A stretch of DNA of 64,000 nucleotides, from NCBI GenBank assembly GCA_017640785.1, contig JAEPPZ010000001.1, positions 1-64,000 on the forward strand, in the 5' to 3' direction. Below the pieces are notes generated by a model. The model was given only the letters and a program-made list of their open reading frames with translations. It was not told where the DNA came from and ran no database searches. Made by a program: the position numbers and the translations under genes. Numbering within the stretch: the stretch's first letter is position 1; each line of letters opens with the position of its first letter. The DNA comes from Balneola sp. GTDB lineage: Bacteria > Bacteroidota > Rhodothermia > Balneolales > Balneolaceae. Positions 1-64,000 of the stretch are shown piece by piece.

Positions 1-26
1 TTCGTCCCGAAACTTCGGGATCAGGA

Positions 27-410
27 TTGTAGATGTCATGTAATTCGTTGACAGTTTTTGAACAGTAAAATATATAGGGTCATCCCGAACTTGTTTCGGG
101 ATCTTTGTAAGGAATTGCTCTTGAAACGGTCTTACTTACTATGAACAAAGGCTATGTGTACTTTCTTACTAACTATCGAAGAACTACGATAATATAAGTG
201 ATGCTATAGCAAGGGAGAAGCAACTAAAAAATTGGCGTAAACGGTGGAAATGGAATCTGTTAAAGCAAAACAATCCAACATTAGAGGATGGTAAACAACA
301 ACAGACTAAAAGCCTTTACGTAAGATCCCGAAATAAATTCGGGATGACCTGCTTGCAATATTGAGGTTGGTATAAAGAAATTTTGTCAACGAATTACCTG
401 ACATCTACAA
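27..410. repeat. Nested inverted-repeat unit around a nuclease remnant
   Basis: Outer arms at 27-53 and 384-410 are inverted copies with about one mismatch over 27 nt (core AATTCGTTGACA). Inner arms at about 77-104 and 324-351 are inverted copies of a CCCGAA...TTCGGGATC motif of the kind scattered through Bacteroidota genomes. The right outer arm contains the stop codon of the downstream DoxX gene, so the left arm is an inverted copy of that gene's 3' end. The unit encloses a decayed GIY-YIG gene. This also accounts for the first 404 bases, where no intact gene is seen. Confidence 0.7.
141..364 (+). pseudogene. GIY-YIG endonuclease remnant, internally deleted and frameshifted
   Basis: An ATG at 141 opens MNKGYVYFLTN, the usual N-terminus of small GIY-YIG proteins (normally MxxGYVYILTN), but this frame stops within about 15 codons. 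In another frame from about 185 the C-terminal part follows: YDNISDAIAREKQLKNWR and then KWNLLKQNNP, which matches the family's conserved AIxREKQLKxWxR tail. The central part with the catalytic Arg and Glu is missing. The 3' frame reads on to a stop at 362-364. It is almost certainly non-functional. What makes it notable is that it sits inside nested inverted repeats, suggesting it was the cargo or the maker of the unit. Confidence 0.75.
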
Positions 411-827
411 CTCTTTCTTAGAAAACAGATTTGTCACGTTTAATACTTTGCTTCCGTTAAACAACAAATAAAAAGACCCTGCAAGCATCGTAATAGCAGG
501 AAAAGCACCCGGATAAGTGTCACCCGTATGAACAATTAAAAGTGCGATAATAAAATTACCGATCATTATTACGGCTGCAATACGAACCTGAAATCCGATT
601 ATAAAAAATATTCCACAAATGAATTGGGCGTAAACAGAAACAACTGCCGAAACCAGTGGGATTGGAAAACCGAAGTTTGTTAAAAACTCCGAAAATTCAA
701 GCATTCTATCCCATGAGAACACATTATCCTGAGTTCCATAGATCAAATGAAAACCTATAATTAATCGAATAAAGACTTCTGAGTAGTCTTTGTATTTATC
801 AAAGAATTTATTCGCTCTTTCAATCAT
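405..827 (-). CDS. DoxX family membrane protein
   Basis: A 140-residue protein with four hydrophobic segments at about residues 17-35, 55-78, 82-100 and 105-125. It carries the DoxX-like features RLIIGFHLIYG near the N-terminus and a central GxxxIxGF segment (GIFFIIGFQVR). DoxX proteins are small inner-membrane proteins of the DoxD-like superfamily with poorly defined redox-related roles, so the substrate is unknown. The start ATG at 827 is preceded by a non-coding gap before the divergent YCII gene. The stop codon lies within the right arm of the 27-410 inverted repeat. A second, unrelated DoxX-like gene is at 25209. Confidence 0.8.
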   Translation of the reverse strand: MIERANKFFDKYKDYSEVFIRLIIGFHLIYGTQDNVFSWDRMLEFSEFLTNFGFPIPLVSAVVSVYAQFICGIFFIIGFQVRIAAVIMIGNFIIALLIVHTGDTYPGAFPAITMLAGSFYLLFNGSKVLNVTNLFSKKEL

Positions 828-948
828 ACATTTAATGTTTATTCAAGTGAACCGATAGTATAGAGTACCTGATCATAAAATAGCATTATTCTTAGTTAAT
901 CCGTTTATTCTGAAATTCAATATTAGAATTCAGAATTAATTGGGGTGA

Positions 949-1275
949 ATGATGAATAAATATATGTTGATTTTTCGGGGTCAGGATGGAGTTGATACTT
1001 CAGATGCCGCCCTCAAAGAAAGAATAAGTTTACATGTGAACTGGATCAAAAAGCTTGGTGATCAACACATAGATTCACAACGTTTGGAAGATTCCGGAAC
1101 CCATCTTATAAGTCATGATCGTGTAATTACAGACGGTCCTTTTATCGAAGCAAAAGAGATCATACTTGGATATACAATTATTGCAGCTAAGAATATGGAT
1201 GAAGCTGTTTTTTTAACCAAAACCTGCCCCTTGCTAAATTACTTTGAAATTATGGTCAGGCCGGTGGTTAGTTAA
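949..1275 (+). CDS. YCII-related domain protein
   Basis: A 108-residue dimeric alpha/beta-barrel-type protein of the YCII/DGPF group. The diagnostic DGPF motif is present in VITDGPFIEAKEIILGY, followed by a TCP segment and a C-terminal E-V-RP (YFEIMVRPVV), all usual for the family. Such proteins often accompany ECF sigma factors, but none is beside this one. ATG codons occur at 949 and 952, and either could be used. The function is unknown; related proteins have been linked to dehydrochlorination or polyketide-cyclase-like chemistry. The gene overlaps the convergent gene at 1272 by four bases. Confidence 0.8.
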   Translation: MMNKYMLIFRGQDGVDTSDAALKERISLHVNWIKKLGDQHIDSQRLEDSGTHLISHDRVITDGPFIEAKEIILGYTIIAAKNMDEAVFLTKTCPLLNYFEIMVRPVVS

Positions 1276-2027
1276 TTAGTGAAAAAATCTTTTTCAAAAG
1301 TAGCAGCCAGATCGTAATTAAAGAACTCTATCATTTTAGTTTGCGTGCCTTTTTTCATTCCGATCTTTTTCGGCAACCAAACTCCATCTACTTCTGTGTA
1401 TTCATCGATCGTATAATTTATAACCGACTGATATTTTCCATCCAGAAAATAGACCTGTTTCATAAAAGGGCGATATGTTTCTTTTGAGATGTAGTACATT
1501 TCTTCTCCGTATCTTAAACCTGAAAGCCGGATGATGTACGCCTCTACTTCTCCAACTTTGATCTCTCCTTCATAGTAGATATCTAGTCTCTTATCTTCAT
1601 AATCGAAAAGGTTATTCTCATACAGACTAAATTGTTCTTCCTCACTTAACTTCCGACCTTTTAAACTCTGAACTACCTCTCCTTCCTCTTTGTCAATTTT
1701 CTTGATCCATCCTTTTCTGCCGTGTCTTCCGAATAGGATATATTCTTCTTCAGTTTTTTGATCTATACGAAACCAATCATTTTTCATATAGAAAAGGTCG
1801 AAATCAGCTTTTTCACCGGTCTGATAAGTGATTTCACCGGTCGTTTGAAAGGATTCTACTCGTAAATTATTCTCACGCCCTCCCAGTGCAGCCACCACTC
1901 GCTCAACCAATTCATTCAATTCTTTATCATACTCATAAATATCCAACAGATATCGGTTTCTATCCTGAGCTGACGCGGATGAGCTTATAAAAAAGAGGAG
2001 CAGGGTAAAGATAAAAATCTTTTTCAT
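1272..2027 (-). CDS. Exported LolA-like protein of unknown function
   Basis: A 251-residue protein with a clear signal peptide (MKKIFIFTLLLFFISS, cleavage near ASAQ at residue 20). The mature part has the pattern of periplasmic LolA/LppX-like half-barrels: an N-terminal helix with VVAALGG, a strand-rich FQTTGEITY segment, later YYISKETYRPFM and a late VDGVWLPKKIG. The last is typical of outer-membrane lipoprotein-sorting-related proteins in Bacteroidota. It may bind a lipid or hydrophobic ligand in the periplasm. No lipoprotein Cys follows the signal. It is divergent from xseA, with 74 bases between them. The family assignment rests on fold-like pattern, not on a catalytic motif. Confidence 0.55.
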   Translation of the reverse strand: MKKIFIFTLLLFFISSSASAQDRNRYLLDIYEYDKELNELVERVVAALGGRENNLRVESFQTTGEITYQTGEKADFDLFYMKNDWFRIDQKTEEEYILFGRHGRKGWIKKIDKEEGEVVQSLKGRKLSEEEQFSLYENNLFDYEDKRLDIYYEGEIKVGEVEAYIIRLSGLRYGEEMYYISKETYRPFMKQVYFLDGKYQSVINYTIDEYTEVDGVWLPKKIGMKKGTQTKMIEFFNYDLAATFEKDFFTN

Positions 2028-2101
2028 AACGATAGAATTTCACTCATTATACTAAAACAGAATCAATAAATCCCGTATGTTTCACTCAAACCAATTTATT
2101 T

Positions 2102-3292
2102 ATGTCCGAACAAACACCTTTTCTATTTGATATACCTTCCGTTTCCGAACTAACCGGAAAGATCAAAACTGTACTCGAGCAGAATTTTATGGATATTCTG
2201 GTCGAAGGCGAAGCCAGTAATGTTAAACAAAGTGCAAACGGACACTATTACTTTACTTTAAAAGATTCAGGAGCTCAGCTTCCTTGTGTGATATGGAGAA
2301 GTACCGTACAACGCTTGGGAATCGAACTTACCGACGGACAGCAAATAGTAGTTGGCGGAGATATTCAGGTTTACGAACCTCATGGTCGTTATCAAATGAT
2401 AGTAAACCTGGTTCAGCAAGCTGGAATAGGAAAACTTCAGCAGGCATTTGAGAAACTAAAAGCAAAACTAAAAGTTGAAGGTTTATTTGATGATATACAT
2501 AAACTGGCTCTTCCTAAATTTCCCCAAAGGATCGGAGTAGTAACTTCTAAAACTACTGCGGCTTTTCAGGACATCAGAGCTACTCTTCAGAAAAGATGGC
2601 CCCTTGCGGAAGTAAAATTGTTTCATGCCAGCGTACAGGGAGTGAACGCCGCTCCCGAAATTGTAAATGGTATTAATTACTTCTCTAATCATAAAAATGT
2701 GGATGTTGTAATTATTGGTCGTGGCGGGGGTTCGCTCGAAGATCTGTGGCCATTCAATGAAGAAGCCGTAGCAAGAGCTGTTTTTCATTGTGAGATCCCA
2801 ATCATAAGTGCTGTTGGACACGAAATTGATTTTTCTATTTCAGATTTTGTTGCAGATTCCAGAGCGGCTACTCCCACACATGCTGCTGTAATGGCTGTTC
2901 CGGATATCAACGAAATAAACATGAAAATTGAAGATCTGTACAGAAGACTTCAGCTCAATACCTCAGGAGCAGTACAATTTTATAAAGATCGTGTTAAAAA
3001 CCTTGCAGGTTCTTATGCCCTTCTTGCGGTTCAGCAAAAAATGAAAAATGCCGGAACTAAAATTACCAATCTTAGAGAACAGCTTGGACATCGGGCTACC
3101 TCCTCGATAAGAAATCAAAAAGATATTTTACTCGATTTTCAACATCGTCTGGACAAACAAAACCCCAATGGGCCTCTCGAAAAAGGGTTCGCACGTGTAT
3201 GGCAAGATGAAAAGTGGATCAGAAATTCTAATGATCTTCATCAAAAAGAGCCTTTTGATATAGAGTGGAAAGATGATCGCATCAAAATATGA
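2102..3292 (+). CDS. xseA: Exodeoxyribonuclease VII large subunit
   Basis: A 396-residue protein. An N-terminal OB-fold (residues 10-110) includes the family hallmark VEGEASNVKQSANGHYYFTLKD-type segment. The Exonuc_VII_L catalytic domain follows, with RIGVVTSKTTAAFQDI, VVIIGRGGGSLEDLWPFNEE and SAVGHEIDFSISDFVAD, and then a coiled-coil C-terminal region. With XseB it degrades single-stranded DNA to oligonucleotides in the cytoplasm. The length is near normal (about 400-450). No xseB small-subunit gene is seen in the window, although the two are often adjacent. The stop overlaps the next ATG (ATGA), so it is likely co-transcribed with the oxidase gene. Confidence 0.95.
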   Translation: MSEQTPFLFDIPSVSELTGKIKTVLEQNFMDILVEGEASNVKQSANGHYYFTLKDSGAQLPCVIWRSTVQRLGIELTDGQQIVVGGDIQVYEPHGRYQMIVNLVQQAGIGKLQQAFEKLKAKLKVEGLFDDIHKLALPKFPQRIGVVTSKTTAAFQDIRATLQKRWPLAEVKLFHASVQGVNAAPEIVNGINYFSNHKNVDVVIIGRGGGSLEDLWPFNEEAVARAVFHCEIPIISAVGHEIDFSISDFVADSRAATPTHAAVMAVPDINEINMKIEDLYRRLQLNTSGAVQFYKDRVKNLAGSYALLAVQQKMKNAGTKITNLREQLGHRATSSIRNQKDILLDFQHRLDKQNPNGPLEKGFARVWQDEKWIRNSNDLHQKEPFDIEWKDDRIKI

Positions 3293-4257
3293 GTACACCT
3301 TCTGAAAAAGCAGAGATTGTCGTACTTGGAAGTGGCGTTTCAGGTTTAACTACGGCACTTACTTTACTTGAAAATGGGTATGATGTCCGTATAATTGCAC
3401 GTGAACATTTCAATAACACCGTTTCTGCAAATGCAGCTGCAGTTTGGTTTCCATATAAAGCATTGCCCGTAGAAAAAGTAGTAAAATGGAGTAATCTGTC
3501 ATATGTAAAGTTTAAGGAATTAGCCGGGATTCCGGAAAGTGGAGTTTCCATTATTCCTTTCAGAATTATTGAACCGGCAGATGAAACTCCATTCTGGCTC
3601 GACGCCTTGCCCAAAGAAGCCGAAATGAGCCGCCGCAACATTACAGTTCTTGGATCAGATTTTATTTCCTACTCCTGTTCTATTCCCTTGATTGAAACTC
3701 ATATCTATCTTCCTTTCCTGCATGATAAATTCCTCGAAAACGGAGGAACAATTCAATATCAGGAGATCAAGAATATTAAAAGACTAGCTAAGCAACATCC
3801 TGTTATCAATTGCACCGGGTTAGGTTCAAGAGAATTGTGTAACGATAAAGAACTGTATCCCATCCACGGACAAACATTGAAAATCAAATCCACTAAGAAT
3901 ACTATTGGTTTAGCGTTCGATAAATTCCCGAATGAACCGGATAATGAACTGGCTTATTTCATCCCCAGATCTGACTGTACCATTTTAGGCGGATCTGCTT
4001 TTAAAAATGTAGAATCAAAAGCTATTGATGAAGACCTTACTCAACGAATTATAGATCGTTGTCTTTTACTGGATCCTGAACTTGAAACCGAACACATTAT
4101 CTCTTCACATGTTGGATTACGTCCGGGAAGAACTCAGATAAGACTTGAACAAGATCCAGAAGCTTCAATTATTCATAATTACGGACATGGTGGAGCAGGG
4201 TTTACTGTATCCTGGGGTTGCGCTGCTGAAGTTTTAACTCTTGTTCAAAATCTTTGA
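3289..4257 (+). CDS. FAD-dependent D-amino-acid oxidase family protein
   Basis: A 322-residue protein. The N-terminal Rossmann FAD-binding motif is VVLGSGVSGLTTALTLLENG (residues 9-28). It continues in the D-amino-acid oxidase pattern: AAAVWFPYKA, a central NCTGLGSRELCND, HGQTLKIK, and the C-terminal GLRPGRTQIRLE plus NYGHGGAGFTVSWGCA, in which HGGAGFT-x-SWG is the DAAO signature. The expected reaction is oxidative deamination of D-amino acids to 2-oxo acids with H2O2 release; the exact substrate cannot be read. The start overlaps the xseA stop (ATGA), and an acetyltransferase follows with almost no gap. Confidence 0.85.
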   Translation: MSTPSEKAEIVVLGSGVSGLTTALTLLENGYDVRIIAREHFNNTVSANAAAVWFPYKALPVEKVVKWSNLSYVKFKELAGIPESGVSIIPFRIIEPADETPFWLDALPKEAEMSRRNITVLGSDFISYSCSIPLIETHIYLPFLHDKFLENGGTIQYQEIKNIKRLAKQHPVINCTGLGSRELCNDKELYPIHGQTLKIKSTKNTIGLAFDKFPNEPDNELAYFIPRSDCTILGGSAFKNVESKAIDEDLTQRIIDRCLLLDPELETEHIISSHVGLRPGRTQIRLEQDPEASIIHNYGHGGAGFTVSWGCAAEVLTLVQNL

Positions 4258-4259
4258 TA

Positions 4260-4802
4260 ATGAATGATCGCTACTTTTTTACTTCAAAACGTCTTGGATT
4301 CAGGAAGTTTAAAGATTCTGATTTTGATTTTTTCTATTCAATGAACTCAGATTCGGAAGTTATGAAGCACTTCCCTTCTGTTTTGGATAAAGAGCAAACG
4401 CTTTCATTAATGAACAGGATCAACGATCATATTGATGAACGTGGTTTTGGATTTTATGCCGTAGACCTTCTTTCTGAAAATGCTTTCATAGGTTTTATTG
4501 GTTTAAAAAGAACCAACTTTGAAGCTGATTTTACTCCTTGTGTAGAAATTGGCTGGCGTTTGGATAAAAAGTACTGGAACCGTGGTCTTGCAACAGAAGG
4601 CTCGGCTCGTTGTTTGGATTACGCCCTTTCTCATCTTAATTTATATGAAGTGTACTCATTCACTGCGCTGCTCAATAAAGCTTCTGAGAGAGTGATGCAG
4701 AAAATCGGAATGAAAAAGATCGGAGAATTTGATCACCCACTAGTTGAAGATAATCATCCTTTAAAAGCCCATTGTTTGTATAGAATTTCAAAAGGAACTT
4801 AA
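4260..4802 (+). CDS. GNAT family N-acetyltransferase (RimJ/RimL-like)
   Basis: A 180-residue protein with the ribosomal-protein-acetyltransferase-like GNAT layout: TSKRLGFRKFKDSDFDFFYS at the start, FIGFIGLKR in strand 4, VEIGWRLDKKYWNRGLATEG (acetyl-CoA-binding motif A), and a LNKASERVMQKIGMKK segment near the C-terminus. The reading frame can begin at a TTG at 4254, but the ATG at 4260 is the better start and gives MNDRYFFTSKRL. It is probably the third gene of the xseA-oxidase transcription unit. The acceptor substrate is unknown. Confidence 0.85.
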   Translation: MNDRYFFTSKRLGFRKFKDSDFDFFYSMNSDSEVMKHFPSVLDKEQTLSLMNRINDHIDERGFGFYAVDLLSENAFIGFIGLKRTNFEADFTPCVEIGWRLDKKYWNRGLATEGSARCLDYALSHLNLYEVYSFTALLNKASERVMQKIGMKKIGEFDHPLVEDNHPLKAHCLYRISKGT

Positions 4803-4882
4803 AAATATATTTTTCACTTCTATCGGAATGAATTTAACAGTTCCTTAATTTTTGTTAATCAAAATACTCCCTCAATTCAATC

Positions 4883-5956
4883 ATGAAGAAATTTTTTAGT
4901 TCTGTATTTCTGCTTTTTACAATTCTCTTGTTTTCGGCTTCAACAAGTGCTCAAGAGTCAAATTTTCAATTTTATGGAAATGTGCGTTTAGCACATATAG
5001 GAAATGATACCGAAGCAAGTGGGCTTGGCGGAGACAATACTTTATTGCGAATACGTCCCGGTGTTAAGTATTTCTTCAATAAAAATCATTCTTTTTCAGG
5101 TCGGTTAGTTTATTTGGTTTCTAAAGAAGCAGAACCGTTTGAGTTTACTATTAAAGCAAACGGAAACCGCCAATTGGCTTACGGTTCACTTTCTTTTGAT
5201 GAATTTTACTACCAGTACACCAAAGAAGACTTCCTTTTAAAGATGGGACGGTTCCAAAAATCTATAAGTGTTTTGTCAAATGCAGGTCGGTCGCACTTAA
5301 GATTTCAAAGTAATGCAAATTTCGTGCATTGGAGTGATGGATTATATCTTAAAAAAGGTTTGAACAGTGAATGGTTTGGAGAAGCTATTATCGAATATCA
5401 AAACCGAGATGCACTTTCATTTCCATACAAGGCAAATCTGAATTATGGTAATTCTGAACATAATTTTAACTACTATCTGGGAGCTGAAAACAGAACACGT
5501 GACCAGAATAATATTATCCAAAAAGGTTTTGGAATTTTCTTTGCGCCTAATGCATACTCTAAACCGGATGGGTTTTCAACTTATGTGGCATTAGCCTCAA
5601 GAATAACCTTTGACTTTCCTGCTGAAGATGTATTGAAAGGCGGGTCTTTCAGGATTGTTGGAGAACTTGGTCAAAATTTAAATACTGAATTCAAAAACGG
5701 AACAAGTGCCGTTACTTCTTTTGGGATCAATAAATATGCCGAAAAACATGAATTAATGGTAGAGTTTGCCAGCACAGATTCACAATGGTTAACTGCCAGC
5801 CCGTATGGAGTAAACTCTGAAGAAATTGAAATCAGATATCGATTTATTTTCAGATCAGATCTAAACTTTGATATTCGTTACAGAATCCGGGAATCCAGAT
5901 CTGATTTAGTTCCTACTCAGTACAGTACATTTTTGAGAACTACTTATTCCTTCTGA
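4883..5956 (+). CDS. Outer-membrane beta-barrel protein, porin-like
   Basis: A 357-residue protein with a signal peptide (MKKFFSSVFLLFTILLFS, cleavage near STSAQ at 24). The mature protein is dominated by alternating, aromatic-rich strands (FQFYGNVRLAHIG, ENRTRDQ, HELMVEFAST, EIEIRYRFIFRSD) and ends in a terminal Phe (TYSF), as outer-membrane barrels do. Such strands recall alginate-export or phosphate-selective porin-type barrels, but no motif fixes a substrate. The gene stands alone between the acetyltransferase and pheA, with 80 bases of upstream sequence. Confidence 0.65.
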   Translation: MKKFFSSVFLLFTILLFSASTSAQESNFQFYGNVRLAHIGNDTEASGLGGDNTLLRIRPGVKYFFNKNHSFSGRLVYLVSKEAEPFEFTIKANGNRQLAYGSLSFDEFYYQYTKEDFLLKMGRFQKSISVLSNAGRSHLRFQSNANFVHWSDGLYLKKGLNSEWFGEAIIEYQNRDALSFPYKANLNYGNSEHNFNYYLGAENRTRDQNNIIQKGFGIFFAPNAYSKPDGFSTYVALASRITFDFPAEDVLKGGSFRIVGELGQNLNTEFKNGTSAVTSFGINKYAEKHELMVEFASTDSQWLTASPYGVNSEEIEIRYRFIFRSDLNFDIRYRIRESRSDLVPTQYSTFLRTTYSF

Positions 5957-5958
5957 AA

Positions 5959-7095
5959 TCAATTTTCTTGCTTGGCATAGCAGCCCAGAATAGTAAGTTC
6001 GGCTGCTTTTTCTTCCAATTTTTTAAGTGCTTTCTTAGTTTCAGGATCAGCTGTATTTGCAATGATATCCAAATGAAAAGAATACTTCCATGGTTCATTC
6101 AGCCTTGGTCGCGATTCCAGTTTACTCATATTAATGCCGAACTCATGCAGAACATTCAAGCATTCGATCAAAGAACCTTCCTCATTAGAAGTCACCATCA
6201 AAAGTGATGTTTTTGCCGGAATCTGAAGATCAACTTTAACCGGTTTCGGAGCCACAATTACAAATCTGGTATAGTTCTCTTTTTGATTTGCGATGTCGTG
6301 AGCAATCACTTTTAAACCATAATGATCAGCGGCGTGTGCTCCGGCTATTGCTGCCTGAGACAGATCTCCGTCTTCCAGAACTTTTCGTGCTGAAATTGCT
6401 GTGTCCAGATAAGATTCTACTTTGCTTCTCGGGAGTCTGGACAAAAAGTGAGTACACTGTGCAATAGCTTGCGGATGCGATAGAATTCTTCGAATCTGTG
6501 AAACATCCACATCTTCAACTGCTAACAGGCAATGAACTATTTTCAGGATCTCCTCTCCCACAATATGCAGATGTGCTTCCCCCAGAATGTCGTATGTATC
6601 ATTGATAGAGCCTGCCGTTGTATTTTCGATAGGTAAGCAAGCCAGATCAACTTCACCTTCCTTCACTGCTTTTGCAGCTCCTAAAAAAGTGTCGTAGCCA
6701 TAGCTCTCTACTTTTCCATAACGCTCACCAAAATGTCGCTGAATGGCCAGATGAGAATAAGCTCCGTCTGTTCCCTGATAACTTACCTTGATGGTTTCGC
6801 CATTGCTTTCGTTTTGATGATCAACTAAAGAATGAGTTTGAAATCGAACAGAGTTTGTAATGATTTCTCGGAATAAATGTTCTGCATAATATCTGTCCAG
6901 ACCAATTTCCTGGGCAAAATGACGAATCCGATTCAGAAGTTGCTCCTCCCTCTCCATATCCCTGATACCTGCTTCTTTGTCGATCTTAAGCGCTGCAACT
7001 TCTTTTACAATATCCTGCCGTTCAGCAACCGCTTTAAGTATGGTTTTATCAATTTGGTCTAGACGTTCCCGAATAGATTCAAGTTCTTTTTTCAT
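5959..7095 (-). CDS. pheA: Bifunctional chorismate mutase / prephenate dehydratase
   Basis: A P-protein of phenylalanine biosynthesis. An AroQ-type chorismate mutase occupies residues 1-90 (LESIRERLDQIDKTILKAVA; later DMEREEQLLNRI). A prephenate dehydratase domain follows (VSYQGTDGAYSHLAIQRHFG; CLPIENTTAGSINDTYD; ENYTRFVIVA). An ACT regulatory domain closes the protein (TSLLMVTSNEEGSLIECLNV; KLESRPRLNEPWKYSFHLDI), whose ESRP motif is the Phe-binding feedback site. The frame is open to 7191, but I place the start at the ATG at 7095 (MKKELESIRE). That start leaves a divergent promoter gap before the TspO gene and gives 378 residues, a usual length for this fusion. Confidence 0.93.
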   Translation of the reverse strand: MKKELESIRERLDQIDKTILKAVAERQDIVKEVAALKIDKEAGIRDMEREEQLLNRIRHFAQEIGLDRYYAEHLFREIITNSVRFQTHSLVDHQNESNGETIKVSYQGTDGAYSHLAIQRHFGERYGKVESYGYDTFLGAAKAVKEGEVDLACLPIENTTAGSINDTYDILGEAHLHIVGEEILKIVHCLLAVEDVDVSQIRRILSHPQAIAQCTHFLSRLPRSKVESYLDTAISARKVLEDGDLSQAAIAGAHAADHYGLKVIAHDIANQKENYTRFVIVAPKPVKVDLQIPAKTSLLMVTSNEEGSLIECLNVLHEFGINMSKLESRPRLNEPWKYSFHLDIIANTADPETKKALKKLEEKAAELTILGCYAKQEN

Positions 7096-7193
7096 ATCAT
7101 ATCTATTTCGATGAACCGAGAAGGTAGTAAGTTTAAATTCAAGTTGAGGGAATTTTTCAGAAGTAACTGACATTATCACTTCAAAAAGCAAAA

Positions 7194-7673
7194 ATGTCTA
7201 TTCCGAATAAGTATAAACTTCCTGTTTCAATTGCAATTTGCTTGCTCGTAGGATTTCTCTCCGGAATCTCAACTTCAGATAACATTTCAGGTTGGTACTC
7301 AACACTAGAAAAGCCTTCCTTTAATCCACCGAATTGGATATTTGGTCCTGTATGGACTTTCCTTTACATCTTGATGGGGATTGCGTTAGGAAAACTTTGG
7401 AGTTCAGATAGTTCAGGTAAAGAAAAGAATAAAGCTATTTTCGTCTTTGGTTCTCAATTAGCTGTAAACGCATTATGGAGTATCTTTTTCTTTGGGATGC
7501 AGAATCCATTTCTGGCTTTTATTGACATCATTATTTTAATCATTCTGATCGTCTACACCATCAAATTGTTCAAGCCCATCAACAGAATGGCTTCATGGCT
7601 TTTATATCCTTATTTGGTCTGGGTGAGTTTTGCAGCTGTTTTAAATCTGTCTATTGTTGTGCTGAACAGATGA
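7194..7673 (+). CDS. TspO/MBR family tryptophan-rich sensory protein
   Basis: A 159-residue integral membrane protein with five hydrophobic helices. It shows the TspO signature: WYSTLEKPSFNPPNWIFGPVW in the first loop, TFLYILMGIALGKLW, and LAVNALWSIFFFG. Bacterial TspO proteins bind porphyrins and other tetrapyrroles or cholesterol-like ligands and take part in stress or photosynthetic-gene signalling. The WxPP and N-LWS residues that line the ligand pocket are present. It is divergent from pheA, and the next gene downstream is on the opposite strand. Confidence 0.9.
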   Translation: MSIPNKYKLPVSIAICLLVGFLSGISTSDNISGWYSTLEKPSFNPPNWIFGPVWTFLYILMGIALGKLWSSDSSGKEKNKAIFVFGSQLAVNALWSIFFFGMQNPFLAFIDIIILIILIVYTIKLFKPINRMASWLLYPYLVWVSFAAVLNLSIVVLNR

Positions 7674-7699
7674 AATATTTTAATAAGTACCGGAATTTC

Positions 7700-8833
7700 T
7701 TATCCACTCGTTTTCTTATATCTGTTTACAGAAACAGCCAATAATCCGGCTGCTACTACAGATATAATCAATACCATTTCGTACACTTCTTTCCAACCAG
7801 CACCTTTTAGTAATACCATTCGCATTATTTTAATAAAATAAGCAATTGGATTAGCTAAAGTCAGTTTCTGAGCCCACATTGGCATACTTTCAATGGGTGT
7901 AAATAAGCCTCCCATCAGAATAAAAACAACCATTATAAACCATGCAATAAACATGGCTTGCTGTTGCGTATCTGTTATGGTGGATATGAACAAACCTAGC
8001 ACTTGAATCAACACTAAATAAATTCCAGCGATTATTAAAATAGTTGTTAAACTACCCAAAAATGGAATTTGAAAACCGAATCGAGCTAATGCTAATCCCA
8101 ATAATAAATCGAACATTCCTATCATCCAAAAAGGAACTAATTTGCCGACCATAAATTGAAATTTAGTGATTGGAGTTACATTCAATTGTTCTATGGTTCC
8201 TATTTCACGTTCCCGAACTATGTTCATTCCGGATAAAAACAAACCGATCATTGAAACTAAAATCACCAAAATTCCGGGAACCATATAGGTGATATAATCT
8301 AAGTTGGGATTGTACCAGTTAATAGCTTGGGTAGAAATCTTTTTTACAGAAAATTGCTCAATGTTTTGAAGTCCCGCCACATTTATGTTTACAGCTTTTG
8401 TAGCACTATAATCTCGAACAATCGAATTCACATACGAGTTAATCAAGTTGGCAACACTTCCATCTACAGCATCTATCACTAATTGAATACTTGTTGCTTT
8501 ATTATTCGATAACAACTGCTGGAAGTCTCTTGGAATCTCAACAATAAAAGAGACTTCACCTTTCTCTAACTGAATTTTGGCTTCAACTTCTGAAGTGAAT
8601 TCACTTTGCAGAATAAAATATCCTGTTGCCTGTAATTTTGATACAAGTTCACGCGAAGCAATCGATTGATCTCTGTCAATTAATGCAAATTTGGCTTCTT
8701 TAAGTTCATAAGTTGCAGCAAAAGAAAGCACCAATAATTGCACCACGGGAATCACAAAAATGATGGGCAACATTGCTTTGTTTCTGAAAATCTGCAAAAA
8801 CTCCTTTTGGAGTAAAAAACGAATGATTCTCAT
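7700..8833 (-). CDS. ABC-2 type transporter permease (YbhR-like)
   Basis: A 377-residue permease: one N-terminal helix (about residues 20-40), a large periplasmic domain, then five C-terminal helices from about 180 on. The ABC-2 signature is clear: NIVREREIGTIEQLNVTPIT, followed by VGKLVPFWMIG, and later GGLFTPIESMPMWAQKLTLANP. It is the last gene of the TetR-TolC-HlyD-ABC-ABC-permease-permease operon and overlaps the upstream permease gene by four bases. It should pair with the 8830 permease and the two ATPases to export a drug or envelope component through the TolC partner. Confidence 0.9.
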   Translation of the reverse strand: MRIIRFLLQKEFLQIFRNKAMLPIIFVIPVVQLLVLSFAATYELKEAKFALIDRDQSIASRELVSKLQATGYFILQSEFTSEVEAKIQLEKGEVSFIVEIPRDFQQLLSNNKATSIQLVIDAVDGSVANLINSYVNSIVRDYSATKAVNINVAGLQNIEQFSVKKISTQAINWYNPNLDYITYMVPGILVILVSMIGLFLSGMNIVREREIGTIEQLNVTPITKFQFMVGKLVPFWMIGMFDLLLGLALARFGFQIPFLGSLTTILIIAGIYLVLIQVLGLFISTITDTQQQAMFIAWFIMVVFILMGGLFTPIESMPMWAQKLTLANPIAYFIKIMRMVLLKGAGWKEVYEMVLIISVVAAGLLAVSVNRYKKTSG

Positions 8834-9936
8834 TGTAGCCTCACCTTAAATTTCTTGAGACTCAGTGTTATGAACACCAACGTAATTCCAATCAAGATGG
8901 CAGTTTCTTGCCAAATAATAAGAATGCCGGAGCCTTTCAACATTATTCCCCGAACAATCACTAAAAACCACTTAGCAGGTATGATATTACTGATTACTTG
9001 AAGCGGTATCGGCATACTTTTGATCGGAAAAATAAATCCTGATAACAAAATTGTTGGTAATAGTAACACCACTAACGACACCATCATAGCTGTTTGCTGA
9101 TTGTTTGCCACCGATGAGATAAAAACTCCTAACGAAAGAGCGGTAACGATAAACAAAATAGATTCCGCAAAAAATAGCAGATAACTACCTACAAAAGGCA
9201 CTCCAAAAACAAACTTTGCTAATACAAGAATGGTAAACACATTTACAACAGATAAGACCAAGTACGGCAATACTTTACCTATTATTATATGATTCGGTTT
9301 TAAAGGAGATACTAGTAAAATCTCCATGTTTCCCATTTCTTTTTCTTTGGTGATAGAAATTGAAGTCATAAGAGCAGAAACCAACATCAAGATTACAGCG
9401 ATTAATCCCGGTACAAATAAGTTTACACTTGCTAATTCTTCGTTATATAGCATTTTTGAGTGCACTTTTATTCCTACAACCGGCATGGAGCTCGCATTCA
9501 ATTCCTGCGCATAATCACCCACTATTGCGTTGGTATAGGTTTGCACAATATTCGCCAAATTAGGATCGGTAGCATCGGTAATAAGTTGAATGGTTGCGCT
9601 TCCTGATCTTGTTAAATTCCTAGCAAAATCTTTCTCGAATACTATGATCTCTTTGATATCGCCTTCTCGAAAATAAGCTTCCACTTCATCATAAGAAGTT
9701 AAATACGCATGTATTTGAAACGCTTTTGATGCCGATATTTTCTGAATTATTACACTGCTAACTTCATCTTTAGCTAAATCTAACACTCCAACTTTAGCAT
9801 TATTTACTTCATTCCGAATTGCAAAACCAAATATAAGTAACATTAAAACGGGCATACCAAACAATACTACCAGTGTTCTGGTATCTCGGTAAATCTGTTT
9901 GAATTCTTTTATTACAAATCCTTTGAATGAATTCAT
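8830..9936 (-). CDS. ABC-2 type transporter permease (YbhS-like)
   Basis: A 368-residue ABC-2 permease with the same plan as its downstream neighbour: an N-terminal helix (about 22-42), an extracytoplasmic domain, and five C-terminal helices. Key segments are SISITKEKEMGNMEILLVSP, IIGKVLPYLVLSVVNVF and SGFIFPIKSMPIPLQVISNI. The two permeases are paralogues and probably form a heterodimer. The start ATG at 9936 overlaps the stop of the upstream ATPase gene, which points to translational coupling. Confidence 0.9.
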   Translation of the reverse strand: MNSFKGFVIKEFKQIYRDTRTLVVLFGMPVLMLLIFGFAIRNEVNNAKVGVLDLAKDEVSSVIIQKISASKAFQIHAYLTSYDEVEAYFREGDIKEIIVFEKDFARNLTRSGSATIQLITDATDPNLANIVQTYTNAIVGDYAQELNASSMPVVGIKVHSKMLYNEELASVNLFVPGLIAVILMLVSALMTSISITKEKEMGNMEILLVSPLKPNHIIIGKVLPYLVLSVVNVFTILVLAKFVFGVPFVGSYLLFFAESILFIVTALSLGVFISSVANNQQTAMMVSLVVLLLPTILLSGFIFPIKSMPIPLQVISNIIPAKWFLVIVRGIMLKGSGILIIWQETAILIGITLVFITLSLKKFKVRLQ

Positions 9937-10676
9937 CGATCCCCCCTTTTTGCAGCCCTAGCCAATCGTATAAAAATATCTTCGATGGAGTTTGTTTCAA
10001 ACGTTTTCTTGAGGTTATCAGGACTATCCATAGCTTCAATTTTTCCATCAACCATAATGGAAACGGTATCACAATACTCAGCTTCATCCATGTAATGCGT
10101 AGTTACAAAAACGGTCACGCCACTTTCCGCTACTTGATAAATTCTTTCCCAAAACTGCCTACGGGTAATTGGATCGACACCTCCGGTTGGTTCGTCCAAA
10201 AAAACGATATTTGGCTCGTGAATAATAGAAATCGCAAATGCTAGTTTCTGCTTCCATCCCAATGGAAGTGAGCCTACCAACTTTTTCTTAACCTCGCCTA
10301 GTTCTAACGATTCTATCAACTCTTTTCTCTTATGGGAAAGTTGTTTGCTATCTAAGCCATAAATTCCGCCATAAAAACGGATATTTTCTTCAGGGGTTAA
10401 ATCGTCATATAGAGAAAACTTTTGGCTCATATATCCGATGTTTTTCTTTATCAATTCAGATTCTGAATACACATCATAGCCCGAAACTTTGGCATCACCG
10501 GATGATGGAGAAAGTAATCCCGTCAACATTTTCATGGCTGTTGTCTTGCCGGCACCATTTGCCCCTAAAAAGCCAAAAATCTCACCCTTTTTAACGTTAA
10601 TACTGATATTGTCTACCGCAGTAAAATTGCCAAATACTTTAGTTAATCCATCTGTTTGAATAGCTAAATCACTCAT
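9933..10676 (-). CDS. ABC transporter ATP-binding protein (second NBD)
   Basis: A 247-residue nucleotide-binding protein. Walker A is GANGAGKTT (residues about 34-42), Walker B is IVFLDEPTGGVDP, and the H-loop is TTHYMDEAE. The signature segment reads GSLPLGWKQKLAFA in place of LSGGQ. This divergence is common in the second ATPase of YbhF-like exporters and suggests an asymmetric NBD pair. In Escherichia coli YbhF the two NBDs are fused, whereas here they are separate genes that overlap by eight bases. Confidence 0.9.
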   Translation of the reverse strand: MSDLAIQTDGLTKVFGNFTAVDNISINVKKGEIFGFLGANGAGKTTAMKMLTGLLSPSSGDAKVSGYDVYSESELIKKNIGYMSQKFSLYDDLTPEENIRFYGGIYGLDSKQLSHKRKELIESLELGEVKKKLVGSLPLGWKQKLAFAISIIHEPNIVFLDEPTGGVDPITRRQFWERIYQVAESGVTVFVTTHYMDEAEYCDTVSIMVDGKIEAMDSPDNLKKTFETNSIEDIFIRLARAAKRGDR

Positions 10677-11589
10677 GATTTTGCTCCTCCATCAATTCCA
10701 TAAAAACATCCTCAATATTTGGCTGGATTGATTCAATTTCTACATCCTCCAAATTTTTAGATTTCAGAAAATTCAGTAGTTCAGAAAGAGGTAGTTCATC
10801 ACGTTGATCGGTATAATGCACAAATTCACCAAAAGGCTGAACTGATTTTGCATAAGGGTATTCTCGTAAAGCAGTAATCAATGAATATTTTGAAGAATGT
10901 TTAATTCCATAAAGAGCATCTTTAAACGATGAAATCACATTCTTTGGAGAATCAATACGCATAATTTGTCCGTTATCAATTAACGCTACTCTATCGCACT
11001 GTTCGGCTTCATCCATGTACGGCGTTGAAACAATAATGGTGATTCCTTCTTGCTTTAGCATTGCCAACATCTCCCAAAATTCTTTCCTTGAAACAGCATC
11101 AACTCCAGTGGTAGGTTCGTCCAAAAGCAACAAATCTGGCTTATGAATAAGTGCACATGATAAAGCCAATTTTTGCTTCATTCCGCCAGAAAGATTTCCT
11201 GCAAAACGTTTTTTAAACGGCTCAAGTTGACTGTATATAGGTTTTACTAGCTCATAATTTTCTTCGATGGTGGTATTAAAAACCGATGCAAAAAACTGCA
11301 TATTTTCCTCCACCGTTAAATCCTGATAAAGTGAAAATCGCCCAGGCATATATCCTAATTTGGGACGAATTTTCTTGTACTCACCAACTATATCTAAACC
11401 TAAAACAGAACAAGTTCCTTCATCAGGGACTAGCAAGGTGGTTAACATTCTAAATAAAGTGGTTTTACCAGCTCCATCTGGACCGATAAATCCATAAAGC
11501 TCACCGGCATTTACTTGTAGCGTAACATTGCTAACTGCTTGCACTTTATCGAAGCTCTTTGAGACATTATTTAGTGAAACTAACGACAT
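10669..11589 (-). CDS. ABC transporter ATP-binding protein (first NBD)
   Basis: A 306-residue ATPase with Walker A GPDGAGKTT, a canonical signature LSGGMKQKLALS, Walker B LLLLDEPTTGVD and a switch region STPYMDEAEQCD, followed by a C-terminal DUF4162-like tail ending near NIEDVFMELM. The open frame begins with a TTG at 11592, but the ATG at 11589 overlaps the HlyD stop codon (TGATG) and is the likely start. It forms the NBD pair with the downstream ATPase. It is part of the TetR-controlled export operon. Confidence 0.92.
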   Translation of the reverse strand: MSLVSLNNVSKSFDKVQAVSNVTLQVNAGELYGFIGPDGAGKTTLFRMLTTLLVPDEGTCSVLGLDIVGEYKKIRPKLGYMPGRFSLYQDLTVEENMQFFASVFNTTIEENYELVKPIYSQLEPFKKRFAGNLSGGMKQKLALSCALIHKPDLLLLDEPTTGVDAVSRKEFWEMLAMLKQEGITIIVSTPYMDEAEQCDRVALIDNGQIMRIDSPKNVISSFKDALYGIKHSSKYSLITALREYPYAKSVQPFGEFVHYTDQRDELPLSELLNFLKSKNLEDVEIESIQPNIEDVFMELMEEQNHE

Positions 11590-12470
11590 CAATTAAAATT
11601 AACTTCGCCTGGCATTCCGATTTTTAGCAAACCATCTTTGTTATCAACCAAAACTTTAACGGCATACACTTGAGTAACTCTCTCATCCTTAGTTTGAATC
11701 ATTTTTGGAGTGAATTCTGCCTTCGTTGAAATCCATGAGACAGTACCCATAGTTATGTGGTTTTCATCTTCATCCTTATCAAAAATCACAGAAACTTGGT
11801 CGCCTAAAATCACCTCATCTAATTGAGCACCGGAAACGTATACACGTAAAATGAGCTGTTCTAAATTTGCTATTTCGTATAGCGGTTTCCCTACACTAGT
11901 AAACTCAAATGGTTCAACAAAAGTAGTTAATACACGTCCATTAACGGGATTCACAACCACCGATTTTTCAATTTGATCTTGAACCTGAGCTATTCGAACA
12001 TTCATGGTTTCAATTTCTGCAAATACCGATGTCTTTTGAGTTGTGATAGTCTTTTTTTGATTTATCAGCATTTCAACGGTTCCTTCAACTTCGTCTAGTT
12101 GTTGATCGGTAGCAGCATTTTCCGCTTTAAGTGCTTTCAATCGGTTTAGGTTTTTCTGAGCTGTATTTAGCTGACTATTTATCACTTCTTCTTGAGCCGA
12201 TAGATTTGCCAGCTTACTTTTAACAGCCTTTATTCCTGCTTCAATTTCCTTTTTTTTGAGTGCTAATGTTGAAGTATCGATTACAGCTACAGGAATATTT
12301 TCGTTGATCAATTCCCCTTCTTTTACATCAAAACTCAATAATTTCCCGGTTGTTTCTGCTGAAATTAACACCTCATCCACTTCAAATTGACCATACGCAT
12401 CCGATAATTCATCGCTGCTACAGCTAACAAATAATATTGCCCCAACGGCCATTAATTTTACTATTTCCAT
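11589..12470 (-). CDS. HlyD/YbhG-type periplasmic adaptor subunit
   Basis: A 293-residue membrane-fusion protein. A short hydrophobic N-terminus ends in a lipobox-like FVSC, so it is probably a lipoprotein anchored by Cys17. The biotinyl-lipoyl-like half motif LISAETTGKLLSFDVKEGE is followed by a long coiled-coil hairpin (about residues 75-165) and the second half VVNPVNGRVLTTFVEPFEF, then a beta-barrel domain. It should connect the ABC-2 permease pair to the TolC protein encoded just upstream. Overlaps with both neighbours indicate a single operon. Confidence 0.88.
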   Translation of the reverse strand: MEIVKLMAVGAILFVSCSSDELSDAYGQFEVDEVLISAETTGKLLSFDVKEGELINENIPVAVIDTSTLALKKKEIEAGIKAVKSKLANLSAQEEVINSQLNTAQKNLNRLKALKAENAATDQQLDEVEGTVEMLINQKKTITTQKTSVFAEIETMNVRIAQVQDQIEKSVVVNPVNGRVLTTFVEPFEFTSVGKPLYEIANLEQLILRVYVSGAQLDEVILGDQVSVIFDKDEDENHITMGTVSWISTKAEFTPKMIQTKDERVTQVYAVKVLVDNKDGLLKIGMPGEVNFN

Positions 12471-13738
12471 GATAATCCTTTTATGCTTTTATACTCGTTT
12501 TTTGCTTGTAACAATTGAATTTGATGCAGGTTTAGATTTAATTGGGATTTGCTAAGTGCATTCAATTCTGTGATGTATTCGGTAGATGTAATTACTCCTT
12601 GTTGAAGTTCATTTTTCTTTTCTTCAGCTACTTTACGGCGTAATTCTACTACTTGATTATCTAAAACTATTTGTTCTTCTATTGCTGAAATTTGTCCCCG
12701 TACTTTAGCCAAACTACTTTGTACTTGTCTGCTAAATGCATCTTCACTTGCACTAACATTCTGCTGTTCTAATTCCACAATTGATGATTTTTTATCCGAA
12801 TTTCTGAAGCTTTTGAAACTCCAGTTAGCTTTCAATCCAATCATCCAGTACACATGTAAATCATCATCGAAAACATTATATCCAGGTCGACCATAAGCCG
12901 TATTGGCAAACGCAGAAATTTGTGGTAATTTTTGAGCGCTATTAATTTTGTCTTGAACACCGAGCATTTTTTTCTGAGCATCAAACATCATCAACTCTGG
13001 ACGTTGTATTTCTTCGATCTCTAGATTTACTAATCCTTCTTCTTCCGGAAGTTCTAAGGTTGTTTGCTCAGAGATCTCTATTCCCGTTATATAATTTATA
13101 ACTTGATAACCCGCTTTTATAGCCTCGTTAATTTGAATTTTTCTTTGTTTTATTTTCAATATTTCGGCTTGCATTACATATTCATTTCCGGGAAGTAACA
13201 CTCCATTTTTTACCCTCGATCTAACTAATTCTAATTGCTCATTTAAATCCTTTAGTAAAACATTCGTTGTTTCTAGTTGTTTTTGTAATAGAATCGTATT
13301 GAAATAAACCTCATCTAGTTGTCTGCGAACATTCCAGATTTCAACTTCCAAATTAGCCTGACTAATCTCTCCGCTAATCTTAGCTAATTCACTTAGCGAC
13401 CGAGTTCTACCTCCATCAAACAACACCTGATTCAAACCCAGAGAAATGTTGTACTGATCTTTGCTTATGGCTGGTGGACTTATTGCTCCTGCTTGGAATT
13501 CTGTTACTTCTGATTGATAAGAAGCCCGACCAGAAATGATTAATTCCGGATACAGATTTGCTCCTGCAATTTGTTCATTTAGAGTAGCTATTTTGGCTTC
13601 AATTTCCTGCTTTTTTGCTGAGGGATAATCAACAGAAATTTTCTCGTAAAGATCGTTTAAACTAATACTGTTTTGAGCTTTTATGACAGGCGAAATTAAA
13701 GTAAAAACTAAAACTGTGATCATAATACTAAATTTCAT
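12461..13738 (-). CDS. TolC family outer-membrane efflux protein
   Basis: A 425-residue protein with a signal peptide (cleavage near VIKAQ at 22) and two outer-membrane-efflux repeats rich in long amphipathic helices. Typical segments are SLGLNQVLFDGGRTRSLSEL in the first repeat and a late QGVITSTEYITELNALSKSQ. It gives the exporter its outer-membrane channel. It is the second gene of the operon, overlapping tetR upstream (stop and start share bases near 13735-13738) and the adaptor gene downstream. Confidence 0.9.
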   Translation of the reverse strand: MKFSIMITVLVFTLISPVIKAQNSISLNDLYEKISVDYPSAKKQEIEAKIATLNEQIAGANLYPELIISGRASYQSEVTEFQAGAISPPAISKDQYNISLGLNQVLFDGGRTRSLSELAKISGEISQANLEVEIWNVRRQLDEVYFNTILLQKQLETTNVLLKDLNEQLELVRSRVKNGVLLPGNEYVMQAEILKIKQRKIQINEAIKAGYQVINYITGIEISEQTTLELPEEEGLVNLEIEEIQRPELMMFDAQKKMLGVQDKINSAQKLPQISAFANTAYGRPGYNVFDDDLHVYWMIGLKANWSFKSFRNSDKKSSIVELEQQNVSASEDAFSRQVQSSLAKVRGQISAIEEQIVLDNQVVELRRKVAEEKKNELQQGVITSTEYITELNALSKSQLNLNLHQIQLLQAKNEYKSIKGLSWK

Positions 13739-14352
13739 TTTACCTCCTTGTACTCAATTCCGGCCAGAATAAATTCTGGGATTATTTGTCTGCGTTCGTT
13801 CAAAAAGTTTTGAAAATTATCATCGTCAAACTGAAACAGCATTTGTACCATATTTTTAGCAACAATCGGCATTAAGCAAAGACTAACTATATTCATAAGG
13901 AGTTGTTTGGGAGGAATATTCTTGATCAGTTTTGCTTGAATAGCCGTATTAACTTGATCGATATAACTTTGGGGGAGTACAATTCCGTGATCTTTCACAA
14001 AACTTTTGAACCTTGTTGTATTCTGGTTCATCTCATAGATAATGAAAGCGGGTAACTGAGGATCCTCCTTAAATGTTAAATAATAGAATTCAACTATTTC
14101 CCCGATTTTTGTTTTTAAATCGATGTCTTTATCTAAAATGGCTAAGAGTTGTGGTACTATTTTCTTAACCCCTGCTTTAAAGACTTCAAAAAACAAATTG
14201 TCTTTATTGCGATAGTAATAATGTAACATAGATTTATTGATATTGGCTGTATCTGCAATCTCTTGCATCCTCGCTCCTTCAAAACCACTTTTCTGAAAAA
14301 CGGTTCGTGCAGCTTCAAAAATTTTCTCCTCGGTCTCTTTTTCTACTGACAT
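13735..14352 (-). CDS. TetR family regulator of the ABC export operon
   Basis: A 205-residue regulator. The N-terminal HTH spans about residues 8-55 (IFEAARTVFQKSGFEGARMQ, then NINKSMLHYYYRNKDNLFFE), and the rest is an all-helical ligand-binding domain that ends in a hydrophobic region (MNIVSLCLMPIVAKNM). It resembles CecR-type regulators that control YbhGFSR-like exporters. As the first gene of the operon it probably regulates itself and the exporter. A perfect 12-bp palindrome lies about 54 bases upstream of its start. Confidence 0.9.
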   Translation of the reverse strand: MSVEKETEEKIFEAARTVFQKSGFEGARMQEIADTANINKSMLHYYYRNKDNLFFEVFKAGVKKIVPQLLAILDKDIDLKTKIGEIVEFYYLTFKEDPQLPAFIIYEMNQNTTRFKSFVKDHGIVLPQSYIDQVNTAIQAKLIKNIPPKQLLMNIVSLCLMPIVAKNMVQMLFQFDDDNFQNFLNERRQIIPEFILAGIEYKEVK

Positions 14353-14405
14353 CTATCTGTATTTTTTTGTTCAAATAAAGTTTAGCACAATTTTTTTTGA
14401 TTGTC

Positions 14406-14417
14406 AACCATATGGTT
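14406..14417. promoter_or_regulatory. Candidate TetR operator palindrome
   Basis: AACCATATGGTT is a perfect 12-bp palindrome in the 270-bp gap between tetR (minus) and the DUF2024 gene (plus). A further TGGTTGG half-site follows at about 14426. On the minus strand a TTGACA-like hexamer overlaps the palindrome, and a TTTATTTG box, close to the Bacteroidota -7 consensus, lies between it and the tetR start. Autoregulation by the TetR protein is inferred. The rest of the gap shows no other structure I can name. Confidence 0.5.
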
Positions 14418-14622
14418 AAACTATTTGGTTGGTGCTGTATTTTTGTGATTAACTGCTCTAAGACATCATTAGCATAGTTTCAATATGATTTATTGAAACT
14501 GATCTCACTGAAATGAAGTTGGAAACAAATTTGATTAGTAAGTTGTCCTATCTTTATAGGGCATATTATTTTAGATTCAAATTCATTTTCGTACCACAAT
14601 TAAAACTTCAATCATTATTAAT

Positions 14623-14889
14623 ATGAAAGTAGCCGTATGGGATACTTATGTTACAAAACAAGATGGTGGTGTTATGCACTTTGACATTATTGTTCCCGCA
14701 GAACTAAAAGACGAACAAACCATCTTTGGGTATGGCTTCAAATATTTATCAAATAAAAATGTAACTACTCGAACATTAACTTCTAAAGAATGCGAATTCT
14801 GCCATATAGAATTGGTTAAGCCTGAATGGGAGAAAGACATAAAAGAACAAGGATATTTTATCTACGAAATGGAAAATTGTAATGACTAA
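14623..14889 (+). CDS. DUF2024 family protein
   Basis: An 88-residue cytoplasmic protein that follows the DUF2024 pattern from end to end: MKVAVWDTYVTKQDG, VMHFDIIVPAELKDEQTIFG, then LTSKECEFCHIELVKPE and a closing GYFIYEMENC. The conserved CxxCH (ECEFCHIE) looks metal- or redox-capable, but the family has no established function. The gene stands alone, with divergent tetR upstream and a mannosidase gene 195 bases downstream. Confidence 0.85.
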   Translation: MKVAVWDTYVTKQDGGVMHFDIIVPAELKDEQTIFGYGFKYLSNKNVTTRTLTSKECEFCHIELVKPEWEKDIKEQGYFIYEMENCND

Positions 14890-15084
14890 AAAAGATATGA
14901 CCTTCATAAAGGATATTGAGTTGCTTATTAATTCAATTTAGGTTTAGGTATTAACCAACCAAGCTATTGAAGTCAGCCTTATAAGTATTCTCAACCTATC
15001 AATCATATTATTGAATAACTAGATATTCAGCACTTGCAAATGCATCTCTATTGATTCATCTTCTCAGGAAATAAACACCCTGAT

Positions 15085-16512
15085 ATGAATCGAAAAACCT
15101 TTCTCAAAAACTCCTCTCTTGCATTGGGAGCTTTATCTGCAATGCCACTCGGGAGCTTCATCACCAAAAAAGAATTTATCAGCAAACGTCCTCCGGTTTC
15201 GGAGCGTACCTTCACAAGTTCCGCGGTTGAGGAAGTGATCAAAGAGATTAAATCTGTTATTAAAGATGAGGAAGTAGCCTGGCTTTTTGAGAACTGTTAC
15301 CCCAATACACTCGATACTACGGTCGACTTCGAATACATCGATGGCAAGCCGGATACTTTCATCATAACCGGAGATATCGATGCGATGTGGCTGAGAGATT
15401 CTACAGCTCAGGTGTGGCCTTACTTACCGCTAATCAATAAAGATAAAAAACTGAAAGAGTTGGTAAAGGGGCTCATTAACCGCCAAACCAAATGTATCAA
15501 TCTTGATCCTTATGCGAATGCTTTTTACAAAGATGTAACCAAAGAATCGTACTGGAAAGATGATTCCGCTCAAATGCTTCCCGGAATTCACGAACGTAAA
15601 TGGGAAATTGATTCTTTGTGCTACGCTGTTCGACTGTCGAATGCTTATTACCAAATTACCGGCGACACTTCCGCTTTTGATGAAGATTGGGATAAAGCGA
15701 TGAAACTCGCAGTTGAAACGCTCAGAACTGAACAACGCATGGATGGAACTACTCCCTACCGATTTGCAAGACGTACTTCCGTAATGATCGACAGTCCGCC
15801 TTTTAACGGAACCGGAAGACAATTAAAACCAACCGGATTGATCTGTTCTGCTTTCCGTCCTTCCGACGACTCTACCATTTATCAGTATCTGATCCCTTCC
15901 AATTTGTTTGCGGTTACTTCGCTGAATCAACTTCATGATATTTATATGAATGAATTTGATGACCATGATTTCGCTCATGAGTGTAAGATGTTCTCAAAAC
16001 AAGTTGAACAGGCAATTGAGGATTATGCTATCCATGAGCATTTAAATTTCGGTAAGATCTACGCTTACGAAGTAGACGGTTTTGGAAACAAGATCTTCAT
16101 GGATGATGCCAATGTTCCGTCTTTGATGTCTTTGCCGTACATAGAAGCTGTAAAACCGGATAGTCAACTTTACAAAAACACCCGAAAGTTTTTATTGAGT
16201 GAGAACAATCCATATTTCAATTCGGGTACCGCCGCAACGGGACAAGGAAGTCCCCATTCCGGAAAAGACAGTATTTGGCCGATGGGAATCATTTTAAGAG
16301 CTATAACCAGTTATGATCCTGAAGAGATCTCATTGTGCATCAAGATGCTGAAAGAAACACATGCAGACACCGGTTTTATGCATGAAAGCTTCTACAAAAA
16401 TGATGCTACTCAATATACCAGAGACTGGTTTGCGTGGGCAAATACGTTATTCGGAGAAATGCTCATCAAAGTAAATGAAGAGCATCCCCAGATCTTAGAA
16501 AAACAATTTTAA
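15085..16512 (+). CDS. Glycoside hydrolase family 125 exo-alpha-1,6-mannosidase
   Basis: A 475-residue exported enzyme (former DUF1237). The N-terminus MNRKTFLKNSSLALGALSA looks like a Tat-type or lipid-free signal, with RK in place of RR. The (alpha/alpha)6-barrel carries the family segments GDIDAMWLRDSTAQVWPYLP, SYWKDDSAQMLPGIHERKW, FRPSDDSTIYQYLIPSN and GKDSIWPMGIILRA. GH125 enzymes are metal-independent, inverting exo-alpha-1,6-mannosidases acting on mannans or N-glycan cores. No other glycan-degrading gene is beside it; a histidine kinase converges on it with only 3 bases between. Confidence 0.92.
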   Translation: MNRKTFLKNSSLALGALSAMPLGSFITKKEFISKRPPVSERTFTSSAVEEVIKEIKSVIKDEEVAWLFENCYPNTLDTTVDFEYIDGKPDTFIITGDIDAMWLRDSTAQVWPYLPLINKDKKLKELVKGLINRQTKCINLDPYANAFYKDVTKESYWKDDSAQMLPGIHERKWEIDSLCYAVRLSNAYYQITGDTSAFDEDWDKAMKLAVETLRTEQRMDGTTPYRFARRTSVMIDSPPFNGTGRQLKPTGLICSAFRPSDDSTIYQYLIPSNLFAVTSLNQLHDIYMNEFDDHDFAHECKMFSKQVEQAIEDYAIHEHLNFGKIYAYEVDGFGNKIFMDDANVPSLMSLPYIEAVKPDSQLYKNTRKFLLSENNPYFNSGTAATGQGSPHSGKDSIWPMGIILRAITSYDPEEISLCIKMLKETHADTGFMHESFYKNDATQYTRDWFAWANTLFGEMLIKVNEEHPQILEKQF

Positions 16513-16515
16513 TTA

Positions 16516-17685
16516 CTAAGCAGGTTTTAACAGCTTTTTCTTAGGAAGCGTAAATTCAATTGTTGTTCCATTTCCATCAGAACGAGCATCTACACGACCA
16601 AAGTGTTTAACGATAATTCGGTTCACAATTGCTAACCCAACTCCCGAACCTTTTACGGTATTTTCATCATGTAGGCGTTGGAAAACATCGAACATCTTAT
16701 GCTTATATTTTTCATCAAAGCCAATCCCGTAATCCTTAACGAAGTAGGTAATTTCATTTTCTGAAACTTCAGCTGATACGTCAATTTTTATTTTTTCCTG
16801 ATTGATGGAATACTTAACAGCATTTGAAAGCAAGTTATTAACCACCTGTTTCATCATTGCTTCATCGCCATACACGGAAGGCAATTCTTCCATATTCAAT
16901 TCGATCTCTTTTTGAGTAGTTTCTCCCGCTCTGATCTCATTAACCGATTCATTAAAAAGCAGATTCATATCTATCATTGAATCCGTTTTGTCTTTTCTTC
17001 CAAGTCGTGAGAACTCAAGAATACCCTGGATCAGCTCATTCATTTTCAATGCACTGTTCGAAATATTTTGAAGCTTTCTTATGCCTTCTTCCTCAAGCTG
17101 ATCAATATGATCTTCTTCAAGCATTGCTGAATATCCTAAAATAGCTCTTACTGGTATTTGGAGATCATGAGAAATGGAATAACTGAAACTCTCCAATTCG
17201 CTGTTCATTTCTTCTAATGCTTTGGTTCTGTGCTTTACCTTGTCTTCTAAGTTTTCATTCAAAGACTTTATTTCATCATTTGCTTCCTGTAAAGCCGCAG
17301 GACTTGGAATGTTGATCAATTCCGGCATATTTTTCCAAAGCATAAATACAGTACCAACTGATACCATTGCCATAATTATTTTTAGTATTCCTGAAATATC
17401 GTAGTAAGGAACCCAGACATTTACGATCATCATCACATGAACGGTTCCACAAGCTACTATGAATATAGCGAATGCTACCAAAAGCGCATTTACCTCTATA
17501 TCCTTTCGCTTGTTAACGAAATAGATCAATAATCCGGGAATCATGTAGTAAGAAAAGGCTGTTACCCCATCTCCCACAACGTTACTCCACAAGGTGGTAG
17601 GCTCCCAAAAATAGCAAGCTCCATGTGGCATGTAGTTGTTATTGAAGATTTCAAAGATCGAGTTAAGTAATAAAATTCCGTCCAT
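16516..17685 (-). CDS. Histidine kinase with ethylene-receptor-like sensor
   Basis: A 389-residue kinase. The N-terminus has three transmembrane helices (about residues 38-57, 65-88, 95-116) matching the plant/cyanobacterial ethylene-binding domain: Asp39 and Tyr46 in GDGVTAFSYYMIP, and Cys79 and His83 in FIVACGTVH, at the spacings of the copper-ligating residues of ETR1. A coiled coil (130-165) leads to HisKA (His173 in SISHDLQIPVRAI) and HATPase (N box NNLLSNAVKYS, G1 DYGIGFD, G2 GSGVGLAIVNR). There is no GAF domain and no receiver domain, and no response-regulator gene is adjacent. Bacterial homologues may sense ethylene or a related small molecule through Cu(I). Confidence 0.88.
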   Translation of the reverse strand: MDGILLLNSIFEIFNNNYMPHGACYFWEPTTLWSNVVGDGVTAFSYYMIPGLLIYFVNKRKDIEVNALLVAFAIFIVACGTVHVMMIVNVWVPYYDISGILKIIMAMVSVGTVFMLWKNMPELINIPSPAALQEANDEIKSLNENLEDKVKHRTKALEEMNSELESFSYSISHDLQIPVRAILGYSAMLEEDHIDQLEEEGIRKLQNISNSALKMNELIQGILEFSRLGRKDKTDSMIDMNLLFNESVNEIRAGETTQKEIELNMEELPSVYGDEAMMKQVVNNLLSNAVKYSINQEKIKIDVSAEVSENEITYFVKDYGIGFDEKYKHKMFDVFQRLHDENTVKGSGVGLAIVNRIIVKHFGRVDARSDGNGTTIEFTLPKKKLLKPA

Positions 17686-17790
17686 AATAACATGATGAGG
17701 TTAGGTATATATCTAAATTAACTTTAATTCATATTCAAAAGCCATTTACTTAATTTAATCTAATCGTTTAGAAACAAATATCATTCAATA

Positions 17791-18246
17791 TTGAACCTCA
17801 TTAAATTCGAATACTTTTTTGTTCTCACCTTCTTGTTCTATGGATTAGTACCAAGTGTTCATGCGCAGGATCTGATCCAAAAAGTGACCATCAAATCTAA
17901 TGATGGGATGAGATTTGATCTGGATGAAATAAAAGTAAAATCCGGCAGTACGATTGAGCTTACTTTGATTCATACAGGAAAACGAACAAAAGAAGAAATG
18001 GGACACAATTTTGTTCTTCTTAATAAAGAGATTGAAATCCGATCCTTTGCCATGAGTGTACTCGATGAGAAAGAAAATGGATATGTTCCTGAATCAAAAG
18101 AAGACATTATAGCTTTTACCGAAGTTATTGGTGGTGGCGAATCAACTACCATAACATTTGAAGCTCCGCCAAAAGGAATCTATAATTTTCTGTGTTCGGT
18201 ACCCGGACATTTCGGCTTAATGAAAGGCAAGTTTATCATTGAGTAA
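17791..18246 (+). CDS. Plastocyanin/azurin-like blue copper protein
   Basis: A 151-residue exported cupredoxin. The start is a TTG at 17791: an in-frame stop lies 30 bases upstream with no ATG between, and the signal peptide (cleavage near VHAQ at 26) begins right after the TTG. The type 1 copper ligands are in place: His72 (EEMGHNFVLL), Cys135 and His140 (FLCSVPGHF), Met144 (GLMKG). The arrangement matches azurin or auracyanin. The likely role is periplasmic one-electron transfer to a terminal oxidase or similar. It is divergent from the copper-type sensor kinase gene, with a 105-bp gap between them. Confidence 0.88.
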   Translation: MNLIKFEYFFVLTFLFYGLVPSVHAQDLIQKVTIKSNDGMRFDLDEIKVKSGSTIELTLIHTGKRTKEEMGHNFVLLNKEIEIRSFAMSVLDEKENGYVPESKEDIIAFTEVIGGGESTTITFEAPPKGIYNFLCSVPGHFGLMKGKFIIE

Positions 18247-18880
18247 TAAACTTGCTCTGCTTTTTTTACGATTTGCGTCTTATCTCAAAAGCATAGTCGT
18301 TCAAAAAAGGCAAAAGCTTCAGCCCTGCGGTTTGTGGACGTGGAATTTAATTACTAAGAAAAGCCGGTCGGACTGAAGTCCTCACTGGCAAACTTGATTG
18401 AGAGTGTTAGTAGTGCCACAGATTTAGTCAGGTACACCAGCCAGAGATTTATCCCGCAGCGAGTAAAGGCAGGCAATTGCATAAACCGCCGGCCCTGAAG
18501 GACCTGCTAGTTTAAAAATCACATAACAAAACTTAAGCTAGTAGGGCGTTCACGCCCGGCGGTTATTTACAACCTGCGTTGATGACATTCGATCTTGGTC
18601 ATCTCGCGGCGTATGCCCGAGATCTGGATAGTTTTAGGTGATTATGCTTGTGATAACGATCCGGATTCCTGCCTTCGCAGGAATGACCGTAAAGCGGGGT
18701 AATGGAGGTTGTAACAGCGTTGATCGGAGTGTCGGATATAACAACCAGAAATAAACCTCACAAAGATCCTGAAGCAATACTGAATCAAGTTCAGCACATG
18801 GTTCAGGATGCCCCTGTTCAGCAACCAAAATCCATCTGACGGATTACCCGTCTGATGGATTGGAGTAGGAATCCCTTTTT
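18247..18880. repeat. Repeat block A: mosaic of interspersed repeat families
   Basis: A 634-bp gap with no convincing gene, filled by repeats that recur elsewhere in the window in the same orientation. R3 (about 18310-18590) begins GCTTCAGCCCTGCGG and ends with GGGCGTTCACGCCC. R1 (18598-18689) begins ATCTCGCGGCGTATGCCCGA and ends with the hairpin ATTCCTGCCTTCGCAGGAAT. R4 (18691-18812) contains CAGCGTTGATCGGAGTGT and ends in TTCAGCACATGGTTCAGGAT. R5 (about 18831-18859) is a palindrome on CCATCTGACGG/CGTCTGATGG. Short open frames inside are by-products of the repeats. The short palindromic parts resemble REP/RAYT-type sequences, but no RAYT transposase gene is present here. Confidence 0.8.
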
Positions 18881-21223
18881 TTAAAACTCAACTTTCCAGC
18901 TTAGTAAAGGCAATACCAATCCTTCTTCAATAAGATCTACTTCTTCCGTTTTGAAGTTATAATCGAATCTTGGATCCTTGGCTCCCAATAAGTTTTTTAT
19001 CTGCAAGGCCCATAAGGTCGAGTAGTTTTCTTTGTTCGTTCGATACGTAACTGAAAGATCAACAATGTAATGTGTATCAAACTGTTCAGAAAATGCTCTG
19101 GTTTCATCGAGTACCACTTCTTCGGCATTCATCGATGCCGATTGAAGCACCGGACTGTAACGCTCTCCGCCAGTTATACTTCCGCGAACATTCAATCCCA
19201 GTAAATTTCGTCCTTCTCTTAAATTGAATTCTTTCCCGAAAAGAACATTTGCTGCTATTTTCTGATCAAAGCGGCCATTTCTCCAAATTTCATCTCCGCC
19301 TTTGTATTTGTTTGAATAAAAAGTACCGGTCAGCAAGTAATAATATCCTTTACTCATAAATCGCTCTACCGTAAATTCTATCCCATAGTTCTCTCCTTTT
19401 CCTTCATTTACCAAGGCGTCCGTAAATGTGAAATCATGCACATAATTCAGCATCGAAAAACTACTGTCTGCGATTACCGGAACATCAAACATATTCTGCC
19501 AAAATCCCTCGATCTTAATTCGATGCACCTCTCCGATTCCCTGATCTACAGAAGCAACCAAATGATGCGCTTTGCTTGTTTTAATGTTTTTATTCGGAAA
19601 ATTCGCCTGTGGCTGCACAAAATAAACATCCAATTCTTCGATCTGACTGTGTAATCCGTAGCCAATATTTAATGCGGTTTCAGGTAACACCTGCCAGCTG
19701 ATCGCAGCTCTGGGTTCCAAAACAAATTCCTCATTTACTGAAAACCACTGTCCGTGTAAACCACCTAATACCGTAAGTCGCGGTGACACATTAAATTCTG
19801 ATTGATGATATATCTGATACAGCTGCGCCTGATCTTTTTGCCGGATCAGACTTTGATAAGGAGATGAGTTATCGGGTTTTCCAGCCAGATCAAAATTGAA
19901 ATAAAGATGTTGTAATTCCACTCCTGTTCGAGTGGTTATCCTTTTGCCAAATCCTTGATTCAGAAAAGTTTTAAAAGCCAACCGACTTGTATTGTCATCA
20001 ATATTCAGATATGGATTCAGATTCAAATTATCATCAAAACGTTCTTCTGAATATTCAGTGGAATTACCGGATAAAGCCAGAGTGCTTTTCAGATATCCTT
20101 TATTGTTTACGGTGATACTATGTGAAACTCCCACAGCTCCTACTCCCAGATCAATTCGGTTTTCTGTGAAATCACTGAATGCATATTCCCATTTGCTTGA
20201 ATCTGTTTTAGCTTCCATCGTTTGAAGATCCAAACCTCCGATTCCCCAAAACTCAAAACGTCCACTATTCTGGGTTGGCACATCAATTTTGAACGATAGA
20301 TCCTGATATTGAATCCGTCCCTCAACAGGCAGCAATGGTTGTAACAGCGTTAAAGTTGAAAACCGGTAATTGAACAAATAGGTAGCAGAGCCGTTCTTTT
20401 TTATAGGACCTCCGGAACTTGCCTCTAATCCGTTTATTCCGATTTGAATAGCGTGCTCTCTTTTATTTCTGTTTCCTGATCTGAAGTTGATATCAAACAC
20501 ACCGGAAAGAGCATTTCCATATTCTGAAGGAAAAGCACCGGTAAAAAAATCCGAATTCGAAAGTAGCTGGGCACTGAATAATGTCAATCCACCACCGCCC
20601 GCTACCGAAAGGCCTGCAAAATGATTTGGATTCGGGATCTCAATTCCTTCCAATCTCCATTGCACACTTTTGGGTGCATTTCCACGAATCGAAATAGCAT
20701 TGTTCTGAACGCCTCCGGTGGAATTTACTCCCGGAAAAACGGTCACTAATCTGCCCGGATCGTCTAATCCGCCTGCATAACGTTGTGTTTCTTCTACAGT
20801 GAATTGTTTTACACTTACTTTGGCAAAATCGTTGATGGGTTTGTCTTTCTGAATAGTGGCAACAACCTCAATGGCCTCTCCTTCAAATACCGATTCTTCC
20901 ATTTCAACATTAAGAACCGTTTGTTTACCTGAGCTGACCAGAATATTTCGCAATATCACCGTCTCGAATCCTAGATAGCTGAACTTAATATCATGCCTGC
21001 CCAGCGGGACATTCTTTAAAACAAAATTCCCAGTTTCATCTGTGGATGTTCCGAGAAGAGGTTGCTGATCCAGAACTAAAACATTAACCCCGATAAGAGT
21101 TTCCTGAGTCAGCCTGTCTATAACAACTCCCGTGATTTCCTGAGTTTGAGGTGATGTCGATTGTCGAGCAAATACTGAAAATGAAAGTCCGGTCAGGATC
21201 AAAAACAGTGAAATTTTTTTCAT
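18881..21223 (-). CDS. TonB-dependent outer-membrane receptor
   Basis: A 780-residue protein. A signal peptide (cleavage near VFARQ at 20) is followed by a CarboxypepD_reg-like beta-sandwich at about 30-110 (ITGVVIDRLTQETLIGVNV; TSTDETGNFVLKNVPLGRHD), a plug domain (about 125-250, with NAISIRGNAPKSVQWRLEGI) and a 22-strand barrel ending in LSWKVEF with C-terminal Phe. No SusD partner is beside it, so it is more likely a siderophore, cofactor or peptide receptor than a glycan one. It lies between repeat blocks A and B, and the next gene upstream is the frameshifted AraC-type regulator. Confidence 0.92.
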   Translation of the reverse strand: MKKISLFLILTGLSFSVFARQSTSPQTQEITGVVIDRLTQETLIGVNVLVLDQQPLLGTSTDETGNFVLKNVPLGRHDIKFSYLGFETVILRNILVSSGKQTVLNVEMEESVFEGEAIEVVATIQKDKPINDFAKVSVKQFTVEETQRYAGGLDDPGRLVTVFPGVNSTGGVQNNAISIRGNAPKSVQWRLEGIEIPNPNHFAGLSVAGGGGLTLFSAQLLSNSDFFTGAFPSEYGNALSGVFDINFRSGNRNKREHAIQIGINGLEASSGGPIKKNGSATYLFNYRFSTLTLLQPLLPVEGRIQYQDLSFKIDVPTQNSGRFEFWGIGGLDLQTMEAKTDSSKWEYAFSDFTENRIDLGVGAVGVSHSITVNNKGYLKSTLALSGNSTEYSEERFDDNLNLNPYLNIDDNTSRLAFKTFLNQGFGKRITTRTGVELQHLYFNFDLAGKPDNSSPYQSLIRQKDQAQLYQIYHQSEFNVSPRLTVLGGLHGQWFSVNEEFVLEPRAAISWQVLPETALNIGYGLHSQIEELDVYFVQPQANFPNKNIKTSKAHHLVASVDQGIGEVHRIKIEGFWQNMFDVPVIADSSFSMLNYVHDFTFTDALVNEGKGENYGIEFTVERFMSKGYYYLLTGTFYSNKYKGGDEIWRNGRFDQKIAANVLFGKEFNLREGRNLLGLNVRGSITGGERYSPVLQSASMNAEEVVLDETRAFSEQFDTHYIVDLSVTYRTNKENYSTLWALQIKNLLGAKDPRFDYNFKTEEVDLIEEGLVLPLLSWKVEF

Positions 21224-22120
21224 GAATATATTTTATGCGGTTAATTGATTTGCACAAAAATACTTTCATATATCCCCATAAACGTCCACACCGTTGGGAC
21301 TGGACTACTTTTTTGCGGATTACGTTCTCTTTGTGGGGCTAATAATTGGGTATGAAGATTTAGCTCGGTCATCTCGCGGCGTATGCCCGAGATCCGGATC
21401 TTTTTTAGGATCACATTCTTTGATAACGATCCAGATTCCTGCCTTCGCAGGAATGACTTTGGTTTAAATTTCTAAAGTTACAGACCTCCTCTGTCTCCTC
21501 CTGCAACAGGAGGAGGACTCGTTGATAAAAATTAGAATCATCTCGGGAATTCCCCTCCTTAACCAAGGAGGGGCGAACTACTCAGAACCAAAGAATTTTT
21601 TTAGGAACTGGGGAGGTTCGTTCCAAGAACCAGATTAAATCGAGGTAATGGAGGTTGTGTCAGCGTTGATCGGAGTGTCAGATATAAAAATTCCGTTCAT
21701 AAGCTAGCAAGGGCTTCAGCCCTGCGGTTTTGTGGACGAGGAATTTAATTACGAAGAGAAGCCGGTCGGACTGAAGTCCTCTCTGGTGAACTTAATACTG
21801 AATGTTGGTAGTGATTTAAATTTACTCAGGTACACCAGCCAGGGATTTATCCCGCAGCGAGTAAAGGCAGGCAATTGCATAAACCGCAGAACCTGAAGGA
21901 TCTGCTTGTTTAATATCCTTTAAAACGATCTGTGTCCTCAGCAACCAAAATCCGTCAGCCGTGCAAAACCCGACAGACGGAGAATTAGCTTTCCATCATT
22001 TCGCTGAAAGCGGGGTGATGGCTATTGTAACAGCGTTGATCGGAATGCCGGATATAACAACCAGAATTAAACCTCACAAAGATCCTGAAACAAGTTCAGG
22101 ATGACCCGACATATTGAATC
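21224..22120. repeat. Repeat block B between receptor and AraC-type gene
   Basis: An 897-bp gap with no gene. In order it holds R1 (21368-21457); R2 (21483-21619), which contains CTCCTCCTGCAACAGGAGGA and CCCCTCCTTAACCAAGGAGG; a partial R4 (about 21645-21690); R3 without its GGGCGTTCACGCCC end (21701-21912); an R5-like CCGTCAGCCGTGCAAA...GACAGACGG stretch (about 21949-21980); and R4 (about 22007-22105). All lie in the same orientation as in block A. The first 130 bases, next to the receptor start, hold the receptor promoter region. Confidence 0.8.
21255..21262 (-). promoter_or_regulatory. Candidate -7 box upstream of the TonB receptor
   Basis: On the minus strand the bases read TATTTTTG, an exact TAnnTTTG box (Bacteroidota sigma-A type -7 element) 32 bases before the receptor start. 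No good TTTG -33 element is seen about 20 bases further upstream, so confidence is low. Confidence 0.35.
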
Positions 22121-23292
22121 TTAACCATCCAGAGATTTTTTAAACTGCGACGGAGTTAAACCTGTATGCTTTTTGAAAACCGAGTTAAACGATGATTTAG
22201 AATTAAAACCCGATTCTAATCCGATTCCCAGCAACGTGTAATTTTGGAATTCAGGATCTTTGATCGCTTGTTTTACGTTTTCTACCCGATAGCTGTTTAC
22301 GAAATCGTAGAAACTTGCATCAGCAAATGTATTGATCACTTCCGTTAAATTATGAGTGGAAATACTCATCAGTCCTGCAAGTTCGGCTAAACTGAGATCG
22401 CTACGCAAATACGGTTTCTCGTTTTCCATCAATGCACAAAGCTGCTGATGTAACTCTTTGCCTTGTTCTTCATTTAATCCGGAGCGGGTGTAACTCTCTG
22501 TCGGGGTTTCTCCTCTTTAGAAACTTGCTTCTCTTCCCTTCCGATCGGAGTAAAGAACTCAGCCTGTTTCAATCCCATATAACCGATGCTGTACACAAAA
22601 ATGGTAGAAGCGAGAAGTGTAAAATCGGTGTATTCGCTAAGCAAATCACTGAATGAACTTACCGTGTATAAAACTCCGGCAGTAATTCCGAGCAACGTAC
22701 CTGCCAGTACGAAACCCTGCAACCAATCCAGATTTCGTTTTTCCAATGTGGAATAATTCGCTCTGATCTTTTTTCTGTACTGATACAGATCCCTGATTAT
22801 AAAAGGTAAGTAAGCAAGACTGTACACTACTTTGAAATGAGTGATCCATTCACTCCCGTACTGCAATTCTCCGGTTTCGCTAAGTAGGTTTAACTTGGTT
22901 TCTCCTGAATTAAAATAAAACGGAAGGAAATACAGCGTTAAAAGGATAAAGGGGATGAAATGCTTTTTCTGAGCAAGAGTGAGTCGCTTATTTCCTTTTA
23001 TTAATGTTTCGGAATAAAGATAGAGCAACGGACCGTACAGTAAAGTAATTGAGAAATCCAGACCGATCACATGAGGATAGTTGTGATGCAAACCAACACT
23101 CAGCAAAGCCGCCATAGCCAGGTCAACAGTAAAAACCAGCATTAATGCAGCCAGAATCCGGTTCGAAAGTTGATTCACTTTCTTAGAAACCAGCAAAAAG
23201 GTAAGCATCAATCCGTGAACAGCTCCCAGAAAAAAAATCACACTCATGTAAATTGCACCATATAATTCCATCTCATAAATGAAAGATAACAC
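22121..23292 (-). pseudogene. Membrane-bound AraC-type regulator, frameshifted
   Basis: Two open frames make one regulator. The upstream part (22474-23292) has seven hydrophobic helices (MSVIFFLGAVHGLMLTFLL; TLLYGPLLYLYSETL; later ASTIFVYSIGYMGLKQ) and ends after RVTPAPD. The downstream part carries the AraC HTH (LSLAELAGLMSISTHNLTEV; GLESGFNSKSSFNSVFKKHT). In the downstream frame the expected linker SYTRSGLNEEQGKELHQQL can be read upstream of the annotated ATG. One missing base near the CCCC run at about 22499-22503 restores a single protein of about 390 residues. It may be a real inactivation or a sequencing or assembly error. Confidence 0.8.
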
Positions 23293-24365
23293 TTATGAGG
23301 TAATGAGGAAGTGGTTATTAAGTTTTCGGAGGTAGATGTCCATTCGCAGACTGCTTTTATATTTCCAAAACCCCAGATAGGTCATCTCGCGGCGTATGCC
23401 CGAGATCTGGATAGTTTTGAGGATTATGACAGTGATAACGATCCAGGTTCCTGCCTTCGCAGGAATGACCGTAAAGCTGGGTGATGGAGGTTGTAACAAC
23501 TTTGATCGAAGTGTCAGATATAAAAATCCCGTTCATAAGCTAGCAAGGGCTTCAGCCCTGCGGTTTTGTGGACGAGGAATTTAATTACCAAAAAAAGCCG
23601 GTCGGACTGTAGTCCTCTCTAGCGAACTTAATACTGAATGTTGGTAATGATTTAGATTTTCTCAGGTACACTAGCCAGTGATTTATCCCGCAGCGAGTAA
23701 AGGCAGGCAATTACATAAACCTCAGAACCTGAAGGATCTGCTTGTTTAAAAATCACATAACAAAATTTATGCTAGTAGGGCGTTCACGCCCGGCGATTAT
23801 TTACAACCTGCGTTGATGACAATCGATCTTGGTCATCTCGCGGCGTATGCCCGAGATCCGGATAGTTTTAGAGGATTATGCTTGTGATAACAATCCAGAT
23901 TCCTGCCTGCAAAGCAGAAAAGACCTCCTCTGTCTCCTCCTGCAACAGGAGGAGGACTCGCTGAAAAAAATTAGAATCAACTCGGGAATTCCCCTCCTTA
24001 TCCAAGGAGGGGCGAACTACTCAGAACCCACGAATGTGTTTCGGAATTGGGGAGGTCCATTTCTTGCTCAACAACCAAAATTAGTTGAGGTCATCTCGCG
24101 GCGTATGCCCGAGACCTAGATAGTTTTAGAGGATTATGCTTGTGATAACAATCCAGATTCCTGCCTGCAAAGCAGAAAAGACCTCCTCTGTCTCCTCCTG
24201 CAACAGGAGGAGGACTCGTTGATAAAAATTAGACTCAACTCAGGAATTCCCCTCCTTACCCAAGGAGGGGCGAACTACTCAGAACCCGAGAATTTGTTTA
24301 GGAATTGGGGAGGTCCGCTTCCAACGAAAGCACCGGAACCAGATCAAATACTAAATTAAATTTGC
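23293..24365. repeat. Repeat block C: five-unit repeat array
   Basis: More than 1 kb with no gene. Order: R1 (23381-23469), partial R4 (23471-23526), R3 full length (23537-23820), R1 variant (23832-23919), R2 (23922-24058), R1 variant (24090-24179), R2 (24180-24316). The last four make a tandem R1-R2-R1-R2 of about 258-bp period. In these two R1 copies the terminal hairpin CTTCGCAGGAATGAC is replaced by CTGCAAAGCAGAAA, which shows that they derive from one another. The open frame at 23829-24119 is only a translation of the repeats. Confidence 0.8.
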
Positions 24366-24376
24366 GTAGCTAAATA

Positions 24377-24396
24377 ACTACATATATATTTGTAGT
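24377..24396. promoter_or_regulatory. Palindromic operator for the ArsR-type regulator
   Basis: ACTACA-N8-TGTAGT is a perfect 6-bp inverted repeat just before the regulator gene. It is flanked by another GTAG at 24366-24369 and another ACTACA at 24403-24408, directly before the ATG at 24410. Alternating GTAG/CTAC half-sites are the pattern expected for an ArsR dimer array. Autorepression of the operon is inferred. Confidence 0.6.
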
Positions 24397-24409
24397 CAAA
24401 TAACTACAT

Positions 24410-24739
24410 ATGAATTTACGAAGAGACGTTTTCCAGGCTATAGCTGATCCAACCAGAAGAACCATCCTTCTTTTGGTGGCTGCTCAATCCATGACCGCAG
24501 GTGCCATTGCTGCTAACTTTGAGACCTCAAGGCCTACGGTATCCAAGCATTTGCAGATACTCACTGAGTGTGAGCTGCTTGAACAGCAACAAGACGGTAG
24601 AAAAATTTATTATCACTTAAATCCGCAAAAGTTTAAAGAGATCGCTGATTTCATTGAGCCCTTCCGCAAGTTCTGGGACGATCGATTTAATAAACTGGAG
24701 AGTGTTATGAAAAATTATTCATCAGAAAACGACCAATAA
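24410..24739 (+). CDS. ArsR family transcriptional regulator
   Basis: A 109-residue winged-helix protein of the SdpR/ArsR type: [20 protein letters not shown], then the recognition region [20 protein letters not shown] and the wing [15 protein letters not shown]. There are no metal-site cysteines, so it is not an arsenic sensor in the strict sense. The last codons overlap the AHSA1 gene (TAATG). Regulators of this subgroup are regularly encoded next to AHSA1/SRPBCC proteins. It probably represses its own operon through the palindrome just upstream. Confidence 0.9.
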
Positions 24740-25203
24740 TGGAAAGAAAAACAAAGGTACACGCCGAAGACGGCAAACAGGAAATATTGATCACCCGCGA
24801 ATTTGATCTGCCGCTTAAAATGCTTTTTAAAGCATATCAGGAACCGGAAATTGTGGAACAATGGATGGGCACTAAAGTCGTGAAATTGGAAAATAAAAAT
24901 CACGGAAGTTATCACTTTGTGACTACCGATCCCGCCGGAAACGAGCACGTTTTTCATGGAACTGTTCATGAATTTCTTCCCGATCAAAAGATCATCCGCA
25001 CTTTTGAAATGGAAAACACTCCTTTTCCTGTACAGCTGGAATTCTTAGAATTTGAAAAACTTTCGGAAACCACCAGCAAGCTGAACATGCAAATTATTTA
25101 TCGCTCTGTTGCTGATCGCGATGAAATGCTGAAACTCCCCTTTGCACAAGGCATAAATATGGCGCATAACAGACTCGAAGAAATACTAACCGATCTTAAA
25201 TAA
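24739..25203 (+). CDS. SRPBCC / AHSA1 domain protein
   Basis: A 154-residue START-like protein. It shows the AHSA1 pattern: ITREFDLPLKMLFKAYQEPE, VEQWMGTKVVKLENKNHGSY, then a strand-rich FHGTVHEFLPDQKIIRTFEM and a final helix (MAHNRLEEILTDL). Proteins of this group have a hydrophobic cavity and may bind lipids or aromatic ligands; most are uncharacterised. It is translationally coupled to the ArsR-type regulator and followed five bases later by a DoxX-like gene. Confidence 0.85.
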   Translation: MERKTKVHAEDGKQEILITREFDLPLKMLFKAYQEPEIVEQWMGTKVVKLENKNHGSYHFVTTDPAGNEHVFHGTVHEFLPDQKIIRTFEMENTPFPVQLEFLEFEKLSETTSKLNMQIIYRSVADRDEMLKLPFAQGINMAHNRLEEILTDLK

Positions 25204-25208
25204 CGACT

Positions 25209-25598
25209 ATGACCACTTCAAAAAAACAAAAAATCACTTACTGGGTAGCCACGCTTTGGCTGGCTCTCGGAATGACATCCACCGGAATTATCCAATTAAT
25301 AAAACTGGAAGAAGACATCGAAATGATGAACGGTTTGGGTTATCCCGTTTATCTGCTAACCATATTGGGTGTCTGGAAGATCTTAGGCGTCATTGCCATA
25401 CTTGTACCAAAATATCCGTTGATCAAAGAATGGGCGTATGCCGGATTCTTCTTTATGATGACCGGTGCTCTCACCTCTCATCTTATAGTTGGTGATGGAG
25501 TTGAACGTCTCTTCGGTCCTACTTTACTTATCGTATTAACTATTATTTCGTGGTATCTCAGACCCGCGGAACGTAAAATCCCAATGCAAAATCAGTAA
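25209..25598 (+). CDS. DoxX-like membrane protein
   Basis: A 129-residue protein with four transmembrane helices (about 10-28, 45-66, 74-92, 98-115). The pattern YWVATLWLALGMTSTGIIQL, GYPVYLLTILGVWKILGVIA and KEWAYAGFFFMMTGALTSHL is that of DoxX_2 proteins, which often sit in ArsR-AHSA1 operons, as here. The function is unknown. The stop abuts the next start (TAAATG). Confidence 0.85.
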   Translation: MTTSKKQKITYWVATLWLALGMTSTGIIQLIKLEEDIEMMNGLGYPVYLLTILGVWKILGVIAILVPKYPLIKEWAYAGFFFMMTGALTSHLIVGDGVERLFGPTLLIVLTIISWYLRPAERKIPMQNQ

Positions 25599-26189
25599 AT
25601 GCACACCATGAATCCCAAGGTTGATTTCTTTTTTAACAAAAACAGTAAATGGCAGGACGAATATGAATTATTGAGAACCATTATTCTGGATTGCGGACTG
25701 AACGAAGAATTAAAATGGGGCAAACCATGCTACACCGTAAACGGGAACAATGTGGTGTTGATACACGGATTCAAAGACTATTGCGCGCTGTTGTTCCATA
25801 AAGGAGTGTTGCTGAATGATGCGGAAGACATTTTAGTACAGCAGACAAAAAATGTACAGTCGGCACGACAAATTCGTTTCACCGATGTGGAACAAATAAA
25901 TGATATGATGGCAGTCTTACGATCTTATATCTTTGAAGCGGTTGAAGTTGAAAAAGCAGGACTGGAAGTCCCAATGAAGAAGACTGCTGACTTTGAAATG
26001 GCAGAAGAATTCCGGGAAAAACTGGATGCCATGCCTGAACTGAAAGAAGCTTTTGAGTCACTCACTCCCGGCCGACAAAGAGGTTATCTCCTCCACTTCT
26101 CAGGAGCCAAACAATCCAAAACCCGGGCCTCACGAGTTGAAAAATGTATTCCCGACATCCTTGAAGGCAAAGGTCTGAACGATCGCTGA
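25599..26189 (+). CDS. YdeI/DUF1801 family protein
   Basis: A 196-residue cytoplasmic protein. The N-terminal DUF1801-like fold shows LNEELKWGKPCYTVNGNNVV and FKDYCALLFHKGVLL; the C-terminal OmdA-like helical part has SLTPGRQRGYLLHFSGAKQS and TRASRVEKCIPDILEGKG. YdeI of Bacillus and its relatives have been tied to peptide resistance or iron-related stress, but the molecular role is unclear. It is the last gene of the ArsR operon. An ATG at 25608 is an alternative start. Confidence 0.85.
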   Translation: MHTMNPKVDFFFNKNSKWQDEYELLRTIILDCGLNEELKWGKPCYTVNGNNVVLIHGFKDYCALLFHKGVLLNDAEDILVQQTKNVQSARQIRFTDVEQINDMMAVLRSYIFEAVEVEKAGLEVPMKKTADFEMAEEFREKLDAMPELKEAFESLTPGRQRGYLLHFSGAKQSKTRASRVEKCIPDILEGKGLNDR

Positions 26190-26275
26190 ACCGGAGCAAA
26201 TCCGCCCACATTGGCAAACCGAATTTTGTACGCGAAATGTCCAACCGCATTTGGAACGGCGAATTAAAAACCAAA

Positions 26276-26409
26276 ATTCCGTACGGGCGGATCGCAATCC
26301 GCCCCCGATGGTTTACAGCGAATAAATCCATTCCGAAATTGTAAATCCCTTGAACAACCAACCAAAAACACCCAAATAATATGTTTTTGCTTTACTTGGC
26401 GGAATTGTT
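26276..26409. repeat. Left copy of ~135-bp direct repeat around the kinase fusion
   Basis: It begins with a GC-rich hairpin (GGGCGGATCGCAATCCGCCC; 8-bp stem) and ends TGCTTTACTTGGCGGAATTG. A second copy in the same orientation lies at 28009-28144, about 80 percent identical by eye. The remaining bases of the 257-bp gap between YdeI and the kinase fusion show no gene. Confidence 0.75.
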
Positions 26410-26446
26410 AATATTAAAGCGTTATAATGTTAATTAATTTTAGCTT

Positions 26447-27799
26447 ATGAAGAAACCCGTATTAGTTATTGGTTCAGTTTTGCTTGATATCGTCGGAACT
26501 TATGGAGATTCTGAAGATGGTCTCATTAACAAAAAAGGGAAACTTAATTTTTCAATTGGTGGTGTTGCATTCAACATGGCTTCAAATTTGTCTTCGAAAG
26601 GAATTCCAACTTCGATAATCACATGTTTGAAAAGCAATTCAATTAGCTCAAAAGTAATTGAGGAACAATTGAAGTTTAGTAATATTAATGAATTTATATA
26701 CAGATCTCACCAAATAGACGAAACTGGGTATGTAGCACATTTCTGCGGAAAAGATTTAAAAACAGGTATTACAAGTTCTGAAATTGAAGAAATTGACCTA
26801 AAACAAATAAGAAATATTCCTAATCTTATTGACAATTCAAGTTTTGTGATACTAGACACAAATTTATCGACTATTCAATTGAGATATTTATGCTCCATTT
26901 GCTTAGATAAAGGCAAAAAAATATTTGTTAATGTTGTCTCTGATGCAAAATTCGATAGGATTTATAAGAAAAAATTTTCAAAACCATTTGAAGCCATTTG
27001 TATTAGAAAAGGTGAACTTGATTCAAATAATATTTTTACCAATGAACTAATCATAGATCAAAGTAGCATTTCTTCGTTTTGTTCTGATGTTAATTCAAAT
27101 ACTGTTTTTATAAACAGTGAACTGAATGGGTATTACATCCTCTCAAAAAATGGTAGCTATGAATATACAAAGGTAAAGTATCCTACCCCTGAAATAAAAA
27201 ACACACTTGGGGCTAATGATGCCTTGTTTTCTGCAGTCTGTGCTTCTGAATATGAAAAAGAAGCAATTGATGGTGATGAAACTAAAATGAAGATTAAGGA
27301 ATGGGTCACGGGAATACTAAGATCAGACAGATCTAATTTTGAAGGAATTGATAGTAAAATAAATAACCAACTTAATACAATAAAAGTCATCACGACTATT
27401 CTATTTTTAATACTCGCAATAGTTTCAACTGTAATTAGTTCCTTTACTCCAGACGAAGATTTAAATCATATTTTCTTTGGATTACTTTTGTTTTCAGTCG
27501 CATCTTTTGGTGGAGCATCTGGAGCACTTTCTAGAGAAATGGTAGCCCAAATTACAAATAATACAAAGAGAAACCTTTCGATGGGCACGTCCATTGCTCT
27601 TGGGATGACTGCGGGAACACTTGCTTCATTTATTGGAATACTTCCTGGAATTGCATCGGGTTCAGGTATAGAGCAACTAATAAAGCAAGATTTACTACCT
27701 ATAATGGTTTTTATCGTTAGCATTTCAACTGGAATAGCATTGGATGTATTCTTTGATAACCTTTCTAAAAAAAATACCCACGACTTAATTGAAATTTAA
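26447..27799 (+). CDS. PfkB-family kinase fused to a four-helix membrane domain
   Basis: A 450-residue protein. Residues 1-300 form a ribokinase/PfkB-like domain: VIGSVLLDIVGTYGD (7-21), the GGxxxN sugar-binding motif in SIGGVAFNMASNLSSKG (36-52), and the catalytic-loop motif LGANDALFSAV (254-264), with Asp258 as the presumed base and Asn replacing the usual second Gly of GAGD. A linker leads to four hydrophobic helices at about 314-333, 341-360, 378-400 and 412-434, rich in Gly and Ser. Soluble PfkB kinases end at about 300-320 residues, so the membrane part is an added module. The base composition is AT-rich like the SIR2-HerA genes that follow. I do not recognise this fusion; sugar or nucleoside kinase activity is plausible but unproven. 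Confidence 0.75.
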   Translation: MKKPVLVIGSVLLDIVGTYGDSEDGLINKKGKLNFSIGGVAFNMASNLSSKGIPTSIITCLKSNSISSKVIEEQLKFSNINEFIYRSHQIDETGYVAHFCGKDLKTGITSSEIEEIDLKQIRNIPNLIDNSSFVILDTNLSTIQLRYLCSICLDKGKKIFVNVVSDAKFDRIYKKKFSKPFEAICIRKGELDSNNIFTNELIIDQSSISSFCSDVNSNTVFINSELNGYYILSKNGSYEYTKVKYPTPEIKNTLGANDALFSAVCASEYEKEAIDGDETKMKIKEWVTGILRSDRSNFEGIDSKINNQLNTIKVITTILFLILAIVSTVISSFTPDEDLNHIFFGLLLFSVASFGGASGALSREMVAQITNNTKRNLSMGTSIALGMTAGTLASFIGILPGIASGSGIEQLIKQDLLPIMVFIVSISTGIALDVFFDNLSKKNTHDLIEI

Positions 27800-28008
27800 A
27801 TCTAAACTCTTTTTAGACTCGATAACAAAGCAGCGGTTTCAGAGTTACTTTTAAGGAAGAAATTTTCTGGTTCCCATTCCTTCTCACACATCGGTTAATC
27901 TTTACTCTTTTACTCCAGACACTCAAAGGGTTGCCCACTTTTATATAACCTTTGAGTATTGATCTTAGAGTAAAATTGAGCCCTGAAAATATCCGGGATC
28001 TCAACCCA

Positions 28009-28144
28009 ATACCGTACGGGCGGATCGCAATCCGCCCCCGAAGGTTTTTACCACGCATGAACCCATTCTGAAATTGCAAAACCCCTGAACAACCTACCGG
28101 AAATGCCCAAATAATAAGTTTTTGCTTTACTTGCTGGAATTGTT
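28009..28144. repeat. Right copy of ~135-bp direct repeat
   Basis: It matches 26276-26409 in order and orientation, including the GGGCGGATCGCAATCCGCCC hairpin and the AAATAATA-GTTTTTGCTTTACTT end. It lies in the 476-bp gap between the kinase fusion and the SIR2 gene. Outside the repeat, the gap (27800-28008 and 28145-28275) shows no gene. Confidence 0.75.
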
Positions 28145-28275
28145 CACTTTATCCAAATTATTTTAAGAATAAGTCGAATAAAATTTTAACATCAAACTGG
28201 GACAACATGGATAGTGTTAGTGTTATACCGTTGTTGTTCATGCCAAAACAACTTATGACTAATCAGAAATATTAA

Positions 28276-29301
28276 ATGGATAAAGAAGCGATCTATAAAC
28301 AGCTCCAAGCATGGACTAATAATATTCCGCTCATAATTCTCGGTAGTGGAGCTTCCGTCCCTTTTGATCTTCCTTCAATGTGGGCTCTTGGAGAACACTT
28401 GAAAAACTCTATTAGTTTTACTGTAACAGAAGACCAGGACCAATTTGAAGAATTTAAAGATGAATTTGATAAAACAGGAGATTTAGAATCAACCCTTACA
28501 AAACTTCACTTACGTCCAAACGTACTTGCAAAAATTGTAGATAAAACATGGGAGTTAGTAAATGAATATGACTTAAAGGCTTATGAAAAATTTATAGATA
28601 AAGAAAATGATTTTCCTTTAGCAAAACTGTTAAGTTATTTATTAGATACTGCAGGTAAAAAAGTATCGATTATTACAACAAATTATGATAGACTTGCTGA
28701 ATATGCTACTAGTTTAGCAAAGGCAATAGTTTGCAGTGGGTATTCTCAAAATCACATAGGGCACTTTTCAAATAATATTCAATTAAACAATTTAGCTTCT
28801 CTAAAAGGCTTTAGCGGGCAGGTAAATATTTGGAAAGTACATGGTTCACTAGATTGGTTCAAATCTAATGAGGAAGAAAATATTCAACTACCAATAAGGC
28901 AAAGTATTCCTAAAAATTATCGCCCACTAATAGTAACACCAGGGTTAAAAAAATACTCAGAAACACATAATGAGCCTTATAGAACCATTTTAACTCAAGC
29001 AGACTCTGAAATTGAGAGTGCAAATGGTTTTTTGTGTATAGGTTATGGTTTTAATGACATTCACGTTCAACCGAAATTGATTGCACAAATTAAAAGCAAC
29101 AAACCAATTATCGTTATTGCTAAGAAACTTACACCAAAAGCAAAACAATCTATTATCGATAATAAATGTCAAAACTATTTACTTATTGAGGAAGCTAATT
29201 CTAGCGACACTAAAATTTACTCTTCAAAATTTAATGAGTTTGAAATTAAAGACACTAGTTATTGGCAATTAGGCGAGTATTTAAAACTAATCCTTTCATA
29301 A
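28276..29301 (+). CDS. SIR2-domain NADase of a SIR2-HerA (Nezha-type) defence system
   Basis: A 341-residue protein with an SIR2_2 domain: the NAD-binding loop LIILGSGASVP (20-29), IITTNYDRLAEY (132-143) with the conserved Asn136 and Asp138, KVHGSLDW (187-194) with catalytic His189, and a late LCIGYGFNDIHV (253-264). It lacks the zinc-binding cysteines of protein deacetylases. In SIR2-HerA systems this subunit hydrolyses NAD+ during phage infection, usually in a large complex with HerA, and stops growth. It is followed by herA with a 7-base gap. The composition is AT-rich compared with the flanks. Confidence 0.88.
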   Translation: MDKEAIYKQLQAWTNNIPLIILGSGASVPFDLPSMWALGEHLKNSISFTVTEDQDQFEEFKDEFDKTGDLESTLTKLHLRPNVLAKIVDKTWELVNEYDLKAYEKFIDKENDFPLAKLLSYLLDTAGKKVSIITTNYDRLAEYATSLAKAIVCSGYSQNHIGHFSNNIQLNNLASLKGFSGQVNIWKVHGSLDWFKSNEEENIQLPIRQSIPKNYRPLIVTPGLKKYSETHNEPYRTILTQADSEIESANGFLCIGYGFNDIHVQPKLIAQIKSNKPIIVIAKKLTPKAKQSIIDNKCQNYLLIEEANSSDTKIYSSKFNEFEIKDTSYWQLGEYLKLILS

Positions 29302-29308
29302 AAACACT

Positions 29309-31054
29309 ATGTCAATATTTCAATTTGAAGAATCTAAATCAGTCGGAACAGTTTTTAGTGTTGACACTGCTACTATCATCGTAAAAGTCGAAGAACTTGA
29401 CAAGCTTCGCAAACTACAAGTAAATCATCTGATTGCTGTAAAAAGCTCGAAAGCAGGTCAACATCTTATTGGTATAATCAATCGAATTACAAGAAAAGTA
29501 TCAGATGACGAAAACTCTGAGTCTGAAGATTTAGGAATGTCCAATTTTCTACTCACAGAAAATATCTTAAAAGTTAATTTAATTGGAACTTTAATAGATA
29601 AACACGGAGATAAAGAAAATGTCTTTAAAAGAACTTTAGATACTGTACCAGAAATTGAGGCTAACTGTTTTCCGGTAGATGGAGAAAATATAACAAAATT
29701 TATGCGGACGATATCTTCTCAAGAAAACTATGATATCCCTCTTTCACTTGGCAAATACTCAATTGACGAAAATGCAGATGCGTTTTTAGATGGGGACAAA
29801 CTTTTTCAAAGACATGCTGTAATTGTAGGAAGTACTGGTTCTGGTAAATCTTGGTGTGTAGCTAAATTAGTTGAGCAAATAGCAAAACTTCCTATGGCAA
29901 ATTCTCTTCTTTTTGATATTCACGGAGAATATAGTGGTGAAGGTTTTAAATCAGAAGGAATTCAGCATTTTAGAATTGCAAACCCATCTGATTTAGGAAA
30001 AAATGGAAATCTTGGTAATAATGTTTTAATGCTTCCATATTGGCTTTTGACGTATGAAGAAATGTTAGCTATGCTACTAGATAGAAGCGATAGTAATGCA
30101 CCTAATCAAGCTATGATTTTTTCAAAAACTGTTTTTGAGGAAAAAATTAATTTCTTAGAAGAAATTGGTGATACAACTTTTAAAGATAGTATTACAATTG
30201 ACAGTCCGATTCCTTATAAAATGGAAAATGTACTAAAAACTATAAAGGAACTAGACGAAGAAATGGTAACAGGCTCAAGTGGTAGACCAAAGCAAGGACC
30301 ATTTTTTGGTAAACTAACTAGATTTATACAAAGATTAGAAGCTAAAAGCCAAGATAAAAGACTTGGATTTATGTACCAAATTTCTCAAGATGAATTAGAC
30401 ATAAACTGGATGAATGAATTATGTAATTCATTAATGCAAGGATCTAAAAATAACGATAAAAAAGCAGGTTTAAAAGTTATTGATTTTTCAGAAGTTCCGT
30501 CTGATGTTTTACCTCTCGTTATAGGATTAGTTGCTAGAATCGTCTTTACAGTCCAACAGTGGACTAATAATGATAAAAGACATCCAATTTGCTTAATGTG
30601 TGATGAAGCTCATTTGTATATACCAGAAAGGACAAATCAAGATTCAGCTTCCGAACTTGGTCTAAAGAATTTTGAAAGAATTGCAAAAGAAGGAAGAAAA
30701 TATGGGGTTAGTCTTACCGTCATAAGTCAACGACCTGCCGAAGTTAACAGAACCGTTCTAAGCCAATGTAATAATTTTATATCACTAAGATTATCAAATG
30801 CAGAAGACCAATCTGTCATAAAACGTTTACTCCCAGATAATCTTTCTGGATTAACAGATGTATTACCAATTTTAGATATTGGAGAAGCACTTGTAGTTGG
30901 AGATTCATCTCTTTTACCAACAAGAATATTAATAGATGAGCCGACAATTAAACCACAAAGTGCAACAATTGACTTTTGGAAAGAATGGAGTAATGATAAT
31001 GCAGAACAAGATTTACCAAGTGCAGTTATAGGTTTAAGAAAGCAATCAAAATAA
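29309..31054 (+). CDS. HerA-type hexameric ATPase/translocase, SIR2 partner
   Basis: A 581-residue FtsK-HerA-superfamily ATPase. The N-terminal HAS-barrel (1-150) is followed by a RecA-like domain with Walker A GSTGSGKS (174-181), LFDIHGEYSGE (201-211), Walker B ICLMCDEAHLYIP at about residue 430, and the sensor region VSLTVISQRPAEVNRTVLSQ. A C-terminal LPILDIGEALVVGD matches HerA proteins. In SIR2-HerA defence the ATPase assembles with and activates the SIR2 NADase. The NurA nuclease partner used in archaeal DNA repair is absent here, which favours the defence role. Confidence 0.9.
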   Translation: MSIFQFEESKSVGTVFSVDTATIIVKVEELDKLRKLQVNHLIAVKSSKAGQHLIGIINRITRKVSDDENSESEDLGMSNFLLTENILKVNLIGTLIDKHGDKENVFKRTLDTVPEIEANCFPVDGENITKFMRTISSQENYDIPLSLGKYSIDENADAFLDGDKLFQRHAVIVGSTGSGKSWCVAKLVEQIAKLPMANSLLFDIHGEYSGEGFKSEGIQHFRIANPSDLGKNGNLGNNVLMLPYWLLTYEEMLAMLLDRSDSNAPNQAMIFSKTVFEEKINFLEEIGDTTFKDSITIDSPIPYKMENVLKTIKELDEEMVTGSSGRPKQGPFFGKLTRFIQRLEAKSQDKRLGFMYQISQDELDINWMNELCNSLMQGSKNNDKKAGLKVIDFSEVPSDVLPLVIGLVARIVFTVQQWTNNDKRHPICLMCDEAHLYIPERTNQDSASELGLKNFERIAKEGRKYGVSLTVISQRPAEVNRTVLSQCNNFISLRLSNAEDQSVIKRLLPDNLSGLTDVLPILDIGEALVVGDSSLLPTRILIDEPTIKPQSATIDFWKEWSNDNAEQDLPSAVIGLRKQSK

Positions 31055-31165
31055 AATCTATTAACATCTAACAACCTTTTAAATCTTCAGATAAGCCGTG
31101 ACTTCAGAATTACAGCTACGGAATTCTCAGACTTCCACCCTCAGCCATCCACCAAATTCATTGCA

Positions 31166-31978
31166 ATGGAATACGATCATTTCAACGTTGACATAGAACA
31201 TAAAATAGCGCGGGTTGCTTTCAACAGACCGGAAAAGTCGAACGCGCTTAACATGGAAGCCTGGCTTGAGATGCGATCCATTTTTCAAAGGCTCTCAGAA
31301 ACGAGTGAAGTGAGAGTGATCATTCTCTCGGGAGAAGGAAAACATTTCTGTACCGGAATAGATCTGGAGTTGTTAATGTCGGTCGATCAATTGCGAGCAA
31401 TTTCCGATCAAGACCAACGAAGTGAGAAAGCCAAAGAATTCATTCTAACCCTTCAGCAGGCAGTTACCTCCATAGAAAAATGTTCCAAACCGGTGATCGC
31501 TGCCGTCCACAACGGATGTATCGGCGGTGGAGTTGATATTATTGCTGCTTGTGATCTGAGATATTGCACTAAAGATGCTTACTTCTGTATCAAAGAAATT
31601 GATCTGGCTATGGTTGCTGATCTGGGCACGCTTCAACGCTTACCAAAGATCATCTCCCCTTCCGTAGTTGCAGAAATGGCCTACACCGGAAAGAATGTTT
31701 TCGGTCCTGAAGCAAAAGAAATCCATTTAGTAAATGAATGTTTTGACACGGAAGAATTATTGCACGAAGGCGTTATGAAAATTGCATCAAGTATTGCGGA
31801 AAAATCACCCATTTCCATTCGTGGAACTAAAAACGTATTACGACATTCAAGAGATCATTCCGTCGAAGACGGCCTTGAATATATCGCAGACTGGAATTCC
31901 ACCATGTTATTCTCTGATGATATGGCTGAAGTATTTGAAGCCATGAAGGAAAAACGGAAACCTGATTTTAAGGATTGA
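31166..31978 (+). CDS. Crotonase family: dienoyl-CoA isomerase-like
   Basis: A 270-residue enoyl-CoA hydratase/isomerase-fold protein. Oxyanion-hole segments are GEGKHFCTGIDLELL and HNGCIGGGVDIIAACDLRYC. The active-site stretch FCIKEIDLAMVADLGTLQRL carries the Glu and Asp (KEID, ADLGTLQRLP) that mark delta3,5-delta2,4-dienoyl-CoA isomerases rather than hydratases. The expected role is isomerising dienoyl-CoA esters during degradation of odd-position unsaturated fatty acids. The stop codon (31976-31978) abuts the left 51-bp repeat. Before the toxin-antitoxin insertion this gene and the SDR gene were probably convergent with a gap of about one base. Confidence 0.88.
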   Translation: MEYDHFNVDIEHKIARVAFNRPEKSNALNMEAWLEMRSIFQRLSETSEVRVIILSGEGKHFCTGIDLELLMSVDQLRAISDQDQRSEKAKEFILTLQQAVTSIEKCSKPVIAAVHNGCIGGGVDIIAACDLRYCTKDAYFCIKEIDLAMVADLGTLQRLPKIISPSVVAEMAYTGKNVFGPEAKEIHLVNECFDTEELLHEGVMKIASSIAEKSPISIRGTKNVLRHSRDHSVEDGLEYIADWNSTMLFSDDMAEVFEAMKEKRKPDFKD

Positions 31979-32028
31979 AGCCTACATCGGCTTTACTTCT
32001 CCGCCCTGTGGCATAATATCGATTTCTT
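31978..32028. repeat. Left 51-bp direct repeat flanking a toxin-antitoxin unit
   Basis: A perfect copy of 32616-32666. The right copy contains the stop and last 15 or so codons of the SDR gene (encoding ...IDIMPQGGEVKPM), so this left copy is a detached duplicate of an SDR 3' end. The two copies are offset by 638 bp and bracket parDE. Confidence 0.93.
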
Positions 32029-32033
32029 AAACA

Positions 32034-32065
32034 TTTGCTTCAGATACAGTATTGGTGTAATTTTG
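32034..32065 (+). promoter_or_regulatory. Promoter of the toxin-antitoxin operon
   Basis: TTTG at 32034-32037 and TAATTTTG at 32058-32065 fit the Bacteroidota consensus (TTTG, about 20 bases, TAnnTTTG) exactly. The antitoxin ATG follows ten bases later at 32076. The promoter begins just inside the left 51-bp repeat, so the inserted unit carries its own promoter. Confidence 0.6.
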
Positions 32066-32075
32066 CATCAAAAAG

Positions 32076-32318
32076 ATGGCGCGTCAGAGCATTACATTTA
32101 CAAGACCAAATGATGAATGGTTGAAATCTCAGGTTGAGAACGAAGAATATTCCAGTAAGAGTGAATTAGTTAACGATCTAGTGCGGCAGGCAAGAAATCA
32201 GAACGCTGAGATAAACTGGATCAGAGCAAAACTGGAAAGAGCTGAAAAAAGTGGTTTTACCACCGACACTAAAGAAGAGATACTAAACCAATCAAAATCT
32301 CAGCTGAAAAATGGCTGA
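32076..32318 (+). CDS. ParD-like type II antitoxin
   Basis: An 80-residue protein of the CopG/ParD ribbon-helix-helix type: an N-terminal strand and helix (ARQSITFTRPNDEWLKSQVE, then YSSKSELVNDLVRQARNQ) and an acidic-basic C-terminal tail that would wrap the toxin (LERAEKSGFTTDTKEEIL). It overlaps the toxin gene by eight bases. It should neutralise the ParE-like toxin and repress the operon. The unit lies between two perfect 51-bp direct repeats. Confidence 0.88.
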   Translation: MARQSITFTRPNDEWLKSQVENEEYSSKSELVNDLVRQARNQNAEINWIRAKLERAEKSGFTTDTKEEILNQSKSQLKNG

Positions 32319-32598
32319 TTATCGGTTAAGCAATGAAGCTAAAATAGATTTAATAAGAATTCATCAGTACGGTATCAAACAGTTCGGTGTACAACAAGCC
32401 GATCTGTATTTTAAAGCTCTATTTGATTGCTTTGATAATATTTCTGAAAGACCATTCTCTTTTGAATCTGTTGATTACATCAAATCAGGATACCGACGAT
32501 GTGTTTGTGGTTCAGATAGTATTTATTTCAAAATTAATAATGAGATAGTAGAAATAATGGCAGTTATTGGAAATCAGGATTTGTCAAGCATTTTGTAA
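32311..32598 (+). CDS. ParE/RelE-family toxin
   Basis: A 95-residue RelE/ParE-superfamily protein: YRLSNEAKIDLIRIHQYGIK at the N-terminus, the central helix QADLYFKALFDCFDNISERP, and the C-terminal strands SGYRRCVCGSDSIYFKI and VEIMAVIGNQD. The motif order fits ParE (gyrase inhibitor) better than RelE, which would show conserved basic catalytic residues. The start overlaps the antitoxin gene, so the two are translationally coupled. Confidence 0.88.
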   Translation: MADYRLSNEAKIDLIRIHQYGIKQFGVQQADLYFKALFDCFDNISERPFSFESVDYIKSGYRRCVCGSDSIYFKINNEIVEIMAVIGNQDLSSIL

Positions 32599-32615
32599 CC
32601 GGATTCGATAAATAT

Positions 32616-32666
32616 AAGCCTACATCGGCTTTACTTCTCCGCCCTGTGGCATAATATCGATTTCTT
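32616..32666. repeat. Right 51-bp direct repeat, within the SDR gene end
   Basis: Identical over 51 bases to 31978-32028 and in the same orientation. Bases 32620-32666 are the stop and last codons of the SDR reading frame, so this copy is part of the intact gene. Confidence 0.93.
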
Positions 32667-33336
32667 CCACCACGCTTCTGGGGCTGAGTTCAGAAAGGGA
32701 AACGATCATTCTTCCCACATCTTCCGGATCGATCAACTTTTCAGTTTCAATATCCACCCCTTCCCAGGAAGTGGAATAGGTTTGTCCCAAATTGACAGCG
32801 GTAACGGCAATATTGGTGTTTTTGGCTAATTCTTTCCGCAGAGAGCGCGTGTAACCCAAAAGCGCATGCTTGCTCATCGTGTACGCGCCGCTGTCTCCAT
32901 AGCCTTTTTTGGAAGCCTGTGAGCAAATATTCACTATCAAGCCTCGCTCCTGTTCTTTCAACACCGGGAGCACTTGTTTTGTGATATTGAAAGTGGAAAA
33001 TGTATTGAGTCGATATTGTCGGTCAAATTCTTCGGCGGTCGTATCTGCTAACTGCTTAAATAAAAATACGCCGGCATTGTTTACTAAAATTCCCGGCTTC
33101 AACAATCTGAAATCAATAGCGGCAATTTCTTTTTCTGAGGTCAGGTCTGCAGAAATGGTTTCTACTTTTGGTGCGCCCCAATCCAGACATTGCTGTTTCG
33201 CTTTTTCCAGATCGGAAGTGTTGCGTGCAATCAGCACTAAAGGATGATCAGTCTTTTCAGCAAACATCTTTGCTATGGAAAGACCGATTCCCTTGCTCCC
33301 TCCTGTTATCAAAACAGATGATTTTTTGAAACTCAT
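32620..33336 (-). CDS. Short-chain dehydrogenase/reductase
   Basis: A 238-residue classical SDR. It has the NAD(P) motif VLITGGSKGIGLSIA, the stabilising ILVNNAGVFLF, and the catalytic Ser-Tyr-Lys set in VNICSQASKKGYGDSGAYTMSKHALLG (Tyr and Lys in YTMSK). The open frame extends to 33381, but the ATG at 33336 overlaps the queE stop (TAATG) and starts MSFKKSSVLITGG right before the Rossmann fold. The substrate is unknown; it resembles 3-oxoacyl-ACP reductase-like or sepiapterin-reductase-like enzymes. Coupling to queE may be only a shared transcript. Confidence 0.85.
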   Translation of the reverse strand: MSFKKSSVLITGGSKGIGLSIAKMFAEKTDHPLVLIARNTSDLEKAKQQCLDWGAPKVETISADLTSEKEIAAIDFRLLKPGILVNNAGVFLFKQLADTTAEEFDRQYRLNTFSTFNITKQVLPVLKEQERGLIVNICSQASKKGYGDSGAYTMSKHALLGYTRSLRKELAKNTNIAVTAVNLGQTYSTSWEGVDIETEKLIDPEDVGRMIVSLSELSPRSVVEEIDIMPQGGEVKPM

Positions 33337-33980
33337 TACGGAACCTTCAAAAACTTGTGCGTCTGCAGGCTGATTCCCCACTCAGGATGTTCTTTCACAT
33401 ATTCCACAATTAGCGGAATGGATTTCGGAGTGTCCCATTCCGGTTGTAGTAATAAAGTCGTTCCTTCGGGACATTTAGCTGCGTTTTCTTCTGCCCAAAC
33501 CAGATCTTTGTTGGTAAGAACCACCACTTTCAGTTCATCCACAAATTCAAAGATCTCTTCGGTTGGTTTTTTGAATCTCTTGGGTGAAAGTGTGATCCAG
33601 TCTAATTCTCCGGTCAACGGAGATGAGCCACTGGTTTCAATATGGATCTGAACACCAAGCGAATGCAATGCTTTTGTAAGCGGAAATAGATCGTGCATCA
33701 ATGGTTCCCCACCGGTGATCACTACAAACGGAGCGCCACTTTCTTTTACGACTTCCACCAGCTCAGAAATTTTCATCACAGGGTGACCTTCTTCTTCCCA
33801 ACTTTCTTTAACGTCGCACCACCAGCAGTTTACGTCACAACCCGCCGTTCTGATGAAATAGGAAGCTCTTCCTGAATGTGCACCTTCGCCCTGTATCGTA
33901 TAGAAATGCTCCACGATCGGATATTCGACGTCGAGTATCTCTTTTTCATCGTTCATTAAAGCAACCGGTTGCTTGTTCAT
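33336..33980 (-). CDS. queE: 7-carboxy-7-deazaguanine synthase
   Basis: A 214-residue radical SAM enzyme that makes 7-carboxy-7-deazaguanine, the third step of queuosine precursor synthesis. FYTIQGEGAHSGRASYFIRT is followed by the cluster motif AGCDVNCWWCDVKESW (Cx3Cx2C), VVITGGEPLMHDL (the GGEP SAM-binding motif) and a late LDWITLSPKRFKKP. The CxxxCxxC spacing is the standard one. It pairs with queD, which lies 1.5 kb upstream on the same strand beyond repeat block D. Confidence 0.93.
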   Translation of the reverse strand: MNKQPVALMNDEKEILDVEYPIVEHFYTIQGEGAHSGRASYFIRTAGCDVNCWWCDVKESWEEEGHPVMKISELVEVVKESGAPFVVITGGEPLMHDLFPLTKALHSLGVQIHIETSGSSPLTGELDWITLSPKRFKKPTEEIFEFVDELKVVVLTNKDLVWAEENAAKCPEGTTLLLQPEWDTPKSIPLIVEYVKEHPEWGISLQTHKFLKVP

Positions 33981-34896
33981 AGTATTGAGGGAACTGTTTA
34001 TAAAAACGGGATTTTATTGATCTCACAAAATACGGCTAATACTAACCAGAAGAAACCAGAGGATGGGACTAGTTCAAGTCATCTCGCGGCGTATGCTCGA
34101 GATCTGGATAGTTTTAGAGGATTATGTTTGTGATAACGATCCAGATTCCTGCCTTCGCAGGAATGACTTTGATTGAGATTTCTAAAGTTAAAGACCTCCT
34201 CTGTCTCCTCCTGTAACAGGTGGAGGACTCGTTGATAAAATTTATAATCAACCCGGAAATTCCCCTCCTTATCCAAGGAGGGGCGAACTACTCGGAACCC
34301 GAGAATTTGTTTCGGAATTAGGGAGGTCCACAACAACCAGAATAAGTTAAAGTCATCTCGCGGCGTATGCCCGAGATCTGGATATTTTTAGAGGATTATG
34401 CTTGTGATAACGATCCAGATTCCTGCCTTCGCAGGAATGACCTTGATTGAGATTTCTAAAGTTAAAGACCTCCTCTGTCTCCTCCTGCAACAGGAGGAGG
34501 AGTCGTTGATAAAATTTATAATCAACTCGGGAATTCCCCTCCTTAACCAAGGAGGGGCGAACTACTCAGAGCCTACGAATTTGATTCGGCATTGGGGAGG
34601 TCCGTTCCGACGCAGAGCATCGGAACCAGATTAAATCCGTCAGCCGTGCAAAGCCCGACAGACGGAGAAGTAGCTATCCATCATTTCGCTGAAAGCGGGG
34701 TGATGGAGGTTATTAAACGTTAATTGGTGTTTCGGATATAACAACTAGCAATAAACCCCGCAAAGTTCCTGAAACAATACTGAATCAAGTTCAGCACATG
34801 GTTCAGGATGACCTATTTATGTGATTTTGAGTGTATCAAAAAGGTTCTGACGCGAAACAATTAGCGCCAAAAAAAAACAAACGAATTCGACCTTTA

Positions 34897-35043
34897 GAAT
34901 TATTGGCGAAACAAGAACGCAATGAAATCGACGGCTCCGAAGGAGCAATCATTACACTTCTGGCTGATTCGTGAATATGTATCATATGACCGAAGACCTT
35001 TTGTAATGATTAGTCGATGTAATGGAGTTCGCGCCAATAATTC
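34897..35043. repeat. MITE-like inverted-repeat unit
   Basis: GAATTATTGGCG (34897-34908) is inverted at 35032-35043 (CGCCAATAATTC). The match extends imperfectly inward (AATGAAATCGA against TCGATGTAATGG). The 147-bp unit has no coding capacity and is found once in the window. Confidence 0.55.
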
Positions 35044-35059
35044 TTGTCGGGAGTTTTTG

Positions 35060-35083
35060 GTACTTTTGTCGGTACAAAAGTAC
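35060..35083. repeat. 10-bp-stem palindrome
   Basis: GTACTTTTGT, a CGGT loop and ACAAAAGTAC form a perfect 10-bp hairpin. It has no T-run on either side, so it is not a standard terminator. Similar GTACTTTTG palindromes are common between genes in Bacteroidota and are probably small mobile repeats. Confidence 0.6.
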
Positions 35084-35450
35084 AAAGAACCAACGAACTG
35101 CTTCGTAGCGGGGTGACGGAGGTTGTGACAGCGTTGATCGGTGTTTTGGTTTTATCAACCAGAAATAAACCCCGCAAAGATCCTGAAACAATACTGAATC
35201 AAGTTCAGCACATGGTTCAGGATGACCCTAGATTAAAAATGTTTAGAAATGGGCTCGTACATATGCTAGCAAGGGCTTCAGCCCTGCGTTTGTATGGAAT
35301 TCCATTTGCGAGGAACGGATGTGACGACGCAATCTCCTGAATTCGATATGCTTTAGCTTTTTACGGAGATCACTTCGCATTCGCTCATGAATGTCGTTAT
35401 CATCCATCAGACGGGTAATCCGTCAGATGGATGGGAAAGAAAAATGCGAG

Positions 35451-35840
35451 CTACTCGTCTTTATCCGTGTATTCTACCCAGCAGGTGTCTGTTTCCCACA
35501 CGATCACTTTGAGATCAATTCCTGTCGGAATTCTTTTCGTGGTTTCTGTATGGATAAACTCTGCAATACGTTCTGCTGTTGTATTCGCTTCGATCAGATC
35601 GTTAAGGAAACCATGATCAAGCCCACCTTTATCCGCATCTTTTGCTGCCCATTTAAGTTCTTTAAAATCGCAGACCATATCATCTGTGTTCAAATAAGCC
35701 GATGGATTCAGTTTATTGGATTTCGCAGAGATCTTAACTTTATAGGAATGGCCGTGCATTCTTCCGCATTTTCCGTCGTATCCTTCAATGAAATGTGCGG
35801 CATCAAATTTAAATTCGGTATGTAGTGTCCACGTTGGCAT
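35451..35840 (-). CDS. queD: 6-carboxytetrahydropterin synthase
   Basis: A 129-residue QueD/PTPS-fold enzyme, second step of queuosine precursor synthesis (7,8-dihydroneopterin triphosphate to 6-carboxy-tetrahydropterin). The zinc ligands are seen in FDAAHFIEG and RMHGHSYKV; the catalytic Cys is in GKCGRMHGH; MVCDFKELKWA and LDHGFLNDL follow, and the C-terminal VIVWETDTCWVEY carries the substrate-binding Glu. It is on the same strand as queE, and repeat block D lies between them, so the two probably have separate transcripts. Confidence 0.93.
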   Translation of the reverse strand: MPTWTLHTEFKFDAAHFIEGYDGKCGRMHGHSYKVKISAKSNKLNPSAYLNTDDMVCDFKELKWAAKDADKGGLDHGFLNDLIEANTTAERIAEFIHTETTKRIPTGIDLKVIVWETDTCWVEYTDKDE

Positions 35841-35873
35841 GTAATTCCGGCAACTGTTTTAAAATATTAGCAT

Positions 35874-35898
35874 AAAAAAAGCTCATCATCGGATGAGC
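35874..35898 (-). terminator. Rho-independent terminator of the TatD-to-redoxin operon
   Basis: On the minus strand a 7-bp stem GCTCATC/GATGAGC with a 4-base loop (35881-35898) is followed by seven T residues (35874-35880 on the plus strand are A). It lies 30 bases after the redoxin gene stop and before queD. Confidence 0.75.
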
Positions 35899-35927
35899 CA
35901 TTTAAAAATAAGAGATTTTTAGAAGAA

Positions 35928-36536
35928 TTACTCGTTTCGCTTTATCGGACAACCTTTTGGAGCACTTCTTTTAACTTCAATTTCTGTACCTGAGGCTAAA
36001 GCCTGAATAGCATCTTCCAGATATTGATTTTTAACAGCTGAAGCATTGTTCGCATTATCATCTATGCTGCCTTTATAAACCAACTTCATAGATCCGTCAA
36101 ACAAAAATACTTCGGGAGTTCTGGTAGCGCCGAATGCATCCGCAATTACATGGTCTTTATCTGATGCATACAAAAAATTATAGGTTTGTTTGGTTGCTCT
36201 GCGTTTCATGTCACTCAATGATTCACCACGCTCTCTGATCCTTTCATTAGGATTAAGTACAAGCATTCCAATATTATTGAGTCGTGCAGTATTTGCAGCT
36301 GCCTTTATTCTGTCTTCCCATCTTGAAACCATCGGACAGGTATTGCATGAGAACACAACTAATATTCCGTTCTGTTGTGCTGTTTGTGAAAGAGTAATTG
36401 ATCGTCCGTTTATATCTTCAACACTGTGATCAAGCATTGGAGCTTCATCTCCAATACTCAATGATCTTTGTGCATTTACCTCCATTGAGGCAACAACTAA
36501 AAGTATAAACAGCGATATAAATTTCAGCGATTTCAT
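35928..36536 (-). CDS. Exported thioredoxin-like (redoxin) protein
   Basis: A 202-residue protein with a signal peptide (MKSLKFISLFILLVVASMEV, cleavage near VNAQ) and an AhpC/TlpA-type thioredoxin fold. The redox motif is CNTC in VVFSCNTCPMVSRWEDR, with later ATRTPEVFLFD carrying the cis-Pro. The open frame runs to 36680, but the ATG at 36536 is the only start that leads directly into a signal peptide. The probable role is periplasmic thiol-disulfide chemistry. The upstream neighbour is the alkyltransferase-like gene. Confidence 0.85.
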   Translation of the reverse strand: MKSLKFISLFILLVVASMEVNAQRSLSIGDEAPMLDHSVEDINGRSITLSQTAQQNGILVVFSCNTCPMVSRWEDRIKAAANTARLNNIGMLVLNPNERIRERGESLSDMKRRATKQTYNFLYASDKDHVIADAFGATRTPEVFLFDGSMKLVYKGSIDDNANNASAVKNQYLEDAIQALASGTEIEVKRSAPKGCPIKRNE

Positions 36537-36570
36537 TTTTCTAATGATTTCATGATCATATGACAACAAG

Positions 36571-36909
36571 TTATAACTCATCAAACGGATTCCAAAAATG
36601 TTTATTGAAGTTAACGGTATATTCTGAAGTGAATTCCACCCCTTCTTGTTCCAATCTCTCACGCATTGAGTCATCTTCAAAAAAAGCTCTGCCGGTAAGT
36701 TGTCCGAGACGGTTTAAAACTCTGTGTGCAGGAATGTGATAGCCAAGTTGTTCAGGATCATAATTATTAAGTGCATATCCAACCATTCTAGCTCCGGACT
36801 CAACTCCGAGATATCCTGCAATCACACCGTAAGAAGTAACTCTGCCCTCCGGTATTTTTGCTACAACCTCATAAACCCGCTGATAAAAGTCTTTAGTGGA
36901 TGGTTTCAT
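36571..36909 (-). CDS. Alkyltransferase-like (ATL) DNA-repair protein
   Basis: A 112-residue member of the MGMT/Ogt C-terminal domain family: YEVVAKIPEGRVTSYGVIAG, the Arg-finger helix ARMVGYALNN, then YHIPAHRVLNRLGQLTGR. The acceptor motif PCHR reads PAHR (residues 60-63), so the alkyl-accepting Cys is missing. This is the mark of ATL proteins, which bind O6-alkylguanine without repairing it and pass the lesion to nucleotide excision repair. The start overlaps the tatD-like gene stop (ATGA). Confidence 0.9.
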   Translation of the reverse strand: MKPSTKDFYQRVYEVVAKIPEGRVTSYGVIAGYLGVESGARMVGYALNNYDPEQLGYHIPAHRVLNRLGQLTGRAFFEDDSMRERLEQEGVEFTSEYTVNFNKHFWNPFDEL

Positions 36910-37670
36910 TGATCCAGCTTGAATAATGCTTTAGCAGTTTGAGATGTCTGAGCAACAACTTCTTTAACACTGATCTCAAAAATATCAGATAATTTCTCAG
37001 CCGTGAATTTCATGAAAGCAGGTTCATTTCGCTTTCCCCTTTTCGGGGTCGGGGATAAATAGGGAGCGTCAGTTTCAAGAACCATTTTTTCTAATGGAAG
37101 TTCAGCCACTGTTTTATCTACGCCACCATTTTTGAAGGTAACCACACCTCCTATTCCCAGATGTAATCCCATATCGATTGCGCGCTTTCCTTCTTCCACC
37201 GTTCCGTTAAAACAATGCCAAATTCCTTTTAGAGAACCATCTTGCTCCTGCTCAATGATATGCAAAAGATCATCTGTACTTTCCCTGTTGTGAAGTATGA
37301 TCGGTTTATTAACTTTCTTTGCAACCCTGCAATGCGCGTGTAAGCTTAACTTCTGCTCTGTGATATGATCTTTACTCCAGTAGTAATCGAGGCCGGTTTC
37401 CCCTACACCGATTATATCTTCATTGGAGCAAAGCTCTAATAACTTCTGTTCGAAACCATCTTCCAGCTCTTCAACATCACAGGGATGAAGTCCGGCCATT
37501 TTATGAAATTCGATTCCATCAAAACTCAGCGAATCCATTTGTTTCAAAGAGCCGAAATCTATGGCAGGCATCAGAATAGAATTAATTCCTGCTTCCACCG
37601 CTCTTTTATAAACTTCCTCTCTATCCTCATCAAAGTCTTTCAAATAGATATGTGAATGAGTATCGATCAT
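36906..37670 (-). CDS. tatD: TatD family metal-dependent hydrolase
   Basis: A 254-residue TIM-barrel amidohydrolase: metal ligands in MIDTHSHIYLKDF (HxH), GVGETGLDYYWS with the bridging Glu, PIILHNRES, GIWHCFNGTVEEG and LETDAPYLSPTPKRGKRNEP. TatD/YcfH proteins are 3'-5' exonucleases or D-aminoacyl-tRNA-deacylase-like enzymes taking part in DNA repair and quality control. All ligand motifs are intact. It is co-transcribed with the ATL and redoxin genes. Confidence 0.93.
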   Translation of the reverse strand: MIDTHSHIYLKDFDEDREEVYKRAVEAGINSILMPAIDFGSLKQMDSLSFDGIEFHKMAGLHPCDVEELEDGFEQKLLELCSNEDIIGVGETGLDYYWSKDHITEQKLSLHAHCRVAKKVNKPIILHNRESTDDLLHIIEQEQDGSLKGIWHCFNGTVEEGKRAIDMGLHLGIGGVVTFKNGGVDKTVAELPLEKMVLETDAPYLSPTPKRGKRNEPAFMKFTAEKLSDIFEISVKEVVAQTSQTAKALFKLDQ

Positions 37671-37704
37671 TTTGATGAACTTATTTTAAAATTCTCGATT
37701 AAAA

Positions 37705-40212
37705 TCAGTATCTGATCCAGTCTTTATCTTCCAGCCATTGAATTAAAGCCGGTAAAAAGGTCAGTGAAGTCAATAATGTCATTCCAATTCCGATTACTGC
37801 CATTACGCCCAATGATTGCAATCCGGGATGACTCGTAAATAAAAGACCGGCAAAACCAAGCATGGTAGTTATTGATCCCATCGAAATATGTTGACCTGTA
37901 CTGGAAAGGACTGCCCACATGGAATTTTTACCTTCATCCCGATATCTGTGTGCCAGATGAACTCCGCTGTCTTCACCAATTCCCAAAATGGCGGGGAGAA
38001 CCACCAGATTATAAAAATTAAATTGCAGATCGAATATCATCATAATTCCGAATAACCAAAGTAGACCAACGACAAGAGGCAACATAGAAATTACCGACCA
38101 TCTGAAAGATCGGAATGTAAAGATCATGAACAGGTAAATAATAATGAATGTCGCTCCAACCATATACGGACTTTCAGTTCGCATAAGATCTAGCATGGAA
38201 GCAGCAACTATAGATGTACTGGCTGCATAATAAGTTTTCCCATTGTCCAGAGTTACTGATCCGATGTCGTCCTTAAACGCAATGGATTTCTTTCCGTCAG
38301 AAAGTCCCACCGAAGGATAAATGATCACAAATCTTCCGACTTCTCCGTCTTTGGTTATAAATTTTGACTTGAGGTACGGAGGAATTTGATCGATCGTTAA
38401 TGGCTCTCTGGTCTGAGCGGCTCTGCGCAGTTTATCGAGATCTTCATCTTCCTTATTTCTGATGAATGTATTGTCTAGCAATTCCCTGACTCTGGCGATT
38501 TTCTGTAGTTTCCCCTCTTCCTCTTCTTCCGTAGCCGGAAAACGATCCTGAAGTGCTTCGATACTTAATATGGTTGGAGAACTTGTGTCCGCTTGCATTT
38601 TTTGGTTTAACACTTCAACCAAATTTTCTACTTCACCGTCAGAATCCGCAATGATGTAAGCCGGATTTCTTTTATCTGAGCTACCAACCTGACCGGCTAC
38701 TTCTCTGAATTTTTCATAAGAAGGATAGGTTGGTTCCAGCTTTCCGAAATCGTATTGGAAGCTGAGAGTTCCGCTAAATCCTATTACAACTGCTGAAAGA
38801 ACTAAACCTGCTACAACTGTAGTTCTTGCATACGGGTATTTTTTATTTTCCATTGAATTGGAAGTAGACTCCTTTTTAGAAAATAAAACCCAGTTAAATT
38901 TCTCAAAGATTACCAACAAGGAAGGAAGTACATAGAGCATTGCAAATAGAGCAAGCATAATTCCTGTTCCGGAAATAAATCCGAATTCCGAGAATCCTCT
39001 GAAATCCGCAAACATCAATACATACAGTGCAGAAGCCGTTGTAAATGCGCTTACAAAAATTGCCTCTCCGGTTTTATCATTGGTTGTAAGAATAGCTTCT
39101 TCAACAGAAAGTCCGGATGAACGAAGTTCAATATATCTGGCGTAATAATGAATACCGTAATCGATACCCAAGCCAAAAAGGATAACAAACAAAACCGAGG
39201 TCATTGTATTCAGCATCCCCAGATAGAAATAAGTTATCCCAAAAGTCCATACCAAACTCATGATAAGAGGTAAGCCAATGATCAACACCGGAACCGGCAT
39301 TCTGATTACATGGCTCCAAATGCTGTGATTCAGGTCTTCATCTCTCCCCCTTCGATAGTGAATATATTTCTTTATGAAGAAGTACATCATAACAAGGAGC
39401 ACTACACTGGAAATACCTGTCGCAAAGCTTCCCAGAACATCGCTCATGATTGATGTAAGTTCCTCAAGATGCCTTTTTAACCGACCTCCAAACTGAACTT
39501 CCATATCAGGATGATAAGAACCCGGGTTCATTGCGGTAAGAAGTGAATCGTACTTTACGAACATGTCTTCCAGATACCGGATATCACTTTTAGAGCCGGT
39601 TGGAAAGAACTTCAATACCATTATTGTACTGTCTTCATTTATCGGATACTCAGAAGGAACCAGCACATCGTAACTTTCTTTAAAGCTATCTGCTTTGTTC
39701 TCCTCGTTGTCAGAAGTTTCCTCCTCGTCTTCTTCAAAATCGATGAAAAATGGATTTGCTTCTTCGCGGGCATTATCAATTTCTTCCTGAAGCCAATCTG
39801 TGATCTCTTCCAACTCTTCATCACTGGCCAGATAAAGCGCATTATCCTTAATGATATCGGTGTCTTTTCGAAACTCGGCTCTTTTGAAATATTTGTCGTT
39901 ATACCGTGGGTAAAATAGTTCCAGAGTTTTTGGGATCAGATCTTCAGCGAACTTCTTATTTGCTTCAAAACTAGGTGATTTGATCGCCACCTGCATTTCT
40001 GTTTCACCACCAACCGTATTCTTTAACTTCTCAAGAGCCAATACATTAGGGTGGTTCTTAGGTAACAGATTTGCAATGTCTGTGTCTATCTTTAGCTGAA
40101 TAGAGTAATATCCGCCAACTACAGCTAATAACAGGCAAACACCCAGAACTAAAAATGGATGTTTAATATTTAATTTTAACAATGGCTGAAACAGCCTTAG
40201 AATTTTTTTCAT
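37705..40212 (-). CDS. RND/MMPL family transporter
   Basis: An 835-residue inner-membrane protein with two halves of six transmembrane helices each, every half holding a large periplasmic loop after its first helix. Key segments are LGVCLLLAVVGGYYSIQLKI, the transmembrane-4 region FVILFGLGIDYGIHYYARY and its paralogous GIGEDSGVHLAHRYRDEG (GxGxDxxxH-like proton-relay motifs). It matches the HAE-3/MMPL group that moves hopanoids or other lipids to the outer membrane. No adaptor or outer-membrane gene is adjacent. Confidence 0.9.
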   Translation of the reverse strand: MKKILRLFQPLLKLNIKHPFLVLGVCLLLAVVGGYYSIQLKIDTDIANLLPKNHPNVLALEKLKNTVGGETEMQVAIKSPSFEANKKFAEDLIPKTLELFYPRYNDKYFKRAEFRKDTDIIKDNALYLASDEELEEITDWLQEEIDNAREEANPFFIDFEEDEEETSDNEENKADSFKESYDVLVPSEYPINEDSTIMVLKFFPTGSKSDIRYLEDMFVKYDSLLTAMNPGSYHPDMEVQFGGRLKRHLEELTSIMSDVLGSFATGISSVVLLVMMYFFIKKYIHYRRGRDEDLNHSIWSHVIRMPVPVLIIGLPLIMSLVWTFGITYFYLGMLNTMTSVLFVILFGLGIDYGIHYYARYIELRSSGLSVEEAILTTNDKTGEAIFVSAFTTASALYVLMFADFRGFSEFGFISGTGIMLALFAMLYVLPSLLVIFEKFNWVLFSKKESTSNSMENKKYPYARTTVVAGLVLSAVVIGFSGTLSFQYDFGKLEPTYPSYEKFREVAGQVGSSDKRNPAYIIADSDGEVENLVEVLNQKMQADTSSPTILSIEALQDRFPATEEEEEGKLQKIARVRELLDNTFIRNKEDEDLDKLRRAAQTREPLTIDQIPPYLKSKFITKDGEVGRFVIIYPSVGLSDGKKSIAFKDDIGSVTLDNGKTYYAASTSIVAASMLDLMRTESPYMVGATFIIIYLFMIFTFRSFRWSVISMLPLVVGLLWLFGIMMIFDLQFNFYNLVVLPAILGIGEDSGVHLAHRYRDEGKNSMWAVLSSTGQHISMGSITTMLGFAGLLFTSHPGLQSLGVMAVIGIGMTLLTSLTFLPALIQWLEDKDWIRY

Positions 40213-40310
40213 TTAGTAAAAGCCGGAATTTCTTTAAGCATTGAATTTACCGAAAAGATCGCTCAATATTGAATCGAAATTGTATTACAAGTTCATAGAG
40301 CAAGATGATA

Positions 40311-41882
40311 TCATAGGTTTTTAAAATTGAACTTGAAGCCCAACTCAAACATTCCTACAAACCTGTTCGATTTCATCCCTTCTATATTTCTGAAGTTATT
40401 AACCATATTATATCCCATATCTAATTTGGTATAAAAATAATTAACAGGACTGTAATAAGCTTTGAAAGCAAATCTTGTAGTTGATTCTACTGTTCCTGTT
40501 AGAACTATCTCGAATTCATCGCCATTAGGATAACTGCTTTGAAATGTTTGATTGATAATTTGTTCACCTTGCTTCAATATACCAACATAAGGTTGAATCG
40601 TTAATCCTTTAACCTTTAGATCAGCATAATATTCCAGACTTAATTCATTAAAAACATAATCATTGAATTCTGTAGCAATTCCTTTGCTTAAATAAAGATA
40701 TCTACCCTCTGCCTGATCTGTATTATATGCTTGGTAAGTAATGAACTCCATATCCCAATTTACAGCAAATGGTTTATTTGAAAATGAATAACTGGAATTC
40801 ACAATCAAACTAAAGTTATTCTTTTCACTAATTCCCCGTTCTTTTCTGTTGCCAATTATATCGTCAATCATCATATCAAGGTTTAAGGAAAACCCATCCT
40901 TATTAAACCACAGATTTCCTCCAATCAAGAGATTTTCAACCTGATCTCTGGGATTAGTCGCTTCCAGAAAAAAATATAAAAATCCCGGTATCATGTATTT
41001 GGGTTCAGGATTTACATTCATACCTGAATATAAAATCCCTTCTTTCATGCTTAATGCTAAATGATCTGAAACTCTCCAGTCTATTCTATTTAAACTTAAA
41101 TACCTCCTCTTAGACATTGGATCATTAATGGTATTTCCTTCAAATTCATTATTTCCGCTAATGTTATCTAAAAAAGCATGAAGTGTTGTGAATGAAAATC
41201 TTCTACTGCCAATGGTATAGTTGATCTGGTCAAATGTTGGGGCATTATCAGACATAAAAGTTGATTTCTGATCATAAATACCCCAATTATTTTCAAACCT
41301 GCCAATATATCCTGTAAAATATTCTGAACTATATCCTACATACGAATCTTCATTTCGCATATATAATCTGTGTGTCGGATCTAAATCAAAAGGACCAAAT
41401 TCATAATAAAGATCAAATCTAACATTCGTATTGATCGTGAAGTTTTTATAGTCTGCAAAAAGTCCCAGATCCGTAAATGGCCAAACGAACTTGGAATTCG
41501 AAGTAGGCCGATAGCTGTTTTTGATCTTTGAATTATTGAATGCACTACCTGAAATCACATAGGGCTCAATAACATAATCTTTGGATTCGAGCTTTTCCGA
41601 ATAACGGATTTCTTCTTTAAGCTGATCATACCATTCTTTCTCAATGTCAGACAGACGATCGTAATCCAGCTTCTGAAGCTCTTTATATATATCAAAATGT
41701 GTGTAGGGTAGCTTAGTCGGGTTTATAGAATTAAATCTACCCTTTTTGACAAATCTCTCAATTAATTGATAAGCTTTTTCATTTTCGAGTTCTAATATTC
41801 TGGATGTTTGTGCTATTAATTCAGAACTCAAAAAACTAAAAAGAAATAAAACTACTGCAGCCCTTACTATGTATCGATGCAT
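40311..41882 (-). CDS. Capsule assembly Wzi-like outer-membrane protein
   Basis: A 523-residue protein with a signal peptide (cleavage near LIAQ at 25), a helical N-terminal segment (LENEKAYQLIERFVKKGRFN; DRLSDIEKEWYDQLKEEI) and then many barrel strands ending in FELGFKFNFKNL. The order of helical bundle and barrel, and segments such as GYIGRFENNWGIYDQ and RRYLSLNRIDWRVSDHLALS, fit the Wzi-type capsule-assembly family seen in Bacteroidota. It would hold surface polysaccharide at the outer membrane. The family call rests on pattern and context (polysaccharide genes downstream). Confidence 0.65.
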   Translation of the reverse strand: MHRYIVRAAVVLFLFSFLSSELIAQTSRILELENEKAYQLIERFVKKGRFNSINPTKLPYTHFDIYKELQKLDYDRLSDIEKEWYDQLKEEIRYSEKLESKDYVIEPYVISGSAFNNSKIKNSYRPTSNSKFVWPFTDLGLFADYKNFTINTNVRFDLYYEFGPFDLDPTHRLYMRNEDSYVGYSSEYFTGYIGRFENNWGIYDQKSTFMSDNAPTFDQINYTIGSRRFSFTTLHAFLDNISGNNEFEGNTINDPMSKRRYLSLNRIDWRVSDHLALSMKEGILYSGMNVNPEPKYMIPGFLYFFLEATNPRDQVENLLIGGNLWFNKDGFSLNLDMMIDDIIGNRKERGISEKNNFSLIVNSSYSFSNKPFAVNWDMEFITYQAYNTDQAEGRYLYLSKGIATEFNDYVFNELSLEYYADLKVKGLTIQPYVGILKQGEQIINQTFQSSYPNGDEFEIVLTGTVESTTRFAFKAYYSPVNYFYTKLDMGYNMVNNFRNIEGMKSNRFVGMFELGFKFNFKNL

Positions 41883-42096
41883 AGATCTTTCTTAATTACA
41901 AATCGTTGACAATCACATTTAAGTATAAGAATTAACTTTAGAAAAAATATGATTATTCATACTATGACTTAAATTGCTAAGTTATATTATAAAAGCTTTT
42001 ATCCCGAAACTTTATTTACGAAAAAGTGATTAAAGCATTACGAGTAAAGCAATCATCATCTACAGTTCCACTAAACTAACTAACACAGTTCTGACC

Positions 42097-43143
42097 TTGA
42101 AGAATTCTATTTTATTATTCATCATTTCATTAGTCACTTTATCTACCTACGGCCAGAGAATTGAGAGACCTGAAGGTGCTTTTCGTGATATTGAACCAAC
42201 TGATTTTTTAGCCAAAAATATCCCTTCAAAGTATTACAATGAGCTATACACCTATCAAATAAATCTCGATAATGGTGTTCAGGTCGTATATACTTTTTCT
42301 ATTAATGATTTTGGATCACTTAAAGACAGAGTAACCGGAGGTAAACTCAATGTTCAATGGACTGACGGAAAAAATTATGTTGTAAATAAAGAATACCCTA
42401 TTGATAAATTTATAAATGAAGCGGATAGCAATAAAATTATACTACACCCTGAGCGAAACTATTGGGCAAAAGGCAGTTTTGAAGATGAACATGTTTTAAA
42501 TTTTAAAACAACCAAAAACGGTGTGGCTTATGATGTAAACCTGGTTCTCTACGATATAGCAAAAGGCAAGATTTGGGGAAACGGCATTTATAAGTACAAA
42601 AATACTCAATTTGGTCTTTCGCTTCTTATACCTCATGCTAAAGTTAAAGGCTATATCTCTATAAATGGTGAGCGTGTAGAAGCAAAAGGGGAAGCGGTTA
42701 TGGATCATATGTTCCAGAATAATCTCGCAACTGATTTTATGAAGAAAAGTTATCGCTTAAAAACAGGCGATACTAATAATGGCCTATTTCTTCATTTTGT
42801 CACTGTAGAAAAGAATGGTCTTCTGTTTCCGATCGGATATGGAATTAAATACACCAATGGAGTTGAACAAATGCTTACCCCCGCTAAAATTACTCCTGAT
42901 CAAACTAAAAAAACTCATGGAGTATATCTGGATACTCAGTTTACAATAAAAACATACCAGACTGGCTCTCTTGATATTAAAATAAAAGAACACTTCAACT
43001 CTTATTCTATTCTGGATGAACTCGGCGGATTAAAAAGAATATTTGCAAAAAGATATGTAGGAGGAGAAGTTATCGAGATGAATGGAACAGCATCAATAAA
43101 TGATGAGCCTGCTTTCTTTAATTTCCTTGCTATTGATAATTGA
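42097..43143 (+). CDS. Exported lipocalin-like (AttH/CrtC-type) protein, tentative
   Basis: A 348-residue protein with a signal peptide (MKNSILLFIISLVTLSTYGQ). The start is a TTG at 42097; no ATG lies at a suitable place ahead of the signal. The body is strand-rich, with two similar halves; segments such as GKIWGNGIYKYKN, VEAKGEAVMDHMFQN and VGGEVIEMNGTASINDEP recall the Svf1/AttH/hydroxyneurosporene-synthase lipocalin-like fold (usual motif GxGYxDHxWG). No activity can be assigned. It is convergent with the cytidylyltransferase gene. Confidence 0.5.
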   Translation: MKNSILLFIISLVTLSTYGQRIERPEGAFRDIEPTDFLAKNIPSKYYNELYTYQINLDNGVQVVYTFSINDFGSLKDRVTGGKLNVQWTDGKNYVVNKEYPIDKFINEADSNKIILHPERNYWAKGSFEDEHVLNFKTTKNGVAYDVNLVLYDIAKGKIWGNGIYKYKNTQFGLSLLIPHAKVKGYISINGERVEAKGEAVMDHMFQNNLATDFMKKSYRLKTGDTNNGLFLHFVTVEKNGLLFPIGYGIKYTNGVEQMLTPAKITPDQTKKTHGVYLDTQFTIKTYQTGSLDIKIKEHFNSYSILDELGGLKRIFAKRYVGGEVIEMNGTASINDEPAFFNFLAIDN

Positions 43144-43167
43144 CCTAAAAAAGCTTTTTAATCAATC

Positions 43168-43887
43168 TTAAGAAAGAATTTTTTCCACGTATTCTAGCAT
43201 TTCTGGCGTATCAACATCCTGCCAAAAACCTTCTTCTACATCTACTGTATACATATTTCCTTCTTCGGCCAGGTCCTGTACTCCTTCTGAAATCGAAGTA
43301 TCACCGTTTGACTCAAAATGACGATTCAGAGAATCCAGAATTCCTCTTGTACACACAAATACACCTGTATCAATACAGTTAAAGTTCTCGATCTCTTTTC
43401 CGATAGATATAATTTTATCGTTTTCTGAAAGAACTTTTGTTGCATCTTCCATATCAAAAATGGAATCGATCTTATAGTCGACCAGAAGAGCAGCTGCACC
43501 TTCTTTCGGCTTATAATCCTTTGCAATTTCCATCAATTTATCGCCAAGCACATGATCGGCCATAGTCATAATGAATAAATCACCCAGATGATCAGAAGCT
43601 GATAATACAGATACTCCATTGCTCAAGTTAAAACGCTCATTGAAAACGAATATCAATGGCGTATTACCTTTGTAGGATTCTGAAATTGCCTTTTCGATTT
43701 CTTTGTGTCCATGTCCCAGAACAATTACAATCTTTGAACAACCTGCGACCTCTAAACTGGAAATCGTTCTAAATATAAGAGGCTTTCCGGCTACCGGAGT
43801 TAGTGGTTTAAACTCAGTTACTGCACTTACCCCTTCAAGTCTGGAACCATATCCGGCAGCTAAAATAAGACCTACTTTTTCAGACAT
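43168..43887 (-). CDS. Nucleotidyltransferase, CTP:inositol-1-phosphate type
   Basis: A 239-residue NTP transferase: the nucleotide-binding GLILAAGYGSRL, FKPLTPVAGKPLIFRTISSL, metal-binding MTMADHVLG, and DTGVFVCTRGILDSL with a late GFWQDVDTPEMLEYVEKIL. These match the cytidylyltransferase half of bifunctional CDP-inositol enzymes (IPCT), without the transmembrane phosphotransferase half. A TTG at 43890 precedes the ATG at 43887, which I take as start. It lies directly downstream of the inositol-phosphate synthase gene, so CTP plus inositol-phosphate to CDP-inositol is the best guess. Other sugar-phosphate nucleotidylation cannot be excluded. Confidence 0.75.
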   Translation of the reverse strand: MSEKVGLILAAGYGSRLEGVSAVTEFKPLTPVAGKPLIFRTISSLEVAGCSKIVIVLGHGHKEIEKAISESYKGNTPLIFVFNERFNLSNGVSVLSASDHLGDLFIMTMADHVLGDKLMEIAKDYKPKEGAAALLVDYKIDSIFDMEDATKVLSENDKIISIGKEIENFNCIDTGVFVCTRGILDSLNRHFESNGDTSISEGVQDLAEEGNMYTVDVEEGFWQDVDTPEMLEYVEKILS

Positions 43888-43890
43888 CAA

Positions 43891-45213
43891 TTAGCTTAGC
43901 GCCTCTTCTTCAAAATTTTCGGAGAGGTGTGTAACGGGTTTTTCTCCCGCTAGAACACGAAGTGTATTCTTTAACCTGAAGTGCTGAATAAATATATCGT
44001 GCTCTGGAATATGACCTGCTTTAACCTGAGGGCTCTTGAAGTAGAAAGACAACCACTCCTGAATTCCACCTTTGCCTGCTCTTTTGGCGAAATCTAAGAA
44101 TAAAGCCAGATCCAAAACGATAGGTGCTGCTAGAATTGAATCTCTACATAGAAAATCTACTTTGATCTGCATATCATATCCCATCCAGCCAAAGATATCA
44201 ATATTGTCCCATCCTTCTTTTTCATCTCCTCTTGGAGGGTAATAGTTGATTCTTACTTTGTGATAAAGATCACCATATAGATCTTTATATATTTCAGGCT
44301 GAAGAATAGAGTCCAGTACTCCTGTTTTACTTACTTCTTTAGACTTGAAGCTTTCTGGATCATCCAAAACCTCACCATCTCTGTTACCGAGTATATTTGT
44401 AGAGAACCAACCTCTGATTCCCAGCATACGAGTTTTAAAACCCGGTGCCAGAATGGTTTTCATCAACGTTTGGCCTGTTTTAAAATCTTTCCCTGCAATA
44501 GGTACACCTTCCTGCTCTGCTAATTGCTCAAGTGCAGGAAAATCTGCTGATAAATTTGGAGCTCCGTTTGCATATGGAACTCCTTCCTTGATCGCTGCAT
44601 AAGCATATAACTGAGATGGTGCTATCGAGTCATCGTTATTTCTTAAACCTTCTTCGAAAGCTTCAATAGATCTATGACAATCTGAATGATGCAAATGAAC
44701 TTCAGTTGAACCACACCAAACCATTACTGCTCTGTCTGCTCCGGTTTCTTTAAGTTTATTCCTGATATCCTCTCTTAATGCTTCGGCAAGTTCCATTTTA
44801 TTGGTCTGCTCTTTAACATTCGGTCCGTCAAGTTTCTTAACATAACGTTGGTTAAACGCCGCTTTCATTGGAGTAACTTTTTCAAGTTCATCCTTTAACG
44901 GATCCAGATCCTGAGGCTTTAAAACATCAGCGTTTTTAGCTGCTTCAAAAGCATTGTCTGCTTTTACATCCCACCCGCCAAAAACAATATCATCTAATCC
45001 GGCAAGATCCAAAAAATCTTTTATTAACGGGTTTCTATTCTCAGAACGTGAACCAAGCCTGATTGTTTGTAATTGAGTTAGAGAACCAAATGGTTTACTT
45101 AAATTCTTTCTTGCTGAAGCAACTCCTGCCATAAAGGTAGTTGCAACTGCTCCCATTCCCGGTGTAAGTACTAAAAGTTTTCCTTTGTGTGGAGCTATAT
45201 CAGGCTTCGTCAT
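43891..45213 (-). CDS. Inositol-3-phosphate synthase
   Basis: A 440-residue protein of the prokaryotic MIPS type: NAD-binding KLLVLTPGMGAVATTFMAGV at the N-terminus, DIVFGGWDVKADNAFEAA, VMVWCGSTEVHL, the catalytic-domain region FKTGQTLMKTILAPGFKTRM, and DIFGWMGYDMQIKVDFLCRD. It converts glucose-6-phosphate to inositol-3-phosphate. Together with the nucleotidyltransferase next to it, three bases downstream, it suggests synthesis of an inositol lipid, inositol glycan or inositol-based compatible solute. The polymerising or lipid-transfer enzyme is not in this window. Confidence 0.9.
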   Translation of the reverse strand: MTKPDIAPHKGKLLVLTPGMGAVATTFMAGVASARKNLSKPFGSLTQLQTIRLGSRSENRNPLIKDFLDLAGLDDIVFGGWDVKADNAFEAAKNADVLKPQDLDPLKDELEKVTPMKAAFNQRYVKKLDGPNVKEQTNKMELAEALREDIRNKLKETGADRAVMVWCGSTEVHLHHSDCHRSIEAFEEGLRNNDDSIAPSQLYAYAAIKEGVPYANGAPNLSADFPALEQLAEQEGVPIAGKDFKTGQTLMKTILAPGFKTRMLGIRGWFSTNILGNRDGEVLDDPESFKSKEVSKTGVLDSILQPEIYKDLYGDLYHKVRINYYPPRGDEKEGWDNIDIFGWMGYDMQIKVDFLCRDSILAAPIVLDLALFLDFAKRAGKGGIQEWLSFYFKSPQVKAGHIPEHDIFIQHFRLKNTLRVLAGEKPVTHLSENFEEEALS

Positions 45214-45408
45214 TATTTCTTTTTTTGTTTAAAAATCTAATCTCAGAAAGATACGCAATTAAACAAAGTGATGTTAAAGTTTCCTGTTTATAAATAAAAT
45301 AATCTTAGCTGTCTCTCCTGTTGCAGGATCTGTATCAATATTAAAGATTCTCTTGACTGATAATTCCCTATATTTCCACATTCATTGAACGATAAAATTT
45401 TTATATAA

Positions 45409-47217
45409 ATGCAGAATAGCTTCGAAGCAAAAAGTAAGGAGAACGATCAGTCTTCTGACGATATATTTACTGCTCCGGGCATCTACCTCTCCCAAAGTTT
45501 AGTCGGCAAAAAAAAAGGGTATACTTTTGGATCTTATAACATCCATATCGAAGGCAGATTAAGTTCATATGCATCAAAAAATGGCTGGACTTTATTTTTC
45601 GATGGAATATATCTTGATAGTTTTGACCACAAGTTAGGCGATGCAGAACGTGCCTTAGACCTGTTTCTTGACAAGGGTATTAAAGCTCTTCAGAACAAGA
45701 ATGGTTTTTTTAATATACTCTTGATCAATGAAAACGGTACGACCATTCATTTTTTAAGTGATCTGCTTTGCAGCAGACCCTGGTATCTTTATCAGCAAAA
45801 TAATACGATTTCTGTTGCCCCCACTCCTACTTACTTTAAAGAACTTGATCTCGAAATGTCTCTTAATGCTCAAGCTCTTTATGAACAAATAAGACTTTTA
45901 CATACGGGATACGACAGAACATTGATCGAACAGATTCAGCGAGTATTACCTGGTTTTTCATACACAATAAAAATGGATCAGCCTCTTAAAAAGGAAAGGA
46001 TCTTTTCATTTGATCAACAAGTGGATTCAAGTCTTACGCTAGATAAGTGCTCAGAATACATAAAAGATCTAAATGCTGAAGTTATCAAAGGAGTTCTGAA
46101 TCACCCGCTTTTGAAGGACTTTAAAGTTCAGCTTCCACTTACCGGAGGCCTTGATTCAAGACACCTTCTTGCTGAACTATTAGAGCAAGAGGCTGAAGTA
46201 GATCAACTGCAGCATATTTTGATTCAAAAAAAAGATTTTGATCCTGTTACGAAAATAGCTGAATCTTTAGATCTTCCATTAAATTTTAAATCATTAAACC
46301 AGCTTGATACAAAAAACTTATTGAGCAGGTGGACTTCCAGAACCGGCGGGCTTTCCAATATACATCAATACTACTTGCTGAATCTGAAAAATACCAATTC
46401 AGATGAAAGCAGAATTAGTTTTAATGGATATCTCATGGATTTACTTATGGGGATGTCGGTTAAAACTGACAAGCTCAAATCTGATAATCCATATAAAGCT
46501 GTCTGGAACAGAACCTATTCCAGCCCCACCATAAGGAAATTGCTCATTCCAGATTCAAAGAAACATGAAATAGCTACCGAAGCACTGATCAAAGAACAGG
46601 TTTCTGCTTTTAATGGTGAAGGATGGTTTAAAATGTTAATGCTTGATATACATAACAGAGGTCTGCATTACACCGGAAATATTGATGCCATGCTGGAAGA
46701 CGAGGTGTACTCATTTTCACCGGCCGCAAGTTTGTCTGTTTACCAATATGCCGCTAAAGCTCCCCATTCTGTAGCCGGAGATAAAAAAGCTCGTTTACAT
46801 TCCTTGCAAAAATACTTTCCGGAAATAGCGAGTTTTCCGGGGGTTGAAGGAATCCCATTTTCTGAAATGAAGATACGGGCAGAAATTATTGAATCGCCTT
46901 TACTTAAAAACCTGAAATCATTTTTTAATTCTTTAAAATCCGGTTTTAAGAAAGATCATGCACCGGAATCAGAACACTCATGGATTCGGAAAAATGATGA
47001 CCTGAATACTATTCATCATAACGCAATTCTAAATAGTGAATTAGTAAATGATGGGCATATTAATTCTATGGGATTAAAGCTATCTTGGCATCTGAATGAA
47101 ATGGGGGGATATCAGGGTTGGACTTTGATGAGTTTTTTAAGCGCAGAAGTGGCTTACAGGCTTCTGGTAAAAAAACAATCCCAAACTGAAGTATTAAATC
47201 TGTTATTCGAAAAGTAA
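45409..47217 (+). CDS. Asparagine-synthase-like protein lacking glutaminase Cys
   Basis: A 602-residue protein. The N-terminal half has a degenerate Ntn-hydrolase-like fold (FGSYNIHIEGRLSSYASKNG; FFNILLINENG; FLSDLLCSRPWYLYQ) without the Cys2 needed for glutamine hydrolysis. The C-terminal half has the PPi-loop LTGGLDSRHLL (244-254). Proteins of this kind adenylate a carboxylate and amidate it or form another bond; in polysaccharide regions they probably amidate uronic acids using free ammonia or an amine. It is followed by a flippase gene after 42 bases and is divergent from the inositol synthase gene. Confidence 0.8.
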   Translation: MQNSFEAKSKENDQSSDDIFTAPGIYLSQSLVGKKKGYTFGSYNIHIEGRLSSYASKNGWTLFFDGIYLDSFDHKLGDAERALDLFLDKGIKALQNKNGFFNILLINENGTTIHFLSDLLCSRPWYLYQQNNTISVAPTPTYFKELDLEMSLNAQALYEQIRLLHTGYDRTLIEQIQRVLPGFSYTIKMDQPLKKERIFSFDQQVDSSLTLDKCSEYIKDLNAEVIKGVLNHPLLKDFKVQLPLTGGLDSRHLLAELLEQEAEVDQLQHILIQKKDFDPVTKIAESLDLPLNFKSLNQLDTKNLLSRWTSRTGGLSNIHQYYLLNLKNTNSDESRISFNGYLMDLLMGMSVKTDKLKSDNPYKAVWNRTYSSPTIRKLLIPDSKKHEIATEALIKEQVSAFNGEGWFKMLMLDIHNRGLHYTGNIDAMLEDEVYSFSPAASLSVYQYAAKAPHSVAGDKKARLHSLQKYFPEIASFPGVEGIPFSEMKIRAEIIESPLLKNLKSFFNSLKSGFKKDHAPESEHSWIRKNDDLNTIHHNAILNSELVNDGHINSMGLKLSWHLNEMGGYQGWTLMSFLSAEVAYRLLVKKQSQTEVLNLLFEK

Positions 47218-47259
47218 TACACTGAATGCTTATTAAACTTTATAACAAGAAGTTATTTT

Positions 47260-48729
47260 ATGAGTTCTGCTAATTCATTTTCAACCCAGGTTATAAAATC
47301 TTTTTTATACTCGGGAGCAGGCAACACATTTAGCAAAATCATAAATGTGATAGGGCTTTTTGTAGTTCTTAAACTTATTTCCCCGGAAGCTTTTGGTATT
47401 GCCAGTATTGTACTTGCCATTTTCGCTGTAGTATTAGCAGTTACTGAAATGGGTCTTGGTGTTGCTATAGTTCAGGCTAATAGTCTTAAGAAACGCGAAA
47501 TAGACAGTTTATTTTGGTTATCATTAATGCTGACAGGTGTGCTCTATGGAGTAATTTTCCTCATAGCTCCATTTGCTGCACAATTTTATGAAGAACCTCT
47601 TATTACTCCACTAGTCAGGGTTCACGGTATAATTGTAGTATTTTTTACTTTCTATTTCGTACCAAGAAATTTACTAAAACGAGAACTGTTTTTTAAAGAG
47701 CTTGCAATAATTGACAATGTGGCACTGCTTGCTTCAACTGTGATCATGGTTACTCTGGGATACATGGGATTTGGAGCCTGGGCTATTATCGGTGGGGAAG
47801 TTGGAAACAGATTTGGTCAACTTATTCTGAGCCATGCATACAAGCCTTTTTGGCCAAGATTCCAGTTCAATTGGGAGGAAGTTAAAGATCGAGTCTATTT
47901 TGGTTTATATGCTACAGGATCAAGGTTGTTGTATAATTTATATTCAAATGCTGATTACTTGATTGTCGGAAAGATCTTTGGTACACAAGCAGTTGGCATT
48001 TATACTTTAGCATACAGAATTGTCACAGATACCGTAAAAACTCTTACTTCAAATCTTAATGAAGTTGCATATCCGGCTTTTTCAAGATTACAAGATGACC
48101 TTAAGCGTTTACAACTTTATTTCTTTACTTTAGCCAGAGGAAGTTTACAATTAAACAGCATTATCTTAATAATAATAGCTCTTTTTGTAGATGATATTTT
48201 GTTGTTCACCGGCTATAATGAATGGCTCGACGCAGTACCTCTGGTTCAATTATTAGCAGCCTCTGCTGTTCTCAGAACTGTTTCACCTCTGGTTCCACAA
48301 CTGTTGAATGCTGTGGGAGAAGCTAAATTAAACTTCTACTACTCCTTGTCTAACGCTATTATAATGCCGCTTGCTTTCTTAGTGGGTGCTCAATTTGGAT
48401 TATTAGGCGTAGGCTGGTCGTGGGTGATTGGATACCCTCTTGTTGTACTTTTATTATTTTATTTTGGTAGTAAGAAAATTGAGCTTTCACTCATCACCTT
48501 TATTAGAAGAGCATTCTCAGGTTTCTGGCTATTACCTGTTCTGTTGCTCACAGGTTTGGGTATTCAATATGGTCTTAGATTCCTTTTTGATGGCGACTCA
48601 ATTTTTGTCCCAATTCTGGGCGTACCTATTGTCTTAGCATTGGGTTTGTTCATTGTATATACAAAAGAAAAAGAAACGATCGCATTACTAAGAGGTAAGA
48701 TCAAAAAATTACCGTCAGATACTGAGTAG
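47260..48729 (+). CDS. Polysaccharide flippase (Wzx/oligosaccharide repeat-unit type)
   Basis: A 489-residue membrane protein of the MOP superfamily with about 14 predicted helices. Typical features are the N-terminal GAGNTFSKIINVIGLFVVLK, SPEAFGIASIVLAIFAVVLA, the middle YLIVGKIFGTQAVGIYTLAY and NEVAYPAFSRLQDDLKRLQ. These match WzxC/TuaB-like exporters of lipid-linked oligosaccharides across the inner membrane. It is likely co-transcribed with the asparagine-synthase-like gene and belongs with the flanking envelope genes. It converges with the transferase gene downstream with a 4-base gap. Confidence 0.9.
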   Translation: MSSANSFSTQVIKSFLYSGAGNTFSKIINVIGLFVVLKLISPEAFGIASIVLAIFAVVLAVTEMGLGVAIVQANSLKKREIDSLFWLSLMLTGVLYGVIFLIAPFAAQFYEEPLITPLVRVHGIIVVFFTFYFVPRNLLKRELFFKELAIIDNVALLASTVIMVTLGYMGFGAWAIIGGEVGNRFGQLILSHAYKPFWPRFQFNWEEVKDRVYFGLYATGSRLLYNLYSNADYLIVGKIFGTQAVGIYTLAYRIVTDTVKTLTSNLNEVAYPAFSRLQDDLKRLQLYFFTLARGSLQLNSIILIIIALFVDDILLFTGYNEWLDAVPLVQLLAASAVLRTVSPLVPQLLNAVGEAKLNFYYSLSNAIIMPLAFLVGAQFGLLGVGWSWVIGYPLVVLLLFYFGSKKIELSLITFIRRAFSGFWLLPVLLLTGLGIQYGLRFLFDGDSIFVPILGVPIVLALGLFIVYTKEKETIALLRGKIKKLPSDTE

Positions 48730-48733
48730 TACT

Positions 48734-49903
48734 TTAACTGTTTACAAGATCAGTTAAGGCATCCCAAATGCGCTCACAGTTCTTTCCATCTGCTCCAAGC
48801 ATATGTTTGTCTAAATATTTCTGAGAGACCTCCTCACAGCAATCAGGATCCTCTAGCCCTTTAAATATCTGTTCCATCATTTCGTCATAGTTTCTGGCTA
48901 ATAAACCACCATTATCTTCAGGTGGATATTTCCAGATAAACCGAACCGAGTCTATCATTTTTTTGCGAATACCTAAGATCGTTTTATTTCTCCACATGAA
49001 AGATTCATGCTCACTCTTTACCGGATAAATATGAACCGTTGGCCTTTTAGTAGCATAAAATAGATTCGCGATACTGCTGAAATTAGTAACCATTACATCA
49101 GCAACCTGCAGATCTAAGAAATTGTCCGGATTTGAATCCTTGAATTTCAGCAACACATTAGGATACTTAACTTCTAAATTTTGGAGAAATTCCACATAGT
49201 GATGATCAAAACGGTATGAGTCATGGAGCCTCAGAATTACATTTACGTCTTTTTCCTGTAATTCCTTTAGTGCTTTGTTAAAAAGAGTATCATCATCTCC
49301 CCAATGTGAAAACACTTCACCATAATGCCATGTTGGTGCAATCAACACCGTTTTTCTGTTTATAACATCGAACGGATAATAAGGTTGCAGCTTCTCTTTC
49401 GACACATCTTCTCTGAGGTAGTCATGGCTAGCTGATCCCAGAGTCACACAATTATCAGGATGGAAACCACTTATCTTAGTTCTGTGTTTAAAATCAATGG
49501 GTCCAAAACAAAGCCATTTAATATTATTGTTAGGGATTTTCATATCTCCCCAGCTCAATCGAATATTTCTATGGATCCATTTGAACTCTTCTTCATCATT
49601 TGGACCTTTCCATCCATAGCCGTGCCACAATATCAACGCCTTCGGACTTACCGCTCTAAGCGGAATATTATTATCAAGAATAGTTACATCCGGATCGAAA
49701 CCACTGATTCCTTTTATAATATTGATCTTATTAAACTCGAATATATCTAAATCCAGATCCCATAACTTATATATACCTTCGCTTTTAAATTTCTCTACTT
49801 CCTTCATTAAAACCTTAACTTCGACACCTTCCTTTTCTGAAAGATATCGGGTAAGACTTAATAGGTCAGCCCCAAAAGTAGTTGCGTAAATGAGAATCTT
49901 CAT
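48734..49903 (-). CDS. CDP-glycerol glycerophosphotransferase family protein
   Basis: A 389-residue protein with the TagB/TagF-like GT-B fold: LILWHGYGWKGPNDEEE (the WHG motif), VTLGSASHDYLRED, KTVLIAPTWHYGEVF, a RLHDSYRFDHHYVEF stretch and VMVTNFSSIANLFYATKRPT (the usual TDYSS motif reads TNFSS). Family members transfer glycerol-phosphate or other polyol/sugar-phosphates from CDP-linked donors to surface polymers. It might use a CDP-linked donor made by the 43168 enzyme, but nothing shows this directly. Confidence 0.75.
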   Translation of the reverse strand: MKILIYATTFGADLLSLTRYLSEKEGVEVKVLMKEVEKFKSEGIYKLWDLDLDIFEFNKINIIKGISGFDPDVTILDNNIPLRAVSPKALILWHGYGWKGPNDEEEFKWIHRNIRLSWGDMKIPNNNIKWLCFGPIDFKHRTKISGFHPDNCVTLGSASHDYLREDVSKEKLQPYYPFDVINRKTVLIAPTWHYGEVFSHWGDDDTLFNKALKELQEKDVNVILRLHDSYRFDHHYVEFLQNLEVKYPNVLLKFKDSNPDNFLDLQVADVMVTNFSSIANLFYATKRPTVHIYPVKSEHESFMWRNKTILGIRKKMIDSVRFIWKYPPEDNGGLLARNYDEMMEQIFKGLEDPDCCEEVSQKYLDKHMLGADGKNCERIWDALTDLVNS

Positions 49904-50000
49904 TCAGTGTTAGTTATCAATTTTTTAAAAAGCGTGTAAATATAACGAAATGGCTATTAATAGCTTATTTTTTTATGAGTGTGCTTACAATCTGAAACAC

Positions 50001-51134
50001 TTAATTAAAATATTTAGAAATAAATCCTAGAATTTCTTCAGCTCTTTTATCCCAAGTATTTGTTTTCATTTCAAAGCTGGCTTGGGTGCCTATTTGTTTT
50101 CTTAAGTCTACTTTTTCTACCAATTCTTTAAACCCTTGTACTTCTTCATTCCAATTGTCCGGTTCAACTAAGTAAGCGTTTTTTTTATGGGTCAATACTT
50201 CTTCAATGTCTTTAGAAGCCGGACCAAAAATAGCAGTGGCAGAAGCTTTATATATAAACGTTTTTATTGGGAGCACCGTGTTTTTGGAAACATCCCGAGC
50301 CATTAATGTAGGCGGTATATATAAAATGTCTGATGCTTTTAAAAGATCGAATACCGTTTTACGGTCAAGCCAACCAAGAATCCTTATATTTTTAATATTC
50401 TTGGCCTTGTTTTCTACCTCTCCATGATTTTCAGATCCGATAATCAAAAAGAATTGATCCGGAAAAGACTTTGCAAGTTCGATTATTCTTCCCAACCCTT
50501 TTTTCATCGTTACACGTCCGGAATACGTTGTAATAATTTTATCTTCAGGCAGGTCAAATGCTCTTCTTACAACAGAAGGTTGTTTATCTTCATACAAGCT
50601 AAAGTCAAAAGCGTTATGTGCAACAAATAGATCTTTCTCTTTAAAGCCAACTTTAACAAAACTTGATTTGGCATATGACGAATGTAACACTACTCCCAAA
50701 AATCTTGGGTGACCAGAAAGCCATTTAAACAACCATTTTGAAAAAATATTCCGACTGGGCCAGGGTCTGTACGATTCAAAAATAACAGGTAGCTTTGTAA
50801 ACAATAATATGGAAAGTACAACGGGGATATTCCGTGTATATACCAGATCATAATTGCTTGATTTTGTTCTGAAAGCAGATTTAACAGAAAAAGATAGTTT
50901 TTCTAAACCTCTTATATTTTTAAATAAATGGTTTATAAATTCTAACTGAAAACTACATTTTCTACCGTAATATTTCTCTAATTCAAATGTCTTAATATTC
51001 GGTTTTGAGCTATATCCGGCTGAAATTAGTGTCACGTCAATCAGCTTACTTAAAGCGGATAAAGAAGAAATTATTTGTTCTGAGTCTGCAGAAGTTCTGG
51101 GAAAGAATTGATCAGAAATGAATGCTATTTTCAT
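50001..51134 (-). CDS. Glycosyltransferase family 4 protein
   Basis: A 377-residue GT-B glycosyltransferase. The N-terminal acceptor domain begins KIAFISDQFFPRTSADSEQI; the donor-binding domain has KIITTYSGRVTMKKGLGRII, NIRILGWLDRKTVFDLLKAS and ILYIPPTL, followed by TVLPIKTFIYKASATAIFGP in place of the usual EGxP. The donor sugar cannot be read. It probably builds the same surface glycan as the neighbouring genes. It is on the same strand as the transferase at 48734, with 97 bases between. Confidence 0.85.
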   Translation of the reverse strand: MKIAFISDQFFPRTSADSEQIISSLSALSKLIDVTLISAGYSSKPNIKTFELEKYYGRKCSFQLEFINHLFKNIRGLEKLSFSVKSAFRTKSSNYDLVYTRNIPVVLSILLFTKLPVIFESYRPWPSRNIFSKWLFKWLSGHPRFLGVVLHSSYAKSSFVKVGFKEKDLFVAHNAFDFSLYEDKQPSVVRRAFDLPEDKIITTYSGRVTMKKGLGRIIELAKSFPDQFFLIIGSENHGEVENKAKNIKNIRILGWLDRKTVFDLLKASDILYIPPTLMARDVSKNTVLPIKTFIYKASATAIFGPASKDIEEVLTHKKNAYLVEPDNWNEEVQGFKELVEKVDLRKQIGTQASFEMKTNTWDKRAEEILGFISKYFN

Positions 51135-51188
51135 CTTATAAAAAAGATTTTATATAGCGAACAAAAGGTATTGTATAATTAGTTATCA

Positions 51189-51776
51189 CTAACTTCTGGC
51201 TGCTCTTTTTCTCAATGTACTTAATAATGATTCAAAACCCTTCCTTTTAATAATACGCTGGAACTGCCGATTATAAGATTCGGCCGTAGAAACCTCATCC
51301 AGAATAAGGTCTGTAATTACCCATTCTCCCCCTTTCATTACCATTGTATAATCCACAGGTGTTCTGATGTCATCCAGTTCTGCAAAAGTTTTTACCATCG
51401 CCTCATTTCCATCAACTGTAATAGAATTATAGGTAACCTCTGCACGGTATATATCTAATTTATTTAACGATTGATCTCTTACTATTGTAGCAAATAGTTC
51501 AACGAATTCAGTTTGAATCTCAGTACTCAAAGTATCATAAGTATCTTCAAGGGCATATTTAGCCATAGATTCGAAATCAATAACTCCGTTAATAATATCT
51601 TTTATTTCAGCTCTTTGTTCATCACTATATTCAGAACCTTTTGGCCCGAGCAGAGTCTTAACTTGTTGATCTCTTTGTTCTAATAATGTTTTGATCTCTT
51701 CTTTTGGTGTTTGTGCCTGAAGTGTTGTTACTAGTCCAAAAACGAACAACAACATTGGAAATATTCTTTTAATCAT
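51189..51776 (-). CDS. MlaC/Ttg2D-like phospholipid-binding periplasmic protein
   Basis: A 195-residue protein with a signal peptide (cleavage near LQAQ at 22) and the MlaC pattern: DIINGVIDFESMAKYALEDT, then EIQTEFVELFATIVRD, TYNSITVDGNEAMVKTFAEL and GGEWVITDLILDEVSTAESY, ending in NRQFQRIIKRKGFESLLSTL. It would carry phospholipids between outer and inner membranes. The other Mla genes (MlaE/F/D) are not here; a TolC gene is immediately upstream with a four-base gap. Confidence 0.88.
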   Translation of the reverse strand: MIKRIFPMLLFVFGLVTTLQAQTPKEEIKTLLEQRDQQVKTLLGPKGSEYSDEQRAEIKDIINGVIDFESMAKYALEDTYDTLSTEIQTEFVELFATIVRDQSLNKLDIYRAEVTYNSITVDGNEAMVKTFAELDDIRTPVDYTMVMKGGEWVITDLILDEVSTAESYNRQFQRIIKRKGFESLLSTLRKRAARS

Positions 51777-51780
51777 TCTA

Positions 51781-53160
51781 TTAATTATTGTTTTGCAGTA
51801 GTTCTAACGGAATTCCCGCAGCATTATTTAGTTTAGCCATGGATGTATTGAATTCAAATATACTTTCTTTCTCTTTAAGTCTTAATTCAAGTTCCATTTT
51901 CATAGCGTCAATAAGGTCTTTAACTTCTCCTATACCAAAGTCATAGTCTTGTTGTTCCATCCGCAACCATTGTTTTGTGGTAAGCAAAGCTTCATCTGTT
52001 CTCTCGACCTTTACTTCAGCTACAGCTGCTTTCTGATAAGCTTGGTTTACTTCCAGGAGGATCCCATCTTTAGCAGCTTCAGATAGGTAATCCATCTTTC
52101 TTAATTCTATCTTTACTCTGTCTAGTTGAGTTTTGGCTTGAAAGAAATTTAAATTTTGTCTTATTGTAATCCCGAAAGCAGTGTTAAAAGTATTCTCCGG
52201 TGTACTTATAAAGGGATTAGGCTGTCTTGGTCGAATTGGTGTTGATGCAAATGTAGTGGTAAATCCTAAATAAAGGCCGGGTAAATTACTAGCTTTTTGA
52301 TAGTCAATATATTTCATCAAAGCTTCTTTTCCGGTTGATATACCACGTAATTCGTTTCTATTTAAAAATGCACTGTTTTGGTAGTGATCTAATCCGGAAA
52401 GCTTTACGGCTAAAGGATCTAAATATCTTATTGAAGGTATATATATAGTACCGTTTTCATTCCTCAGAATATACTCCCAGGTTTGTTTTACGAAAACTAA
52501 ACTTTCATCTACTTCAGCTTTTTGAATACCAAATTGTGCTTTAAAAACTTTGAATTTATAGACATCAGTCTCATCAATATCATCTCCTTCTTCCTGAGCA
52601 TCATCTAAAGAATTTTCAATCTGATTGATCTTATCTTCTGCATCCTTAAGCAAGCGTTCAATTTCCAAAGCGAGTACATAGCTATAGTACAACTCAAATA
52701 AACGCACCTCCATATCTTCTTTCTTGGCCTGAAATTCGAACTCAGTTGCTTTCACTGCTTCTTCAGCTGCTGATATTGCTTTATTTATTGAGCCCCATGT
52801 AAATACCGGCTGAACTCCCGTAATTCTAAGGCGATTGAATACGCCAACTTTGTCCCAGTCATTTTTTGCGTTTGGATCCAAATAGATCTCTTCTTCCGGA
52901 AAATTACCGGGTGATGATACACCTGGAACTAGTGCATGCTCGGATCTGAAATTAAGACTAGGTAAAAATCGCTGATCCTTAGCTGAGCTTACTCTGTTCT
53001 CCGCTAGATCGACACTTGTTTTGTCATATTTTATTTGTCCTGAATTGCTTAAACCAAGATCAATAAAATCGCGGAGTGAAATTTCCAAAGTATCCTGAGC
53101 ATAAACTGCCTGCACCGATACTAAAATGAAAGAGAAGAAAATAGAAAAGATTTTTTTCAT
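51781..53160 (-). CDS. TolC family outer-membrane protein
   Basis: A 459-residue protein with a signal peptide (cleavage near VYAQ at 21) and the two-repeat helical barrel pattern of outer-membrane efflux proteins. Signs are LRITGVQPVFTWGSINKAIS, a long coiled-coil-like helix region (about 130-190) and IRQNLNFFQAKTQLDRVKIE. It is the second TolC-type gene in the window. Its pairing with MlaC suggests a trans-envelope lipid or export role, although the inner-membrane partners are not adjacent. Confidence 0.85.
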   Translation of the reverse strand: MKKIFSIFFSFILVSVQAVYAQDTLEISLRDFIDLGLSNSGQIKYDKTSVDLAENRVSSAKDQRFLPSLNFRSEHALVPGVSSPGNFPEEEIYLDPNAKNDWDKVGVFNRLRITGVQPVFTWGSINKAISAAEEAVKATEFEFQAKKEDMEVRLFELYYSYVLALEIERLLKDAEDKINQIENSLDDAQEEGDDIDETDVYKFKVFKAQFGIQKAEVDESLVFVKQTWEYILRNENGTIYIPSIRYLDPLAVKLSGLDHYQNSAFLNRNELRGISTGKEALMKYIDYQKASNLPGLYLGFTTTFASTPIRPRQPNPFISTPENTFNTAFGITIRQNLNFFQAKTQLDRVKIELRKMDYLSEAAKDGILLEVNQAYQKAAVAEVKVERTDEALLTTKQWLRMEQQDYDFGIGEVKDLIDAMKMELELRLKEKESIFEFNTSMAKLNNAAGIPLELLQNNN

Positions 53161-53207
53161 AGAATTATTTTGTGCTTGTAACGCAACAAAGTATCAATTA
53201 TTTAAAC

Positions 53208-53234
53208 AAAAATAGCCCTTAACGGGCTATTTAA
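53208..53234 (-). terminator. Rho-independent terminator after tRNA-Ser
   Basis: AATAGCCC, a 5-base loop and GGGCTATT form an 8-bp stem (53211-53231). Reading the minus strand it lies about ten bases downstream of the tRNA gene and is followed by a T-run. Confidence 0.75.
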
Positions 53235-53240
53235 AAAATG

Positions 53241-53325
53241 CGGAGAGTGAGGGATTCGAACCCCCGGTACCTTGCGGCACAACGGTTTTCAAGACCGCCG
53301 CATTCGACCACTCTGCCAACTCTCC
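53241..53325 (-). tRNA. tRNA-Ser(UGA)
   Basis: An 85-nt gene without an encoded CCA. The acceptor arms GGAGAGT and ACTCTCC pair fully, with discriminator G. The anticodon loop reads CTTGAAA, so the anticodon is TGA. A long variable arm (about TGTGCCGCAAGGTACC) marks a class II tRNA, as expected for serine. The T loop is TTCGAAT. It lies directly after atpG on the same strand and may share its transcript. Confidence 0.95.
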
Positions 53326-53357
53326 GTCGAAATATCAATAAATAAAACTGACTCTAA

Positions 53358-54248
53358 TTATTCACTAAGTGCTTGTGCACCGGAAACGATCTCAGAGATT
53401 TCAGTTGTAATAGCACTTTGTCTTGCTTGGTTATATTTAAGCTTAAGATTACGCTCTAATTCTTTTGCGTTTTCTGTAGCACTATCCATTGCAGACATTC
53501 TTGCACCTTGCTCAGAAGCATTAGATTCTAGTACCGCTTTCCACAATTGAGTGTTCAAATGAAGTGGCAATAACTTATCTAAAATTGCTTCAGAATTTGG
53601 CTCGTAAATATAGTCAATTGAAGTTTTAGAATCACCCCCTGATTTAACTTCAAAACTATCCGGATCGATAGGTAAAACTTTATCGATCTTTCTGTTCTGA
53701 GCTATCACAGATCTAAACTCATTAAATACGATATAAACTTCATCATAGCTACCTTTAACAAAATCGTTAGTAGCAGATTCCATGATCGCTGAAGTTGGAT
53801 CATATTCAATAGTATCAAAGAAACCCGGAAAAGATTCAACTACATTATAACTTCTCTTCTTAAAGTAAGCTGTAGCTTTCTTTCCAATCGTTATAAGAGA
53901 AACAGTTCCTGCTTCTAGTTGACTAGAAAAGTTCTTTGCTAAACTTTTTTCAAGCTCTTTAAAAAGATTGTTGTTGAATCCACCACAAAGTCCTCTGTCA
54001 GAACCTACTACAATAAATAGCAGATTTTGGTTGGTCTCAGATTTCTCAACAAGAGGGCTGGTAATACTTCCACTATCAGCTAAACGACCAACAACATTCT
54101 GTATCTTAGCAGCATAAGGACGGGTCTTTGTCATCCGTTCCTGAGCTTTCCTAAGTTTAGCAGCAGCAACCATTTTCATTGCTTTGGTTATTTGCTGTGT
54201 GCTGTTTACAGAACTAATTCTGTTTCTTATGTCGCGTAAATTAGCCAT
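53358..54248 (-). CDS. atpG: ATP synthase F1 gamma subunit
   Basis: A 296-residue central-stalk subunit. The conserved N-terminal coiled-coil helix is RDIRNRISSVNSTQQITKAM with KMVAAAKLRKAQ, and the C-terminal helix is SNASEQGARMSAMDSATENA with LKYNQARQSAITTEISEIV. It rotates within the alpha3-beta3 head. It is the last gene of the atp cluster, 4 bases after atpA. The beta and epsilon genes that often follow are absent; the next feature is a tRNA gene. Confidence 0.95.
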   Translation of the reverse strand: MANLRDIRNRISSVNSTQQITKAMKMVAAAKLRKAQERMTKTRPYAAKIQNVVGRLADSGSITSPLVEKSETNQNLLFIVVGSDRGLCGGFNNNLFKELEKSLAKNFSSQLEAGTVSLITIGKKATAYFKKRSYNVVESFPGFFDTIEYDPTSAIMESATNDFVKGSYDEVYIVFNEFRSVIAQNRKIDKVLPIDPDSFEVKSGGDSKTSIDYIYEPNSEAILDKLLPLHLNTQLWKAVLESNASEQGARMSAMDSATENAKELERNLKLKYNQARQSAITTEISEIVSGAQALSE

Positions 54249-54251
54249 AGA

Positions 54252-55868
54252 TTAAGCTTCTTGACCAGCTAAAATTTGATCGATAACCGTATTTGCTGAA
54301 TCAAGAACCTTAGTTCCGAATTCATCAGTTAGTATACCGGATTTCGCTAAATCTTCCATTTCTGTGCTGTACTTTGACAAAACAGTCTCAAGGAATTGAG
54401 CTTCAAAGTCACTGATTAAGTCAACAGGAAGCTTATCAAGTAGTCCGGCATCATTAACTTTCAGCAGAACGATTTCTCTTTCAACAGGAAGTGGTTGATA
54501 AACATCTTGCTTCAACAATTCTACTGTTCTTTCACCCTTTCTCAATTGAGCTTGAGTAGCAGCATCAAGATCAGACCCGAACTTAGCAAAAGCTTCTAAT
54601 TCACGGTACTGAGCTAAATCAAGTTTCAATGTACCTGATAACTTTTTCATCGATTTAACCTGAGCAGATCCACCCACACGAGATACAGAAGTACCAACAT
54701 CGATTGCAGGACGAATACCAGAGTTAAATAAGTCAGTATCCAAAAAGATCTGACCATCAGTAATAGAAATTACGTTTGTCGGGATGTAAGCAGAAACGTC
54801 ACCCGCTTGTGTTTCAATAACAGGAAGTGCTGTTAGTGATCCACCACCTTTTACCATTGGCCTTAAGCCTTCAGGTATGTTGTTCATTGCCTGAGCTACT
54901 TTATCATCATTAATGATCTTAGCAGAACGCTCAAGTAAACGACTGTGAAGATAGAATACATCACCCGGATAAGCTTCACGTCCCGGAGGTCTTTTCAATA
55001 GTAGAGACATCTCACGGTATGCAACAGCTTGCTTAGAAAGATCATCATAAATTACCAATGCGTGACGACCAGTATCACGAATGTACTCTCCAACAGCTGC
55101 ACCGGCAAATGGCGCGATATACTGCATTGGAGCAGATGAACTTGCAGGAGCAGATACAACTACAGTGTAATCCATTGCTCCATTTTCTTCAAGAACTTGC
55201 TTAATACCTGCAACTGTTGAACCTTTCTGACCAATTGCTACATAAATACAGAAAACAGGCTTATCAGAATCCTGAGTAGCTTTCTGGTTTAGAATAGTGT
55301 CAATAGCCACAGAAGTTTTACCTGTCTGACGGTCACCAATAATAAGCTCACGCTGTCCTCTACCAATTGGGATCAAAGAATCAATTGCTTTGATACCTGT
55401 TTGTAATGGCTCGGCTACCGGCTCACGGTAAATTACACCAGGAGCTTTACGCTCTAGAGGTAACTTAATAGTATCGCCTGTTATTGGACCTTTACCATCA
55501 ATTGGGTTTCCAAGTGGATCAATAACACGACCTAAAACACCTTCACCTACATTAATAGATGCAATGTCTTGAGTTCTTTTAACAGTATGGCCTTCTTTTA
55601 CAGAACTTGAGGAACCGAACAACACAATACCCACGTTGTCTTCTTCAAGGTTTAGTACCATTCCTGTTATGTTATTACCATTTTCATCTTTAGAATCCGG
55701 TAATTCCACAAGCTCACCCGCTTGCACTTTAGAGAGGCCATAAACACGTGCAATACCGTCCCCTACTTCAAGTACGGTACCTACATCATAAACATCAGCT
55801 TCGTTGTCGAAACCGCTTAATTGTTTACGTAATATGGCTGAAACTTCGTCTGGTCTGACTTGGCTCAT
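54252..55868 (-). CDS. atpA: ATP synthase F1 alpha subunit
   Basis: A 538-residue subunit, slightly longer than the usual 505-515. Features are the N-terminal beta-barrel, Walker [51 protein letters not shown] and the family signature [20 protein letters not shown] with SISVRGG-like [13 protein letters not shown]. It binds non-catalytic nucleotides in the F1 head. It is separated from atpH by 35 bases and from atpG by 3. Confidence 0.97.
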
Positions 55869-55903
55869 TGTATTATTAATTTCTAAATCTTTTCAAATTC
55901 TTG

Positions 55904-56452
55904 TTATTCCATCGATGATGCGAGAAATCTTGTTTCAAGCTGTTCTAGCTTATGCTTAACTGTAGCATCAATTACAGTGTCATCAATTTTAACTGAAATC
56001 CCACCTCTCAGCTCTTCTTGCTCTTTAAGATCAAGATTTACTGTTTTTGAAGTAGTTCTTTCAAGCATTTTTGTCAGTTCAGTAATCTGTCCTGCTTCTA
56101 ATGCTTTTGCAGTTTTTACTTCAACTGTTATGATTCCAGCATGAACATTGTAAACATCTATAAACGCAGTAGCTACTTCATCAAGAATATCTTCTCTACC
56201 CTTATTGGTAAGTAAACCAATAAACCGAGAAACTTCTTTTGATACTTTATCATCAAAAATTGAGGATAAAGCATTTCGCTTATCAGCCGGTTTTACAACA
56301 GGGCTTTTAAGAAACATTCTTAATTCCTTAGAGCCTTCGATAGTTGCTTTGATGAAATGAATATCCTTCAAAGTATTCTCAATCGAATTCTGCTCAACAG
56401 CACTTTCAAGAAGTGCTGTTGCGTAACGTTTTGCTGCTTTTGATACCAACAT
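55904..56452 (-). CDS. atpH: ATP synthase F1 delta subunit
   Basis: A 182-residue stator subunit: an N-terminal helical bundle (KAAKRYATALLESAVEQNSI), LRMFLKSPVVKPADKRNALS, LLTNKGREDILDEV in the middle, and the C-terminal ELRGGISVKIDDTVIDATVK. It links F1 to the b subunit stalk. It lies ten bases after atpF in the cluster, in the normal order. Confidence 0.93.
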   Translation of the reverse strand: MLVSKAAKRYATALLESAVEQNSIENTLKDIHFIKATIEGSKELRMFLKSPVVKPADKRNALSSIFDDKVSKEVSRFIGLLTNKGREDILDEVATAFIDVYNVHAGIITVEVKTAKALEAGQITELTKMLERTTSKTVNLDLKEQEELRGGISVKIDDTVIDATVKHKLEQLETRFLASSME

Positions 56453-56461
56453 CAGCTAAGC

Positions 56462-56974
56462 TTAGTTTTTTGACAGGTCGGTAATAAAATTATCGACCAG
56501 CTTGTTGTTCTTATCGTTATCTAGTTCCGCATCGATGATCACAGAAGCAGATTTGATAGCTAATTGAGCAACTTCATTTCGAAGTTCCAATAACGCCTGC
56601 TTCTTTTCTTGCTCAATAGCGGCTTTAGCCTGCTCTATTATTTGAGTAGCCTCATCTTTTGCTTTTGAAATTCGCTCTGAACGAAGAATATCTGCTTCTT
56701 CTAAAGCTTCCTTACGGATTTTTTGCGCTTTAGCCTCTGCCTCACGAAGAGCAATATCGTTATCCTTAGAAATCTGCTCAGCTTTTGCTAAAGCTTTTTC
56801 AGCTGATTCTAACGAATTTTTGATCTTTGCTTCACGCTCATTGAGCGCCTTCATGATAGGAGGAAGAGCAAATTTTATCATTATAAACAGAAATACGATC
56901 AGAGATATCGCTATCCAAATTGCAAATCCGGTGTTAAATGATAAAAGTCCTCCGCCCGCTAATAGATAAGTCAT
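56462..56974 (-). CDS. atpF: ATP synthase F0 b subunit
   Basis: A 170-residue peripheral-stalk subunit with one N-terminal transmembrane helix (about residues 15-36, FAIWIAISLIVFLFIMIKFA) followed by PPIMKALNEREAKIKNSLES and a long charged coiled coil to the end. It is of normal length, and there is a single b gene with no b' duplicate. It dimerises and holds the F1 head via the delta subunit. Confidence 0.94.
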   Translation of the reverse strand: MTYLLAGGGLLSFNTGFAIWIAISLIVFLFIMIKFALPPIMKALNEREAKIKNSLESAEKALAKAEQISKDNDIALREAEAKAQKIRKEALEEADILRSERISKAKDEATQIIEQAKAAIEQEKKQALLELRNEVAQLAIKSASVIIDAELDNDKNNKLVDNFITDLSKN

Positions 56975-56983
56975 TGCTTCCTA

Positions 56984-57211
<228 letters not shown>

Positions 57212-57238
57212 TTATTAGTTAGGGGTTTTATTAATTAA

Positions 57239-58291
57239 TTATGCTGCGTGTTCAGCATGATAATGTTCTTCATCATGATCATGACTTTCTGCTGCCATTC
57301 CGATAAATACCGCAGAAAGTAATGTGAAAATATAAGCCTGCAAAAGCGATACAAAGAGTTTTAATATGTATAGTATAGCAGTCATGGATACACTAAATAC
57401 ACTCACTCCATAAGCCGCAACGCTTCCATACATATCATTGAAAATAAATATAAGTCCTAAGATCGCTATGATCATTATTTTACCGGACATCATATTTGCA
57501 AAAAGTCGAATTGCAAGCGCAAATGGTTTTGTAATTAAACCAATCAGCTCAACCGGGATCATTAAAAACTTGACTCCCAAAGGAACTCCCGGAAACCAAA
57601 AAACATGCGTCCAGTGATCTTTAGTTCCACTAAATTGAGTAATCACAAAAGTAAAAAATGCTAATACAGCTGTAACAGTTATATCTGCTGTTGCCGTTGC
57701 AGCCCATGGCAACAAACCAAAGGTATTCATAAATGCAATAGCCATAAATACGGTAAACAAATAAGGAACATATTTGTCAGCTTTTTTATCATCTATATTT
57801 GGCCTTGCTACTTCATCACGAATAAAAACAAAGAAAACCTCAAACAAATTCTGAAGAGCACCTTTAGGCTCAACTTCTTTACCAACTCCCTTTTTATACC
57901 TACTTCCTGCAAACATTGTGAATAAAGCTACCGCCCCAAGACCAAACCAAAAATAAATCAAATGAGAAGTAATTGAGAAGTCTACTTTAATTGCACCGTT
58001 TGTAGCCACAAGCGCATGATCCACATCTTCAAATAAGCCAGACTCAATAGCTTTCTCTGTGCTTGCAAAAGTATCGAACCGAGAATTACCTTCTTCATCA
58101 GCCCAATAAATAATTCTTGGTAAATACAATTTTTTACCAAAGAATTTAAAATAATCATGGTCAGCGACAGTTCCCATTATATCAATTGGGGATTCGCTTT
58201 TCTCCTCAGCATCATCAGCAGCTAAGAGATTTGGTGTACTCACCGATAAAAACAAGATAGTCAAAAATAGACGACGAAAAGTCTGGATCAT
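57239..58291 (-). CDS. atpB: ATP synthase F0 a subunit
   Basis: A 350-residue subunit, long for the family (about 240-270). The extra part is an N-terminal leader-like segment (FRRLFLTILFLSVSTPNLLA) plus an extracytoplasmic stretch of about 100 residues before the first core helix, a feature seen in Bacteroidota-type AtpB. The core has the essential Arg in ALAIRLFANMMSGKIM and a late SLLQAYIFTLLSAVFIGMA. The C-terminus is His-rich (HDHDEEHYHAEH), which is unusual and could bind metal. It forms the proton half-channels. Confidence 0.93.
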   Translation of the reverse strand: MIQTFRRLFLTILFLSVSTPNLLAADDAEEKSESPIDIMGTVADHDYFKFFGKKLYLPRIIYWADEEGNSRFDTFASTEKAIESGLFEDVDHALVATNGAIKVDFSITSHLIYFWFGLGAVALFTMFAGSRYKKGVGKEVEPKGALQNLFEVFFVFIRDEVARPNIDDKKADKYVPYLFTVFMAIAFMNTFGLLPWAATATADITVTAVLAFFTFVITQFSGTKDHWTHVFWFPGVPLGVKFLMIPVELIGLITKPFALAIRLFANMMSGKIMIIAILGLIFIFNDMYGSVAAYGVSVFSVSMTAILYILKLFVSLLQAYIFTLLSAVFIGMAAESHDHDEEHYHAEHAA

Positions 58292-58298
58292 TTCTAAA

Positions 58299-58664
58299 TT
58301 ATTGCTTCTTTTTGAGAAGTATTTGATTGATAAAAATCATTTCCATTACAGAATGATAAAGATAGGAAATTATGAAACTAACTGTAAAGTAGATATTATC
58401 AATTTTTGTGATTCCGAGTAAAATTCCCAGAGCTGCCAAAACTAGCAAGAATCGAATAGCCATAGAGAAGAAAAAAACCTGTATAAATAACTTAGAGTCA
58501 GCATTCCAGAAATTATCAAGCACCCAGGCACTGCTTAAAATAAAAATAAGACTTAAAACAAAGCCACAAATTACCGCTACAGCGGGATCAACGGGTAAAA
58601 AAAACGGAGAGATCAGCGCGAGTATGAGCGGGATCACATTAAATTTTATGAGTTTTTTTATCAC
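58299..58664 (-). CDS. AtpI-like ATP synthase accessory membrane protein
   Basis: A 121-residue protein with four hydrophobic helices (about 9-26, 30-48, 60-82, 88-112) in the place and size of the AtpI/I-subunit genes that assist c-ring assembly or magnesium uptake. The start is a GTG at 58664 that overlaps the AtpZ stop (GTGA). Family assignment rests on position and hydropathy more than on motifs. Confidence 0.7.
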   Translation of the reverse strand: MIKKLIKFNVIPLILALISPFFLPVDPAVAVICGFVLSLIFILSSAWVLDNFWNADSKLFIQVFFFSMAIRFLLVLAALGILLGITKIDNIYFTVSFIISYLYHSVMEMIFINQILLKKKQ

Positions 58665-58876
58665 TTATTCTGATTATTACCTCCCTCATTTTTTGCGAGT
58701 TTAAAAACCAAATTAAAGAATAAAATTATCCCCAATCCGGCTCCGATTAACATACCATAAGGAGAAGTTTCCAGGTATTTATCCAGAACGTACCCTACTC
58801 CTATTGGTATTAAAAGAGTGAATGCAATTTCAGCGCCAAGATTCAGGTGCTCCCTGTATTCTTCAGGCAACTGCAT
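58661..58876 (-). CDS. AtpZ/AtpI-family small membrane protein
   Basis: A 71-residue protein with two helices: LGAEIAFTLLIPIGVGYVLD, then GMLIGAGLGIILFFNLVFKL. The G-YxLDK motif (GVGYVLDKYLETSPYGMLIG) matches AtpZ-type proteins (F0F1-ATPase_gene1), which form a calcium/magnesium transport accessory with AtpI in some species. It starts the atp cluster proper and follows bactofilin by three bases. Confidence 0.8.
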   Translation of the reverse strand: MQLPEEYREHLNLGAEIAFTLLIPIGVGYVLDKYLETSPYGMLIGAGLGIILFFNLVFKLAKNEGGNNQNK

Positions 58877-58879
58877 TCG

Positions 58880-59326
58880 TTACGCCTTAACCCCTTTTAG
58901 CTGAGTCTCTTCAGCATATTCAGAATCATTAGTTTGAGATAGATTTTTTACATCAGAACCCATCTTACAAGTTCCGTTTATTTGAGCACCTTCCTCTACA
59001 ACCAATGTTTTTGTGAAAATATTTCCATCGATAATTGCTTCCTTCCTCAGGATAAGACGGCTATTTACTTTCACATCTCCTTCAACTTTACCAGCTATAT
59101 CTGCATCAGATGACGAAACGTTACCCTTCACCAAACCATTATTAGTAAGTATGATCTTGCCTTTAGAAATGGCCTCACCTACAATAGTACCGCTTACACG
59201 GATATCCGAGTTAGCCTGTAGGTTTCCTTTTATTTTGGTACCCTCATTAATAATATTTACTGAAGGTGACTGATTTGTAGAATTACTCACGGTTTTACTC
59301 TTTTTATTTTTGTTAAACATACTCAT
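58880..59326 (-). CDS. Bactofilin
   Basis: A 148-residue cytoskeletal protein. A polar N-terminal tail is followed by the right-handed beta-helix core: NIINEGTKIKGNLQANSDIR, VSGTIVGEAISKGKIILTNN, SSSDADIAGKVEGDVKVNSR and GAQINGTCKMG. The open frame reaches 59374, but the ATG at 59326 (MSMFNKNKKS) overlaps the M23 peptidase stop (TAATG) and fits the family length. Bactofilins polymerise without nucleotide and localise cell-wall enzymes. The adjacent M23 peptidase is the usual partner. Confidence 0.93.
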   Translation of the reverse strand: MSMFNKNKKSKTVSNSTNQSPSVNIINEGTKIKGNLQANSDIRVSGTIVGEAISKGKIILTNNGLVKGNVSSSDADIAGKVEGDVKVNSRLILRKEAIIDGNIFTKTLVVEEGAQINGTCKMGSDVKNLSQTNDSEYAEETQLKGVKA

Positions 59327-60186
59327 TAAAAAATTAAATAGGCTAATGGATTTTGTGAAACCCCATTTTTCCAAATTTCAAAATGAAGATGTGGTCCTGA
59401 ACTTGAAATTCCGGTATTCCCTATAAGACCAAGTACATCTCCCTTGAAAACTTTCTCTCCTTTTGTTTTATATAATTTTGAACAGTGCTTATATGTACTT
59501 ACCAGTCCGTCTTTATGTTGAACTGAGATCACATAACCGAAATCTATTGTCCAGCTACTGGATATTACCGTACCGTCTGCAATATTCATAAAAATATCAT
59601 TTTCCTTGGTAGCAATATCTAAACCGAAATGACCCTCAAGTGGTTCATAACCTCTCGTACGAGTTCCTTTAGCCGGAGCCTGAGTTGGAAAATCAGGAGC
59701 ATTTTCTATTACATTTGCTAAAACCAAGCTTCCACTTTCAAACATATCTGAAACACTTAAATTTGAAAATGAAGATATGGAGGAGGATGAATTATTAGAG
59801 TTTTCAATTGAAGAAATGGAGCTCAATCTCTCATCCAAGGTCAATGTAGTATCTTTATTTAATCTTATAACTTCTTTTATCTCTCTGAGCTGCTGATCCC
59901 TAACATCCAAAGAATCCTGAAGTGATATTAATCTTTCAGAAATACCTTGAATCTCTCTTCTTATTTCTATTTCATCAGTATTATATAACAAACCACCTAG
60001 TGGAGTAAGCATAAATATCATAGCAACTAATACAGAAAAGATCACGGATAACACCGTGAAGCTCATAAACAGGTTATTAGGCTTAATTTTATAAGAATCG
60101 TCCTGGCCGGGTTTACTGTCGTCAAGTAAAATAATTTCAACGGATTTATGACGATCTTTAAAAAGTCTCTTTATAAATGCTCTCAT
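59326..60186 (-). CDS. M23 family peptidoglycan endopeptidase (LytM)
   Basis: A 286-residue protein with a cytoplasmic N-terminus, one transmembrane helix (about residues 42-64), a coiled coil (78-115), a Ser-rich linker and a LytM domain from about 165. The zinc ligands are intact: HFGLDIA (H and D), and HLHFEIW (HxH), with YKHCSKLYKTKGEKVFKGD between. It cuts peptide cross-links in the wall. It overlaps the bactofilin gene, an arrangement seen in other bacteria where bactofilin and an M23 enzyme set cell shape. Confidence 0.92.
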   Translation of the reverse strand: MRAFIKRLFKDRHKSVEIILLDDSKPGQDDSYKIKPNNLFMSFTVLSVIFSVLVAMIFMLTPLGGLLYNTDEIEIRREIQGISERLISLQDSLDVRDQQLREIKEVIRLNKDTTLTLDERLSSISSIENSNNSSSSISSFSNLSVSDMFESGSLVLANVIENAPDFPTQAPAKGTRTRGYEPLEGHFGLDIATKENDIFMNIADGTVISSSWTIDFGYVISVQHKDGLVSTYKHCSKLYKTKGEKVFKGDVLGLIGNTGISSSGPHLHFEIWKNGVSQNPLAYLIF

Positions 60187-60189
60187 ATT

Positions 60190-61482
60190 TTAAACTTGCG
60201 CATTCTCCACTACTTTATCAAAAAATAAAGACAATTTATTAGTTAAACTTTTTCTTTCATACATCTCGGCAAACTTCTTAGAAGCTTCAGGGATTTTAGC
60301 CTTCGCCCACAACTCATACACTTCTTCTAAAGTTTTAGTTACGTCATAAATGTTATCCGGAGCTGCATGGAAACCAGCTTTATAATCATCGAGTAACTTT
60401 GAAGCTTCACCGGGATGAACCAAACCTAAAATTGGCTTTTTTGTTCCTATATATTCAAAGAGTTTTCCGGATTTGATCTGTTTCAGATTTTCAGAAAAAT
60501 TTGAAACCATCCACAAAATATCTGCTTTTAATAAATTAGCAGCTGAAATATCATGAGAAAGATATCCATAGTTTGATACGATATCTTCAAATTCCAGATT
60601 GCTGATTAGCTTTTTGATCCTGGAATCCAATCCTCCTTGAAAATGAAGATGTGTCTTCTCTTTTAGTTCAGGCTTTTTAGTGAAAAGTTCTTTCAGTCCA
60701 TTTAAAAATATATCAGGTTGGTTTGCCTCATAAAAAAGCCCGCTGTATAACCAATTGAGTTTTCCTTTTTTATACTCTAGTGAAGTATTTCTATGGGAAT
60801 CAAAATCCTCCTGATCAAATCCGTGGGATACGATCTCCATATTCAGAGTTTTGGAGGTCAATACTTCTTGTATACGGTCTCCGGCAAATCGATCCAGCGC
60901 AACTATCCCTGAAGAATGTCTCAGCCATTCACTTTCTGCTGCTTTCTTCTTCAATTTTCTGGATTCAGATTCATTTTCTTCAAAATGATTTCCCGTAAAA
61001 AGATCCCGATAATCTAAAACATAAGGAATATCTGTCAACTCATTTAATTGTTGAGCAATAATATGATTACTGAAAGGCGGGGCAGTACTAAAGATCAGAT
61101 CAATCTTTTTATCATCTATTAATTCTTTCCCCTTTTGGACTGCCGGTTCGATCCAGGCTTTTTTGTTATCGGGGAAATAGATCTTTCTTGAAATAAGCCT
61201 TAAGACTTTAGAAATCAACCCGGTAACCAAGCCGGTTTGTTTCTTAACACCACCGAATTTATGGAAGGGTGTATTTGCTTTGACTCTATGAATTTCCAAG
61301 TCTAAGCTTTCAAGCTCTTGCTCTAAGGAATGGTCAAAGAATTGGTAAACACCAGGCTCAGGGCACAGAATAATCGGATTCCATCCGAACTCTTTTAAGT
61401 ACTTGGCGAATTTTAATGGCCTCTGAACTCCACTACCTCCCATCGGCGGAAAGTAGTAGACAATAAAGAGTACATTTTTCAT
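60190..61482 (-). CDS. Glycosyltransferase family 4-like protein
   Basis: A 430-residue GT-B enzyme. The N-terminal FIVYYFPPMGGSGVQRPLKF is typical of this group; the C-terminal donor half has HLHFQGGLDSRIKKLI, NYGYLSHDISAANLLKADIL and LFEYIGTKKPILGLVHPGEA. A TTG at 61491 opens the frame, but the ATG at 61482 (MKNVLFIVYYFPP) is more likely. It lies between guaB and the M23 peptidase with gaps of 3-12 bases, so it is probably co-transcribed. Donor and acceptor are unknown. Confidence 0.87.
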   Translation of the reverse strand: MKNVLFIVYYFPPMGGSGVQRPLKFAKYLKEFGWNPIILCPEPGVYQFFDHSLEQELESLDLEIHRVKANTPFHKFGGVKKQTGLVTGLISKVLRLISRKIYFPDNKKAWIEPAVQKGKELIDDKKIDLIFSTAPPFSNHIIAQQLNELTDIPYVLDYRDLFTGNHFEENESESRKLKKKAAESEWLRHSSGIVALDRFAGDRIQEVLTSKTLNMEIVSHGFDQEDFDSHRNTSLEYKKGKLNWLYSGLFYEANQPDIFLNGLKELFTKKPELKEKTHLHFQGGLDSRIKKLISNLEFEDIVSNYGYLSHDISAANLLKADILWMVSNFSENLKQIKSGKLFEYIGTKKPILGLVHPGEASKLLDDYKAGFHAAPDNIYDVTKTLEEVYELWAKAKIPEASKKFAEMYERKSLTNKLSLFFDKVVENAQV

Positions 61483-61494
61483 CAAGCTCAAAAA

Positions 61495-62979
61495 TTACAC
61501 CGAGTAGTTCGGTGCTTCTTTTGTTATTTGAACTGAATGGGGATGACTTTCTTTATATGAAGCTGCTGAGATTTGAACAAATTCTGCCGTTTTCATTCCT
61601 TCAATATTTTCTGCACCGCAATAGCCCATCGCAGCTCGTAAACCACCTGTCATTTGGTGAACTACTTCACCTAGATAGCCTTTAAACGGAACCCGGCCTT
61701 CAATCCCTTCAGGAACTAGTTTATTGATATCATCTTCCACGTCCTGAAAATATCTGTCTTTGGAGCCTTTCTTCATTGCTCCGATACTTCCCATACCACG
61801 GTATGATTTATACTTACGGGATTCATATATGATAGTCTCTCCCGGACTTTCATCCACGCCGGCAAACATAGAACCCATCATTACAACATCAGCTCCCCCG
61901 GCTATCGCTTTTGGAATATCTCCGGTTTGTTTGATTCCACCATCAGCAATTAAACCGACTCCTTGTTCTCTACAAAATTCTGCCACTTCCATTACTGCGC
62001 TAAGTTGTGGAACTCCAACTCCTGTAACCACTCTGGTGGTACAAATAGACCCTGGACCAACACCAACTTTTACAACATCTGCACCTGCTTGAACTAACGC
62101 TTCTGCAGCTGCTCTGGTGGCGATGTTACCACCAATAACATTTAAATGTGGATATTCAGCTTTTATTCTTGAAACGGTTTGAAGTACCCCATCAGAATGT
62201 CCGTGTGCTGTGTCTACTGTAATTACATCCACTCCGGCATTCACTAAAGCCTCTACCCTTTCCATTGTATCTGCTGTAACACCAACGGCTGCTCCAACTC
62301 TCAGTCTGCCCAAATTATCTTTACAAGCATTCGGAAAATTCATTTTCTTTTCAATATCCTTGAAAGTGATCAATCCAACCAATTTGTTCTTCGAATCTAC
62401 GATTGGCAATTTTTCCACTTTAAAGTGTTGAAGGATCTTCTCTGCTTGTTTAAGAGTAGTTCCTTCTTTTGCAGTGTAAAGATCTTCTTTAGTCATGATC
62501 TCTCCCAGCTTTTTCGTCATATCAGACTCAAAACGAAGATCACGATTTGTAACGATACCGATTAAAATCCCTTTATCATCTACAATGGGTATCCCACCAA
62601 TTTTGTGCATACGCATTAAAGAGCGTGCATCCTTTACCGTAGAGTTTTCATCCAGAGTAACCGGATCGACAATCATTCCACTTTCGCTTCTTTTTACCAA
62701 ACGAACTTGTTCAGCTTGCTCTTCAATGGTCATGTTTTTGTGAAGCATCGCAATTCCACCTTCCCGAGCAAGAGCAATTGCTAATCGGTATTCAGAAACT
62801 GTATCCATGGCTGCACTAACAATGGGAATGTTCAATTTAAGAGTTGGTGTAAGCTGAACACTTAAATCCACATCTCTTGGTAATATTTTTGAATAATTGG
62901 GTACTAATAAGACGTCATCATAAGTAAGCCCTTGTCGGGTGATGCGTTCAAAAGGAGAAGAATCGTTCATTTTATACAT
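61495..62979 (-). CDS. guaB: IMP dehydrogenase
   Basis: A 494-residue enzyme that oxidises IMP to XMP with NAD+, the first step to GMP. The N-terminal [20 protein letters not shown] is followed by two CBS domains (about 95-210), then [20 protein letters not shown], the catalytic loop [20 protein letters not shown] with the active-site Cys, [20 protein letters not shown] and the flap [17 protein letters not shown] codons at 62979 and 62970 are both possible starts. It leads the long minus-strand run of genes. Confidence 0.96.
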
Positions 62980-63007
62980 GAAACAAAAAATTTGGCTTGC
63001 AGTTTTT

Positions 63008-63015
63008 CAAAGATA
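63008..63015 (-). promoter_or_regulatory. Candidate -7 box of guaB
   Basis: TATCTTTG on the minus strand matches TAnnTTTG exactly, 29 bases before the ATG at 62979. No strong TTTG element is seen about 20 bases upstream of it. It could serve the whole guaB-to-atp run. Confidence 0.4.
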
Positions 63016-63095
63016 AGGATATCTGTATGGAAGTGCTTGTAGTTTAAACTATTTTTTAAGCTTTCGGTAGATTCGATAGAATTTAATACAACTTT

Positions 63096-63857
63096 ATGGG
63101 CAACGATCATATTTATACAAAAAAAGAGATCAGTAAAATACTCAAAAGAGCTTCTGAAATTCAGACGCAAAAAGATCTTTACGGTGATAAAGATGGACTC
63201 TCTGAGCAGGAAATTCTGGAACTTGCCAATGAAGTCGGCATTGATAGAGCATCTCTTTTAGAAGCCATACATATCCATGATAAACCTGATTTCGATCAGG
63301 AATTTAAGTGGAGTAAGGTGACCTCTAAATTACAAGAAGTAACCTATGTTGATAAGGAAATGTCTTCAGAGCAATGGGAAGAAGTTGTTCAGGAAATCAG
63401 AAAAGTGACCGGAGGAATCGGTAAGTCAGCAAAAACCGGAAAGTCGTTTGAATGGGAGCAAAGAAGAGGCGAATTTGGCTACAAACATATCTCATTAACT
63501 CCTAAAGATGGAAAAACTAAAATTCAGTATGTCCATAACTGGACAGCAATGAAGATGCCACTTCTATTTATCCCTGCATTTTTAGGCTCTGTGTTTATGT
63601 TAGTTACTTTAAAAGGAACAGGACTTCCTAAACCCACTGCTGTAATGTTTGCTCCATTGGGTGGATTGGTTGCCTTTACTGGTGGCCTAATGTACATGAA
63701 ATACTATTACTCCAGAGAAAAACGACGGCTTAAGAATATGATCCGAACTATCTCAAAAAAGATAAGCTCTTCCGGGAATGCGAAGATATCTATAGAAGAC
63801 GAAGATGTATATTCTAATGAAAATACCGCCAACAAATCCGGAAACAGGACTCACTGA
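63096..63857 (+). CDS. Two-helix membrane protein of unknown function
   Basis: A 253-residue protein I do not recognise. The N-terminal 65 residues are helical and charged (YTKKEISKILKRASEIQTQK; LSEQEILELANEVGIDRASL), like a small SHOCT- or DUF1707-type cytoplasmic domain. A mixed segment with KSFEWEQRRGEFGYKHISLT follows; then two hydrophobic helices at about 150-172 (PLLFIPAFLGSVFMLVTL) and 180-203 (MFAPLGGLVAFTGGLMYMKY), and a basic cytoplasmic tail (REKRRLKNMIRTISKKI). It is divergent from guaB and may be a stress or sensor protein. The ATG at 63096 is the first in frame. Confidence 0.7.
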   Translation: MGNDHIYTKKEISKILKRASEIQTQKDLYGDKDGLSEQEILELANEVGIDRASLLEAIHIHDKPDFDQEFKWSKVTSKLQEVTYVDKEMSSEQWEEVVQEIRKVTGGIGKSAKTGKSFEWEQRRGEFGYKHISLTPKDGKTKIQYVHNWTAMKMPLLFIPAFLGSVFMLVTLKGTGLPKPTAVMFAPLGGLVAFTGGLMYMKYYYSREKRRLKNMIRTISKKISSSGNAKISIEDEDVYSNENTANKSGNRTH

Positions 63858-63869
63858 ATTGTCGGCGGT
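63825..63869. terminator. Possible bidirectional hairpin between convergent genes
   Basis: ACCGCCAACAA and TTGTCGGCGGT pair over 11 bases with one mismatch, around a 23-base loop. The structure spans the end of the gene at 63096 and lies just before the stop of a minus-strand frame. The loop is long and the T-run weak. Confidence 0.35.
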
Positions 63870-63877
63870 TTAAAACT

Positions 63878-64000
63878 TCATGCAAGAGATTTCACTTTCA
63901 ACGCTTTAATGGCGGCTTCCAGAGAGCAAATTCCATCCTGAAAGCTACTTACCCAAAAGTGAACTGTGTTTCTTCTTTGCTGAACAAACTGGTCACAGCT
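63878..64000 (-). CDS. C-terminus of an unidentified gene, cut by the window edge
   Basis: A 40-codon frame open to the window end and stopping at 63878. The visible residues include CDQFVQQRRNTVHFWVSSF and SLEAAIKALKVKS. No family is recognisable from so little. It could also be a chance frame. Confidence 0.4.
   Translation of the reverse strand, partial: SCDQFVQQRRNTVHFWVSSFQDGICSLEAAIKALKVKSLA

Follow-up and report, generated by a model that had tools for sequence, protein, structure and literature searches.

The gene studied here encodes a protein of 450 residues in which a domain apparently closest to the pseudouridine kinases (PsuK) is joined to four predicted transmembrane helices. 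It forms a module of its own in a defence hotspot of the Balneola genome and is likely to have a role in defence. Positions refer to the window, by which we mean the whole stretch of 64,000 nucleotides that was analysed (Table 1). The explanation that we favour, tentatively, is that of a mobile single-gene defence or conflict module in which a PsuK-like ligand sensor would drive a membrane-damaging four-helix domain. The defence role is argued from where the gene lies, a single slot compared in five species, and the mechanism is argued from the anatomy of the protein.

Table 1 Features of the hotspot and of the pfkB-membrane gene (positions in the window)
Feature	Position	Strand	Basis or remark
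Left hotspot flank: DUF1801/OmdA-like gene, conserved in sister species	25599..26189	+	
Boundary sequence copy 1, before the pfkB module	26275..26416	+	142 bp; single-copy in four sister species
Extra module: pfkB-membrane gene and downstream AT-rich DNA	26417..28002	+	Absent from four sister species
PsuK-like/PfkB domain and four-helix membrane domain, 450 aa	26447..27799	+	ORF; Pfam PF00294 E = 1.8e-10; hydrophobicity peaks
Ribokinase-fold domain of probable pseudouridine-kinase type, residues 5-266	26459..27244	+	Pfam; PDB 3kzh and pseudouridine kinases; alignments, tree
Four predicted transmembrane helices, residues 312-434, putative orphan domain	27380..27748	+	Hydrophobicity; low-confidence single-sequence model; homologue search negative
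Boundary sequence copy 2, before SIR2-HerA	28003..28237	+	84-90% identical to the single copy in sister species
SIR2-like defence protein of the SIR2-HerA pair	28276..29301	+	PADLOC 2.9e-130; PF13289; PDB SIR2 proteins
HerA-like ATPase, partner of SIR2	29309..31054	+	PADLOC 4.9e-244; PF01935; PDB HerA
Right hotspot flank: enoyl-CoA hydratase gene, conserved in sister species	31166..31978	+	

The reading frame starts with ATG and is open throughout its length. The PfkB family covers residues 5-266 with a score of 41.1 bits against a cut-off of 25.8; the GGxxxN motif is formed by G38-G39 and N43, and the GAND motif, residues 255-258, ends in the catalytic Asp258. The coordinates, the fusion of a PfkB domain to membrane helices and these motifs had all been described correctly in the initial annotation, which had also placed the gene in an AT-rich segment. 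This too was borne out, the gene having a GC content of 31.6% and a GC3 of 22.8%, whereas the conserved genes on either side have a GC3 of 40-44%; the SIR2 and HerA genes are AT-rich to the same degree. The protein matched none of the PADLOC protein models at E <= 1, a search of Rfam gave no family, and promoter-like matches were at chance level only. An AlphaFold model of the whole protein, made without an alignment, had a pLDDT of 38.

Both flanking proteins are 93-96% identical in four sister species, while the DNA between them is wholly different in each. In one (G159) the site holds an OLD/Gabija-like AAA15-TOPRIM protein and two small genes, in another (G096) an AbiP2 defence reverse transcriptase (PADLOC E = 2.2e-194), in the third (G038) a protein kinase-HD protein together with a GmrSD/HNH protein, and in the fourth (G026) a 360-residue protein without an assigned family. 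The GC content of this cargo is 29-32%, against ~42% in the flanks, in all the species compared. Thus, with unrelated low-GC defence genes held between the same conserved flanks in sister species, the site from the OmdA-like gene to the enoyl-CoA hydratase gene is a defence hotspot. The 360-residue protein (L032, 3552-4631), the sole cargo of its site and without a match in Pfam or PADLOC, is another candidate defence gene. The small ORFs of 127 and 70 residues that flank the OLD/Gabija-like gene (L031, 3791-4171 and ~5932-6141) may belong to its system; the 127-residue ORF has no confident family match.

Within the hotspot, the pfkB-membrane gene and the SIR2-HerA pair are each preceded by a copy of one boundary sequence. 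The two copies are ~85% identical to each other, and the genome contains no further full copy and a single partial match of 34 bp. The initial annotation had placed the gene directly upstream of SIR2-HerA; the order is as described, but a gap of 476 bp, containing the duplicated boundary sequence, separates it from the SIR2 gene, so that the two do not form a tight operon. The slot thus contains two stacked modules, the pfkB segment as the extra one and SIR2-HerA as the other. Since the boundary sequence stands before each of them and is single in the sister species, the pfkB gene is to be regarded as an independent module rather than as a member of a SIR2-HerA operon, and this structure argues for a defence role of its own. 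Of the earlier proposal of an undescribed defence gene beside SIR2-HerA, the role in defence or conflict is supported, by the position of the gene and by the other defence genes at the same site in sister species, whereas the partnership finds no support. The boundary sequence also holds a hairpin-forming element, GGGCGGAT-CGCA-ATCCGCCC, at 26279-26304 and 28012-28037, of which the genome has exactly two copies and which could serve in regulation or recombination.

Among solved structures the kinase domain matched 3kzh, a probable sugar kinase, best, followed by other PfkB kinases including pseudouridine kinases. The first relative that was found (L002) comes from a fecal contig, where psuG follows the pseudouridine-kinase-like gene. 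Nine matching kinases, all stand-alone, turned up among 391 genomes from a different class of the phylum, the best with E = 7.4e-15 and 29% identity. All eight PsuK relatives examined (family f45) directly adjoin a PsuG-type gene and lack the membrane part, and the ninth matched kinase (G120) resembles an ordinary ribokinase. A tree of 18 PfkB proteins has pseudouridine kinases as the rows nearest by path, in a placement without strong support, and the branch leading to the kinase domain of the fusion is very long (3.48 changes per column; PsuKs, 0.45-1.2). By sequence, the domain therefore appears nearest to PsuK, at an identity of 18-29% to true PsuKs; the PsuK equivalog model PRK09850 (NCBIfam) scores 16.6-17.8 bits, well below its cut-off of 540 bits.

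The residues of E. coli PsuK (EcPsuK) that contact pseudouridine have been described (PMC9247573). In our alignment nine of these nucleoside contacts are kept: D16, G41, V42, N45, N143, V166, S167, K170 and D256 of EcPsuK correspond to D14, G39, V40, N43, N139, V164, S165, K168 and D258 of the fusion protein. Where pseudouridine kinases have the Ser/Thr that recognises N1 of the ligand, the fusion protein has Asn28; Asn14 of EcPsuK is Leu12 (Ile in AtPUKI), and the positions of Tyr97 and Met114 also differ. Because of these four changes the ligand may be something other than pseudouridine itself.

Further changes lie on the phosphate-donor side. D164 of EcPsuK is N162 in the fusion protein, GAGD has become GAND, so that the catalytic Asp258 is retained and the second Gly is now Asn, and the C-terminal lobe that follows this motif is unrecognisable. 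At 18-29% identity the residue assignments are uncertain, above all for the NxxE motif, on which the alignments disagree: in one its Asn is Arg187 (RxxE) and in another the motif is gapped. This Asn is also missing in some annotated PfkB kinases, for example EcYeiI. Likewise, the small ATP loop has Glu225 in place of its first Gly, but two PsuK relatives also lack this Gly, so that the change is non-diagnostic alone. Like the catalytic Asp258, a candidate glutamate, Glu190, is retained, and the protein may therefore have some kinase activity. With the nucleoside pocket kept and the ATP side altered, the domain nevertheless seems more likely to be a sensor that binds a nucleoside, and has little or no kinase activity, than a functioning kinase. 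The suggestion that a PfkB enzyme depletes a nucleoside or ATP pool is weakened by this combination of an altered donor side with a retained pocket; the version of the earlier reading that appears to fit best is the sensing of a nucleoside coupled to an action on the membrane.

The hydrophobic segments of the C-terminal part lie at residues ~312-330, 342-360, 381-399 and 416-434. The loop at 359-382 has three Lys/Arg residues and that at 329-342 has none, and for this reason both termini are probably cytoplasmic (N-in/C-in). The helices also appear in a weak single-sequence AlphaFold model of the membrane part (pLDDT 58). Searches of plasmids, of 245 genomes from the same class, of the 391 genomes from the other class and of solved structures gave no relative of residues 286-450, and no Pfam, NCBIfam or PHROG family, transporter families included, was matched above cut-off. 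A search with the membrane domain alone gave matches at chance level, the best of which (L070) overlaps the gene of an NrfD-like membrane protein. Residues 312-434 would thus be an orphan four-helix domain. Matches to DUF6773, DctA and BaxI were below threshold and were set aside.

A search for other examples of the full fusion in genome contigs, viral contigs, plasmids and phages (by tblastn) and whole genomes found only stand-alone kinases. The two scans of genome contigs were limited to the patterns used, the second being a weak scan with a single narrow pattern, and the whole-genome samples came from one phylum. Artificial variant rows in three alignments (A2-A4) guided the choice of patterns only and are not used as evidence. 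A scan of viral contigs for PsuK sequences with which to build an alignment gave no kinases, and the literature searches brought up no defence protein that joins PfkB to a membrane part. We considered the 'pfkB' of KKP as a relative and rejected it; KKP is a kinase-kinase-phosphatase toxin system and has the gene letters alone in common.

From the anatomy and the position of the gene we infer a role in defence, sensing of a ligand and damage to the membrane, in the following way. The cytoplasmic, PsuK-related N-terminal half would bind a small molecule, either a nucleoside or a related compound, that changes in level during phage infection. Upon binding, and with phosphorylation slight or absent, the four-helix domain would change its conformation and would then permeabilise or depolarise the inner membrane and so stop both phage production and the cell. 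A more specific form of this explanation, possible but doubtful, makes the protein the first anti-phage effector in which a PsuK-type nucleoside kinase has been turned into a sensor gating a membrane domain, with RNA turnover or the release of modified nucleosides as the alarm.

The protein can be compared with three known systems. With PsuK (E. coli PsuK/YeiC and Arabidopsis PUKI; PF00294) it shares the ribokinase fold, the GGV..N, TNL and VS..K motifs, the catalytic Asp and most of the pseudouridine-contacting residues. It differs in its low identity, in Asn28, Arg187, GAND and the unrecognisable C-terminal lobe, in the added four-helix membrane domain and in its neighbourhood, there being no psuG-like gene among the neighbouring ORFs. 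In ligand-gated membrane effectors of defence, a CARF, SAVED or CARF-like domain is joined to transmembrane helices, for example in Cap1 of type III CRISPR (PMC12642688). The fusion appears to follow the same plan, a soluble small-molecule-binding domain with transmembrane helices, but its putative binding domain has a ribokinase fold, and the gene has neither a nucleotide cyclase nor a CRISPR complex next to it. SIR2-HerA is its neighbour in the hotspot, but the pfkB gene is a separate module without a PADLOC match.

Other explanations share some of this evidence. A defence protein with an active kinase, which would phosphorylate a nucleoside or burn ATP at the membrane with the helices serving only as an anchor, would suit the defence hotspot and would account for the retention of Asp258, GG...N43 and the nucleoside pocket. 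We consider it unlikely, given the loss of the NxxE Asn, the change from GAGD to GAND, the unrecognisable ATP-side lobe and the fast divergence. It is quite unlikely that the protein serves in salvage, as a nucleoside carrier with a trapping kinase, and is a fitness gene that lies in the hotspot by chance. Transporters coupled to a kinase are a known means of taking up and trapping a substrate, and the nearest kinase relatives adjoin psuG in catabolic operons, but here the membrane part matches no transporter family above cut-off, psuG is missing from the adjacent ORFs, and the cargo of the sister species at the site is defensive.

The same strand, the adjacent position and the shared base composition might be read as the marks of a regulator or accessory of SIR2-HerA, one that senses, for example, products of NAD breakdown; the 476-bp gap with its duplicate boundary sequence points instead to two modules, and we find this reading very improbable. 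We give as little credence to a decaying or non-functional orphan gene. The long branch speaks for such a gene, as does the fact that none of the collections searched gave a homologue of the fusion, but the frame of 450 codons is intact, its GC3 bias is strong and the pocket residues are preserved.

If the explanation of a PsuK-like sensor gating a membrane domain is true, the ribokinase/PsuK fold would be a new sensing fold among the small-molecule-gated membrane effectors, and free nucleosides from RNA decay, pseudouridine for example, might report infection. The stacking of modules behind copies of one boundary sequence also offers a route to further candidate defence genes in the genus.

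Two other elements lie close to the hotspot. At 31959-32666 a ParD-ParE toxin-antitoxin pair (32076-32598) is found between two copies of a 51-bp sequence that forms the 3' end of the SDR gene next to it. The corresponding site is empty, with one copy of the 51-bp sequence, in the sister species with the AbiP2 gene, and the pair is present in the three other sister species; the arrangement resembles an insertion in which the target was duplicated. On either side of the hotspot region, at 23415-24316 and 34071-34603, there is a dispersed repeat with the palindrome ATTCCTGCCTTCGCAGGAATGAC, which has 30 matches genome-wide with two mismatches or fewer.
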